Source: Phoenix dactylifera | Lineage: Eukaryota > Streptophyta > Magnoliopsida > Arecales > Arecaceae | Direction of reading: 5' to 3' | DNA length: 64,000 nt | Assembly (NCBI RefSeq): GCF_009389715.1 | Contig: NC_052399.1 | Location: 3,550,938 to 3,614,937 of the forward strand | Part shown: positions 1 to 64,000 of the stretch, piece after piece | How positions within the stretch are numbered: the first letter of the stretch is position 1 | How the letters are laid out: each line of letters starts with the position of its first letter | Translations under genes and position numbers: made by a program | The notes under the pieces: model-generated | What the model saw: only the letters and a program-made list of their open reading frames with translations | Database searches by the model: none | Told to the model about the DNA's origin: nothing

Positions 1-98
1 ATTCACCATATACCCACATACATCGGTATTTCATGCAGGCTTGCAGAGAAGAATTTTCACTTCAATACAGTCAGTTGGAAATCACAAAACAGAATCAT

Positions 99-3000
99 CT
101 ACTGCATTTCCTGTTGTGGCTCTGCACTATTCCCCACCCTCTGGTCACCGTGATGATATCCAGTGTCCATGCCTGAAGAGCCTGTGGAGCTCCCTACTTC
201 AGACTTGCATAGGGGGCACAGTGCGTTTATCTTTAGCCATTTATCCACACATTCCATGTGGAAATAGTGGGTACATGGAAGCTCACGGAGCTCATCATTA
301 TTTACATAATTTGCCAGGCAGATGCAACAAACCTGCAGAAGCCATAGCACCAAAATACATTGTAAATTACCAGAAAGGACAGGACCTCAATTCAGTGAAA
401 AAGTGGCCCTTCATGATGTAAAGCAAGCACTATTTTTTGATAACCACGAGACACACGACTCTGAATTACCACTGCTTGACTACTATAAATGCAAATGGAT
501 GATCAAAATGCAAAACAAACTTATAAAAACTCACAGCATCCTCCGCAGAAATTGTGCGCTCCTTGTCAGTACCAGCAGCCAGGATCCCGCCATTGACTTG
601 ATTTTCTGAGTTAATTTCGTTCTCGTCTCCATTTTGAGGTCGCTTTAATTTGAACTTGTAGGTTGGTAATGCATTAATTAATTCTGAGGTAGCACCTCTG
701 CCGTAGCTCATGTCCTCTCTAAAGCCCATGATAGATATAATGCAAGGCAAGCAGCAGCATATCATTGCGCAAAGAATGAATGGCATAGCATACCCAATAC
801 AGCTGAATGTAAGGAAAACAATACATAACCTGAGGAAATAGATAAATTTTAGTGGCAGATCAGGATATGAATGAGATGAAAAAAAATGTAAACCACAACC
901 ATACCCGTATAGGTTAGGAGCATCATGAGAAGATGAGCGCCCACCAAATATCCACACATTTCCAACAACAAACCACACAGCAAAGAAGCAATCTAAGCCC
1001 ATTTTGAAACGGTCAACTAAAGCATTTATCCTGCAAATTACCGCATACAACTTAAATGGAAAATTCATAACAAGGAAGAAGTTATGCCTAGAAAATTACA
1101 CCAGGTTCCTGCATGGTTCTGTGACAGTAACAAAACAAACAAAGGCCCTGGAAAGATTAGACCAAATTTCATGTGCCATCAGTACATATTTAATTGTCCT
1201 GCATAATCAATGTAAGTCTTATTCCGCTTATAATACTATTAAAAGAACTTGGTCTTCATGAATGCCCAAGGAGAGGCATTCACTAAACACATCTCTTCAC
1301 ACAAAAAGAAAAAAAAAATCAGTCCACACTAATGTACTAAGGGAATTCACTAAGAAATGTCATCCCTCTCAACATACCATTGACGATATCCCAATCCTCA
1401 TCAGCAAAAAAAAAAAAAAAGAAGGCAAGTTTCTCTATGGGTTTCAACCTTGCGTTGCTCAAGCTATAACATTCTTAGATTCGCAACAAACCATAAAAAG
1501 GACAGCCCAATGAATAAGGCTCCCGCCATTGCAAGGCCAGAAGAGGGTCAGATGTATACAGCCTTACCTTATATGCATATAGATTATTTCCGTGTTTCGA
1601 ATTCGTTCTAGGGCATAATGAAACAACCTTACCAAGGCTCGCCCTCTATTCGCAACAAACCATACATACTTTAAAAGAGTCCAACTAGCTTCAACACTTA
1701 TTAAGAATGGAATCCTCTCCATCATTCATCACATAGCAACCACAAGGCAACGAAAATGATAGGCATTCTAATCTCACCATAAACCATCCACCGGCTCCAG
1801 AGATAACTAGGTTTTCTTAAAAGCTACACCAGGATTGGTATTGCTTGCATTGCATGTTTCAAAAAACAAATTTAGGAAAGGAGTTCAAAACAAATGGGCT
1901 ACAAATGTACTACTCAATCTAATAAGTTGATTCATGCTAATGCAATTCTTCGGCTGCATTTGGTTTAGGGTTAAAGTATAATAAAACCACATTAACATAC
2001 TAATTTAGGACCAATTAGGGATGGCTTATGATATACATGGAAGGGCCTAGGCAATTTAATAAATCAAGGGCAGGTTTAATTTGGTTGCTTGCTACTCTAA
2101 ACAATATTTATGGGACCAAAGAGTGCCGAACCGGCCGGTTTGGGGCATACCGACCCAGACCGGTCAAGAACTAACACGATTCAGCTATTAATTTCGAGAT
2201 GGCCCCGGTTCACATATTAAACTCCACTCCCCCTTGCTCGCCCGCTTGCGATGAATGCCTGCCCCATCCGCTTGCGATTTTGAGAGATGCCTGCTCGCGA
2301 ACACACCTTGATCCCGGCGGCCACTCACGATGGTCTAGTAAGTAGCTTCCTCCCTCCCTCCCTCTCTCTCCCTCTCTCTCTCTCTTGCATGCGCTTTCGG
2401 CTTAGGGTTAGGATTTGCGGAGGCAACCCTCCCTCTCCCTCTCCCTCCCGCCCCCCCCCCCTCTCTCTCTCTCTCTCTCACTCTTTTTCTCCCTTTACCC
2501 CTCCCTCTCCCCCTCTCTCCCGCCATCATCGCTTCGGATCAGTGGAGAGTGGACCAGGGGAGAATGTTATTTATTTTCTATTTCGAATTGTCATTTTGAT
2601 TTTTTTTATTTTTGAATTATGAATTGAAGTTGGCAAACCATATGCCGACTTCAGATCAAAATTTGGAAATAAAAAAAAAATCCAAAATGGACCAGAATGG
2701 CACGGTAGAAGTATCGTATCGTGCCATACCATCGGACAACCGATACGAGTCCCGGTACCAGTATACAATATCTTGTGGGATAGTAGTGATGAAATATTGA
2801 GATTAAGGACAAAAATGGTCAGATACATCTTCCTTAGGACTTTTGTGGGGAGAAAGAAAGGAGGAATAAGGTCTTAAAGCATTCCAAGCCAAGTGAAAGA
2901 CCGTGGTTGCTTTATAATAGAAATTCAGAAAAAAATAATTCAGTCAAGCGGTATATCAGCAGACATAAAGATAATAGAAGAAATATCTATAGGAAGTGGG

Positions 3001-6000
3001 GTGCAGGAAAGAGATGAAAAAGAAAGCAAAAGAGACAACAAGAGAATGGAACTTGGCCTTAAATCTTCAATTCCTTTCAGATAATTCATGTACAATGCTA
3101 CTAGTGGCCTGCCATGACTTTTTTTTTTATATTTTATATAAACTTGATTTGCAAGTAATCTAGGACACTTAACAACTACGTAGCCGATTTCCAAAATGTT
3201 GGCTAAAAGGAAAAATTCAAAATCCCATGTAACCTTATTTATGAACACACCAACAATAGCTAAAAATCTAATCCTAACAACTTTATGATTTATCCAACCC
3301 AACAAATACCTAAAGTAGGACTCTTGCACATAGATTCCAATTGAAATAGGACTATAAAACACAGTTTAAAAAAAAATATTTAAGCTAAAACACAAAAAAT
3401 ACAATAAAATATATGACAAACTAATTTTTATTCACCATCATTCGCTTCCACTGCATGGGATCTCGTCCCTGAGATCATCTCAATGTTTGATATCCTTAGG
3501 CTCCACTTCTTAATCTTCAAGATTTGACGATGGAAGCTAACCTGATTTTTTTTTTGCAATCACTCTATTAGTTGGATCTTCTGGTACCCTTTATTCAATG
3601 ACCATAAAAGTTTTTATCATCCAATTGTGGCATCAATAAATGAATCTGCAAGATCAGCAAGCAATGGATCTTCAAAGTGCATCGATACAGTTATAGACGC
3701 TGATTGATAGCAATCCATGCCTTGGTGAATTAGAAATCATTCAGAAACTGCAACTTTGGGGCTTTCAGTCCTCTCAACTGGATGCTGCAGATATGGTTAA
3801 TCTTCAACTGCAGTCTCTTAATTTGAAGATTCACTGCTTGTAGGGTTTTCCATAAATAAATCTTCAATTGCAACATCCTCATCATCATAAAATTGATCTT
3901 CATCTACAACAATGCATGGTGGAACACCTTGGGCTGTACATATGCTTGAAGAAAGCTATAATTGATGCTAAATCATTTTTTATACATGTCAAGTCATCAC
4001 ACATCTACCCAAACACCTTATATTCGGCATGCTGATGAAAAGCATCAATCTTGAAACCTAACTATTCATAATAGCAAGCTATGAGGGGAATGAAATGAGA
4101 AGAAAAGAATAGGACGGTTGAGGGAAAATAAAGAAAAGTGTGGGACCCTTCAGCTCTAATACCAAATTTGATATAGGACCAATCAAGGATGGCCTACAAT
4201 GAATGGAAGGACTTAGTGAAAAGGGTAAATTAGGGATAGGTCTAATTTGGTTGCTTGCTTCCCTAAACATGCATACGGGACAGCAATGATAATGATTAAA
4301 CACAAGTAAAAGGTCAAATAAATCCAACCCACAGTTTTTGTGATGGAGAAAGAAAGGAGGAATAAGGATTTAAAGCATCCTAGGCTAAATGAGAGAATCT
4401 GCTGTTTATGTATCATAGAAATTCATAAAACAATGCATGCTGAGTAGAGAGATGTATCAGTAGAGATAAAATAATAGAAAAAAAAACTATAGGATGGGGG
4501 GTGAAGGGAGATGAAAGAGAGGAACAGAGGGCCGAAACTGGTCTCAAATCTTTAATTCATTTCAAATAAGTCATGTGCAATGCCACTAGTGGCCAGCCAT
4601 AAGGCCTTTTTATAGATTTTATATCACTTTCAAGTAAACTAGGACTTTTATCAAACAAGCAGTCGATTTCCAAATTCTTTCCTCAAGGAAAATTTTGGAA
4701 TCCCACATAACCCTACATAGAAAGACAAAATAGTTAAGAATCAAATCATGATGACTTTATGACTTATCCAACCCAACATTACCTAAAGTGGATTCTTGCA
4801 CATTAATGCCACTTGACATAGAACCCTAAATCATACTAAAAATTATCTAAATAAAAATTTTGAAAATTCAATAAAATATATTGTACTTACTCCACTTAAA
4901 CTACTACACTCTTGAAGGTCATTTTATCCTAAGGACAAAAGAGGCGTTTCGAGAAGTAGACATGTTTTTTTTTTTTATGTGTGTGTGTTGGGGGGGGGGG
5001 GGGGGGGGGGGGTAGTAATAATCCAAAATAAACTATTCCACTCAATAGTGTGTAGTTCACTCCAGAGTAAAGTGGGTTAGCAGAAAGCTGACCCATTTAC
5101 TTTGGGTTAAGGCTAACATAGTCTGCAACTAAATACAACCTTGGTGAGCAAGGTACCCCAGAAAAATGATAGTTCTCTAATTAGTTTATTGAGCTCCATA
5201 GTTGCAGTGGCATGCCTATAAAGAAATGCCATTCATAGTCTTCCCCATGGTTTGCCATACCACCTCATACCGCCCGGTATGAGGTGCATCGTACCGGAAG
5301 AAAACTGGTATGAAACATACCTTCAAGTCAGTACAAGCCCCGTAGCGCCCGTACCGAGGCGTACCGAGATACGTACCGGTCCGGACAAGTATAGAAGTGT
5401 ATTGGACCATACCATATTATACCATATTGTACCAAATTGATAAAATACCAATACGATACTCAATACCGAGATTGCGAACCTTGCTTTTTTCATAATTCAC
5501 GATTTATAGCCTTCGGTGAAAAACCTATCAAATACCACTCCCCATTGTTTAGAGTTCTATCTCATTCAAACCACAACACAGTCTACAACATGGTTCACAC
5601 GGACTAGATGTATTCCAGAGAAGAGAAAAAAGCAACAGCAAATGTGACACCAAAAGTGATTGGGTCCACCACTGATTAAAAAAAGGAAAAAAAACATGAA
5701 CCAACATCTCAATACAAGTATTTTAGATAGTGTCAAGAATGGAATTCCTTGGAGAGAGCTTGGTATACCACATGAATGTGGCTCTAGAAAGGATTTCCAC
5801 AAATTGCCGTAGTAGCAACGACCCCTTTCTGCCCACTCAATTGGATAAAAATTCTGATTTCAAGGTGGAAGGCAATTAGTCAAAAGAACGAAAGTTCAGA
5901 GAAAGTCGCAAGTCGAGAAGCAGACTTTGATTCTATTCCTTTTTCTTGGAATTAAATGGACATTGTATATTTTAGATGCCTTAAAAACAAGTTTTCAGAT

Positions 6001-7887
6001 TATGGAACATAATATACAAACACTCAAATAACTAGTTTGTACAAGCCATGACAGATCAAACTAACAAAATATTATCATGCCCTCTGTACTGATGCAATAC
6101 CAACACATGGTATTTCACCTCTAATTTGCTGTGCCGGCACCAAAAGGTGTACCATGCGCCAATATGATACAGATCTTATCGATTTGTGCCATATAACTAA
6201 GGTGACAGAATGGGTACAGTACTGATTCTTCACTCCCTAAAATTATGGTATATAAGGAACTAGCCCCTCCTAATATTCTGGCCTAGTGTGACAGTGTAGA
6301 GCTCTTCCCAAAAATCAGGGATCTTGAAACAAACTTGCATAGAAAAGGTATAGAAAAAGAGGAGAAAAGAACGAAATAAACGGACCTCCAAAAAGGCACC
6401 CCCATCCTGAATACGTCTTTATAATTTCTCATTAAGGGAAATAAAAGGCATGTGGCACCATTCTCTCTAAACAATCCAATAATGTCTTCCTTAAATCCTC
6501 TCTATAATTCCTACTAAATAAACATAATCAGGAAATAATTATTAGGTTTAATCCCTTCCTCCATAGATGACTCCATGTATCTCCTCTCACTTATAGATCA
6601 CCTACCTTTAATAAATACACCACTTCGTTTAAATTCTTTCATTTTACAGAAGAGAAAAACAAGCCAAATGCACTAGCGATCAGTCAAGTGCATATATCAA
6701 ATTGCATAAGATTCAAGAAACCCCAAGTAGAAGGGAGCATAGCATTAGATGCTTCTTTCACTTCCATTTTGGTGGAAAAACTAGTTCAAAACATGGTTGT
6801 TCTCATCTTATTGAAAAAAAATATATTAACATCCAGATTTGCCCTGTGATATGCAAAACTAAGAAAATTAGCATTTAAAGATAGGTGATTGGTCTAGCTC
6901 ACACGCTTAAGCCATTCTCTTCCTCTTATATTCGATTGTTAGCAATACAATTCCTTATTTATTTGAATTAACAAAAAATATAAAGAAACTTGAAGTTTTG
7001 TTTATTTTTTCGTAATTAACAATAACAATACATGAATTTTAATTATTAAATAACAATATCTAATATTTTTCTGAACTGAGAAGTTTATGGATAATGAAAA
7101 ATACAGACTTTATATTAAAGAAAATTTTCGAAATATAAACTAATAGTAGTAGATTATCTCAATTTAAAATTACTGAATTTGGTTAAATATGTCATAATGA
7201 AGATTATAATATATGACATCGATAATATATCTTAACTTTTCAACCCACATGACCAGAGAATGTATGGTGTTGGCCCACAAGGAGAAATTTTGGTTCCACC
7301 AGTCCATATATTATTCCTATACACTACATTTCTACATGATGCAAAAAGAAGAAATCAAGGTTGCTTTCTTGTCAGACAAAAGGAACTAATGCATAAAGGT
7401 GCAAATGAGCCAAGGTTAAGCGAGATAGGCTACGATGAAGCTCAGCTTATTTTATAATCAAGCCAAATTTGAGCCAACTCATTAAAATTTTAGTCGAACT
7501 TAAGCTGCTCGATAACAACTTGTCTAAGAAATCTTTCGAGAGTATAAGGCCTCTTGAGGCAAACACATATACTTTCAACTAATTTCCATTGTTTTATCTC
7601 GATATTACTGCTGAAATGCATTCATTTGTATGTGAACTATATCAATATTCAGCAATTTTAATATAAGAATTCTTTTTGTGAATCACAAGTAATATAATAG
7701 ATATTGTAATTATATATTGCTTTTTACTCCTATTTTGAGCTCAGCCAACCTGATCTCAAGTGAGCCAAGACTAGCTTAACTTGTTAACTCTTCGAGGTGA
7801 GCCAAATTAGGAGCTGAACACAAGTTGCTAACAGTTTGTTCATTGAACAGCCCTACTGAGACAATTAGATAGGATATGCAATGGCCC

Positions 7888-7918
<31 letters not shown>

Positions 7919-9823
7919 TTCAAAGGATATAGCAAATTAGAAGGCCGGCATCTAAGGCAGGTGAGAGATTGCTTTGGTGATCAAAATCTGGTCAACTTTT
8001 AGAATCAGACAAAATTTTGGATATTTACTTCAACCATAAAGAAAGTTTTTGATAAGTTATGCTAGTTTACATGGCATATGAAAATCCCAGAAGATATGCA
8101 GTTACAAGGGCATTTTCATGATTTCTACATGTTCATCACACCTACTTGTCTGATAACAACGCCCCTTGCCGCCTTGCTGGTCTGAATCATCTAATAGGTG
8201 CCCTAAAAGTTTTGCATCATGTGAAGTCTCTCATGCCAAAAAATCTGGAATATTTTATCTAATAGATGCACTAGTGAGGATTGGAAAAAAGAGGATTGAT
8301 GATGTGAAACATGTTAGTGCAAATTCCAGATCAAGGAAAGAGGGAACTGATAGACACTAAAAGTTCATATTAATGCCCACTGCACAGGCTATTAAACTGT
8401 AGGCACAACTGTCTATTATGCCTGAAAAACATCTCTGTGAATTTTAAACATGCTCCCAGGAACACTATATTACCACTACAATGCATTTTACACTTTAATA
8501 TCTATTTCTTGATAAGCAAATCAATTTGTTGTAACAGGTGTATATGTAACATATACATACTACGTAGATCACTAAAGCCTGAATTGAGGCAAGCACACCC
8601 TAGGCCCTTATTAGCTTGTCTCATTACATTCCTAGCATAAGCAAACTGAAGGTGAGATGAGATCTGTATGTTTGAAATACACAATTTACTTTAATTAAAC
8701 CACTTCATTTTTAAGGTAAAATCTACATGTTGAAGCCAACATCCAAATGCAACCAGCCACCTTGTCATGGAATGCCCCCTGCTGACACCCAATCCATAGG
8801 CAACAACCACGTACTCAGTAGTATAGGTTTCAATAGAAAACAAAGTGTTTGATCAATTTAGAATGTAGATGGCAGAAAAGGAATTTGATATCATATATCA
8901 TGTGTTCAAGGATTGATAGAAACTTGACCCAGCAATCAAAAAAATTAACAACAACTATCTTTCATACACAGTGCTTATCGGTTCATGCATAGTGCTTAAC
9001 GCCGAGAAATAGAAATTCCAAACAGGAAGGAGATAAAAAGACAAAATTAGAAGGCACAAGGTGCAACATTCCAACAAAATTTAAGATTGCAATAAGAATC
9101 CATCATCGAGCACATTTGCATAGAAAGAATAAGAAAGTACCTTGGGCTCGCAGTTAGAATACTTTGCCCTAGGTGTGAGACAGGAGCATTGCTATGGTTG
9201 TTTTCACCTTCTGAGGGTTGAGTAACAGAAATGGATGTATAAGGATTAGATTCAGGACGGATGTCCCGAGAAGAACTCTGAAGTGAATGAGCAGAAACTT
9301 GCTCAGAGCCCTGACTGTTGCGATGAATGTAGCGCCAATAAAGATGAGGAAGAGTAGCAACACAGCCTGCTGTATAACCTACGATCCATGCAAACAATGG
9401 AGCTTTTGGATGCTCATGTCTTGACAAGGAGAGAACTATAATAGCTGCTATAATTTGGCTCACATTAACAACAAGCTCAATCGAAATCCACAAACCAGAA
9501 TTCAGAGGGCTTCTATGACGGCGACCATAATTATCACTTCTCCTAGTCGAAGATGCATTTCTTGAACTAGGTACTGTAGGTGACACTCCAGATGTTTGGG
9601 AGACCGGAGCTGGTGTGCTTGTTGAAGGCCAATCTTCAAAATGCACTTCATCCAAGTCATTTTGGTCATATTCATGAGATTGTGATGTGGAAGCGGAACC
9701 ACCCCTTGATATATCAATTATGTGCTCATGTTCATTAATATTAGCTGGTTGCTCCATCAGCAAAGGATGTCTGTCAGTTTGACCTTCACTGAATAGCTCC
9801 AAAGGAGGAACAGCCATCAACAT
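99..9823 (-). CDS. RING-H2 E3 ubiquitin ligase, multi-pass membrane type (At1g12760/At1g63170-like)
   Basis: Four coding exons on the minus strand: 9823-9141, 1030-905, 829-535 and 332-99 (stop TAG at 101-99). They total 1338 nt, keep one frame and encode 445 aa. Junctions read AG|GTACTT..TTGCAG|G, GG|GTATGG..CTCAG|G and GCT|GTGAGT..CTGCAG|G. Seen in the protein: a Ser-rich cytosolic N-terminus with PLLMEQP and EHEHIIDISR; an RRHRSPLNSGLWISIEL motif before two hydrophobic helices (about 111-133 and 143-165); two more helices (about 238-256 and 271-305); then a C-terminal RING-H2 with ligands C370, C373, C388, H390, H393, C396, C407 and C410 (spacing C2C14C1H2H2C10C2C). The order matches the plant family of membrane RING ligases, which pass ubiquitin from an E2 to unknown targets. 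An in-frame stop lies upstream of the ATG, and MAVPPLEL two codons in is an alternative start. The first coding intron is 8110 bp, very long next to the others (75 and 202 bp). The 3' UTR runs off the window. Confidence 0.93.
1069..2000. other. Intronic DNA of the RING ligase gene, no feature recognised
   Basis: Part of the 8.1-kb first coding intron. AT-rich with short A runs; I see no conserved reading frame and no clear repeat structure. Confidence 0.5.
2001..4885 (-). mobile_element. Degenerate non-autonomous LTR retrotransposon inside the RING gene intron
   Basis: Two diverged direct repeats, 2001-3418 and 4169-4885, share stretches such as ATAGGACCAAT..GGATGGC, TTTGGTTGCTTGCT and GGAGAAAGAAAGGAGGAATA. 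Next to the right copy is GCTCTAATACCA (4153-4164), the reverse complement of TGGTATTAGAGC. That is one base from the usual initiator-Met tRNA primer-binding site TGGTATCAGAGC, and sits 4 nt from the repeat end. The element therefore reads on the minus strand, right LTR first. Possible target duplication CATAC (1996-2000) / CTTAC (4886-4890), one mismatch. The internal part (3419-4168, 750 bp) has no gag or pol frame, so it is non-autonomous (LARD-like). The left LTR is about twice as long because of an insertion at 2116-2775. LTR divergence indicates an old element. Confidence 0.6.
2116..2775. repeat. Insertion in the left LTR: GTACC-rich ends with CT-rich core
   Basis: About 660 bp present in the left LTR but absent at the matching place in the right LTR, where TACGGGACAGCAATGAT is continuous. 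The flanks are TATGGGAC and TGTGGGAT, possibly a short target duplication. The ends are rich in ACCGG, GGTACC and CGATACG words. The middle holds CT microsatellites (about 2352-2390 and 2460-2483) and an 11-bp C run (2450-2460). The same GTACC/GTATCG words recur at 5246-5485 and 13000-13170. Confidence 0.5.
4990..5012. repeat. Poly-G tract, 23 bp
   Basis: A run of 23 G directly follows GTGTGTGTT. The length should be treated with caution because homopolymers are error-prone in assembly. A similar 19-bp run lies at 10072-10090. Confidence 0.8.
5246..5485. repeat. GTACC/GTATCG-rich dispersed repeat
   Basis: Dense in CATACC, GGTATG, CGTACC and GATACG words, including a perfect short palindrome CCTCATACC-gccc-GGTATGAGG near 5262-5283. 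It lies in the RING gene intron. The same word family is seen at 2116-2775 and 13000-13170, with a weaker trace at 6080-6220. Confidence 0.5.
5486..9046. other. Remainder of the 8.1-kb intron: AT-rich DNA with a (GA)n tract and repeat remnants
   Basis: No reading frame here resembles a known protein. A (GA)n microsatellite lies at about 7887-7915. The stretch 7400-7860 is rich in GAGCCAA, AGCTCAG and AACTTG words on both strands and looks like a decayed dispersed repeat. The rest is plain AT-rich intron. Confidence 0.5.
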
Positions 9824-10071
9824 CCACCAAGCAATATGACATGAAAGATGGCATAGAAAAGTAGCAATATGCCACTTTCCTTATGCTTCCGCTGCCTTTT
9901 TCTGAGAAGCTCAAATTTGTCCTGTATAAAGCTCGATAACAGCACTGGCCACAATAAATAAATCTTCCACTTCACCTTAACAATAGACAGAGATGCTTTG
10001 AAGTTTGAAAGAACCACCTCTAAAGAACTCCATCAAGCAAACTATGCTTTTTTTTTCTTTTTTTTTTGGGT

Positions 10072-10199
10072 GGGGGGGGGGGGGGGGGGGATCTTCTTCT
10101 ATGAATAGCAAATTCAAGTGGAGTCAATCCAACCTGCAAATTTAATTATGTTCTTATTACATGGCGAAAAAGCTACAGTTCTTTTAATTGTTTATACTG

Positions 10200-10253
<54 letters not shown>

Positions 10254-10383
10254 AGGTCTTCTTCTATGAATAGCAATTCAAGTGGAGTTAATCCAACCTG
10301 CAAATTTAATTATATTCTTATTACATGGCAAAAAAGTTACAGTTCTTTTAATTGTTTATACTGCAGTTTATCTATATATATAT

Positions 10384-10416
<33 letters not shown>

Positions 10417-10430
10417 TATATCAAGTTATT
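10072..10430. repeat. Poly-G run plus ~165-bp tandem duplication with (TA)n tails, in the 5'-UTR intron
   Basis: A 19-bp G run (10072-10090) is followed by two near-identical units, 10091-10255 and 10256-10420. Each starts with TCTTCTTCTATGAATAGCAA, contains AACCTGCAAATTTAATTAT and ends in a (TA)n tract (10204-10251 and about 10371-10420; the second is broken by GATA). It lies between the coding start and the proposed TATA box of the RING gene, so probably in a leader intron. Confidence 0.75.
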
Positions 10431-11346
10431 ACTGTATGAAACATGAAGCTTCAGACAATTCAAACTGCTGCTCAATGAAACATTCAAACTGCTGTCAGAC
10501 AATACTATTATATATAAACTTTGCTGAGTCCCTATTTACCTGAAGAGGGGATGGTAGTCTACTACCCTACAATAGTGAGGCTAGTGTGCTTAGAACCAAA
10601 TTTCTAATTTATGCCACAACTTCTTAAACGTGATGGACCTGCAGTTTTGTTAAGAAAAACAACATGCCATTTTCTTGATGAACTTCAGCTTACTAAATAT
10701 TCGTTCAAAGAAATTAGGTAAGCACGATCATAATACTTCGAGGGCACAGCTTTATTAACAAGATAGCACAGAAATAAGAGCCTTTCTCATGATATTGCTC
10801 AAATGTCTAAACACAAAATAATACGACTTGCAACGTGTAAAATGAAAACCTTTAATGAATGAAACACGCCAGCCTACCTTAAGTATTCAGGCGTGAAACC
10901 TTCAAATATGGAAAGTCTATCGCATCATTACCCACCACCGCATTATATGATAACATTTCCACTTCCGGGACAAGCACCTGTGGAGCAAGGTCAAATCATT
11001 CACAAGAGCATGCCAAAAGATTAGGTAAGAAAGGAGGAACGATCAAAATCCAATGCCGTTGCGTTCATCAATAAAGCCATATCAACCCAACAACGAAGGA
11101 CATCAAACAATCTCTCAGCTCCAGATCAGAGAACTCCATCAAAAATTCAAATCCCACCAAATCAAACAAGAGTTATCGTGATCTTATGAAAGAAAAAGAC
11201 AGAAAGGTACCTTTAAAATCCCAGAAACCCAAAATCCGTCAACCAATGCCGTATAAAGATTGCGAAAAAAAATAAAATTAATAAATTAAAAAGAAAAATT
11301 CTTGGAAGCCAAACCCTAATGTACAACTTTGCAGGTCATTAAAAAC
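10431..11346. other. Probable 5'-UTR intron of the RING ligase gene
   Basis: Upstream of the coding start and downstream of the proposed leader exon. No coding potential or repeat was recognised. Confidence 0.4.
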
Positions 11347-11785
11347 TCAGAATAATGCATTAAAAAGAATCATATCAAGATGAAATTTCCGACCTGAATT
11401 ACAAAGAAAGGAAGGGATATCAACATCTCCTGCAAACAAATCTTCAAGAAAATAAGAATTCCAAGCGTATTCCAACCCACTTCGGCCGGATTCGGTCGGG
11501 GAATCGAATCCGGACACGAACAGGGGCAAAACCCTGAGATTAGAGGAGGAGCAGGAGGAGGGTTTCTTGCGATTAAAGGGACGAGAGGGTGGGAGAAATC
11601 GGAGGAGAACGCACCAAATCTCGCCACCTGTTGGCCCTCTATTGAAACTGGGGGAGAGAATCCGTTGGAATTTGCCTTTCGCTTCCCCTCGGCTCCCTTT
11701 TTTCCGCCCGAGCTTCTCTTCCCGTCGGAATATTTCTGGCACCCGCTTTCGACGTCTCCGTTGCTTCCAAGGCCCGTTTCGGGAC

Positions 11786-11795
11786 TTTATAAATA
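11786..11795 (-). promoter_or_regulatory. Candidate TATA box and 5' leader of the RING ligase gene
   Basis: On the minus strand the sequence reads CTATTTATAAAG, a good plant TATA box. It is followed by about 400 bp of CT-rich, coding-poor leader (about 11,760-11,350) typical of a 5' UTR. The coding ATG is 1.9 kb further on, so at least one 5'-UTR intron must lie between about 11.3 and 9.9 kb. Transcription start and UTR splice sites are inferred, not seen. Confidence 0.5.
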
Positions 11796-12023
11796 GAGAA
11801 TATACATGTAGCGGTTTTTTGTATCGCGTCATATCATATCGGGAATTCTGCCGTTTTCCGTATCGTCTGATCTGTGAGTCCTCGAGGCGGAATTATTATG
11901 TGGATTTATTTCATATAAGATAGATTAATTTCTTCTTAGAGATCTGATCCGCCTAATGATTTCTTACTCCAAAAGTGATTGAAAGGCAGTGAGCCACAGA
12001 GTCCGTCAAAATAACTGATATAC

Positions 12024-12512
12024 ACCTAGGGCTCGTTTGCTCCGCAAAAAAAAAAAAAAAAATATGTACGGTCAACAAAAAAATAATAAAATATTTTTTA
12101 TTTGGTTGGAATTTTCAAAGAAAAAAGATGAAAAAAATTATATTTTCATGAAAATATAATTCTCATGTTTCTTAGAAAACTTACTTTTCCGTGATCGAAA
12201 ATCACTTCATTTTTAAATTTTTTTCAAAAAAGTCTTTAACATTAAAGATGCATTAAAGACCTAATTTTTATTAAAGGTATAATAAGAATTACACATAACT
12301 TTTTCAGAAAAGTAGATGGTCAACCAAATATAAGCACTTTAAAAATCTGTCACTTTCTCATTGTCAACCAAATACACCAAAAGTATTTTTTCAGGTATTC
12401 TCTTTCTATAAATTTGCTTCTCAAAAATCATATTTTTAGAAGGAAAAATGCTTCCTCTTCGACTTGGTCCGAAGACCAATGCTTTCCGCGAACCAAACGA
12501 GTCTCTAATGTT
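12024..12512. mobile_element. Tourist-like MITE (PIF/Harbinger type), copy 1
   Basis: Terminal inverted repeats AGGGCTCGTTTGCTCCGC (left) and GCGAACCAAACGAGTCTCT (right) enclose about 485 bp of AT-rich DNA with no reading frame. Ends and interior match the better-kept copy at 14328-14805. The TIRs have diverged, so this copy is older. Confidence 0.75.
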
Positions 12513-13389
12513 AATGAGTTATGTAGTTAGTTTTATTGTTATGACTAAAATAATTGACATGTGATTTCTTAAACTAAGATGCAGCACCCGACAAATATAT
12601 CCAAAGAAAATCCTCTTTGCTATATAGATATAGTTATATTCATTGCACTATCATTCCATCCTTCCTTCAATATGAAATGTTGGATTGAACAAGCTTTCTA
12701 TGATTTGCAGGCATTCGAAGTTGGGTGGAGTCATATTGTTTTTTCTCAAAACTTCCTAAAATTTATTCATCCAGTCTAAAAAAAATATAAAAAAAAACAA
12801 AGATGCTATACGGCACCTGTTATATGCACAATAATAATTATCTTTCCAAAAAAAAAAGGGTGCAGTTTGCAAAATTTGTTGTTATAAACGATGATTATTT
12901 GATTACAAAATTTAAATAGCAAGGTAAGATGAAACTCCTTGTGCATGCAGAATTGTTGCCACAAGGCATTTTTCAATTTTAAACACATCCTGATAAGATT
13001 TGCCATATCGGTACGGGATCTCGTATCGGTGCCATACTAGCATAGTATTGGTACGGTACAGTATGTAATTTTTTGGTATACCGAATGTCTGTACGCTATC
13101 CGTATCGAGTACTAGTACTGAATTGGTATGATACGGTATACTCTGTACCACCCGATTTCAACCGGTAGGGCATACCATGTATCTCGATAAGAAGCATCAA
13201 TCTCCATAGCTTGGATTCTCTCTAACTTTCGCTTTGAATATAAACTAAAAATAGATCTAGGGAAGAAAATCACCCAAAATTGCCTTCTCAAAGGGAACCT
13301 AAAGCCAAGAGTCAGGAAAAGAGAACAGAGAAAGAGTCTAAGTTTAATTGTAAAATTTTGGTTGCCTACATTCCTTACCACCAAGGGGC
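12513..13389. other. Intergenic DNA with a GTACC/GTATCG-rich repeat
   Basis: AT-rich to about 13,000. The interval 13000-13170 then holds repeated CGGTACG, GTATCGG, GGTATACC and GATACGG words, the same family as 5246-5485. No gene was recognised. Confidence 0.45.
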
Positions 13390-13933
13390 ACACCAACTAC
13401 TAGGAGCCTCCACTCCCTAATTTTCTTAAGGTGAACTTCAATGGCAGCGTTGGCAGGGGAGAGAGCAGTGGAGGTGCAGGATTTGTCATCCAAGACCAGG
13501 AGGTCAGATTTGTGGCGATCGGAGGTCGACAGATATTTGATTAGTCTGTATTGGGTACAGAGCTCAGAGCGATATGCGAGGGCCTCACCTATGTGAGATA
13601 GGTGTTAGGTGTGAAATGCATTCTTCTTGAGGGAGACTCGGCCATGATGATTGGATGGATTCAGGGCACGGCTGCTCCACGACATCTGCCGTATTCTGCA
13701 CGAGTGCGCCTCCTATCAGACTACACACGTTTACAGGAAGACGAATAGTGCTGTGGACTGGGGGCGTCTTATGCGGCCCATCACGTCGAAAGTTATATTT
13801 GGAAGAACCACACCTCTGCCCCCTTTTTTTTTTTTTTTTTTACATTCTGTATTTTTTTCTTTTTTCTGATCCTATGGCCTACATCTGCAGTGTGTGAGTC
13901 CCATTGTACCGAAAAAAAAAAAAAAAAAAAAAA
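13390..13933 (+). mobile_element. 5'-truncated LINE retrotransposon, RNase H-like 3' end with poly-A tail
   Basis: The frame reads PPLPNFLKVNFNGSVG, then SGGAGFVIQD, LGTELRAICEGL and LLEGDSAMMIGWI, the plant RNase H-like domain at the end of many LINE ORF2 proteins. The usual VNFDG aspartate is Asn and a stop follows GGRQIFD. After degenerate sequence the copy ends in 22-23 A at about 13910-13933. Only the last 540 bp are present, as in 5'-truncated LINE insertions. Related ends occur at 28378-28920, 32401-32890 and, on the minus strand, 58150-58650. Confidence 0.75.
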
Positions 13934-14325
13934 GGCCACAGCAAGCATCGTTGGGCCGAGAAGCGCTAGAAATGAGCCAAAAGGTACTGTTGCCCAGATA
14001 TCGCAGGATTCATTGTGACTACAAGGTTATAAAAGAGCGCAGCCAGCCACAGTACCCGATTCCAGAAAGGTCTGTCCCCGGTTTGGATCCGGAGTTCTAA
14101 GGCCCAAGGACCTGCGACGTAGGGAACGTCAATTTGTTTCTGGCAAGACCCTTAAGGCCTGGCCCAAGCGAGGTTTAAATCCTGGGCCGTGATCAGTCCT
14201 GGACCCAACCCGGCCTATTCACACTCCGAGTAAGGTCCGCAGTAGACTGCCAACTGACAAGCTACGACTTGATGGGTCCTCGTGGCTGGGTCTGGGCCGC
14301 TCCACGACGGTTCAATTGTTTCTTA
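13934..14325. other. Intergenic, G+C-richer stretch between a LINE tail and a MITE
   Basis: Notably richer in G+C than its surroundings, with repeated GGCCCAAG and GGCCTGGCCCA words. It may be a retroelement remnant; no protein match was recognised. Confidence 0.4.
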
Positions 14326-14327
14326 AG

Positions 14328-14805
14328 GGCTCGTTTGGTTCGCGGGAAGCATTTTTCCTCCTAGAAATATGATTTCTGGGAAACAAATTCCTAGGAAAAG
14401 GATGCCTAGGAAAGTACTTTTGGAATATTTGGTTGACCATGGAAAAATGGCAAATTTCCAAAGTGCTATGTTTGGTTGGTCATCCACTTTCCTAGGAAAG
14501 TTATGTATAATTCCTATTATGTCCTTAATAAAAATTAGGTATTTAATGTCTCTTTAATGCTTCTTTAATGCTGAAGGGACTTTTTGGAAAAAAGTAAAAA
14601 TGGAGTAATTCCTGCCTCATGGGAAAGTAACTTTCCCATGTTTCTCATGGGAAAGACTTTCCCATGAAATGTGGGAATCATATTCCTATGGAAATTCAAC
14701 TTTTCCTTCTCTCTCCTTTGAAAACTCCAACCAAACAAGAGGCATCTTATTACTTTCCCGTTGACCACACTTTCTCCCCTTCTTTTCCCGCGAACCAAAC
14801 GAGCC
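14328..14805. mobile_element. Tourist-like MITE (PIF/Harbinger type), copy 2, well preserved
   Basis: The left end GGGCTCGTTTGGTTCGCGGG and right end CCCGCGAACCAAACGAGCCC are perfect inverted repeats over 20 bp. The element is flanked by TAA on both sides, the 3-bp TWA target typical of PIF/Harbinger. About 478 bp, no reading frame; the interior carries hairpin-forming GGGAAAG/CTTTCCC words. Copies 12024-12512 and 37398-37876 share CTTTGAAAACTCCAAC-like and TTGACCACA blocks near the right end. Confidence 0.88.
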
Positions 14806-14948
14806 CTAAGTGGCTTGCAGCCTTACATATCGTGACAAACTACACCAAACGAGTCCTAAAATGTAAGCATGAGATACTGATAGAAGCTATTTTATTCCGA
14901 ATCGAATAAATTCACATTTGAAAGAAAATACCTTAGTAGTCCCAAAAA

Positions 14949-15143
14949 GGGTTTGTATCTTTCATGTGAAAGAAGAATTCACTTTTTTGGCATGAATCCA
15001 CTTTGGATCGTACAATAGCTGCTTTGAAATTTGCGCAGATGAATAAATAAAGAAGCTTGGAGTGCTTTGAAATCTGTATAGAAGACATTCCAATGGTCGT
15101 TGACATCGCGAAAGAATATCTATCATTCTGAAACTTGGTTGTT
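14949..15143. mobile_element. Small MITE of the GGGTTGTATCTTT family (degenerate)
   Basis: It starts with GGGTTTGTATCTTTCATGTG and contains CACTTTGGATCGTACAATAG and a TTTGAAATTTGCGCAGAT-like block. The right end (GACATCGCGAAAGAATATCT) is decayed. The inner words match the other copies at 28925, 36049 and 36948, and the tandem units at 18.4-20.0 kb. Confidence 0.5.
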
Positions 15144-17896
15144 TAATTTTTTTTTTTTTTGGATCGAAGCATTTTTGGCACAGCTTGCTTTGCATTATTT
15201 TTGAATTAAAAGGAAAAAAAACCCAATTTCTAAAGGCAGACCTCACTTCACAAGCTTCTAACTCTACTTGGCTGTTGGTCTCGCATTTCTACAGAGCATT
15301 GACTCTTTGGTCTAATTTCATGTCACATTTCAGGAAGATGGACTTCACAAACGAGTTTCGTCATTGTTATTTGCTATGGACGATAGGGTTTACCACCAGA
15401 AGTGCAATATGTGAGCTCGTCCAGCTCGGAAACATGGACATGTATCCCGAATCAGCACCACATATTCATTGTGCCTCAGGAAGGAGATTGGCAAAGTTTT
15501 TTTTTTTTGAGAAAAAGGAGATGAGCAAAGTTGGCTTATATTTATGGGGGCACTATCTTGCCCCCTCTCTTTTTGGAGAGAGAAAGAAAGAAGAAATTAT
15601 TCCGTACACTGCATGCACTATATATCCGTATATTCAGACAATCACAGCCGCTCATTCTTGTAACAGCTTATTGAGATGAGCACTTGATGAATGATGCTTA
15701 TAAAATGAGCGGCTCAGCTGTAATTGGCTACGCCCATGGCCACGTAATGCATGCAATGTAGAGGACAACTTCTCATCTCTTTCTCTTGCCTTTAACAGCC
15801 CTCACCTACATTCACAACTACTCTTTATGAAAGCTGCAAATAGCTATGTGATGTTAAATGGACAGAAAAAAGGCATATTAAATCAATTCCACATGGAAGG
15901 CTTAGGACTACTCCGGATGGAGACAGGTTTGCCGGGATGTTATAATATAAATCACCTTCCAAAAGAAATATAGGATCTCATATTTTTGGAGCAGTTCTAT
16001 ATTGAGATCAAATGGCTAAACGTACTAGCTAGAGTGATCTCCTCATGTCAATATAGTCTGCCTGCTTATTGACACTGAAAAAGACCTCACACCAGCTGAG
16101 TTACCTGAGTTTGATATATCCGCCTCGCTTAACAACTAAAAGGTCGAACCCAAGCTGATACACGATAAAGTTTCTCTTAAAGAAGATAAATACAAGAGAG
16201 AGAAAAGAATAGTAAGAAAATATTTGGGATTAAATGAGACAAAATAGTAAGAAAAAAGAGGAGCATATAAACTAATTTTAAACTGATAGAATAAGGAATA
16301 CTGGAAGAACATGATCATACGAACCCTACCATGGAGTGTTCTACAAGAGACGACTCGTGTAACTTCTGGAGTCCTGATGTTGGACTTTTAACTGAACTTC
16401 TACTCCAGCTAACCAGGAATTTTTCCATTTTCTTTCAAAGAAAAAGTTTAGGATCTATTCTATTTTAAAAATTCTTGGGATCGTGGCTTGCATCCTTCGA
16501 GAGCCTTTCCAGAATTAGATTTCCATCAATATATGGCTCAAGAAGGGCCACATTGTATCATGAGATGTTAGCCTGTGGTCTTTATCGCTCGTTGGCAATC
16601 ACTAATGGACAGGTAACCAAAAAGAGACCCCCAGAACTTTATTATAAGATGGACAGCTATCAGCAGCCACGCATCGTTTATAATATGTAAAGCCATTGAT
16701 TGATTGTAACGTATATCGTCGAGTGTTGGACGCATTTATGAACGAACAAATGGCGAGCGCAATGGCCTTTTACGTGCATGCTTTCTCTATATTTTTCCAC
16801 GACTTAATCTGCATGCTTATCCATGCACTGCTTCTAGTGAAACTTCTAGCAGCGGCGCATATTGCAGTCTAGAATTTAAATTTTTATTTTTAAAATTTAA
16901 ATGAGATTTATCATTTGCATGGGAGGTGTTTTTGAATTTTACGTTTTGAATCTCAGCATCCTTTCTTGGATGGAAGTATGTGTCCTACCCAGTCTTTTGT
17001 ACTCTTTTCTCTACTTGTGATCCATCCTTTCATCAAAAAAAATGATATAGAAACATGATGTGCCATTTTAGTTATAAGCATAGCTTTATATTTTTGCATC
17101 ATCTACTTAGTTTAACCTGCTCTTCCCTTTCCCCCGGCCGTCTGCTTTAGTTTTAAAAGATGGTTTAAACTTTGATTAAAGATATAAGGCACAGTATATG
17201 TTTGTTTAATTATATTAGTTTCAAGTCTTTTTCCAGGTAAGTGAGACAACTATCTCATTGTTAATAAGCTGAGCCTCAATTATAACCATAACTATCAAGC
17301 CTCATACATCACATAACTCTTTTTAGGTTCAGCCTTGTGAATCTTTCTCTGCCGCATGTTTATATCATTAAGCGCTTGGTGGTTAAATATATCTATTCTA
17401 ATAAATGACGATTCGAGGAAAATTTCATGATCGAGAATGGAGGTCAAATTTATATGTACATATGTACATCCTTTTTCCTTTTTCACATATATCTACTGTG
17501 TGAATAGTCATGGACAAAAGAGTTGAGCCATATATATCATGAGCCAACTCACTTGGACTCCAAATAACAAATCAGTGATACTTGCTGGAGCTAGACTATG
17601 GAGTAAAGACTAAACCGGATTAACAGTGTTTTGGATCCATGTCTAAGTATCTGGGTCAAATCAAATTACAACCACCTCTTTTAGCATAAATGTGGTCTAA
17701 TAAAACAAGCTAATCTGGTTCCAGGACTTCCCAACCAAACCGGTGGAATTGGACTCAATTAATGAGCGCCGTTAACCATCCAAGTCAAGCTGCTTCAACC
17801 ATTTAGGTGGCAGCCTTTCGTACTTAATTAAACAACAAGGAGACAAGATAAAGAGCATAAATGGGGCCTTAGTCCTCAGATGTCAACACCCCACCA
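15144..17896. other. Gene-free intergenic DNA
   Basis: About 2.75 kb of AT-rich sequence. Short open frames exist (for example 15185-15679 and 16475-16690, plus strand), but none has a recognisable domain, codon bias or splice context, so I do not call genes. Confidence 0.5.
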
Positions 17897-18420
17897 AAAG
17901 ACGCTCTCCACCTAGCTCCATAGCCTTTATAATCCAGTATCACTCATTTTCCATATGAACGAAATCTTTTGTTAACTGGGTTGCTGATATTGCCTGCCAA
18001 AATTCAGTGAACTTGCCACTTGAGAAAGTAAAATAGAAATCGTTAACATATGTTTTGAGACCGTGTAAGCGAGATCAGCTTAACATAAGTAAGTGACATG
18101 AGAACACGTCAAGATTCATTTCTTTCATGTGTGAACCATGTTTCTCTGCATCAGGTGCGCCATGTCTACCGCAGAAATAATACAAGATAAAATAGAGAGG
18201 CGACAATCTGAGATGAGCTACACGATAAATGAAAGACTGTAGAAACGAGAAATCTGATTACTATGGTGCATTAGGTGTATGGTATAATTTTTCTAGGAGT
18301 TACAGGTAAAAAGTATGTGCTCCTTGAAGAGGGCTACGACTCAACCGCTTCATACTTCATGGCCTACTCACATATAGGTTCAGATTGTATCTTTTGCATG
18401 AAAAAAAAAAGATACATTGT

Positions 18421-18848
18421 CTTTCGCGATATCAGCCATTGAATTGTACATCGGATAGATATCAAAGCATTCCACTATTTTTTTAATCTATCTGCACATA
18501 TTTTAAAGCAGCTATTCAGATACAACCGAACCCCTCATGCATACGTATAACATGAGCTCACCTTCTTTGTTTCGTGATACTAGCCATTGGATTGTACAAT
18601 GCACAGATATCAAAGCATTCTAATATTTTTTTAACCTATCTGCACATATTTTAAAGCAGCTATTCATATACAACCGAGCTCCTCACGCATACGTATACGA
18701 TGAGCTCACCTTCTTTCTTGATATCAGCCATTGTACAATGCACAAATATCGAAGCATTCCAATCTTTTTTTTTAATCTATATGTACAGATTTTAAAGCAG
18801 CTATTCAGATACAACCGAACCCCTCACACATACGTATGCCATGAGCTC
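18421..18848. repeat. Tandem array 1 of the ~147-bp sub-repeat (3 units)
   Basis: Units start near 18421, 18565 and 18714. Each contains CAGCCATT..TTGTACA, AGATATCAAAGCATTC, a T run, ATCTATCTGCACATATTTTA, AAAGCAGCTATTCAGATACA, ACCGAACCCCTCA, CATACGTATA and CATGAGCTCACCTTCTTT. A MITE-like end, GATTGTATCTTTTGCATG, precedes the first unit at about 18383. Confidence 0.85.
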
Positions 18849-19453
18849 TACTAGACCTAGCATAAGACGCTCTCCACCTGGCCCCATAGCCGCGAGAATC
18901 CAGTATCACTCATTTTCCATATGCAACGAAATCTTTTGTTGGCTGGGTTGCCGTTATTTGCCTGCCAAAATAGTGTGAACTTGCCACTTTTCGAAGAAGC
19001 TCCACACTTAAGACAAAAGCAAAATAGAAATCGACGCAGCATAACCGACTGAGATTATGAAGGAACAAAGCACCTTTTATCGTTGAGACCGTGTAAGCGA
19101 GATCAACGCAACATATATGTAAGTGTCACGGAAGCACCTCAAGATTCATTTCTTACTTGTGTGAACCATGTCTTTGCACATCAGATGCACCATGTCGGCA
19201 GCGTACTATAGAAATAATTCAAGATAAAATAGAGAGGCAACAGTCTGAGATGAGCTACACGATAAATGAAAGACCGTAGAAACGAGAAATCTGATTACTA
19301 TGGTGCATCAGGTATATGGTATAATTTTTTTAGGAGCTAGAGGCCAAAAGTATGTTCTCCTTGGAGAGGGCCACGACTCAACCGCTTCATACTTCATGGC
19401 CACTCACATATAGATTTGAATTGTATCTTTTGCATGAAAAAAAAAAGGATTCA

Positions 19454-20036
19454 CTTCCATTCGTGATATTAGCCATTGGATTGCACAATGCACAGATATC
19501 AAAGCATTCAAATATTTTTTTTATCAATCTGCATAGATTTAAAGCAGTTATTTAGATACAACCGAACCTCTCACGTATATGTATACCATGAGCTCATCTT
19601 CTTTCGTGGTATCAGCCATTGGATTGTGCAATGCATAGATATCAAAGCATTCAAATATTTTTTTTATCCATCTGCACATATTTTAAAGTAGCTATTCAGA
19701 TATAACCGAACCTCTCACGCATACATATACCATGAGCTCACCTTCTTTCTTTCGTGACATCCACCATTGAATTGTACAGTGCACAGATATCAAAGCATTC
19801 CAATATTTTTCATCAATCTGCACAGATTTTAAAGCAGTTATTCAGATATAACCGAGCCCCTCATGTATACGGCATACATATACCATAAGCTCACCCTTCT
19901 TTCGTGATATCAACCATTGACTTATACAATACACATATATCAAAGTATTTTAATATTTTTTTATCTATCTGCACAGATTTTAAAGCAGCTATCCAGATAA
20001 AACCGAGCTCCTCAGGCATACGTATACCATGAGCTC
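19454..20036. repeat. Tandem array 2 of the ~147-bp sub-repeat (4 units)
   Basis: Units start near 19454, 19601, 19745 and 19899 and share the words given for array 1. The MITE-like end ATTGTATCTTTTGCATG again precedes the first unit, at about 19421. Both arrays finish with GAGCTCTACTAGACCTA. Confidence 0.85.
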
Positions 20037-20050
20037 TACTAGACCTATCA

Positions 20051-21153
20051 GGGCTGGGTTGGTCATAGTTAGGTAAAAAAAGGCCCAAGCCCCCAACTAA
20101 ACCAACTCTGCCGGCTCGCAAGAGTCAAGACCCGAGAGGGCGGCGAGCCCAGCCTCGCAACTGAATGAATCCAATGTCTCTCTCTCTCTCTCTGTCTTGA
20201 AATAAATACCAGCTCATGAATAAGTTCCACCGTTAAGACTTAAGCGCACATCACCGCTTTATTCCTGAAATACCCCTGCCCCCCATTCTTTCCGTGGGCG
20301 GTCTGGTCGTCAAGGTTGGACGGAGCTTGCTTTAAATCATATGCTCTTGGTCAAACGTTGAATGTTGAATGATTGGATCTTATTTCCACGTATGCTATCA
20401 TTTGATTTAAAAAAAAATACGGAACAGACACAAAGCATCTTTTACTCTCTTTTATTGCGTCATTGCACTACAAAAGATCAGAATTTTAAGTTTAAAAATA
20501 AATGTTATAATAGATTCTTTGGTAAAAATAATTATTAGAACTGTTTTTGTGAAAAAAAAAGTAGGATGGTCTTAACTTTTATAGTTTTATTGTGATGTCT
20601 CATGCAGAATAGAAAAAAAAAATAATAGTCACCGTCACTAACAAGATGTAAAAAATAATTATTTTTTAAAAATAAATAAATAATTAATACTAAAATCTAA
20701 TTCTATAAAAATAAATAATAATTTATTTATACTGAGAAATAAGTATGATTGGATGAGACGAGGAACACATGCAAAATGATAGCATTATTGATCTATATTT
20801 CATAATTATTTTCTGAATCAGTAATAGAGAAATTCTAAACAAATACTGAATAGATGTTGACCATCTCGATTAGCTAGGAATAATATTTTTCAGAATCACA
20901 AAATGAAGAAGAAAAAAAGAATTTTGAGATCAGTGCAGAAAATGGGAATGGTTCATCACCGTTCAAACAGCCGTTATCTTAGACAACGTTCCAAACCCAC
21001 CCTCGTAACTTGCCGGGTCGCTTCCAGCTCAACTTCGGAAGTTGTTATTTCTATCGGTAATCGTCTCCAAACTCCAAAGCCGGTTTTTTTCTTGGTAAGA
21101 CTCCAAAGCCGTTGAAGTATGCGCGCAGGAGACGAAAGCGGGCGAGCGAGAGG
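20051..21153. other. Upstream intergenic and promoter region of FatB
   Basis: AT-rich, with a (TC)n tract at about 20178-20193 and many A/T runs from 20400 to 20900. From 20940 the composition turns G+C richer toward the FatB leader. No gene was recognised; distal promoter function is inferred from position only. Confidence 0.45.
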
Positions 21154-21163
21154 CAATAAATAG
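21154..21163 (+). promoter_or_regulatory. Candidate TATA box and 5' leader of FatB
   Basis: CAATAAATAG is the best TATA-like word upstream. It is followed by a G+C-rich leader with a (TC)n tract at about 21211-21227. The coding start is 0.87 kb downstream, and TTCGGTGCAG at 21969-21978 is a good splice acceptor, so a 5'-UTR intron of about 0.6-0.7 kb is likely, as in other plant FatB genes. The donor was not fixed. Confidence 0.5.
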
Positions 21164-22036
21164 CAACTCCGGGCCTCGCCTCCAAAACATAACCGCTTGC
21201 TCGGCACCAATCTCTCTCTCTCTCTCTCGTTCGTGCGAAGGAGAACAAAACCCTAACCCTAGAAAGAAGGGCAGAGAAGGAGAGGAAGAGCGGTGGGGAA
21301 GCGCGAGCGAGCTAGGTTTTGGGCTGGGGAGGCTCCTTTGTCATTGCTGTTGGAGCAGCAAAGGTTCGGAGGCGAGCCATCCTTCTCTCTTTTAGCGTCC
21401 CCGCATTTGGACTTTGATGCCTATATTTTATCTCTTCTTTCAATGGATGTGGAGTTTTTCTTTTTGGAATCGGCGCGATCGTGTTTTTGATTTTGAGGCC
21501 ATGGTCTTCTAATGTCGTGTTTCTGGTTCGCAATCGATCATTGGTAGAAGGATTATTCGGATCTTGATGGTTTCTCTCGTTTTGATTTCGTTTGGTATCA
21601 CGAACTTTTATAGTTGTCTTTTTTTCTTCCCTCAATTTTCGGGGAAGCTAGACGGTTGGATTTGGTGCATTTTTTTTATTTTTTAATATCAGTTCTTAGT
21701 TTTATTAAAGGAAAAAAAAGATTTTTGGATTTTTACGTTAACCAATTTAACCGAGGGAATCTATAACTTATTTTAATCTCTTCTTTTTTTGAATTCTTTT
21801 TTTATAGAAAAAGAAGATTCTAAAAAACAAGATATAAAAAAGTAGTTGTTTAACTTGATGATGGGGTGGTTCGCCTGATGGTTTAATTGATGATAAGTCT
21901 GGTTGTATGTGCGTCAGTTTACCTTTCCCCAATTTATATGTTCTCACAAAAGTTTGGATTGGTTCTTCTTCGGTGCAGGATTTCTGATCTATAAAAGGCT
22001 AATCGCGGTAATTCGGGAAATTTTCACATTCCCATC

Positions 22037-25000
22037 ATGGTTGCTTCGATTGCCGCTTCGGCCTTTTTCTCCGCCCCATCATCTGCCGCCTCCGCGGCAT
22101 CAGCAAAAGCGTCGAAGACCGCCGGTGAAGGCCCCGGGAGTTTGGATGTCCGCGGAATCGTAGCCAAACCCACCTCCTTTTCAGCAGCTATGCAGGGGAA
22201 GGTGAAGGCCCAAACTGTTCCCAAGATTAACGGCGCCAAGGTTGCCCTGAAAGCCGAAACCCAGAAGTCCGACGAAGAAGCTGCCCCTTCTTCAGCCCCA
22301 AGAACGTTCTATAATCAATTGCCTGACTGGAGCATGCTCCTTGCCGCTGTAACGACCATCTTCTTGGCGGCGGAGAAGCAGTGGACCCTTCTTGATTGGA
22401 AGCCGAGGCGCCCCGATATGCTCGCTGATGCATTTGGCCTGGGGAAGATCGTGCAGGATGGACTAGTTTTCAAGCAGAACTTTTCCATCAGGTCGTATGA
22501 AATTGGGGCTGATCGGACTGCTTCTATAGAAACGCTAATGAATCATTTACAGGTGAGCTGAAGGATGATTTAGTGGGTTCGATATTTGGCACCTATTGTT
22601 TTTGATGTTTTTATGTCTCACAATGTCGTATCTCCGCAGGAGACAGCACTTAATCATGTGAAGAGTGCTGGGCTAATGGGCGATGGTTTTGGTGCTACAC
22701 CAGAGATGAGCAAAAGAAATTTGATATGGGTTGTCACCAGAATGCGGGTTCTGATCGAGCACTATCCTTCCTGGTATTTTCCTTTCTCGAGATCATATCC
22801 TTTCTTTTATCTCACTCAGAATAAGTAAATCTAATACTAATGAAATTTACTGTTTCTTATAGTAGGCTTTCTATTTGTCTATCCAAAAATGGTTAAAATC
22901 AATGTATAGCATATAATTGCGGTTTTTAAAAGTGCTGTATGTCACCCTGTTAATCTTGGCTGAGATGGATATCTGGTAAAAAATGAAAGGAACTGAGTTA
23001 TTCTGAGATCTTGGCTGATCTATAGGAACCAAGATATTGCAACGTCTGTCAAATCGTAAAATCAGGGTTAATGATAATTTGAAGTTGTCGGTTTTGATTT
23101 GTAATTATTAAATAATCAATTGAAGATTATAAATGAATGATTGAAAAAAATCAGATATATTGGTTTGCACTAGATAAGACAATGAGGACTGAGATTTGTA
23201 TGTATCAGGCAGGAAAGTCCTGATGGTGATATGAACCTATATCTTTGCCGAGATGGAAACTTTGCATACAAGGAGCCCTTTAGGCTATCCTTTTGGACTG
23301 GATGTTTGGTTTCATTGAGGCTTAATCCCCCAAGCTAAATTATAAAGGGCAGATGGTTTCAGAAAATGCAATTTTGTTTGTACCATACAAATATAAAAAA
23401 TAATAAGTTAGTTCTTCCGGAGACACTGTTTTAGAGGCATGCATGAACCATGGTTTCTCTTGGTTGTTGAACGGCTAGCTCTAGAGTTTTCACTCTTCAA
23501 ATTCCTATTTCATGTCAAGTATTCCTTTTCCGGTTTATTCTGTTCAATAGCTTATGTGGTCAATAATAATGGGCTGCTATGATTCTTTCTCATCTGGAAA
23601 AGTCAAAACAGAAACCTGTGGCTTTGTGCTATATAAAATTGTGAAATTCCTGTAAATGCTTGCTGAAACTTGGTCTAAACTCTGGAAATATTTGCTTGAC
23701 TCTGATTTGTCTAATCAATTGTTTCTTTTTTCTACTATGCTTTTCCTGCTTCTTCTTCTTCTTCTTAACCTTTCCGTTATCTTGTTGTTTAAACAATGGC
23801 ATAAATGGTCAGCAATGAGGGGTTTGACTGATCATCATTAAAGGTCAAATTTTAAAATAGATACCACTCTGCCTGGTCAGGTCAATGCTTTGGGATCTTC
23901 GGTCATCAATACTGGCCTAAAATCCCTTTGACCTTCATCCATCATTTGGGTCAGAGCTTCGCGCTTTGACATGTTTTTCTTTTCCTGGGTCTTAAAAAAT
24001 GAATTGCTTGTGTCTATGTTTGACTTCCCACATAGTGATGCATTAGGCACTTTATCTTGTGATTGCCTCGATAGAGGAAAATGGAATATTCTTTTCATGG
24101 TTATTTTAGAAATATAACCATGACAATGTTGAATCTCTAATATATAATCTTGTTTAATAGTGTTTTTCATCTGATTTTACAGGGGGGATGTTGTTGAAGT
24201 AGATACATGGGTTGGTGCAACTGGAAAAAATGGGATGCGTCGCGATTGGCATGTTCGTGACTACCGAACGGGCCAAACCATCTTGCGAGCTACCAGGTTG
24301 GTATTTGCTTTTCTAGCATGAACATCACTAAGTATATGATGTGATGTGCCACTGTCCTTGATTTCAAAAAAAGTACTATTTTACTCCGTTCCATTTTTAT
24401 TATGCTTGCTTGTGCTTCTCACTACTTAACATTGGGTGAACTGAATAGTGGTTTTTGACATGTAGTGTGTGGGTGATGATGAATAAGCACACTAGGAAGT
24501 TGTCTAAAGTACCCGAAGAAGTTAGAGCAGAAATAGGGCCTTACTTTGTGGAACGCGCTGCTATTGTGGATGAGGACAGCAGAAAGCTTCCAAAGCTTGA
24601 TGATGATACTGCAGATTATATCAAAAAGGGCCTAACTGTAAGTATGAGGTCTCCATATAGAGTGCTCTTGATTTTCCCTTCATTTCATCAGCTTTTTTTC
24701 CTCCTCTTAAGCTATATATATATATTTGCTTATATCATGCAGCCTCGATGGAGTGATTTAGATGTCAATCAGCATGTGAACAATGTCAAATATATTGGCT
24801 GGATTCTTGAGGTAATTTTAGAGAGCTGTTAGCCATCTTAAAACTTATTTCTGAGTATATATTGCGGCTATGTAAATTCTAGGGAACTTTTCTTTTTTGC
24901 CTCTTTTTTTTTTTTGGCATTACCCTTGCCCTGTTCTTACTTTTCTTGCTTATAAAATACATGAGCGGGCATCCAACCAAAACCTGCCCCCCTCCACCCC

Positions 25001-26949
25001 TGCTGGTGGAAATAAAAAACATGCGTCCCCCACCTGTTCCTCAAATAAAAAAAAGATATTATGATTGCGATTCACCAGTATCTGTTCATTCCCTGAAGTT
25101 AAAAAGATATTATTTTGTGATTTATTAAATCTTAGTTACATGGACCATGTGGATGCAGTGATATGCCCAATCTTGAACAAATATGACATAATTGTTCGCT
25201 GAAACTAGCAATGGACACGTTATCTGCACATTAAAAAATAAATCAAGAGTACAAAGAATTGGGGATAGGGTAAAATATGTCGATTAGATAAAGAACGATT
25301 TTAATTTTAAAGAGGGTCCAATAGGCTTGGAATTGTTGATAAGATGGATAGACTGTTTTTTTAGGAAAATAGAGTCCAACTAGTTTGGATGTTGGATGTC
25401 AGAGTAAATAGAGGTGAAGAAATAAATAAAGGCACATGTGGATGTTCATCATACTTTTTGTTCTTTTTTTTTTGCAAATATCATGGAGAGAGAAATTAAA
25501 GATGTTCTGGTAACAGAATTTGACAGTCGGGATCTAAAATGACATATCCCTTTCTCATTTAGTAATATAGTATAGAAAGGATACAATATGATTGGTCAAA
25601 ACCATAAACGTTGTATACTTTTACATATTTGGCATCCATTGAGAATAATAGAATATCACAGTAATATGTTTCATGTACAAACTCCATTATTTAGTCAAAA
25701 CTCAAATCCATAATACTTTAGTCCATACTACATAAAACAGTAAAATTATAATCCATCAGTTTTACCACTATAATGGTCCACATTCACTGGAAAATGATTA
25801 AAAAAGAACTATAACCACAAGGCAAAACACATCCTGTGAGTGTCTGTTGCATTTCACTTTTAAAAGCAGCATACCGAAAATGTCTGATGTGTATCCTAGT
25901 CTTAAGTAGCTTGAAATATCTATATACCCTTGGCTGGCGAGTTATTACTCAAACGTATAATTTCAGTAGTTTTAGTTGTGGATTTGCTATGAGGTGGTCT
26001 GAGGTTTGGAATATATCTTTTTCATGCAAATGCTTAAAACATGATAATTTAGAATGTTAAAATTTGCCTTGCAGCTTATACAAACAATACATCAAAAGCA
26101 ATCCAGATTGAGATGGTATCACGACTCATATTTGCAAACTTTGGCAGTCTTTATTTTTCCGGTTGTTCATTGAAATACATCATGTGCATTATTTGCTGAT
26201 TGCAACACATTGATGCATTTCACATGGTTCTGGCCCATGGAATATAGCGAACGTGTCTTTCTTACCTCTTTCTTTATCTGAACGATCCTTGCTAGTACTA
26301 CTAATTTCATATCTGAAATATACTTTCTGTGCTTTCTTTTATGGAACTTGTGGTACACTCTTATTGCATTGAAAAATTATTGCTTGCATGGCCGCACTGG
26401 TGCATGCCACCAATCACCACGGTATATTGCGGTGGGCCAAACACTGAGATGAGCGCGCGATGAATGGAACCCATGCACGAGCATGCAGTGATTGCTCGGG
26501 TGCACCAGCGTTGGCCATGCATGCAGTGCATGCAATAATTTCTCCATTGCATTTATGTGTTACGTGGGTGCGCATCCCCATCCTCTTGAACTTTTGTCTA
26601 TGAATCTATTCGTGGTATATTAAGTGAACTTGCAACATACATTCTAAGTAAATGATTCATTTCTGTTCTACTATGCTGGCAGAGTGCTCCAATATCAATC
26701 CTGGAGAATCATGAGCTTGCAAGCATGTCTCTGGAATATAGGAGGGAGTGTGGGAGGGACAGCATGCTGCAATCTCTCACTGCAGTCTCTAATGACTTGA
26801 CTGATGGCTTACCGGAAGCTAGCATCGAGTGCCAGCATCTGCTGCAGCTGGAACGCGGGGCTGAACTTGTGAAGGGACGGACAGAATGGAGGCCCAAGAG
26901 TTCCCCGGGTCTCGGAAACATGGGGCCAACTCCAGGTGGCAGCGCATGA
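22037..26949 (+). CDS. FATB: Palmitoyl-ACP thioesterase (acyl-ACP thioesterase B), plastidial
   Basis: FatB hydrolyses saturated acyl-ACP, chiefly 16:0, in the plastid stroma. This ends fatty-acid elongation and sets palmitate export. Six coding exons: 22037-22552, 22640-22773, 24183-24296, 24466-24637, 24743-24811 and 26683-26949 (TGA). Total 1272 nt, 423 aa, all introns GT-AG. Seen: an Ala/Ser-rich transit peptide (MVASIAASAFFSAPSS); LPDWSMLLAAVTTIFLAAEK, the hydrophobic stretch typical of FatB; then two hotdog-fold halves. The catalytic region is DLDVNQHVNN (D319, N321, H323) and LEYRRECG (E357, C358). Length and exon number fit the family, there is no frame break, and the final exon ends GPTPGGSA. 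Intron 2 is 1.4 kb and intron 5 is 1.87 kb with a small MITE. The protein closely resembles oil-palm FatB as I recall it, which is the best evidence for the organism. Confidence 0.97.
26371..26545. mobile_element. 175-bp MITE in FatB intron 5 with target-site duplication
   Basis: The ends GAAAAATTATTGC and GCAATAATTTCTCC are inverted repeats. Longer arms containing GGCCGCACTGGTGCATGC and GCACCAGCGTTGGCC also pair. Flanks: ATTGCATT at 26363-26370 and again at 26546-26553, an 8-bp duplication as made by hAT transposases (9 bp with one mismatch would suit Mutator). A related element lies at 48186-48366. Confidence 0.8.
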
Positions 26950-27289
26950 TGTGGCATTGAAATACTGCTGCTTTCCATTCTCAACTGTGCCAGCATGGAG
27001 CTGATCAGCCGAGTGGTTTTAGTCCTGCTTTCATTCTCAACTGTGCTCGGATGGAGCTGAGTGGTTTTAGTCCTTTCTAGTGTGTACAATTTCAAGTTGT
27101 CCTTAGTAGAAAGAGAGGGGGAGAGGGACCAGATCAAACTGGTTATGTTTGTTGGGTTTTTCTTTTTTATTTTCACTTATTTTTTCCCCCTCTCACCCTC
27201 CTGTCTTGGTTTTCATTGGAATCATACTGGATGCTCTGTGTAAGTAATTAAGCAATGTTGTTGTATAATTTTCTGTCAAAAGTTGGTGA

Positions 27290-27520
27290 AGTAACTAAAG
27301 TAGCTTTTGATTGGTCTAATTGCTTGCCTACTTTGTGGTTCCTTTTTTTTTTTTTTTATTTTGGGCATGCGGCATGTGGATATTATAGGATTGAAGAGCA
27401 TTGGGGTCCAATTAGCTTATGATCGGTATGATTGCTTGTCTCGTTCGTGCGTCCCAGCTAAAAGTAATTGGGTTGCATGTGGAGTGTCGTCCTTATAGGA
27501 TTGAAGAACATTGGGGTTCG
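27290..27520. repeat. Imperfect ~115-bp tandem duplication downstream of FatB
   Basis: Two neighbouring blocks share a GATTGCTTG-like word (ATTGCTTGCCT / ATTGCTTGTCT), GCATGTGGA and TTATAGGATTGAAGA-CATTGGGGT, spaced about 115 bp apart. It lies just after the likely FatB 3' UTR (26950-27250). Confidence 0.6.
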
Positions 27521-28377
27521 GTCTTCTATTGTAACAGGATATACAGTTATCAACCGCTGGCTATTTTGGATTGTCCTGTGCTTGTCGCCCGGAAAGAATA
27601 AGAGCCACGGTCCCTAAACGACTTTTAACGGCAGGCTGGGAGTCGGGCTTCTCGAGCGCTTGCGCGTTTAGATTATCCAACATCTGAATTTCTTGTGTTT
27701 TCTTTTTGGTTGCTGTGATTAATTTGGCTTTTTCAGTGGACCCTGTCCACTTCAAGTTTCACAGCTTAGAAATAAGGTATTTTTACCACTTTTTTGTTTT
27801 TCCTGCGAATCAAACGAATCCAAAAGGAAATTTATTCATACCATGCCACGAGGTGAGGAGGCAGCCCATATGGTGAATACAGCGGTTTGAGAAAAGAAAA
27901 AAGGAAAAGCAATTTTTGAGAATCCTATTACTTGCTTCAGAATTTATTTTTATCGAAATGTAAGTAATTTAATTTTTCTTCTCCTTCGGCAAAAATTCGA
28001 TCAGACTAAACTTAATGTATGATTTCTCTAAATTACACACAGAAATTTGTGCTGAGAGTAAGCTTGTTATCGTTCCAGGTCTACGCTAGTATTCTTTTGG
28101 CTCATGATTTTAGAGCCATCACAATCCATTGAATCATCAGGTTGGTCGGGCCATAATAGATTTTGAGGTTCGTCGGGTTATTTAGGCCGGTCTGGGTTTA
28201 AGTTCAGTCCAATGGCTGACAAAAGAAAAGTACATTTTTTTTTAAATTTATATTTAAAGACAATAAAATGCCACTCAAAGAGTTTCCTGAGTTCATCAAA
28301 AAGAAGAAGAAGAGGGTTCTCAAGATATCAGGTTTGGTAACAATACATTTGACTTAACGCACACTCCAGGAACTGGG
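27521..28377. other. Intergenic, no gene recognised
   Basis: Mixed AT-rich sequence with GGTTGGTCGGGCC and TTAGGCCGGTCTGGG words near 28140-28195 that look like a retroelement remnant. Nothing else is supported. Confidence 0.4.
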
Positions 28378-28920
28378 GTGGTGCACACTCTCATCCCAAC
28401 CTATATATTTACCTGTCAAATCTATGTTGCATGGCTACAACCTCCCCTGGGTGTTCTAAAAGTAATCTTTCATGGATCTGTGTCTCATGACAGTGCAGCT
28501 GCAGGTTTTGTCATCAGAGATCACAATAGTAGATTGATATATGGCCAGGGGAAGCATTTATTTACATATCTTCCGTTTTATATGCACAATTAATAGCGGC
28601 ATGGGCTGATCTTGGGATTGATATTCTACAATATAGAGCTCAGCAAGTATGGTTAGAAGGTGATTCTGCAACTGTAATTCAGTGGTTAACTTCTCCAGCA
28701 ACATGCAGCTATGTTGATCACCCTCAAGATCTCGTCTGCTGGAAGCAAAATTTGATGGTCTTTAAGGTGACCTACATTTACTGCAAGGAAAACTAAGCAG
28801 CAGATTAGGTTGCATTTCATGCTTTGCAGAGAGCTTGCTGTTTCTCATATCGTACATGCCTCCCTCCATAGTTGATCCCCTCTATATATCAACAAAAAAA
28901 AAGAAAAAAAGAAAAAAAAA
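28378..28920 (+). mobile_element. 5'-truncated LINE, RNase H-like 3' end (copy A)
   Basis: The frame reads WLQPPLGVLKVIFHGSVSHD then AAAGFVIRDHNSRLI; after a frame break come AAWADLGIDILQYRAQQVWL, EGDSATVIQWLTSP and FHALQRACCFSYRTC. This is the plant LINE RNase H-like domain. It ends in an interrupted A-rich tail (about 28888-28920). The usual catalytic VNFDG reads VIFHG, so it is inactive. The duplicated copy is at 32401-32890. Confidence 0.8.
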
Positions 28921-28924
28921 GCTC

Positions 28925-29087
28925 GGGTTGTGTCATTTGTGCAAAAGTGATCGATCTCTTTTCGCGACGTCAACCATTAATCGATCTTTTATCCATCCAT
29001 CTATATAGATCTCAAAGTAGTGATCTAACAGTCGTTGACCGTTGAAGGATAGTGAATCCTTCTTTGGCGCGAAAGAGACAACACCCC
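28925..29087. mobile_element. Small MITE of the GGGTTGTATCTTT family (copy A; duplicated near 32894-33048)
   Basis: Ends GGGTTGTGTCATTTGTGC and GGCGCGAAAGAGACAACACC form a diverged inverted repeat. The interior has TTTCGCGACGTCAACCATTA and ATAGATCTCAAAGTAGTGAT, the family words also seen in the 18-20 kb arrays. It directly follows the LINE A-tail. Confidence 0.65.
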
Positions 29088-29225
29088 AAAAAAGACAACT
29101 CGTGGTTCAACCTCATCTCGTAGGTCGTCCTGTTCCCTTAGTTACGTTAATCCCCTTACGGCACTTGGCGTGCGACTTAGCTTCACCCCTTAGAAGAAAC
29201 ATCAACAAATCAATGATATGGATAT

Positions 29226-29801
29226 TGTTGCGGGGTTTTTTGGGCCTCGATAATAGCACAGTCCCAACCGAGCTGAGCAGAGAAAGCAACTGCGTCCTAC
29301 TCTGGGGTGCCCGATACTGGGTCGGGAGCCACCCCTCACGGTTTTGTCCCGCAAAAGAACCCTCGTGAGGAAAGGCTTTTAATCTCCCCATTATAAGATA
29401 CAGACCTTTTCGCTAAACGGTCAGTACGGGACTAAATTCGAGCCCTCCCACAACACAGCCCTCTCAGCGGGAAGGTCCTGGGCCGGACATAAACCGGCGT
29501 AGCCCCCAGGCTTGAGAGGGGGGTGGGGGAGGGTACCCCTATCTGGCGCGCCATCTGTTGCGGGATTTTTTGGGCTTCAGCAACAACACAGTCCCAACCG
29601 AGCCGAGCAGAGAAAGCGACTGCGTCCCCCACGAGGTATTGTCCGCTCTGGAGCGCCCGATACTGGGTCGAGAGCTACTCCTCATGGTTTTGTCCCGCAA
29701 AAAGGCCCTCGTGAAGAAAGGTTTTTAACCTCTCCATTATAAGGTACAGATCTTTCCGCTGAACGGTCGGTATGGGACTAAATTCGGGCCCTCCCACAAC
29801 A
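29226..29801 (-). mobile_element. TRIM-type miniature LTR retrotransposon (copy A)
   Basis: Two direct repeats, 29226-29455 and 29556-29801, both begin TGTTGCGGG and end CCCTCCCACAACA, giving TG..CA termini. Only 100 bp lie between. On the minus strand TGGCGCGCCAGATAGGGG follows the repeat after 2 nt and is the likely primer-binding site. Flanks GATAT/TATAT are a 5-bp target duplication with one mismatch. The right repeat carries an extra ~16 bp around 29627-29645. No coding capacity. Both repeats contain GTCCCAACCGAGC and CCGATACTGGGTCG. Confidence 0.8.
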
Positions 29802-30338
29802 TATATTAACACGAGAATTCAAAGAGATACTAGTTTAAATTATTGTCGCTATTATTGTCAACAAAAAACAACGATTCAAACCTTGATTGGGTTTTCAATC
29901 TACAAATATAAAAAAATAATTCTTGCATCTATTCTCATACTCAAAAAAATCTTTGCATGCAATCTATATATTTAAATATGACAATACTATGCGCACCATT
30001 GAATTCAGGGGTTTCAAAAATATAAATTTTCTTGGATTGAGCTGACTATGGCAAGATCACACAAGATATTCTATGGCCATGGCTTAAATCATTCTTAATT
30101 TTTTTTAATAATTTTTAAGAAAAAGAAATGGTTATTCTCCACCAAGAGAAAAGATGGGATTTGAACAAATGTTTTTGGGTATCATATTCGCCGCTAGTGA
30201 CTTTTTTCCCTTAAACTATTTGGACCAATAACTATTTTTCAAACCTAAACTATACTTATCAGCCTGAAAAACAGATCGAATTAGACCTAATTATATTGTG
30301 CATTCCTAGTTGCAAACATGTTATTCTTACTAAGAATC
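29802..30338. other. Duplicated non-coding DNA (copy A; same as 33763-34304)
   Basis: AT-rich sequence between the TRIM and the subtilase fragment. No reading frame or repeat was recognised beyond the tandem duplication itself. Confidence 0.5.
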
Positions 30339-30454
30339 TCATATCATGTGTTCCAATAATGCAGGATTACAAATATCCAAGAGAAAGTGGTGTAACCTTG
30401 GAATGGCAGGTTCATGACGATCATTGCAGCTCCGCCGGCGGCATAGACTACTAC
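30339..30454 (-). pseudogene. Subtilase fragment in copy A, split by the TIR element (continues at 32341-32400)
   Basis: The minus strand gives VVVYAAGGAAMIVMNLPFQG from 30454 down. The preceding residues KVVLCWSGAIKDTEKGEV are at 32400-32341, on the other side of the 1.9-kb element. It duplicates the 3' end of the subtilase pseudogene in copy B. Confidence 0.8.
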
Positions 30455-30639
30455 GGCCCTGTTTGGGAGAGCTGTGGGCAGTAGAGCAGTTGGAAGTAGA
30501 GCTGTTGGAAGTAGAGCTGTCTGAAGTAGAGCTGTTATAAAAAGCTGTTTGCTGTTTGGTAATTACATTTGTAAAGTGCTGTGGCACTTTAACATATGTT
30601 TGGTAAACAAACTGAGAAAGTACTTATGTATGACAAAAT

Positions 30640-31380
30640 TACCATAAAGGACATTGCATAGTATTATACAACATAACATAATAAAACATAACATATATTA
30701 ATACATAAATATACGATATAGTATAATATTATTGTAATATAAATAATATTATTATAATATAGCATAATAGTAATATAATTATTAGAGTAAATTAATTTTT
30801 GATAATATAACATAATATTAAATTATTTAACATAACATATTAATGTATTATGATATAATGTAATATATATTATATTTATAGTATAATACAATAATAAAGG
30901 TATAAAATATTATAATTATTAGTATAAATTAATTTCTCATAATATAACATAATATTAAATTATTTGAAATAACATTTAATGTATTATGATGTAATGTAAT
31001 ATAATATAATATTTATAGTATAATACAATAATAAAGGTATAAAATATTATAATTATTAGTAAAAATTAATTTTTCATAATATAACATAATATTAAATTAT
31101 TTAAAAAAACATATTAATGTATTATGATATAACGTATTATGATATTATATTTATAGTATAATACAATAATAAAGATATAAAATATTATAATTATTAGTAT
31201 AAATTAATTTTTCATAATATAACATAATATTAAATTATTTAAAATAACATATTAATGTATTATGATGTAATGTTATGTAATATAATATTTATAGTATAAT
31301 ACATTAATAAAGGTATAAAATTATTTAAAATAACATAATATTAAATTATTTAAAATAATAAAGGTATAATTTAATATTTT
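30640..31380. repeat. AT-rich tandem repeat inside the TIR element
   Basis: Units of roughly 115-130 bp repeat the words AATATAACATAATATTAAAT, TTAATGTATTATGATGTAAT, TTTATAGTATAATACAATAA and AAAGGTATAAAATATTATAA four to five times. Confidence 0.8.
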
Positions 31381-31574
31381 TATTTATTTATTTATTTATT
31401 TATTTGTTCATTTATATACATATTTATTTATTTATTTATTTTCTTTATTTTCTTTTTCTTTCCTTTTTTTTCTTCCCTTTTTTTCTTTCCTTTTTCTTCT
31501 TTTTCTTTCCTTTTCTTTTTTCTTCTCTTCTTCTCCTTCCTTCCTCTCTTTCCTTCTTCTCCTTTCTTCTCCCG

Positions 31575-32012
31575 CAAGGCCGGTGGCGCCGGAAGGGGGC
31601 CGGGCCGCAGCGGCTGCGGGAGGAGGCCCGGGAGGGGGCCGGGACGGCGGGCCCCGGCGACCGCGGGGGAGGGGGGGCTCGGGAGGGGGCCGGGACGGCG
31701 GGCCGCGACGACTGCGGGGGGAGGGGGGCTCGGGAGGGGGCCGGGACGGCAGGCCGCGGGGGGAGGGGGGCTCGGGAGGGGGCCGGGACGGCGGGCCGCG
31801 ACGACCGCGGGGGGAGGGGGGGCTCGGGAGGGGGCCGGGACGGCGGGCCGCGGGGGGAGGGGGGCTCGGGAGGGGGCCGGGACGGCGGGCCTCGGCGACC
31901 GCGAGGGAGGGGGGGCTCGGGAGGGGGCCAGGACGGCGGGCCGCGGGGGGAGGGGGTGCTCGGGAGGGGGCCGGGACGGCGGGCCTCGGCGACCGTGAGG
32001 GAGGGGGGGCAT
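31575..32012. repeat. GC-rich G-tract minisatellite inside the TIR element
   Basis: Repeats of GGGGGGCTCGGGAGGGGGCC plus GGGACGGCGGGCC(G/T)CG with CGACCGCGGGG variants, in units of about 45-60 bp, about eight units. One strand carries nearly all the G tracts. Composition is close to pure G+C, directly after a T/C-rich stretch (31380-31570). Long open frames here arise from the repeat and are not genes. Confidence 0.85.
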
Positions 32013-32400
32013 TGAGGAGAAGGAGATAGAGAGGGGGAGAGAGAGAGAGAGAGGGAGGATGGTGAGAGAGGAAGAGACGGTGGGATGGGGATTTTTGGGA
32101 GGAAAAATGAACTTTTAAATGGGGGTATTTTGGTCAAAAATACAGCTTCCCGACAAAGCTGAAAACAGCGTTTTCGGAAAGCTCCAAAATGGAGCTTCTG
32201 CCAAAAAGTTGTTTTCAGCTTCCCGCAAAAGCTGAAACAGCTTTTCCAAAATTTTACCAAACACCCTTTTTTACCTAAAAGTACTTTTGGAGGGCCAGAA
32301 AGTGCTTTTTGGCCCTCCAAAAGCTCCCCCAAACAGGGCCTACCTCTCCTTTTTCGGTATCCTTTATTGCACCGCTCCAGCATAACACCACCTTTCCATA

Positions 32401-32890
32401 TACAACCTCCCCTGGGTGTTCTAAAAGTAATCTTTCATGGATCTGTGTCTCATGACAGTGCAGCTGCAGGTTTTGTCATCAGAGATCACAATAGTAGATT
32501 GATATATGGCCAGGGGAAGCATTTATTTACATATCTTCCGTTTTATATGCACAATTAATAGCGGCACGGGCTGATCTTGGGATTGATATTCTACAATATA
32601 GAGCTCAGCAAGTATGGTTAGAAGGTGATTCTGCAACTGTAATTCAGTGGTTAACTTCTCCAGCAACATGCAGCTATGTTGATCACCCTCAAGATCTCGT
32701 CTGCTGGAAGCAAAATTTGATGGTCTTTAAGGTGACCTACATTTACTGCAAGGAAAACTAAGCAGCAGATTAGGTTGCATTTCATACTTTGCAGAGAGCT
32801 TGCTGTTTCTCATATCGTACATGCCTCCCTCCATAGTTGATCCCCTCTATATATCAACAAAAAAAAAGAAAAAAAGAAAAAAAAAAAAGC
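32401..32890 (+). mobile_element. 5'-truncated LINE, RNase H-like 3' end (copy B)
   Basis: Duplicate of the copy at 28436-28920, with a few substitutions and a slightly longer A-rich tail. It starts exactly at the tandem-duplication junction. Confidence 0.8.
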
Positions 32891-33186
32891 TCGGGTTGTG
32901 TCATTTGTGCAAAAGTGATCGATCTCTTTTCGCGACGTCAACCATTAATCGATCTTTTATCCATCCATCTATATAGATCTCAAAGTAGTGATCTAACAGT
33001 CGTTGACCGTTAGTGAATCCTTCTTTGGCGTGAAAGAGACAACACCCCAAAAAAGACAACTCGTGGTTCAACCTCATCTCGTAGGTCGTCCTGTTCCCTT
33101 AGTTACGTTAATCCCCTTACGGCACTTGGCGTGCGACTTAGCTTCACCCCTTAGAAGAAACATCAACAAATCAATGATATGGATAT

Positions 33187-33762
33187 TGTTGCGGGGTTTT
33201 TTGGGCCTCGATAATAGCACAGTCCCAACCGAGCCGAGCAGAGAAAGCAACTACGTCCTACTCTGGGGTGCCCGATACTGGGTCGGGAGCCACCCCTCAC
33301 GGTTTTGTTCCGCAAAAGAACCCTCGTGAGGAAAGGCTTTTAATCTCCCCATTATAAGGTACAGACCTTTTCGCTAAACGGTCAGTACGGGACTAAATTC
33401 GAGCCCTCCCACAACACAGCCCTCTCAGCGGGAAGGTCCTGGGACGGACATAAACCGGCGTAGCCCCCAGGCTTGAGAGGGGGGTGGGGGAGGGTACCCC
33501 TATCTGGCGCGCCATCTGTTGCGGGATTTTTTGGGCTTCAGCAACAACACAGTCCCAACCGAGCCGAGCAGAGAAAGCGACTGCGTCCCCTACGAGGTAT
33601 TGTCCGCTCTGGAGCGCCCGATACTGGGTCGAGAGCCACTCCTCATGGTTTTGTCCCGCAAAAGGGCCCTCGTGAAGAAAGGTTTTTAACCTCTCCATTA
33701 TAAGGTACAGATCTTTCCGCTGAACGGTCGGTATGGGACTAAATTCGGGCCCTCCCACAACA
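33187..33762 (-). mobile_element. TRIM-type miniature LTR retrotransposon (copy B)
   Basis: Nearly identical duplicate of the element at 29226-29801, carried along by the tandem duplication rather than inserted separately: flanks and target duplication are the same. Confidence 0.8.
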
Positions 33763-34304
33763 TATATTAACACGAGAATTCAAAGAGATACTAGTTTAAA
33801 TTATTGTCGCTATTATTGTCAACAAAAAACAACGATTCAAACCTTGATTGGGTTTTCAATCTACAAATATAAAAAAATAATTCTTGCATCTATTCTCATA
33901 CTCAAAAAAATCTTTGCATGCAATCTATATATTTAAATATGACAATACTATGCGCACCATTGAATTCAGGGGTTTCAAAAATATAAATTTTCTTGGATTG
34001 AGCTGACTTTGGCAAGATCACACAAGACATTCTATGGCCATGGCTTAAATCATTCTTAATATTTTTTAATAATTTTTAAGAAAAAGAAATGGTTATTCTC
34101 CACCAAGAGAAAAGATGGGATTTGAACAAATGTTTTTGGGTATCATATTCGCCGCTAGTGACTTTTTTCCCTTAAACTATTTGGACCAATAACTATTTTT
34201 CAAACCTAAACTATACTTATCAGCCTGAAAAACAGATCGAATTAGACCTAATTATATTGTGCATTCCTAGTTGCAAACATGTTATTCTTACTAAGAATCT
34301 CATA

Positions 34305-35280
34305 TCATGTGTTCCAATAATGCAGGATTACAAATATCCAAGAGAAAGTGGTGTAACCTTGGAATGGCAGGTTCATGACGATCATTGCAGCTCCGCCGGC
34401 GGCATAGACTACTACCTCTCCTTTTTCGGTATCCTTTATTGCACCGCTCCAGCATAACACCACCTTTCCATAAACGTCGATATAATCCAACGAGCCTTTC
34501 AGACAGTAGGAGGCATTTAGATCCCCATACATGCCGGGGTACACCAGGGGCAACAAGGTGGTGGAATCGAAAGAGCTGGGCCGGAAGGCGGATTCTCCCT
34601 CGAATTCCATCCCATTTCCAAGCTCCACCATCGCTCGAATTCTTCTATCCGTCGAGCTCGCGCCTACCGCGCGGGAACCCAAGGGGCGTCATGGTTGACG
34701 GTATTGATCTCCGGGCCATCGTTGCCGGCAGCCGCACAAGGGAAGATCGATCCCCTTCTCAACAGCAGCCAGCGAGCCGATGGCGACGGGGTCCTGATAG
34801 AATGTGGCATTGGGGGCACCATTGATGGACATCGAGAGCACATCGACTCCGTCCTTGATGGCTTGATCTATAGCGGCATATATGTCGCTGCCGGAGCAAC
34901 CGTCGTGGAAGCACACCTTGTAGATGGCCAGGTGAGCTTTCGGAGCCATTCCGGAGGCGACGCCCTTCGCCATTCCGAGGACCTCAGCATCGTCGACGAA
35001 GCGTCCCGCGGCCGTGCTGGCCACGTGAGTGCCATGTCCATCATCGTCGGTCGCCGGGGCTCTCGTCCCATTTTGGAACCCCATTGCACCGATGATCTTG
35101 TTGTTGCAAGCGAATCCGCCGGACCGGCACCGTCCCCTCCTTATAGGTTCGGACTTGGCCAGGACCGACTCCTTGGTCGTCGGCTATGCGCAGAATTTGG
35201 CCGTGACTGCTAACAATATCGGGGTTGGGCGATAATAAGAGAAAGGCTAAGAAGAAGTGCATGAGGTATTGGTCCTCCAT
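34305..35280 (-). pseudogene. Subtilisin-like serine protease (SBT family) pseudogene
   Basis: On the minus strand a hydrophobic N-terminal start (MEDQYLMHFFLAFLLL) runs, after a frame change, into NNKIIGAMGFQNGTRAPATD and DDGHGTHVASTAAG, which holds the catalytic His. Then follow AHLAIYKVCF, IDQAIKDGVDVLSMSI, AAGNDGPEINTVNHDAPWV, VGASSTDRRI and VLCWSGAIKDTEKGEVV. The inhibitor I9 propeptide and the catalytic Asp region are missing between the N-terminus and the His block. At least two frameshifts occur (near 34745 and 34660). Homology stops after FQGYTTFS, before the catalytic Ser region. A plant subtilase is about 750 aa; this is under half. It cannot encode an active protease. The tandem duplication breaks inside it. 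Confidence 0.85.
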
Positions 35281-36048
35281 TAATGGAAGGATCGAAATGG
35301 ATGGAGAGCAAGCAGGAGGAGGATGATCAAATCATGACTTCCTAACAACAAATTTCATGGATAAATAGGCGATAGGAACTCATTTTTAAATGCTACATGC
35401 TTTTCTTTTGAGCAATGAATAATTGTCACTGTGTTGGTTAGCTAATTGAGACAAAGTAGGAAACTTCGCCTGCATTAAAATATGCACACATGACGTCCAC
35501 AAAGCAATAATACAGTAGGCAGCTTGTAAAGACGACAATAATGGAAGAGTTAATGATATCATAACGAAAATAAGAGCCATATAATCCCTGTCGCAAACAT
35601 TTAAATACTCGCCTGATCAACTTCCCACGCTGAAATATGAGAGACATTATTCTGGGTTTTGAAACCTGCCGCTGCTGTATCCAGTGAAACACGTTTGTTT
35701 TCATGGAAGTTGGTTGCGTGGGCCAAGTCAGGTCTACACCAATACGGATTTAGAGGAGGATGGATTTAGTTTCTTGTACGCTTGAAATCATAAGATGAGG
35801 ACATTCTTCCTCCATCTGTCCTTTAAAACATATCGACTACATAGTATACTTTTAGCAAAACATATATCAGAGTGATCTCAAAAGACAAAAAAGCTTTTGA
35901 TCACCTTTATTACGAAAAAAATACCCAAAATGGTTGGGGACAAGCGGGCTATTAGTTTCAGGTCCATGATATCCTAAGGCATTATATCAATTTATCATAG
36001 AACTGCCGACCACTATAGCAACACATCTCTCAAAATTGTGTCTTTCTG
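35281..36048. other. Intergenic, no gene recognised
   Basis: AT-rich; no domain, repeat family or splice-supported frame was found. Confidence 0.45.
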
Positions 36049-36220
36049 ATTGTATCTTTTGCACGAAATAATGATTCACCTTCTTTTGTGACATCAACCA
36101 TTGGATCGCGTGATGGCTACATCAAGATCCATGCAGATGGATGAAAGAAAAGTTTGGAATGTTTGGTGATCAGTGGTTGACGATGCGAAAAAAAAGGTCA
36201 ATCATGCTTCTATACAACCC
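36049..36220. mobile_element. Small MITE of the GGGTTGTATCTTT family
   Basis: Left end ATTGTATCTTTTGCACG, then GATTCACCTTCTTTTGTGAC and ATCAACCATTGGATCG; right end CTTCTATACAACCC. About 172 bp. The left third matches the sub-repeats at 18.4-20.0 kb word for word over short stretches (CACCTTCTTT, GTGACATC, CCATTGGAT). Confidence 0.65.
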
Positions 36221-36947
36221 CAACCTAACTATTCAAATGGTGGTAGGAGGTTTTTGGCTAACCCATACTTAGAAGGATATAGGACTGAAATTTGTACTCA
36301 TACCTACTTTATTATTCAGAAAAATAGCAGGAAGCGTGTAATTCTATTCCATTAATATATAAGAAGCTAAAGCTAGTCATGGTCCTCATTTGATGATGGA
36401 TTCTTAAACAGGTTCTAATAAATAATTCCAATCCCTGATTTAACTACCAAAAAAAAAAAGGAAAATAGAATCTCTGATTACATGGATACGTGATCTCTAC
36501 CTTCACAGGTAGAGGGGGAAAGGGAGAAAATGTATCTCCACCATACCCACATAAACTACCGTTTGGTCGATTTACTCATTTTATAGTTGTCCAAATCAAT
36601 GCTACAAATAATGATCTAAATCAAGTAGAAAAAGAAAAAGAAAGAGCATCATACCAAACCCATTATTTAAAAGGTGCCGATTGCTAAATGGTCATGGCGG
36701 CATAAACAAGCTAGCTTTGCTCCAATTTCAAATTAGGCCTAACCTAAAGCTGCTATGGGTTGGCATCTGGGCGGCCAACTTGCTCACAGATTAAGTTTAT
36801 GTCTAGGTTGACTTCATCTTATAAGTTTTGTGTCCATGATTCTCAGCTAATTTGGGTCAAAACCTCATCTTTCACTGCCGTCTCTTCACCATACCCTTTG
36901 GAGATGATCGCACCTCAGCTTTAACTCCAGCCTTGGGTCAATGGGCA
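36221..36947. other. Intergenic, no gene recognised
   Basis: Non-repetitive AT-rich DNA with short open frames only. Confidence 0.4.
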
Positions 36948-37129
36948 GGGGTTGTATCTTTTACGCGAAAGATAACTCACCTTCCTTCGCACGCATCCGC
37001 TGATGGATCTCGTGCAAACTTGGCTTTGAGATTTGTGCAGGCTGATGAACAAGAGTTGAGTGCTTCAAGAGTTGTGTAGAATGCGATCTAACGAAGATCA
37101 ATCATTCGTCCGTGCGAAAGATACAACCC
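36948..37129. mobile_element. Small MITE of the GGGTTGTATCTTT family, best-preserved ends
   Basis: GGGTTGTATCTTTTACGCG at the left and CGTGCGAAAGATACAACCC at the right form a 19-bp inverted repeat with few mismatches. The element is 182 bp with no reading frame. I could not define a target duplication. Confidence 0.75.
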
Positions 37130-37397
37130 AAACCCTGCGTCAACTGGCTCCTTTTCTTTTGTATAAAAAAAAATTCAGATGACACCCGATAAAGATCCTC
37201 CAATCCGTTTTGCCCAGCTTTTGTATAAGTTTTTTTGTTTTACAAAAAAATCCTATTTGTGCTGAGACTCATTGATTTTGAGGATGCATGATAGATATAC
37301 AATTACCAATGCCATTGGTTGTGCTGACCCATTCGGCCCAAAACTTCAGCTTTCAATGAAGTGGTCGTGGGTTCAATTGCTGACGAGTCCAAACTTA

Positions 37398-37876
37398 GCA
37401 TTTGTTTGGTTCGTGAATTTTTTTTATTAGAATTTGTTTTTAAAAAAAATTAATTCCTAAGAATATGATGCCTTGAAAAATAATTTTGGCATATTTAGTT
37501 AAATGTGGCAAAGTAGTCATTCCAGGTGGCTTATGTTTGGTCGAGCATCTACTTTTCTAAAAAAGTTGTATAAAATATCTATTATACCCTTAATAAAGAA
37601 AAAGACCTTACTTATAGATTTTGATGGTGTAAGGATAGTTTTAGAGATAAAAAATCATCCCAATTTCTAACTAGTAGGAAAGCAGCTTTTCCATATCCCT
37701 CATAAATTTTTCTTTTTCATAAAACATAAAAATCTTATTCCCATAAAAATGCTACTTTCTTGCTGCTTTCCCATCTCTTTTTTTTTTGAAAACTCCAACA
37801 AAACAAAATACCTTTCTTCATTTTTTTTCTATTGACCACATTTTTCTCCCTTCTTTTCTCGCGAACCAAATAAGTC
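37398..37876. mobile_element. Tourist-like MITE, copy 3 (diverged)
   Basis: Ends GCATTTGTTTGGTTCGTGAA and TCGCGAACCAAATAAGTCT are inverted repeats related to the TIRs at 14328-14805. Shared interior blocks include TTTGAAAACTCCAACAAAAC and ATTGACCACATTTTTCTCCC. About 480 bp, non-coding. Confidence 0.75.
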
Positions 37877-38788
37877 TTTGAAATTTAAAGGCCCTGTTGT
37901 AACACTTCGGAAAATGATCTTGGTCTGATTAGAGCCCAGCAGCCGGACTAGAAACTTTGACTAGATAGCTTTGGTCTAGATCTAGACCAGGCTTCAGCTT
38001 AAAACGCCATTCCCTTCTTCCCTACATCAAGATCAGGCCTGTATGCAAAAGTGCTACTTATGCACAAATGGTGGGCAAATCCTGAGATTTTAGTTGATAC
38101 CAGTTTCAATTATCTCAGGAAAAAATGTTTCGTCGCAGCAATCAAATGATCACTGACCAAAAACAGAGCCGCAACTCATTCCAAAAACAAACAAAAAGAA
38201 GGAGGCTTCATTCGCCATTTGTATTCGTAACTAAATGAAATAAACTATTTTACCCAAAAAAAAGAAATAAAATTATTAGTTCTATTTGGATAGAAGAATT
38301 TTTCCATGGCATGCTCCACTCCACAGCCATGAAAATCATTGGTTGAGCATCGTTAACAGCCGAACCTTGAAGAAACGTAGCTAACCATAATAAACGTACA
38401 TTAGATTGCAATGCGCCAATGTTGTTAACTTCAAATTCCCTGTGATTGACTTTTGCTAAATATCATAATAGGATTCATAATCAAAAACTATGTCTTACCA
38501 TAAACATATCGAAAATATCCTGTATTCTAATTTTTAATCATTTTCAAAGATAAGCAATGTTATAATGACACTAGCAAACGTTTGTGTTAGTAACTAGCTT
38601 TTCATCGCTCTGTGATCACTAGGCCAAAGCACACAATGTGCATGTGGCATGTTGGAGCATAAGAATCTATAGATAACTTTTGGGTGGAACCATATGAATA
38701 ATTGCTTAGCATGTATAGAATTTTGATAAATAATTGTAATAATTTGAAAATTTTGAAATATTTTTTTATACCCTTTTAGTCTTTTTTT
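37877..38788. other. Intergenic, no gene recognised
   Basis: AT-rich DNA between a MITE and the TRIM element. No coding or repeat evidence. Confidence 0.4.
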
Positions 38789-39227
38789 TGTAACAATCCA
38801 GGATCTCACCCAAAATGGCTAACCGGAAGGTATTGTTTGGGTTCCTTGATCCTGTATAAGTATCCAAGATCTACTCAGTGAAAAGCCGATGTGGGACTAA
38901 ACATATGCCCGCACAGGTCCTCACATACTCCTCCTGTTCAAGCCATGACGTCCTCATCAGGCTAAGGGTTCAAATCCATTTAAATCTAATCACAAACACC
39001 ACGATCGGCCCGTGGTCAGCCCCAATAGATCCGTGCTGCAGTATCTCCTAGTCCACATAAGTTATGGGTCAGATCTGCTCTGATACCATTTGTAACAACC
39101 CAGGATCTCACCCAAAATGGCTAGTCGGAAGGTATTGTTTGGGTTCCTTGATCCTGTATAAGTACCCAAGATCTACCCAGTGAAAAGCCGATGTGGGACT
39201 AAACACATGCCCGCACGGGTCCTCACA
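38789..39227 (-). mobile_element. TRIM element with clear PBS and PPT
   Basis: Two 137-bp direct repeats, 38789-38925 and 39091-39227, differ at about seven positions. Both run from TGTAACAA to GGTCCTCACA (TG..CA). The 165-bp middle ends in GCTCTGATACCA (39077-39088), the reverse complement of the initiator-Met tRNA primer-binding site TGGTATCAGAGC, 2 nt from the repeat. At its other end GAACAGGAGGAGTA (minus strand) is a polypurine tract. So it reads on the minus strand. The repeats contain AGTCCCACATCGGC on that strand, typical of plant TRIMs. Flanks are T runs, so the target duplication cannot be read. No coding capacity. Confidence 0.92.
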
Positions 39228-42200
39228 TTTTTTTCTTTAAAATATTTTGAAAGAGAGAATATAGAAATTGTATTTGGTGAAAAAAAAAGGATCGCTAACG
39301 ATCAACTAGCTACCACTTATCCATTTCTTTCATGGAGTTTATCTCATGTTGTAAGAATTTTGTAATACTCTATGAGTAAATAAGCAATATATTCTTCATT
39401 ACATAAATTATCTTAAACCCATTAGGAATTAATTCATTAGGAATATTAATTACTATTCTCCTTTCATGAATCAACGAATTATACAATGATAGCTATTAGC
39501 ATGCTCAAGGGAATCTTGTCTTATTGCTACATATGGTTTTTAATAAAAGGTAAATATCTTTAGCTCACAATCTGACTGTTCTTAAGATCCATAGTATAAT
39601 TAATTCAGCTCGAGGTCATCTGGTTTAGTGTTAACATAAATTTCTTTTTTGCACGAGTACATGATGACTTATTCTTTTAGCACCCAAAAAGAACAATACT
39701 AATATATCGAATTCCACACCCAAATTGATCTCATATTACTAGTTATATGAGGTCCACAAATCCCAGCGTAAGAAGAAGAGAGAAGAGTCTCATCAAGAAT
39801 GTTAAATATCTAGAAGATTAGAAGTTGGACCACAGGATACCAAAATCATGTGGCTCATCGCAGCCTGCCTTTAAAGACCATGAATATATAGAATCGGGTG
39901 TAACTAAGATTAGGTTCTCTGCAGTGCATGATTTGCACCATAGAGTATGGTATTATTGTAGATAGCTGCCACATCATCCATCTCGAAGATGTGCACCCCA
40001 GGGCATCCAAACTTGGTTCTATATGCTTTTATGAGAGGAGAGAAGACCCCAACCAACTAGACCTTTTTGGATGTGGACTCTTTGGAAGGTTTTAATTGTT
40101 TCTATCATCCTGTGTATGAAAGCTATTAATATGCTAGCCGTGCAGTCTCAATTTGGAACAAGCGGATTGGTCTTTGTCAACTCAAAGAACCTATGAGGGT
40201 TTCCTATCAATAAATTAAGACCTCCGGGGTTGGCCAATTAGATGCCTTGGAAGCTTATCCAAAAAATCCTGCATAAAACCAAAAAAATTATTAGGTGGAT
40301 CATATGCACCATAGATGTAGGATAAAATCATCCAAGTGCATATTACTATTACACATTAAAAAAATAAAAAAAAGAAGAAACGAGGATTTATTTCATTCTA
40401 GGTCCATCGTGGATATGATCTATGTAATATTTTCTCGTGTAAAACCAACCAAGAGTTCTTGTCACTGGATGTATTCTGTGATTCCACGTTACAGCACATA
40501 GCATCTGAATGCAGAGGTGAAATTCTTAAAATTACATGGAAGAGTTGATTTGAGGATAAAGTAATATGGCTAGCTTATATTTGTAGCATATAATAAAGTA
40601 GATTAACCAACGTTCTATGTGCTAACAAAATATCTTTTATTAGAATGAGTAAAATTTGTTTTAAGATGTACGTTTGCTATGTACGTGGTCAAAAACGACA
40701 GCCTAGATTAAAATGACCTGCTAAGCTGTACCTGGTTACTTGTTTGATAGCAGGAACTGGGCCAATGGAGGATGGACATCTCTTCTTTCATTATTTGGTT
40801 GCTTAAACATGCATTTTGTCCATCAACCAGGTCAAGCATTTCATTAACAAGATTCAACACTTGGCTGCGAAATGGCAGGATTTGATCATGATTCAGCTTG
40901 AAACAGACTTTATTTACGCTAATCTATTTTTTATCCACAAGTCAGAATCTTGGGTCTGGAGTGGTTCAAGTGTTCAACATCTATATCTGAACTCGTTTCT
41001 GTGAAGTCTACTATGGATTTCATCAGTCTGAATTGGACCAGGATAGTTGGTCAGGATGGTTTCAAGTTTTTCTATTTTTTTTTCCTGTTATATTATTTTG
41101 AACAGGTCAGACCTCTTGTGGTCCGTTAATATCTGGTTCAGGTTGTATCTTATGGATCCATTTTCTAACCAAATTAATGCTTGTCAACTTTTTCATTTCA
41201 GATAACATCGATGATCGATACCATGCTTCGTAGACGTGAACCACTAACACAACCATATAGTTTGAGGAAATATAATCTAACGTACCAGGGAGGATGTTCT
41301 TTAAAAAATCAAAAATAATGTCTTGTCTCCATGACAAAGTTTTCAAGTCCACATAAATCTGCTTTCAGCCACTGATCACAAGTCACATCTCAGGATACCA
41401 GCGGTAGTTAAAGTTTGAAGAATTCCTGAGATCAAGTTTATTTTAGATGGTCTCCAAAATAAAATATAACAAATATAAAAATTTAATTATTTTTAAAATA
41501 AATTTTTGATATTAATATTATAATATATTATTACTATATAAATTTCTAAAAAATATATGGATACCTATCATTGTAATAAAATAATATATTATTGTAAAAT
41601 AATAAGACAATAAAGAACTAGAAAAGTAATGTGTCAGCAAAATATTTAAATGCAATATAACGATATAATTAGTATTTGTACTTTGACTTTTAAGTAAGAT
41701 GATGATATAACAAAAATTAATAAAATATTAATATAAATTAATATTCTATGTGGGGTATAGTTAGAGTATTAATAAAAATATTTTTTATTACTACCGGCAT
41801 ATATTGAGCAAATATAGTTATTAATAATGTCATTATTTTTTATATTAATTTAGTAGTATTAATGAAAAGTCTTTTTACTAATACGATTTAATAAGCTAAT
41901 AAACTTCTTATTAATTATATTATTATATTTCGATAAAGAACTATATTAAATAAGCGCCTTACTTATTATACAACCTTGTGTGATACATGAGGTATGATTT
42001 TTTTTTCTGTTTCTAATTATTTTAGAAATGCAATGTAATAATATGGTAGCTCATAATAAATATAAGACTTTAATAGCCAAGTTTTTGTTCCACATAACAA
42101 TAAATTTTAAAGATGTTTGAGCATATTAATATTAGAATAATTAATCTTTGTTGTATATTAAGTAATGGATTTTAATTATAGGGAAGAATACTAATATCAG

Positions 42201-43025
42201 TCTCATTAATATCTACATCTATCCGGTAAGTAGAGAGCTCCACACAATTTGAACCTCTATCTTAGATATATAAATAGAGAGAGAGATGAATAGCCAATAA
42301 TCAAGTCATCCAAATACAACCTTGATTGAGATCTTGTTTCTTTAATATGCAACCTTGTAAGAAATATTGGGTACGGTAAATGGTTTGGCCCTCCAATAAT
42401 GCTTTTACAATTTCTTAGGCCGAACGATTCCAGCAATCCCCATCCGTTAACTCTTTCCAAATCATGACCGGTGTTTTTGTAAATATGTCAAGAAGAGCGT
42501 CAATAACCATATTAATAATAAGAGTAAATTTCAAAGACTTCTCTATTTTTTTTTATACTTACACCCAATAATTTATAAAACCTACATTTATATCCCATTA
42601 AAATTAATAATATTAGTAAAATTATTTATGTTATATAAAAAATAAAAATTATTCTTAAGTAGAGAAAAGGATACAATCATTTTTTTATATTTTTTGGTGG
42701 ATGTTATATTACTTAAGATTATTTTAATTATTTTTTTAAAAAAATTATATAGTATTTGAGTTCCATTAAAATTAACACTCTGACTAATATTTTATTAAGT
42801 TATAAATTATATTAAATAAAAATCAATGTTAAGGAATTAAATGTAAATTCTTTAAACTATTGGATGTAATTAATCCAAAGGGCGAGCAATTTTCACATCA
42901 ATGTTGACACCAAATTGGATGGCGATATTTCAAATAGAGAGGAGGGACTTAAAGGATCATGATACGCATACAGACGGAAAGTAGGGCTGGGTAGGTCGTA
43001 CGGGCAAAGGAAGAAGAAGACTGCG

Positions 43026-43028
<3 letters not shown>
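39228..43028. other. Gene-poor AT-rich intergenic region
   Basis: 3.8 kb with no recognisable gene. The part 41450-42900 is extremely AT-rich. A repeat shared with the CYSTM intron lies at about 41205-41390. Confidence 0.5.
41205..41390. repeat. Dispersed repeat, first copy (second at about 44395-44605)
   Basis: Shared with the later copy: GCTTC(G/A)T-GACGT-AACCACTAAC, TTTGAGGAAATA, ATGTTCTTTAAAAA, GTCCACATAAATC and GCTTTCAGC. Same orientation, about 3.2 kb apart, moderately diverged. Family unknown; no terminal repeats were seen. Confidence 0.65.
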
Positions 43029-43030
<2 letters not shown>

Positions 43031-43067
<37 letters not shown>

Positions 43068-43087
43068 GGGGGGGGGGGGGGGGGGGG
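43031..43087. repeat. (GA)n microsatellite followed by 21-bp poly-G
   Basis: About 33 bp of AG repeats and then a run of 21 G (43067-43087), 250 bp upstream of the CYSTM start codon. Confidence 0.85.
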
Positions 43088-43230
43088 ATTGAGAGGGAAC
43101 CTTCCTTCCACTGGAAGCAAAAGCCTACGCCACTTTATTCCACACTTTATCTCTCTCCATAAAGGAGGGCCTCACGTCCGGTCCGGTGGGGGGCTATCCA
43201 TCCTCTCTTGCTCTCTCTCTCTCTCTATTT

Positions 43231-43240
43231 CTATATATAT
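43231..43240 (+). promoter_or_regulatory. Candidate TATA box of the CYSTM gene
   Basis: CTATATATAT lies about 100 bp before the ATG, inside a CT-rich stretch. The following leader (43260-43340) is first T-rich and then purine-rich (AAGAAGAAGAGGAGG). Confidence 0.5.
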
Positions 43241-43340
43241 CCCTCTCTCTCTCTTTTTTTTTTTTTTTTCTTTTAGAGACGAGGAGGAGATTGAGAAGAG
43301 ACTTAAGAAGAAGAAGAGGAGGAGGAGAAACCGAGCGAAG

Positions 43341-44887
43341 ATGTACGCGCCGAGCTCGCAGGAGATGTCGTACTACGAGCACATCCAGAGGCGCCACGAG
43401 GAGAAGGGCTGCATCTATGCCTTGTATCTCTCTCTCTCTCTCGCTTTTTCGATTTTAGTTCTATCTTGGGCGGCGGCCACCGTCCGATGATCATCGGATG
43501 TTCCTTTTTTTTCAAAAAAAAAAATATTATGTAATTGCTAGGAATCAATTCCACACCTCGACATGGTGTATGGTGAAGATCTGCCGTCCGTCTAGCGGAT
43601 AGGCATGTATGGTTACATCGATCAGAGGGTGGAGATTGCTTAGGGTCGTCTTGGCGGAAATATGACACAACATAAGAATATCTTAAATAGGAAGAGGGGA
43701 AAAAAAAAAAAACCCGAAGGTCAATCTAAAACGTTCTTTTTTCCTCGTCTCTTTCTTAGTTTCCTGCAGTAATGACGCCCTGTATAATCATATCAAATAA
43801 ACCATCCTCAAGGATAATAAAATAAGCAAATATTGTTGTTATTTGAAAGCAAGAATAAAATAAGTGAGATTTGGTTTATATTGCTTCTTATTTCTTCCAA
43901 CTTTTGGGCTAATCATGCATTTATCTGTAATTATGGCATTCGATTTTACCTTGTACGCAAGGTACTCACCTGGACACCATAATCCCAGCGTACCGCATCC
44001 ATTTGGTAAGGCCCCACCTTCAAGTTTGAGTAGTTGGGGTAGGTTTTAATATCTTATAGTCTTCATGGCTGCAGCTACCAGGATTTTTATTGGCTCTACG
44101 TGGTCACAGTTAAGATGTCAGAACTCAGAACTAGATTGCCGTGAGACAAATTAATGAGAGTAGCGGAAATCCGCGTGAGGTTGGGTGGTTTCCCACTCGT
44201 TACAGTAACTAATGCAATGTGGTATTCTAAGTCAAAACGTATCAAACCCGGACAATATAGGCGCTTGTGATTTCGGTGCCCCTGTGACTTATCTCACTGA
44301 TTCTATGGTGATGCGGTTCATCTTGTGGTCAAAAGTTGGACCAAGATTAGGAGAATCATATGGCTGATAAGAGAATAGCCAGTTATTTGGTCTAGAGAAC
44401 ATCCATATAACGCTTCATCGACGTAACCACTAACTCAGCTAAATTGTTTGAGGAAATAGCATACGTCCAGAAAAATAATATCTGACATGACAGGCAAAAT
44501 GTTCTTTAAAAATAAATTTAAAAAAAAAGTAATGTCGGAGAAAAATACTGTATGACAAAATTTTGAAGTCCACATAAATCCGCTTTCAGCTAATTAACAC
44601 AAATTTTGAAGTTTGTCAAGATTACCAAACAGAATTCAAAACAAAAAACAATTGATGGTTGTCAAAAATAATCTAACTTATAACAATGTCTATAAAGTGC
44701 ATGCCATATTTTGTTATCATGTCATATTTTATTCCTTCCTGGTTTCCAAATTTCATGTATTTGGCTTATTGATTTAATCATGCTACACATCTAATTCCTT
44801 TGCAGCTTGTTCGCACTGTGCTGCTGCTTCTGCTGCTTCGAGACCTGCGAGTGCTGCCTAGACTGCCTCTGCTGCTGCTGCCAGTAA
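43341..44887 (+). CDS. CYSTM (cysteine-rich transmembrane module) small protein
   Basis: Two exons, 43341-43423 and 44806-44887, joined across a 1382-bp intron (TT|GTATCT..TTTGCAG|C), encode 54 aa. The protein starts MYAPSSQEMSYYEHIQRRHE, then EKGCIYAFLFALCCCFCCFE and ends CCLDCLCCCCQ. A short hydrophilic N-terminus with a tyrosine pair precedes a Cys-rich C-terminal module with 14 Cys in 54 residues, exactly the CYSTM layout. These tail-anchored-like plant proteins are linked to stress and metal tolerance. Joining the exons restores the frame and ends at TAA. It is too short and too split for simple ORF finding, but the cross-exon match to the family is strong. Neighbours are unrelated. Confidence 0.92.
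44395..44605. repeat. Dispersed repeat, second copy, inside the CYSTM intron
   Basis: Matches the copy at 41205-41390 in the same orientation (TTTGAGGAAATAG, AATGTTCTTTAAAAATA, GTCCACATAAATCCGCTTTC). Confidence 0.65.
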
Positions 44888-45892
44888 CCATGTAGAAACA
44901 AAGCAAAAAAACGTAATACCAGAATGCCTTCTATCTATCTTGCATTTGGAGCTTAACGCATTCTGTCTAAAATAAAACATGCAGTTCTGATGTTGATGTA
45001 CCATTACTTGTGCATCGTTGTGTAACTCCATGAATGTTGTGAACACTTCTCCTAGTATTTAATGCTTGGACTCATTATATGTTAGTGTGTATTTTAGATT
45101 CCTGTACTCATGCAAATGGGTGCAAACCTCTATCGCGTTTGATAGGACCTGAAGGATTGATTGGATTTGAGGCCTTTTTCTTATCTCCTTCTTGAGAAGT
45201 GGGTTCGAGGCATTGCTGATCACGCAGGTTATCCGGCTCAAGACATGAAGGCCACTTGAGGTTCCAGATAGTAGATCCCATGTTTCCATCTTTGTTCATT
45301 TTCTGCCAAGAGCCTTATCTATCTTGAACTATGTTAAGCTGTATGTCTGCACTAAAATAACAAGAAATGCTGTAAAACATGCACAGATCCATATTATTTA
45401 ACTTTTTGATGCCCCTAGCATTGACTGTGTACTGTTGGCCAACAAAAGTTCATCATGTTGCAGGATAGAGTTTGATCAATCTTACCCCATCAAAATGGTG
45501 AGGAATGATTTTTATGGCAGTCTGATAACTTCATCCGTCTAGCCAAGCTTTCTGAAAGATGTTAACCTGTCCCTACAGGAGGAGGTAAATGAAACTCCTG
45601 CTCACAATTCATGCAGTAAGTTAAATTGCAGATTAAAGTGGAAATTCCCTAGAAAATTCACAAAGCTGCTGCACTGATATTGTAGCACAGACAAATGTGC
45701 TTTTAGGAGTCTAGCATCCTGATGTTGGTGCATCAAACCTATGTGCAAGAATTGGTACAAAAAAATAGGTCCCAAATATTAAAAAAAAACAAAGAGAGAG
45801 AGAGAGAGGCATGGTGGCTAACTATTTGGCTTCTCAAATGGTACCTCTTATTGTTCAATGATAAATAAAGATGAGAGCCACAGACCATGTGC
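44888..45892. other. CYSTM 3' UTR and intergenic DNA
   Basis: The first ~200 bp are probably 3' UTR. Around 45060-45300 the minus strand has an open frame with a Pro/Asn/Lys-rich translation (for example KWPSCLEPDNLRDQQC) that I cannot assign. A short (GA)n tract lies at about 45793-45808. Confidence 0.35.
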
Positions 45893-47978
45893 TTAGAATA
45901 CGTACAAGCATGCAATGGAGGTAAGCAGTGTAGTTAAAAATATTGACACTGCATTGTTCATTACCGAGATCTTGATCGCAGTTGGTCCCCGTTTTCCAAC
46001 CACCTTCACAAGAAGAAGAATAGAGTTCCAAGAGAATCAAAAAAATTGAAAAATCACGGGAGCGTGTTAATATAAAGATAAGTAATTTGGACAATGAACT
46101 TGAAGTATGGGTCATTTTTGAGAGCACAAGTTCGCTGGCCTAGAAAAAACAGAATGATTTTGTAGTGTGCCATTTTACCTTCTTGTGCAATGTGCAATAT
46201 CCACTAAACTGGATTGTCGCACCTAATAATGAATCTATTGTGCTTCTGCAAATCACTGCTGCTGACGCTAAAGGTATTACCAGGAGGTGAATGCTAGCTA
46301 CATCTCCAGCACATTCTGTTGTAAGCAATCCAATGACAACAAAAGCCAGCCCAATAACACAGCCAGCTACTGCAGCTCCTAGAAGTCCCTCCATAGTGAC
46401 TCCACCATTTGCCTTTCGGGCTGTCTGATCAAACAGAGATTGAAAAATGACTATTGAACCTTCACAGGCTTTAAAAATTTAAAATAGAGCATCAGTTACT
46501 AGGTGCCATACAATCATTACGATTAGATATTTGGTGAAAGAACAAATTCTGGTGGCATCTTTAAGGAAAAGAACAAATTCTATGAACTCAAGCCAATAAA
46601 TTCTAATTATCATGATCACAGAATGTAATAGAATCAGACTGCTCCACATGGTGTGGAATATACATTACCAGCTGTAATGAAATAATCAATCAGATCTCAT
46701 GCTAAAGAATGGTCTTGAATTGATAGTTCAGTAATACGTTAAAAACTAGGATACTAAACATATACTTCAACTAGATCAATCTTGTTACACCGCAAACTCG
46801 ATCATAGCGCACTTACATGCAACCTTGAGATTACGAGTGCAGTATGCTTTAACCCTAAGGATTAGTTGAAGTCTTGTAGAATCTCCATCCATTTGGATGA
46901 GAATCAAACCATCATTATTTATAATTTCAAGTAAGAGTTTAAAATCATGGCTTGAAGAACAAAAGGTCTCAGATAATTAACCTGTGTGAACAACACTAGA
47001 CAGATTGATAAGGAATGCAGTAAAATGAGAAAATGATCTACCTTGGTTAAGAGTTGGCATATATTTCATATAGAACCTTCAAGGTCATCAGCAAGCTCGG
47101 GAATCAAATAAAACAGATAAAGAGTTCAAATTCTAATTGATGTCAAAGTGGGAGAACTATTTGTCTAGTTCATTACCGTCCAATTAATATATATATATAT
47201 ATATATAAAATCACAGAACTATATAAAAGAACAGAAAATTGGCTGTGTCATAAAATAGGAACTAATCAGATTGACTAGAAGAGGCAAAATTGTAAAGTGG
47301 ATATTTTGTTTCTTCATCCATTCATACCTAAACAAATCTTAGGAACATGAATGCGAGGTCAGACTAGTTAACCACTGAACATGAAGTAGTGTTGCTATGC
47401 GCATGAGGATTTTTACCTCAAAGATTGTAACTAGTCATGGTTGTGAATTGCTAAAAATTCCTAGTTCCAAAGACCAAGTTTCACCATTGCATCAGGCATA
47501 ATGACCAATGACACCACCAACAAGGCCAGTCACAAGCCTTGACTGTCTTGTGTCCAAGCATCTATCTTGGCCACCACCTATTGCTGCAAATATGATTACC
47601 AAGATAGTCGCAAGAGCACTATTAGCTATAGAACTGGAACCCTGCAAAGACACGCCACCATTAGAAAAAATGTGGTAATACCTTTGCTATTAAATTACAC
47701 ATATTTTCGATGTGCTGCAATGATTTTTGGATGGTCCGTAGCTGTTTTGTGTTCTCATATACCCACGTCTGCAATTGCCTTGTTCAATAACCAGAGAACT
47801 TCAAGGCTGGGATAGACATTATTCTTTTTTTTGGCATGGCAATTTGTTTGTTCGCCTGGCTTTTGTAAAACCAAACTACACAAATTACATAATTTTGGTG
47901 TGTTGTCTGACATTTATTTCAAAATAGTTCTGCCATAAGCAAACAATCAAACATTATGTAATACGGTCACAAGCTAAG

Positions 47979-48598
47979 GACCTGTTTGGCATCATTGCCA
48001 CTCTCCAGTTTTTGGTTTTCGTTTGCGAAAATACAGAAACCAAGACTGGAAACTTATTTTGGTTACTTATTTTGCTCTTTAATTCCTTAAAAACACTTTC
48101 TGAAAATTCAAAAAGGTGATAGGTCTCAGAAGCAGGTTTCACTGAATATTTTCGTTTTTGAAAATAGAAACTGTCTTAACCTCCAAGAAATTATATCTTG
48201 CATGGCATGCACCATTATGTGGCAGTGCATGCTGCCGGTCATAGTTATTTGTTCCTATGGGCTCCATTCATCAAGAGCTCATCTCGATGCACTACTACAG
48301 GAACGAGCACCTGTGATTAGCGGCGTGCACGGCCATGTGGTGCATGCCATGTAGGATATAATTTCTCTTAACCACCATTGTTGCACTGACACCATCCCTG
48401 TTGGCCCTTACCACCACCAATCAACATCCGTTGGCCAACCCGCCACCCACCATCAGCTCCACTGCTGCTGGCTGCCGGTGCTACTGTAGCTGCCGGCACC
48501 ATTATAATCCAAAATGACTACCAAACAAGTTTTGAATGTTTATTTTCAAAAAAATGATTTTGGTTTTCATGAAAACTGAAAACTGTAAATGATACTAA
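47979..48598. mobile_element. MITE with GGACCTGTTTGG end, hosting a nested MITE
   Basis: Left GGACCTGTTTGGCATCATT and right AATGATACTAAACGA pair as diverged terminal repeats. Subterminal GGTTTTCGTTTGCG / GGTTTTCATGAAAA words also recur at both ends. About 620 bp including a 181-bp nested element. It lies in the long intron of the PGR-like pseudogene. Confidence 0.6.
48186..48366. mobile_element. Nested 181-bp MITE with flanking direct repeat
   Basis: Ends AGAAATTATATCTTGCATGG and CCATGTAGGATATAATTTCT are inverted repeats, with inner GGCATGCACCA / TGGTGCATGCC arms. Flanks CTTAACCTCCA (48175-48185) and CTTAACCACCA (48367-48377) match at 10 of 11 positions, a target duplication in the Mutator size range. 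Related to the MITE in FatB intron 5. Confidence 0.75.
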
Positions 48599-49666
48599 AC
48601 GAAACTAAAAAGTTTTTCCTACAACCCAGATAATTCATTATCACTCTCTCTCAGAAAAAAGAAAACGCCATTATGATTTAAAAAGTCCGACAAAGAGAAC
48701 AAGTTAAATATCATAATAAACTTTTCATTTCTGTCTGTTTATGTAACCAGAAACTGCAGTAACCCAATGCTGTTCATAAACATGATTGGGGAAAAATATA
48801 TCTCAATAAATATTTGACAAGACATATCTTGATAGTTTGATCAAAAAAAGAAGGTTATTCAAAGTAAAAGTTGAGTTAAGCTTTAAAGCAAACATGGAAT
48901 AGGCTTTACAGGTTCAGCATAAAATATTACACAAAAAATAGGGATTAAAATGTCCTAAAGATCCTTCAGCGACGTAATAAACAACGAAATCAACCCAAAC
49001 ATCACGGATAGGCTTTAAAAAAAAAAAAAGTCCCATAAAGCTGGAATCCTCTTGGTGATAGAGTACGATATCAATTTAGGATAAACACCAAAGAAAGCTC
49101 CACAACGATCTAAATCAATCGATCAAGTTTCATCAAAAAAAAAAATCTAAATCACGAAAAAACTTTAGACGGATGGCAGCTCAAGATGACCTTTTTTTCT
49201 ATTTGTGCTTCGGGGAGAGAGACAAATTTTGACCCACCTCTAATAAATGTGATATAAAAAGCAAAACTTAAGCCAAGAAAAGAACAAAAGGAGTTCAAAG
49301 GAGCTTGAGGAAACCCTGGAATCTTTCCCAAATATCGAAAAATGCTAAATCTCACCAATTCCGCTGCCCTCCTTCCTTGAACCCAGCATCAATGTCCCTC
49401 TTCCTCTCCTCTCCAACCCTTGTACGATTTGAAGATGTGAAGGAGAAGACTAGAAGCAGAGCCGCAAACCTTTCACGAGATTTCTCAACGATCGCAAAAG
49501 GGAAGCACTCCTCGATTCAACGAGGAGAGGAGAGAGAAGAACTGGAACAAGAAACCGAAAACCTGTAGCCGGCCAGCATGTGGATCACCATCACCGGGCT
49601 CCCGAGGAGAACGCCAGAGAGAGAGGTAACCAGCGAAACGGCGAATCGAATCTTGAAGCTATCCAT

Positions 49667-51276
49667 ATCTGTCCCTCCTCGCATGGAGCTGAGTTTGATT
49701 AGGGTTTCTATGGGAGAAACTAGGGTTTAGTTAGAGGAGAGGGGACTCCATCGCCGTCTACTCTGGTTCATTTCCGTGGGGAGAAGGTCGAAGGTCGAAG
49801 GGTATTCGAACGGGAGGGAGACCTTCGCCTTTAAAAATAAAGCTTCTTTAAGCCCCGCTTGCATGATAGATAAATGGGGATCAGCAAATCCCTATTCCCT
49901 ATTATTCCTCTAAAATTTCTCTTTTCAGGAATAAGTTTAAAGTTGCAACATGTTAGCGGGATAAGTTTAGCTGCCATTTGGTTGTATTGGTTGTGCGGAC
50001 TAGCATAAGAGAATCTAAGAGTTTTTTTTTTATGATATTGGACAAAATTGGCCATGGCTACCGATTTTGAAGTTAGGATAATGTTGCCTGGGGTCTGACC
50101 TATCCTAGGTACCTAGTGGGAGAGGTGCTAGATACCGGATGGGTGGGCAGTCACTTTAGGTTATGCAAAACTGGATCGTTGTAGTTGAGGTCCTAGTCTA
50201 CGGCCGAGCTTAACCTAAAACATCAAAGATGATGAAGTTTTTTTATTGAAATTTATCCGACGGAGAACTCTACGATGCTTAAGTTATGACACTTGAGAAC
50301 CTCCTCTGTTTTCTGAGTATCGTTCTAACTTAAGCATCAGAGAGTCTTCTGTCGAACATGCTTCGGCAAAAAAATTTCTTCGTTTTTGCTGTTTCAAGTT
50401 GGAGCTTGGTCACGTACTAAGACCCCGACTTCAACCATCTACCTCGAGTCATAGCTCTATACAACTCGAGCAGCTGATCGTCAAGTCTCCAATATCCAGC
50501 ATCTCTCTCGCTCGGCATCTAGGATAAGCCCATCCTCCGCAGCAATAGATTAGTGCTAGAGGAGGGATGATGACACCTTCTATTAGGCTGGATTTTCAAA
50601 GAAACCGATTAAAGGAGAGCTGATTTTTCTGAGGCGATTAAGCGGCAAGTTCATTTAAATTTTTTTTTCATAAAACAAGATATCCATTAATTTTTTAACA
50701 TCATAATTTGCAATAGTAAGAAAAACTACTAGATAAGTTACCATGATATTAGTTCTCGTGAGATGGCATTGGCCTATCCTAGATTAAAAAACAACTCAAC
50801 ACAACTAGCAAATAGCATGGGCACTTGTACTCAAAGGATGAGCCATCTCAGAGCACCCTTAGAACCATAACCAGCTTCACACATCACTTATGGGAGAAAA
50901 ATAAAGGATGGTGGGGGCTTAGAGAGGTTGGGCAAGCAATGATCATTTCGGTTTGCCCCTACACGACACGCCATGCCCCCTCACTTATCAGGCTGTAGCA
51001 TCGCATCATCGCATATCTTAAAAAATTATCAACTACTTGTCTCGCTTGAATGCGGATCAGTTGCTTATCCAATGGGAAGACAAGCCATGCCTCCACATGA
51101 AAGGACCACCATGAGCACCATGGGCTCAAACCGAGCCTAGGAAAGGACTATGAAAGGGCAAATAAACTGGAAGAGAAGAGTTTGAGGTCCATCACAGCTA
51201 GCTCCTCATCACAGCTAACATCTTGGACTTCCCCCCTCACTATGGGCTTCGAGTTAATGCCTTTCCTCTTCCCTGT
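49667..51276. other. Intergenic, probable LTR-retroelement remnant
   Basis: From about 50,040 to 50,560 words such as CCGACGGAGAACTCTACGA, CTTAAGTTATGAC, GCTTAAG and GTTGGAGCTTGGTCACGT resemble LTR sequence of monocot Ty3/gypsy-type elements. No second LTR, PBS or coding part was found. The rest to 51,276 shows no gene. Confidence 0.4.
50258..50354. repeat. Imperfect inverted repeat, 29-bp arms
   Basis: Left arm 50258-50286 (CGACGGAGAACTCTACGATG..) pairs with right arm 50326-50354 (TAACTTAAGCATCAGAGAGT..) with about four mismatches and a 39-bp loop. It could form a hairpin in the presumed LTR remnant. Confidence 0.7.
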
Positions 51277-51516
51277 TCATCTAAAGTTAAAAACTGGAGA
51301 CTCCTCTTGTCTGCTTCTGTGTCTGTGTTTGTGAACCCTAGAATGCTTGTCTCCATGTGACGGCTGGCTCATTTTCTGCAGAAGCTTCCGCGCAGCAGCT
51401 TGGTTTGGGACAGGAGCAGCTTCACTCACTGTCAATGGAGCAACAGAAATATCAGAACCAGCTTGACAAAGCAAGGAGGCTATAATTTCGTAATGTTGAA
51501 GACTAGGGACAGTGAT
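51277..51516 (-). other. Orphan coding exon or gene fragment, unrecognised
   Basis: On the minus strand, after a possible acceptor CCCTAG, the frame reads SLQHYEIIASLLCQAGSD, then ISVAPLTVSEAAPVPNQAAA, RKLLQKMSQPSHGDKHSRV and HKHRHRSRQEESPVFNFR followed by a stop. The basic His/Arg-rich tail and even codon use look like a real C-terminal exon, but I recognise no family and see no upstream exons within 1 kb. It may be a pseudogene fragment. Confidence 0.35.
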
Positions 51517-51904
51517 ATACCTTCTTTTGGTCTGACATCAGAACTACAGGGTTTATCTTTCAGCCCTTTCACTTATAGGTTTTTTTTTGGATCATTGACC
51601 ATCTTATCTGCCCTAGTATCATTAGAATGATGTCCTTTGTCTACCACCATATGAATTTTGCTTCTGCTTGTCTACCATCAGCATCTGAAATTTTATGAGA
51701 CAAGAAACTTTCAAGGCTGAATCAGGGATACCTACAACAAGCCCAATTTAATATGAAGATTATAGAACTAGTATTTTTCATCGAAAAAAAAAAATCTTAG
51801 AACTAATACAAAATCATCATCATGTAAATCAGTGCAACCATGTATGCGTGTATTGCATGCTTTTAGTTTACATATTATATGGACATAGGTAGTGATGGAC
51901 TTCG

Positions 51905-51986
51905 TAGCGCATTTTGGGTGATCCAACGGTGGGTTTGCGCGAAGGAAGAAGAATCCTTCTTTCGCACGAAAAATACAACCCCAGTC
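51905..51986. mobile_element. Right-end fragment of a GGGTTGTATCTTT-family MITE
   Basis: GAATCCTTCTTTCGCACG followed by AAAAATACAACCCC is the family right end. The matching left end is absent. Confidence 0.45.
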
Positions 51987-52424
51987 ACAAGCCGCTACTT
52001 TCCGAAAGAAAAAAGATATCAAGTTTTATTAAAGAAACCTTTTAAAAGTCTCTCCAATCACGATATCGTTCTACGTTCCTTTCCAAAGATTCTTTCTTTA
52101 AAATCCTAAGCTTCGATCGGCAAGAACAGATCTCAGCTCAGAAAAAAATGATTCAAAATCTCAGCTCATGATCATCTCCTCATACAATTATATATAATAT
52201 CATGCAATGACACATTAATTGGTGCGGACATCGGTACCGGACCGCCTGTTATACGGAGCCACGGTAAGAATGGTCCAGCCAGTTTCATAGTGGCTGAATT
52301 GATTTTATGTTATTTTATTTTGTTTATTTTATGTTGATTGGGCTTATTTGTATGCTGTGAGTTTAGGATTTTTTAAGATTGTTTTTTTAGAAATTTTTTA
52401 TTATTTCTTGATCCTCTCTCTATA

Positions 52425-52441
52425 CATACATACATACAAGT

Positions 52442-52489
<48 letters not shown>

Positions 52490-52521
52490 ACTTGTATGTA
52501 TGTATGTATGTATGTATATAT
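52425..52521. repeat. Long palindrome centred on (TA)n
   Basis: ACATACATACAAGTTGTATA on the left and TATACAACTTGTATGTATGT on the right are perfect inverted repeats around about 40 bp of TA repeat. The whole ~97 bp can fold into one hairpin or cruciform. It ends about 100 bp before the F-box start codon. Confidence 0.9.
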
Positions 52522-52618
52522 ATGAAACAAGTTGATGAACTTGCTTTCTCTTCTCTCCTCCTCCCGCCTCTTCTTCCTCTTCCTTTCCTCTCTTCCCTGT
52601 AGCCGTCCTGCATCATTA

Positions 52619-53932
52619 ATGGTCCTCAAGATGTCGACCAGAGAAACGCCTTCCCTTCCCTTTCTCATGAAGAAGATCCCCGTCGACGTCATCTTAATTC
52701 AGATCTTTCTCAAACTTCCTCGAGACTCCCTCCTCCGATGCGGGCTCGCGTCCAAAGCATGGCTCCGCCTGACCTCCGACCCCTTCTTCCTCCGCCGCTA
52801 CCGCTCGACACGCCCTCCCATGCTTGGCTTCTTCTGCAACCGGCACCCGCCGCACACGGCGCCCAAGTTCATCGCCACCGCCGAATCAGTCACCGAGTTC
52901 ACGTTCGACATCACTCTCCCCGTCGACAATCTATGCCTCGTGGGTTCCAGTCGACATCTGCTCCTCTTCGGCGCCTCCAACGGCAGATCCTTCCACGTCC
53001 TCAACCTCGCGACCCAGGAGTGGACGGCCATCCCCCAACTCACCGGCCATGTCTCTCGGCGCTGGGCCATCGGGTTCGTCCACCAGAGTGCTTCTTCTAC
53101 TGCAACTCCCCCTGGCTTCAAGGTGATTCGGATCGGGCGGACGCTTGCAGTGCAAGCCTCCTCTTCCACCGTTGGAGAGTGGAAGCAGTCTGTGCCCGAA
53201 TCCCATCCGGCACGACTTCAGGATCACGTCCAAGTACTGGCCAGATCCATCCGGAGTCGCCGTCGACGATCGAATGCTCCATTGGTTTTACGGTGAAACC
53301 CACTTGCTAAGCTACGATGTTTTCACGTCGTGCTTCTCCGTCGTGGAATTGCCCGTGGACAGGATCGGCCACCACGCATGTCTAAGCCGGTCGGAGGGCC
53401 GTCTCCGCTATGCCGTCTTCGACCGCCGCTCCCCTCGCATCTAAACCTGGGCTCTCCTCGACAAGTCGAGGAACCAAGCTTGGCGTTTGGAACACGACGT
53501 ACGTGAGCCTCTGGCCCCTGGCGAGAGGGGACCTGCTGCTGACCAATCTCGTGCCTCGTTGCTATCATGGTGGCTGCATCTTCGTTATTTATTTATTTAT
53601 TTTTTTAAGTGAAAACAGTAATTTATATAGCTCTAACTTAAGTACATCCTGCTAAATTAAAAGAAAGTAAAAAATAAAGAGATTGGAAAATATTCTCTTC
53701 TGGTGTCCATAGAAATTCTCCGGAATGCCGGGCAACCTTTACAGCGGCACCAAAGATGATGGGATTCTATTGCTTGGATTGCCATGTGGTGTTCTTGCAT
53801 GCCATGAATGGGAAGATATTCTCCTGGGAACTCCAAAAGGGTGAGTTGAAGCACATCTGCGACCTTGACTTCGAGGTGGTGGGTTGCATGTTCCCCTTCC
53901 TTCAATACAACGATCGGCAGGGGCATCGTTAG
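52619..53932 (+). pseudogene. F-box protein gene, disrupted
   Basis: Starts ATG at 52619. The F-box is KIPVDVILIQIFLKLPRDSL..LRCGLASKAWLRLTSDPFF..LRRYR near residues 18-60, then WTAIPQLTG and similar beta-propeller-like text. F-box proteins dock substrates to SCF ubiquitin ligases through SKP1. The frame shifts near 53196-53206: GEWKQSVPES leads nowhere, while another frame continues PIRHDFRITSKYWPDPSGVA..VDDRMLHWFYGETHLLSYDV. A TAA stop follows DRRSPRI, yet TWALLDKSRNQAWRLEHDV continues in the same frame. After about 150 bp of AT-rich DNA (53575-53700) the C-terminus resumes (KMMGFYCLDCHVVFLHAMNG..FSWELQKGELKHICD..FPFLQYNDRQGHR, stop at 53932). One frameshift plus one nonsense make a pseudogene likely; sequencing error in the high-GC part is the alternative. 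Confidence 0.75.
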
Positions 53933-54655
53933 ATGAGACTCTGGCGTCTTGGTTGATGGTTTGATTAGTGATCGATGATTGGCTTTTATAGTTTCCGTTT
54001 TATGATTAACTGATGGAATTTGGATGCCATGTCTAACACTAATATATACTTCACATAAAAGTGAGCCTGATAGCTATTCAAAAGATGGGGCTACAAATTA
54101 TCAAAACAAAACATGTTATATGAGTCTCACAAGAAGCATTCTTAAACCTTGAATCCTTGAAAGATCATTGATACATATACAACATGCCTGAGTTCCGCAA
54201 TCAACAAATGAATAACATCGAAGAGGAAACTATACACTGAAACCTGAGGAAACATACAGGAATCAATGCATTTCTGGAAGTCTAGGTGGCATGGGAGCCG
54301 GTGCACTTTCTCCATACTTTACATACGACCTTCAGTTTATTTTCTACCAAAAGCTCGACGTGTCTTCATGAGAATACTCGATAGGCCAACGAATGGCCCA
54401 AATATTTTCATCCTGAAATTAATTAAAAAAAGATATTAGCACCATTTGCAAACATTATGATTGCAAATATGGTGGAACAGTTTGTAACTTCAGCTTGGCA
54501 ATTTATGAGCCAACTTTTGTTTTGGGATGCTGGTGAGATATATAGCAACACATTTCACAGAGAAGTAGATTGTCAGCATTTTTTTTTTTCTGTAGAAGGA
54601 GATCTCACCTCACCTGTTGAAGAAAAATTTTCAAAGAAGTAGATAGTTAAACATC
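53933..54655. other. Intergenic DNA and presumed 3' UTR of the Fe-SOD gene
   Basis: AT-rich between two convergent genes. The last few hundred bases are probably the Fe-SOD 3' UTR on the minus strand. Nothing else was recognised. Confidence 0.45.
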
Positions 54656-56176
54656 TCATGCAACTGGAATCTTGGGCTCCCCGAGATTTACAAAAGCCTC
54701 AGCACGAAGCATGCGTACTGTAGCTGCATGCCAGGACACAAGATTGTCCATGAAAGTATTTATGTATTTTTCTCTGTCATCCTGCTCATTTTTTTTTTAA
54801 AGTTAGACATATCCAAGCATATTTAATATTAAAATTTTTCTATACAGTATTCATTAGGTAATTCACTAGAGTGACCTAATTCCAACATGGTCTTCCAATG
54901 CTTAGCAATGTAATGTTGATAGAAAAATAAATTTGATGCAACAAATATAACTGATTTAAAGGTGAAGTCCTAGCTAGCACATAAGGTTTAGAATACCTTG
55001 TAGTCTAGGTAGTATGCATGCTGTCACAATAGAAGAGAAAACAAAAGCAAGTTCGTTAGTGCTTGTTGCATGAATAGTCATCAAAACTGAAACAAAAGAT
55101 TCAGCTTTAGTTACCTCCCACATATCCAGAGCGATGATTGGCTGCAAGAAAGAAATGAATGATTTGATTCAGGTCAGTTATGCGAGAAAAATCGGAAGCA
55201 TTGAAGGATTCAGCTGCTGAAGCTTAACATACAATATCACCCCATACAAGCGGACAAATGGCATTTGATGTTCTAACAACAGAAAGCTTTTTTTCTTCCG
55301 TTCTCACTGAAACAAGCAATAAAAACAGAATGACTTGTAAGTCAAACAGTGTCATGACAACACAAAGATGTTAAAAATGTGTGGTATCACTTTAGCAGAA
55401 ACATATTGTGAATGAAACATAAGTCAGTTGAACTGTTAAAGACCATATCAATTACACAAAGTTCAGCAAATTGGCAGCAAACTCTTCCTCAAAGACTAGG
55501 TAATACTGAGATATATACTGATTTTCTTTATGAAAAATGATCATAAAAGGCTGTGGGTTATCTGTGGATTCTTGCTAGTCAGACTTACAGCATGGTAACG
55601 TTAAAAGTGAATCTCTTCAGTGATTTAAAATCAGAAATTTAATAGGCTAGTGATGGTGACCAAAGTAAATATTACTCACAGACAAGCCACACCCAACCAG
55701 ATCCAAATAGCGCCATGGCTGACTCTACAAACGTATCTCTAAAATTAGAGTATGAGTCAAAATCCTTTTCAATTTGCTGAAGCACACCTCCCTGAGGCAA
55801 TTTTCCACCACCTGATTGCATTGACTCCCAGAAAAAGTCATGGTTCCAGACCTGAATGATTCCAAATCCAAGTTTACCACCAAAATACCCGCAAAATTTA
55901 TTCCACATGCTCAGTAAAATAAAATACAATACTGTGACAGAAAAATATTTGCTACAAATTGCGAAAAGTTGAGAGAACAATCAACTTACATTTATATATA
56001 TAACTCTTTAGGAAAAAAGAAAATCTGACCTCAACAAGGAAGTTAACAGAGACTACATGGAGAAGATCTAATGAGAAAAATGTATAAAAAAAAAACATCA
56101 TCATTTTTTCAGCACCTTAAATGACAACATCGAGTTACATTTATAGAACTCTTAAGAAAAAAGAAAATCTGATCTC

Positions 56177-56222
<46 letters not shown>

Positions 56223-57906
56223 GAAGACTAAATGGAGATGATCGGATGATAAAATAGTAAAAAAATCATCATTTTTCAGAAGCTTTAGATGACAATATGA
56301 ACCTACGTTCATAGAACCCTTCAGGAAAAAGAAAATCTGACCACAACTAAAAAAAGTTAAAGGAGACTGAATGGAGACAATCCAAAGATAAAAATGTAAA
56401 AAACATCATCATTTTTCAACAACACTAGATGACCCAGAAGCTAGAATGACCTGAGCAGCATTGTTGAATTCTGGTAACGGGTTGCCATTGTTGTATGTCA
56501 CTTTAATCAATTCCTCCATGGTGTGGCCATATAATGGGCTTTTCACAAGCTGCTTATTCAAACTATCCACATAGTCTCTATGATGTTTTCCCCAGTGTAA
56601 TTCCAGAGTCCTCTGGCTCATGTATGGTTCCAAAGCATCCTAGAAAGAGAAACATGCAAGACAACTAACATCAGGAGTATTGATCAAGGTATACTGAATA
56701 AGTTATATGTCTTAAGATGGCAGACAGCAGTTACAAACCAAAGTGAACAGAACCGCTTTAGATAACCAAAGCAAAATAATGTCGCTTACTAGTTTATATG
56801 GAGGGGTTGTAATGCCATAGTAGGCCAAAACTTTGGAAGCTCTTCGAGATTGGTGTAACTGCCCTTTCTGCTGTAGATATTCAACAAAAGGATTATGAAT
56901 AGAATTGCAGAATGGAAGCTCGCAGAGAAAATGAGCAGGTCGAGAGATATTCATGGCACCTCGGAACAAACAATAGCTATAGGCTACAGAATTATTCTAC
57001 AGAATACAGATAGATTCGTAAGAACTATAGCACATATAGTCATGCTGTATATCATACTTGCCACAGAACTGATGAAAGCAGCCATTAGGGGTGGGGAGAG
57101 AGATGTATCAGCAGCAAGAGGAAAAGACATACCACAGAAGAAGAAAGCTAACGTGACATTATCTTACCTTACGTGCATCAAGAAAACCCAAAGGCCTACC
57201 ATAAGCCATTCCAAACTAAACCAGGACATGATAAAAATAGCAATATAGAATAAAACTTAGGGTGGAATATAAATGCTAGGCAGTTATCTAGACTTTGAAG
57301 AAAACGTGGAGATTCGTGTGCGGATATTAGTACTGTTAAATATGAGAATATTCTGAATCTGGACCTGAATAGCAGACGGATGGTGCCAATTAAAAAATGA
57401 AACCAGCCGAGCTATTTAAGGTCGTAACATACGCAGTTACTCGTGCTCATGATAGACAGGAAACCTCATTGGACCTTTGCGCAATAGCCCTAGCAACTCC
57501 AAGGACATTGAGATAGACTTTGTGCCGATACGGTCCAGGGCTTTCACTTTGTATTCCATCTGTTCGACTATTGTCCCAAGAGAGCTATGCTCTTTTCAAA
57601 CCGTCTTAGCGATGGAGGTGAGGAAGAATCACATAGCATTAAACCCTTGCATTCACAACTTCATAGTCGTCCTAGAAATCTCGGCAAACACAAACCCGTT
57701 ACCGGTGGCAATTAATCCTCGAATAATACTCTATCACCAGGCAAGGACAACACACTGTCACCTTCTAAAAGCATCGATTCCAAGTTCCCAACAAAAGGAG
57801 AAGAAGTGTGGGTTATATGGGAAACTAGTGGATGAATTTAATGTTGCGATGCGTACCGGACTGGGCTTAGGGATGCCGGTAACGGGCCTGAAACGGAGGA
57901 GGCCAT
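54656..57906 (-). CDS. FSD3: Iron superoxide dismutase, plastidial, FSD3 type
   Basis: Minus-strand exons: 57906-57857, 56976-56790, 56639-56451, 55851-55680, 55306-55233, 55141-55115, 55020-54997 and 54781-54656 (TGA). Total 849 nt, 282 aa. The seven downstream exons are firm: each junction is GT-AG and the joined protein matches the FSD3 family ([86 protein letters not shown]). Iron ligands in this numbering are H94, H146, D230 and H234. The first exon ([16 protein letters not shown]) looks like a transit-peptide start and joins in frame, but its acceptor (CCTATAG) is weak. If wrong, the start is M25 at 56954, giving 258 aa. It converts superoxide to peroxide and oxygen; Arabidopsis FSD3 works in plastid nucleoids with the plastid RNA polymerase complex. 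Intron 3, counting from the 57906 start, carries a three-copy repeat. Confidence 0.92.
55987..56434. repeat. Three-copy tandem repeat in an Fe-SOD intron, with (CA)n(TA)n
   Basis: Units 55987-56134, 56135-56303 and 56304-56434 share TTTATA(G)AACTCTTAGGAAAA, GAAAATCTGA, GGAGA-GATC-GATGA and AACATCATCATTTTTC words. The middle unit is longer through a (CA)n(TA)n tract at about 56177-56220. The third unit ends 16 bp from the splice donor of the next exon. Confidence 0.85.
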
Positions 57907-57907
57907 G

Positions 57908-58149
57908 AGAGATTGGAGGCGAAGGTTGGTAGCCGCAGCAGTAGCTTGGAGACAGCAGGTGAAACCCCATTTGTCTCTCTTCCCTCCCTTTGCGACTGGA
58001 CTTGGTGAAGGGTCTGTCGATGGAGATGAGGTAACGAGGAGGCGGTGTGCGGGTGAGGAGATGCCGGAATGGGAGCAGTTTCGAGCCGCGATTGAAGTCA
58101 GACCGGGTACCGGCGGCTCGGGTCCTTTCTTTTTGTTTTTATTTTTTAA
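57908..58149. other. Presumed promoter and 5' leader of the Fe-SOD gene
   Basis: Unusually G+C-rich for the window. No clear TATA box was found. It is bounded upstream by the LINE 3' end. Confidence 0.4.
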
Positions 58150-58700
58150 CATATATCTAATAATAATAATAATAATAATAATAAAAAGAGGCAACTTACT
58201 CTTTCCAACCCATAGAGTATCTCTGTAGTGATTGGCCATATACGAGGCTACTCAGTCCACAGCTCGGTTAGCCTATCTGAAAATGTGCTTGGCTTGTAAT
58301 GCCATGTCGTCATCAACCATGGTCCGGATGTCACGAAGCAAGAAGTAGAACCCACCCATGCCGTCAATGCCTTCCTGGATCCAATAAATCATCATAGCCA
58401 AATTACCCTCAAGCATAATTGCTCTAGTCCGCAATATTTGCTGAGCATGGTCCAGATCGGCCCATACTGCTCTCAGTTTAGCCCCCAAAATCGACGTATT
58501 GAAGATCTCACAACCACCAGCAATAACCACTCTAAAATCCGGGCATCTGACGACAAAGCTAGTACCTTCCCTTCTACTACCATCTAGCACGCATCTATCA
58601 AAATTGACTTTGAAAAAACTCGGGCGTGGGAACTCCCACATGAAAAACACTATCCGAGACTCTACACGAGTAGAGGTAGAGCCCTATATGCCCCGAGCTG
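58150..58700 (-). mobile_element. 5'-truncated LINE, RNase H-like 3' end with (TAA)n tail
   Basis: On the minus strand: EFPRPSFFKVNFDRCVLDGS, TSFVVRCPDFRVVIAGG, LGAKLRAVWADLDHAQQI and EGNLAMMIYWIQ, then a stop. This is the plant LINE RNase H-like domain with VNFD kept but the usual Glu and second Asp changed (GAKLRA, EGNLA). It ends in a (TAA)n tract at 58158-58183 on the plus strand. Weak LINE-like frame continues upstream to perhaps 58,990. It shares orientation with the Fe-SOD gene and ends about 250 bp from its proposed ATG. Confidence 0.75.
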
Positions 58701-61700
58701 TTAAAAGCTGATCCGATGGATCTACATAGATATTTTCTATTGCTTGTATCTGGGCCCGCTTCACAACAAACCTCGTGAAAGGCTGCTCTTATCAAAAGTT
58801 CAGGCATTTCTGGCCAGCCAGATTTAATAAGCAGTATAGGTCCTTCCAACAACCACCCACCGAGTTTAGGGGCGCCAGCCCACTGTTTGAGCGTATGCAA
58901 GAAAGAGCCCAAATGACACCAAGCATCCGACGGGATCTCGACGAGCCTGCAGGTCCTCTTTTTTTTTTTTTTTCCCCTTCTCCCCGTATAAAAATAATAA
59001 TAAAAAAAGCAACTCCTCGGCAGAATTGCATGCATCTGCTTGGAAGTCTGACTTTTAATAAGTAGAAACAAAAATAATAAAAAAGCTTCTACTGTACGTG
59101 ATAAAAATGCTATAATGCTCCACCAAGCGAGGTATAGAAACGCTTTTTTTTTTCTTTGAATCGGCACCGGCATGGCATAAAGGAAATCGCATAACATTGC
59201 GATGTCTTGCACCAACTCTGTATGGCACCAATCCCACCATGAAACATGATACGAAATTCTATTCGAAAGATTTTGGCACCATGGTTGTGCCCCTCAGCAC
59301 TACTCAAATGAGATTCTTTTTCTTTCTCTGTTCATGGATATTTTTTATTTGATTACATTGGAAGGAAAAGGAAAGCATACATATTTAGTTTTTCTTTTGT
59401 TGGGGTGGTGGTGCAGAATAGTTCATATTTTAACTCTATCTTAAACTTTGAGATGTAATAATGGCCTTTTAATTTAAGAAGTTATGCAAATCAAGCAACA
59501 AGTGATTCGGTTTATCTTTTTCACTTAAGAATCATTCTCAAATTAAGAATTATGAAATCTCAAATCAGCAATATACCATATAGTTGAGCTTCATATGGCA
59601 CTATGAAGCAACCCATGCTATCCACCAGGATTTAATTGAATTAAAAAAAAAGCAGGATGTAGAGAGAAGCAAAATTTATAGTTATACCAAACATTAAATG
59701 ATGCACAAAATGCTGATAAGTTTATTTAAAATGATCAAACTTGAAGCCCGCTTTCCTAAGGGAGGAGAGCAGATGCAAGTGCAACTACTTCTCATGATCT
59801 ATAATTTCTGCAATAATATTAAATTTCAGCCCCTAATTTTGCATTGAAAATAGAAATAATCTCCACCAAGAATTGCAAGAAATTAGCAATGGTTAACATA
59901 AAAAGGACACATTATTCTTCTAATAGATCTCCCTATTTTGCTTACGATTCCATTTCACTTAGACCACCCTATTTGTATACCATCATCAAGCTTGTACCCG
60001 AAAAAGACCGGAGCTTTTCTGGGGGGGAGGGATTTCAAATTCAATAGGTCAAATATTGAAAATAAGAATGGTCAAATTGCCATAGGCCAGCCAAGAACGA
60101 CATATTTTTATGAAAATAGAGAAAGAAATCACAACAATACATATATCTATTGAAAAACTACAACTATATTTGATTCTTTCTCAAAGAAAAGAATTTTGTC
60201 ACTATACCATCAAGTGGAAATTCCAAACCCAGAATTCAATTCATTGGAAATAGGAATCTCAAGCAAACTCAAGCTAACATAAAAAAAAAACAAAAAAAAA
60301 CAACAACATTAGAGTATACATTTTATCCAACTCTAAAAAAATTTGGACGCGAGAATGAGAAAGAAAAAAGAAGGAACGGGCTTACAAAATATAGGAGGAA
60401 GTCTTGCCTTTTGAAAGAAGGAAACCGAGAGACTCAAGCCACAGCCTTGTCAAAATTTTCATAGCCATGGCTTGAAATAGAACGCTCCTCTTCTCTCGGA
60501 AACACAGCGGTTCCCTCCTCCATAGATCTCTCCTGCGTCCCATTAGCAATCAAATTCTCTCCATTGCCTTCCATCTCTCTTTCTCTCCATCTCTTTGTTA
60601 CATGCACACGTAGTGGGATAAGTTCTCAAAGAGAGAGTTTAGTACCTTTTACTCCAAGATATCTGGGCAATGTTGAAGGATGGAGAGGCCTTTCAGGCTA
60701 AGCATATTTTCTATGAAACTAATAGAGGTGCAGATTAGATGGCTGCTTATATGGACAGTCATTCCGGTAGTACTTTGTGGGCTGGCGATGGGGAATTGTT
60801 CCTAACACTCCGAGGATTTTATTTTTTGATTTTATTGGATGTATTCGTACTCTCGTCAGGTATAATCCACCCGTTTTAGCAAAAAGCAACCAACAAAAAA
60901 AAAAGGAGGAGGAGTTCGGGCTCAAAGCCTGCTTCCCAAAGGCAGCATCGAAGTTGGAGTTTGATAGCAAAACAAAGGGAATACATGGAATCTTTTATGG
61001 CCGAATTCAGTATCTATCGGTGATTGGCCGCTGCTCAGAAGGTAGAGAAAAGTGGTAGAGCGTAAGATGAAGTAGGGTTTTTATTGCATTTTGATTAGCT
61101 AACAAGGAACGATACTAGCAAATTTGCCATGATATTAGTTCAAAAATATTCTAAGAGAGTTCGATGAATCCATCACCCTCTTTAATGACATCCATCCACT
61201 CAATTGGCCTATCATGACTTTACACATGTAAAGTTGTATATAATTCAAACTTGCAAAATATTGCTATAGACAAGAATATTTATATAGAGTTAGGGAGTTC
61301 TTACAAGAAAAGGATGTACACTTCGAGAATGTGGTTTTCCTATTTAGTAATTACCATCTTGGTTTTGCACCGAGTGTTAATAAAAGAATTAATGGAAGAG
61401 TAGCACATATGTTAACAATCGCATCTCTACTCTGAAAACTTTTTCGTGCGAGTTGAATCAAAATCGAAAACTCTCTTACTTTGGCAAGGAGTAACATATT
61501 CTAGCAAATCGCAAAAGGGTGAACTTTGGAATTTGAAGTCCTTCGAGCACACAATACTTCTCATACATGATACATGTCCATAAAAAGATGTTGAAAAGGA
61601 GTAACAAATTTCAAACGACATGGACCTATCTATCAAATGTCAGATGCACCGAGTGTTTGAAATTTAAGTTGCAACGGCATAACTATTACAATTACTATAT

Positions 61701-62030
61701 CTAAAAGATATCTTTCTAATACATAACTTTTATTACTTAATATAGTAACGATAAATAATGGTGATCGGGTCCGAGCCTTATCACCCTTCTATCATGTATT
61801 CTAGGGTCTAGGCTCTTTCGTTATCGGCGAACGCGTTGCGGTCGGCACCTCAAAACGGTAATGGGTGACTCAGTAGGTAGTGCTCACGCGAGACTCGGAT
61901 GAGCTGTCGGTGTAGTAAAGTAAGTATATGTAATAATAATTGTAATATATATATATATTAATTAATTAACTGAAAAGAAAAAAAAAAAGAAAGACGGTAA
62001 CGGGTTCGACGGTTTCAGAAGGTCGGCGCC
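58701..62030. other. Intergenic DNA, no gene recognised
   Basis: Contains T/A-rich runs (58957-58971; about 60,280-60,300), possibly an older retroelement A-tail near 58,960, and plain AT-rich DNA to 62,030. Short open frames have no recognisable domain or splice support. Confidence 0.45.
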
Positions 62031-64000
62031 GCCTACATGGCCTTTATTTATTTACATCCATACCAGCGTCGTCCAGTCCAAACGCGAACCCGTTCTTCGA
62101 TCTCGTGAGAGAGAGAGAGAGAAAGAAAGGGAGAACCTGCGAGGGTGGGGAGAGAGCGGTGGAACAACGGAGAAGAAGCAACGCTCTCGGCGGTAAACGT
62201 TCTCTCAAGAAAAAGAAAAGAAGATTTTTTTTTTGTGCGTGAAAACCTAAATTTCTTCTGTTTCGATTCGATTACGAAATTCGATTGGTGATGCCCTAAT
62301 GATGCCTGATCAGAGATTCAAGAGTCAAGGGTTCTTTTTCTTTCTTGCATGCATCATCGATGATTACTGTCTGATTCTCGTCTGATGATGTGTCCCGTCA
62401 TTTTGTATCTAATCTGGAAATAATTTCTTACTTTCTTTGCAATTCTTTTTGATGGAAGTATTAATTCCGGTCAAGTAGCCCCCTTTAATATGTCGCTGTT
62501 TTCTTTTATTAAATCTTCTCTGCTGTAAGTTTATATCAGGGCTTTATATCTGTATTTTTACGGCCAAAGTTTAAGATCTTGTAGTGAAAAACAAATAGGT
62601 CTTCCCATCTTCCTCTACTTACTCTGCTAAAGACTGGTTGATTTGGCTGTATTTTATGGCGGCTTGCAAAGCAGAAAAATGAGTTGTTAGGTTTTAATTA
62701 CTATCAAATTATTTCTAATTTTTAGATATAACAACATTAGCAATTCTTATTTTTATGGGTACTGTTGATGGATATCCTTGGGGCAACTGTTAAGAGTAAT
62801 GTTGGCTTTACTCAATAACATATCAATATCTGATTGGAACTTCAAAGAGGAGATTTGACTTAAACAAATTTTCTGCAACACCCCATGTTCCTAATATGTG
62901 TCGCTTATACCCAATATGTGATTTCTCTGTCGTCAAGACAAATCTAAACTACTCATATGGTGAGAAGAAAAGGAATGCTGTAGTGTCAGTAAAAGATGTG
63001 ATTGAGATGGAGAAACAGGGAGAGACTTTATGGGGAAAATTTTAAGATTTTTTTAATAATAAAAAAAATTGACTTTGCATAGTTAGATTCCTAGTGAAAA
63101 TGGAAAAAAGGTCATTAGTTAATTAACAAGGGCTTCACATTAGAGGATGCTGCTAGGGTATCCATTGATACTTCTCAATAAGGGTAAGGTATATTGTTCT
63201 GGGGACATCTTTGGAATGTTCTAGAAGTGCCTCATGTGTTTGCACATGCCAAATTGTCATTGTTGAATAGTATTGTAATGGGATTAGGGGCATAAATGTT
63301 TTCTCATAAAAATATATCAGTTTACTTTTCGGTCATATCTATTTTCTTCAAGATTGTTTGGATTCAGTATATTTTCTGATTTTACCTCCTTTCTTCTTCC
63401 ACAGAGTGTGTGAATGTGCAGATCGAATGAACAACGTATCCATTCTCTATTTAACTTTGACCCAAAATCATAATTATATCTTTTTAAATTTGATTTTCTG
63501 ATTTAGAATTACATTATACGGTATTAGGGTAGATTGATTCAACACCATGGAGGCTTTTTAAACCTCTAAGTAAGATTATGCAGGAAAACCACAACTTGCT
63601 TGACTATATTGATGACAACGAGGATATGCTTAGGTTTTTCTCTATATTAAGTGGCGATGAAGATGGAATAGATTATACCGGGCACTAAATAAGGAATAGA
63701 GAATTGAAGGTTCAGATGTGGATAAATTTGTCGCCTCCCATTTGATGGAAGACAATGTGATTGCTTTATAGACTTAATGGATTGCAGTTTGATTGTTGGA
63801 AGATTTTAACATGGTAGAAACAAGAATCATGAAGGATACAGCCATGAAGAACAAGAATAGAAGCACCATGCAAGATCCAGTTCTTAGTTTAAGTAATAAT
63901 GCCCATGAAAAAGTAGAACTAATCCTATTCGGTTGTGATATATTGGATCCTTGGCCATATTATTTGATGGTGGATGGGATGCTTCATGATTGTGATATAG
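62031..64000 (+). other. Probable 5' leader, intron and early exon of a plus-strand gene leaving the window
   Basis: TTTATTTATTTACATCC at about 62045 is TATA-like. It is followed by a (GA)n-rich leader (62108-62130) and CTCTCGGCG|GTAAACG, a plausible donor near 62190. Acceptors TTCTTCCACAG (to 63404) and GATTATGCAG (to 63582) follow. The second opens a short acidic frame, ENHNLLDYIDDNEDMLRFFS..GDEDGIDYTGH, before TAA. Further frames to 64,000 include KNKNRSTMQDPVLSLSNN without clear continuity. I cannot name the product; this may be an unspliced start of a gene or a decayed one. Confidence 0.35.

Follow-up and report, generated by a model that had tools for sequence, protein, structure and literature searches.

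The rice Tourist MITE mPing, with its relatives Ping and Pong, and PePIF1 of the orchid Phalaenopsis equestris are the closest described systems to the transposable element analysed here. mPing (430 bp) is non-coding, duplicates 3 bp on insertion with a preference for TWA and is moved by a two-protein helper; when flanked by TCA, it placed 45 of 46 insertions in TTA or TAA (PMC4561436). According to the same source, PIF/Harbinger elements excise precisely in general. In yeast, mPing flanked by TAC on both sides gave almost no revertants in a strain with homology-only repair, and of 16 TAC/TAC excision sites 10 carried indels, with none reported at the remaining 6 (PMC4561436). Lower excision of larger elements in yeast has also been reported (PMC10288884). 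PePIF1, a PIF-like element of the P lineage, has a 19-bp TIR (GGGYCYGTTTGGGGCAGCT), a TTA duplication, a length of 5,053 bp, a head-to-tail arrangement of ORF1 and transposase, and many non-coding, MITE-like derivatives, mostly of 200-300 bp; OsPIF2, listed in the same source with an ATA duplication, provides a precedent for a non-TWA target (PMC6327408). Among the titles listed in keyword searches of literature from which most subscription journals are missing, none concerned palm PIF/Harbinger elements.

An element of 1,886 bp was located at 30455..32340 (plus strand) of the window, the whole 64,000-nucleotide stretch of Phoenix dactylifera DNA under analysis (C8:3550938-3614937; the assembly totals 773 Mb in 2,391 contigs). 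It is a non-coding, non-autonomous PIF/Harbinger element and, as such, an ordinary kind of plant element; its length and composition are unusual, as are its TAC target, matched by an empty twin, and the proportion of non-TWA duplications in its family. Both ends correspond to GGCCCTGTTTGGG: the element starts with GGCCCTGTTTGGGAGAGC and finishes with GCTCCCCCAAACAGGGCC, and 18 of the first 19 bases, read by eye, agree between the ends. The 24-nt TIRs (30455..30478, plus strand, and 32317..32340, minus strand) are 88% complementary and are directly flanked by TAC at 30452..30454 and 32341..32343. The 12-bp end core was unremarkable in the window (6 matches with at most 2 mismatches, against 3.41 expected). 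GGCCCTGTTTGG did not occur in the literature searched, in which most subscription journals are missing.

A coding relative of 5,766 bp was found at C11:1954211-1959976, thus providing the full-length element with a transposase for which the first-pass annotation had proposed a search. Its left end is GGCCCTGTTTGGAGG, its ends match those of the window element and it is flanked on both sides by TAA. The two elements share their outer parts, namely nucleotides 1-928 of the window element (30455..31382, plus strand, 93% identity), in which a 138-bp A+T-rich unit is repeated in tandem four times (30774-31321), and the last 228 nucleotides (32113..32340, plus strand, 90% identity). Between these parts no long match was found: where the C11 relative has genes, the window element has a pyrimidine-rich tract (31390..31575, plus strand) that lacks a match to the relative, and a G+C-rich minisatellite (31625..32010, plus strand) with reported periods of 42, 51, 94 and 187. 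As judged from sequence, the window element may have been derived from a C11-like element through loss of the coding part.

On its minus strand, the C11 relative carries a Myb/SANT frame of 126 aa (PF12776, E 1.6e-23, in locus L079), followed by a 212-aa frame that matched nothing in Pfam and by a transposase in two exons (DDE_Tnp_4, PF13359, E 3.4e-09 and 5.2e-11). These exons are separated by a GT-AG intron holding three in-frame stops, although the genome-wide PF13359 search, which yielded at least 128 matches with 150 of 160 candidates scored, and of which one lies inside the C11 copy, prints an open 485-aa frame at this position. The motifs AIDGTHI, HDTRI and IERTFG appear to represent the DDE residues, as read from the frame itself rather than from an alignment to a reference. 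The last transposase exon recurs on C266 and C659 with 0 and 1 changes in 150 residues; in these two copies the left end and the transposase exons were read, and the Myb/SANT partner is known from the C11 copy, the only coding one of which both ends were read. Genome-wide, at least 19 places match positions 1-69 of the PF13359 profile in stop-free frames 288-289 or 425-486 codons long, eight of them with an identical score of 37.6 bits. These places suggest recent amplification of a coding family, whose members may all belong to that of the window element.

That other elements with these ends exist, a further point that the first-pass annotation had wished to see checked, was evident from 955 exact genome-wide matches to a 27-bp end pattern, against 0 for the reversed control. 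A search with the whole element gave at least 249 matches, with the best 40 of 3,850 first-look candidates scored. Thirty-nine further copies were retrieved and their flanks read, and among the resulting 40 loci (window included) 27 had matching duplications, 4 had none and 9 lacked a pair of ends. For the final table, the flanks of 30 loci were entered by hand, of which one, L015, was mismatched (GTA/TTA), leaving 29. Left out were L031 and L047 (flanks identical to those of L030 and L046), L017 (TTA, nested copies), L012, L036 and L038 (end broken or nested) and L014, L022, L024 and L025 (one end read); L026, L033, L035, L042 and the C11 copy (L021 with L079) were added. In this sample, selected for likeness to the window element rather than drawn at random, the duplication was TTA at 14 loci, TAA at 9, TAT at 2, and TAC, TGA, ATA and TTG at 1 each, so that 23 of 29 were TTA or TAA and 6 of 29 were not TWA. 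TAC was seen in the window copy only. The duplication was preceded by C at 20 of the 29 loci and followed by G at 20 of 29; at the window site, the TAC is flanked by C on either side. The target consensus of maize PIF, CWCTTAGWG, resembles these sites.

Because 23 of 29 duplications are TTA or TAA and the 5.8-kb relative encodes both a transposase and a Myb partner, the superfamily, left open in the first-pass annotation on account of the TAC, is taken on sequence grounds to be PIF/Harbinger. The 3-bp duplication, typically TWA in this superfamily, is of that form at most loci of the family, the window TAC being an exception; a DDE_Tnp_4 relative with the same ends and a second protein with a Myb/SANT domain are both present. 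Other superfamilies were rejected on account of the ends, the duplications and the transposase. CACTA elements, for instance, start with CACTA or CACTG, and the window element has GGCCC at its ends. Membership in CACTA, or in a different group that also duplicates 3 bp, such as NuwaII (PHIS superfamily), is highly improbable. The non-TWA target of the window copy would allow such an assignment, and the C and G found beside the duplication recall the NuwaII target, C|TNA|G (PMC4482050); but of the duplications that are not TWA just one (TGA) fits TNA, and the two encoded proteins fit PIF/Harbinger. The short TIRs are of the GG..TGTTTGG kind seen in the TIR table of PMC6327408. Nor is the element a Tourist-type MITE: MITEs are typically 50-800 bp long (PMC12550479), and at 1,886 bp it had, among the best 40 candidates scored, five members with the whole structure, itself included, although the wider family has 955 end-pattern matches.

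Among the described elements, the TIR of PePIF1 agrees with the common TIR of the palm family at 17 of 19 positions and with the left end of the window element at 16 of 19, a likeness of DNA ends that extends to the TTA duplication, the head-to-tail layout and the many non-coding derivatives. Unlike the short PePIF1 derivatives, the window element spans 1.9 kb and contains an A+T-rich array and a G+C-rich minisatellite. With mPing it shares a 3-bp duplication and, as a family, the TWA preference; mobilization by a two-protein helper would be a further likeness. Since 6 of 29 family duplications are not TWA, the target preference of the palm transposase looks looser than that of mPing.

The insertion lies in the first of two tandem copies of about 2.07 kb. 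Copy A, occupied, spans 28436..32400, and copy B, empty, spans 32401..34472. The counterpart of the insertion site in copy B, GACTACTACCTCTCC at 34407..34421, was the sole such place in the window (at most 1 mismatch; 100 shuffles gave an expectation of 0.00). The target is the second TAC in it (34413-34415), present there singly and without a footprint. Extra bases, as an excision scar in copy B would have left, were absent. The exact ends, the TAC duplication and the clean empty site read in the first-pass annotation were thereby all confirmed. Since occupied and empty sites stand side by side, the odd target is unlikely to result from a later mutation; it departs from TWA, and it appears to have been TAC at the time of insertion, which counts against the explanation preferred below.

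The right end of copy B leads into a minus-strand, subtilase-like gene, of which a PA-domain frame (34308..34688, PF02225, E 5.6e-06) and a Peptidase_S8 frame, presumably of the same gene (34692..35183, PF00082, E 9.6e-16), were recognized. On this strand, the target is an in-frame valine codon (GTA) of the PA exon, in the context KGEVVVYA. Because copy A has only a truncated piece of that exon, the insertion there was probably harmless. At their left ends, the tandem copies also contain RNase-H-like frames (28436-28796 and 32401-32761), probably a retroelement remnant; the joined frame of copy B barely exceeded the Pfam RVT_3 cut-off (21.9 versus 21.6 bits, E 0.00018).

Copies A and B differ by 14 substitutions in 2,069 aligned bases (0.68%) and by two indels, of 3 and 7 bases; the alignment lists 19 mismatches, of which five precede 28436, outside the repeat, and were left out of the count. 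Their junction (32400/32401) is a blunt CCATA|TACAACC join, read by eye, without microhomology. These data are most likely explained by a tandem duplication that was followed by insertion into copy A, with copy B never occupied and a C11-type element as helper of a PIF/Harbinger element. A segment including part of the PA-domain exon would have been duplicated by a blunt join, after which the proteins of the coding relative would have placed the element in copy A at the atypical TAC, duplicating it. The outer parts of about 928 and 228 bp, retained from an element of about 5.8 kb, would carry the sites that both proteins bind and cut, and copy B would represent a never-occupied site. The resulting TAC duplications may now make the window element hard to excise.

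The first-pass annotation had stated that the empty site shows the insertion to have followed the duplication. This order is probable, but the wording was too strong: because excision by PIF/Harbinger elements is generally precise, a check for footprints alone cannot distinguish an empty site from an excision site, and neither the capture of an allele nor an assembly error had been considered. If the element predated the duplication and was then lost from copy B, a clean site would be expected after precise excision, as is general in PIF/Harbinger and Tourist elements, and 6 of the 16 TAC/TAC excision sites in yeast were reported without an indel (PMC4561436). Such a history requires two events, however, and would be unlikely if the transposase acts here like that of mPing, since TAC/TAC nearly abolished mPing excision and left indels at 10 of 16 sites (PMC4561436), against a clean site in copy B; the lower excision of larger elements (PMC10288884) also counts against it. 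We consider this sequence of events very unlikely.

The divergence between the copies bears on two other readings, as a difference of 0.68% could, in our judgement, be allelic. An unequal exchange might have joined an occupied and an empty allele at the duplication, in which case the insertion may predate it. The assembly does contain haplotig-like pairs (L030/L031 and L046/L047, each with flanks and duplication in common), but a blunt junction without microhomology is no indication of recombination between extended homologous sequences, and such a captured polymorphism is unlikely. The same pairs, and the number of contigs in the assembly, would also be compatible with an artefact in which two haplotypes were placed end to end. 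That is quite unlikely, as the junction is seamless, joins two different flanks bluntly and lies in a window without N; even if the tandem duplication were an artefact, the insertion would be real. Duplication followed by insertion into copy A is therefore the order preferred here.

If a TAC duplication impedes excision, a non-TWA landing could act as a one-way trap, in which the copied TAC blocks the next excision and trapped copies pile up. Of 29 standing copies 6 have non-TWA duplications, as opposed to 1 among 46 new mPing insertions (PMC4561436; Fisher p = 0.012); the figures are 5 of 28 versus 1 of 46 after removal of the window copy, which had been chosen for its TAC (p = 0.026), a comparison that mixes elements and species. 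A looser target preference of the transposase explains this excess equally well, and the trap is put forward as a tentative and rather doubtful reading. The window nevertheless offers a natural occupied/empty pair for TAC/TAC, the duplication that disabled mPing excision in yeast (PMC4561436), with both states of a PIF/Harbinger insertion at TAC side by side. As the genome also contains a coding relative with a Myb/SANT frame and open transposase exons, whether the departure of an element depends on its target becomes testable outside rice elements in yeast.

The whole structure of the window element was found in four more copies (L009-L012) among the best 40 candidates scored. L009, L010, L011 and the window copy show pairwise identities of 98.2-99.1%, and L012 is 95.2-95.7% identical to them. 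The duplications of the first three are TAA, TAA and TAT, and the right end of L012 is broken. Changes private to the window copy numbered 7 in 1,854 aligned bases, some of them in poorly aligning repeats, and 3 in 1,265 alignable bases outside the minisatellite (0.24%, interval 0.05-0.69%), which roughly supports the recent movement claimed in the first-pass annotation, to no more than that precision. Divergence of the tandem copies corresponds to 0.34% per branch (half of 0.68%). An insertion as old as the duplication or younger fits these values, whose intervals overlap widely; dating by private changes lacks the power to tell which of the two events came first.

Much of the middle of the element is, among the fetched loci, common only to this subfamily and L023, L037 and L038, with short matches in L017, L027, L030, L031, L043 and L048. 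The source of the minisatellite was not found among these loci. Its length varies greatly among the window copy and L009-L012, which are otherwise 95-99% alike, making it a candidate marker. Other repeats in the window include tandem and dispersed ones at 18055-20047, with 82-84% similarity and periods of 148 and 297 bp, a 164-bp unit that occurs twice in tandem at 10092-10414 (about 95% alike) and a 216-bp inverted repeat at 12240-12455 and 14345-14559 (80.6% identical, 1.9 kb apart), which is possibly another element.
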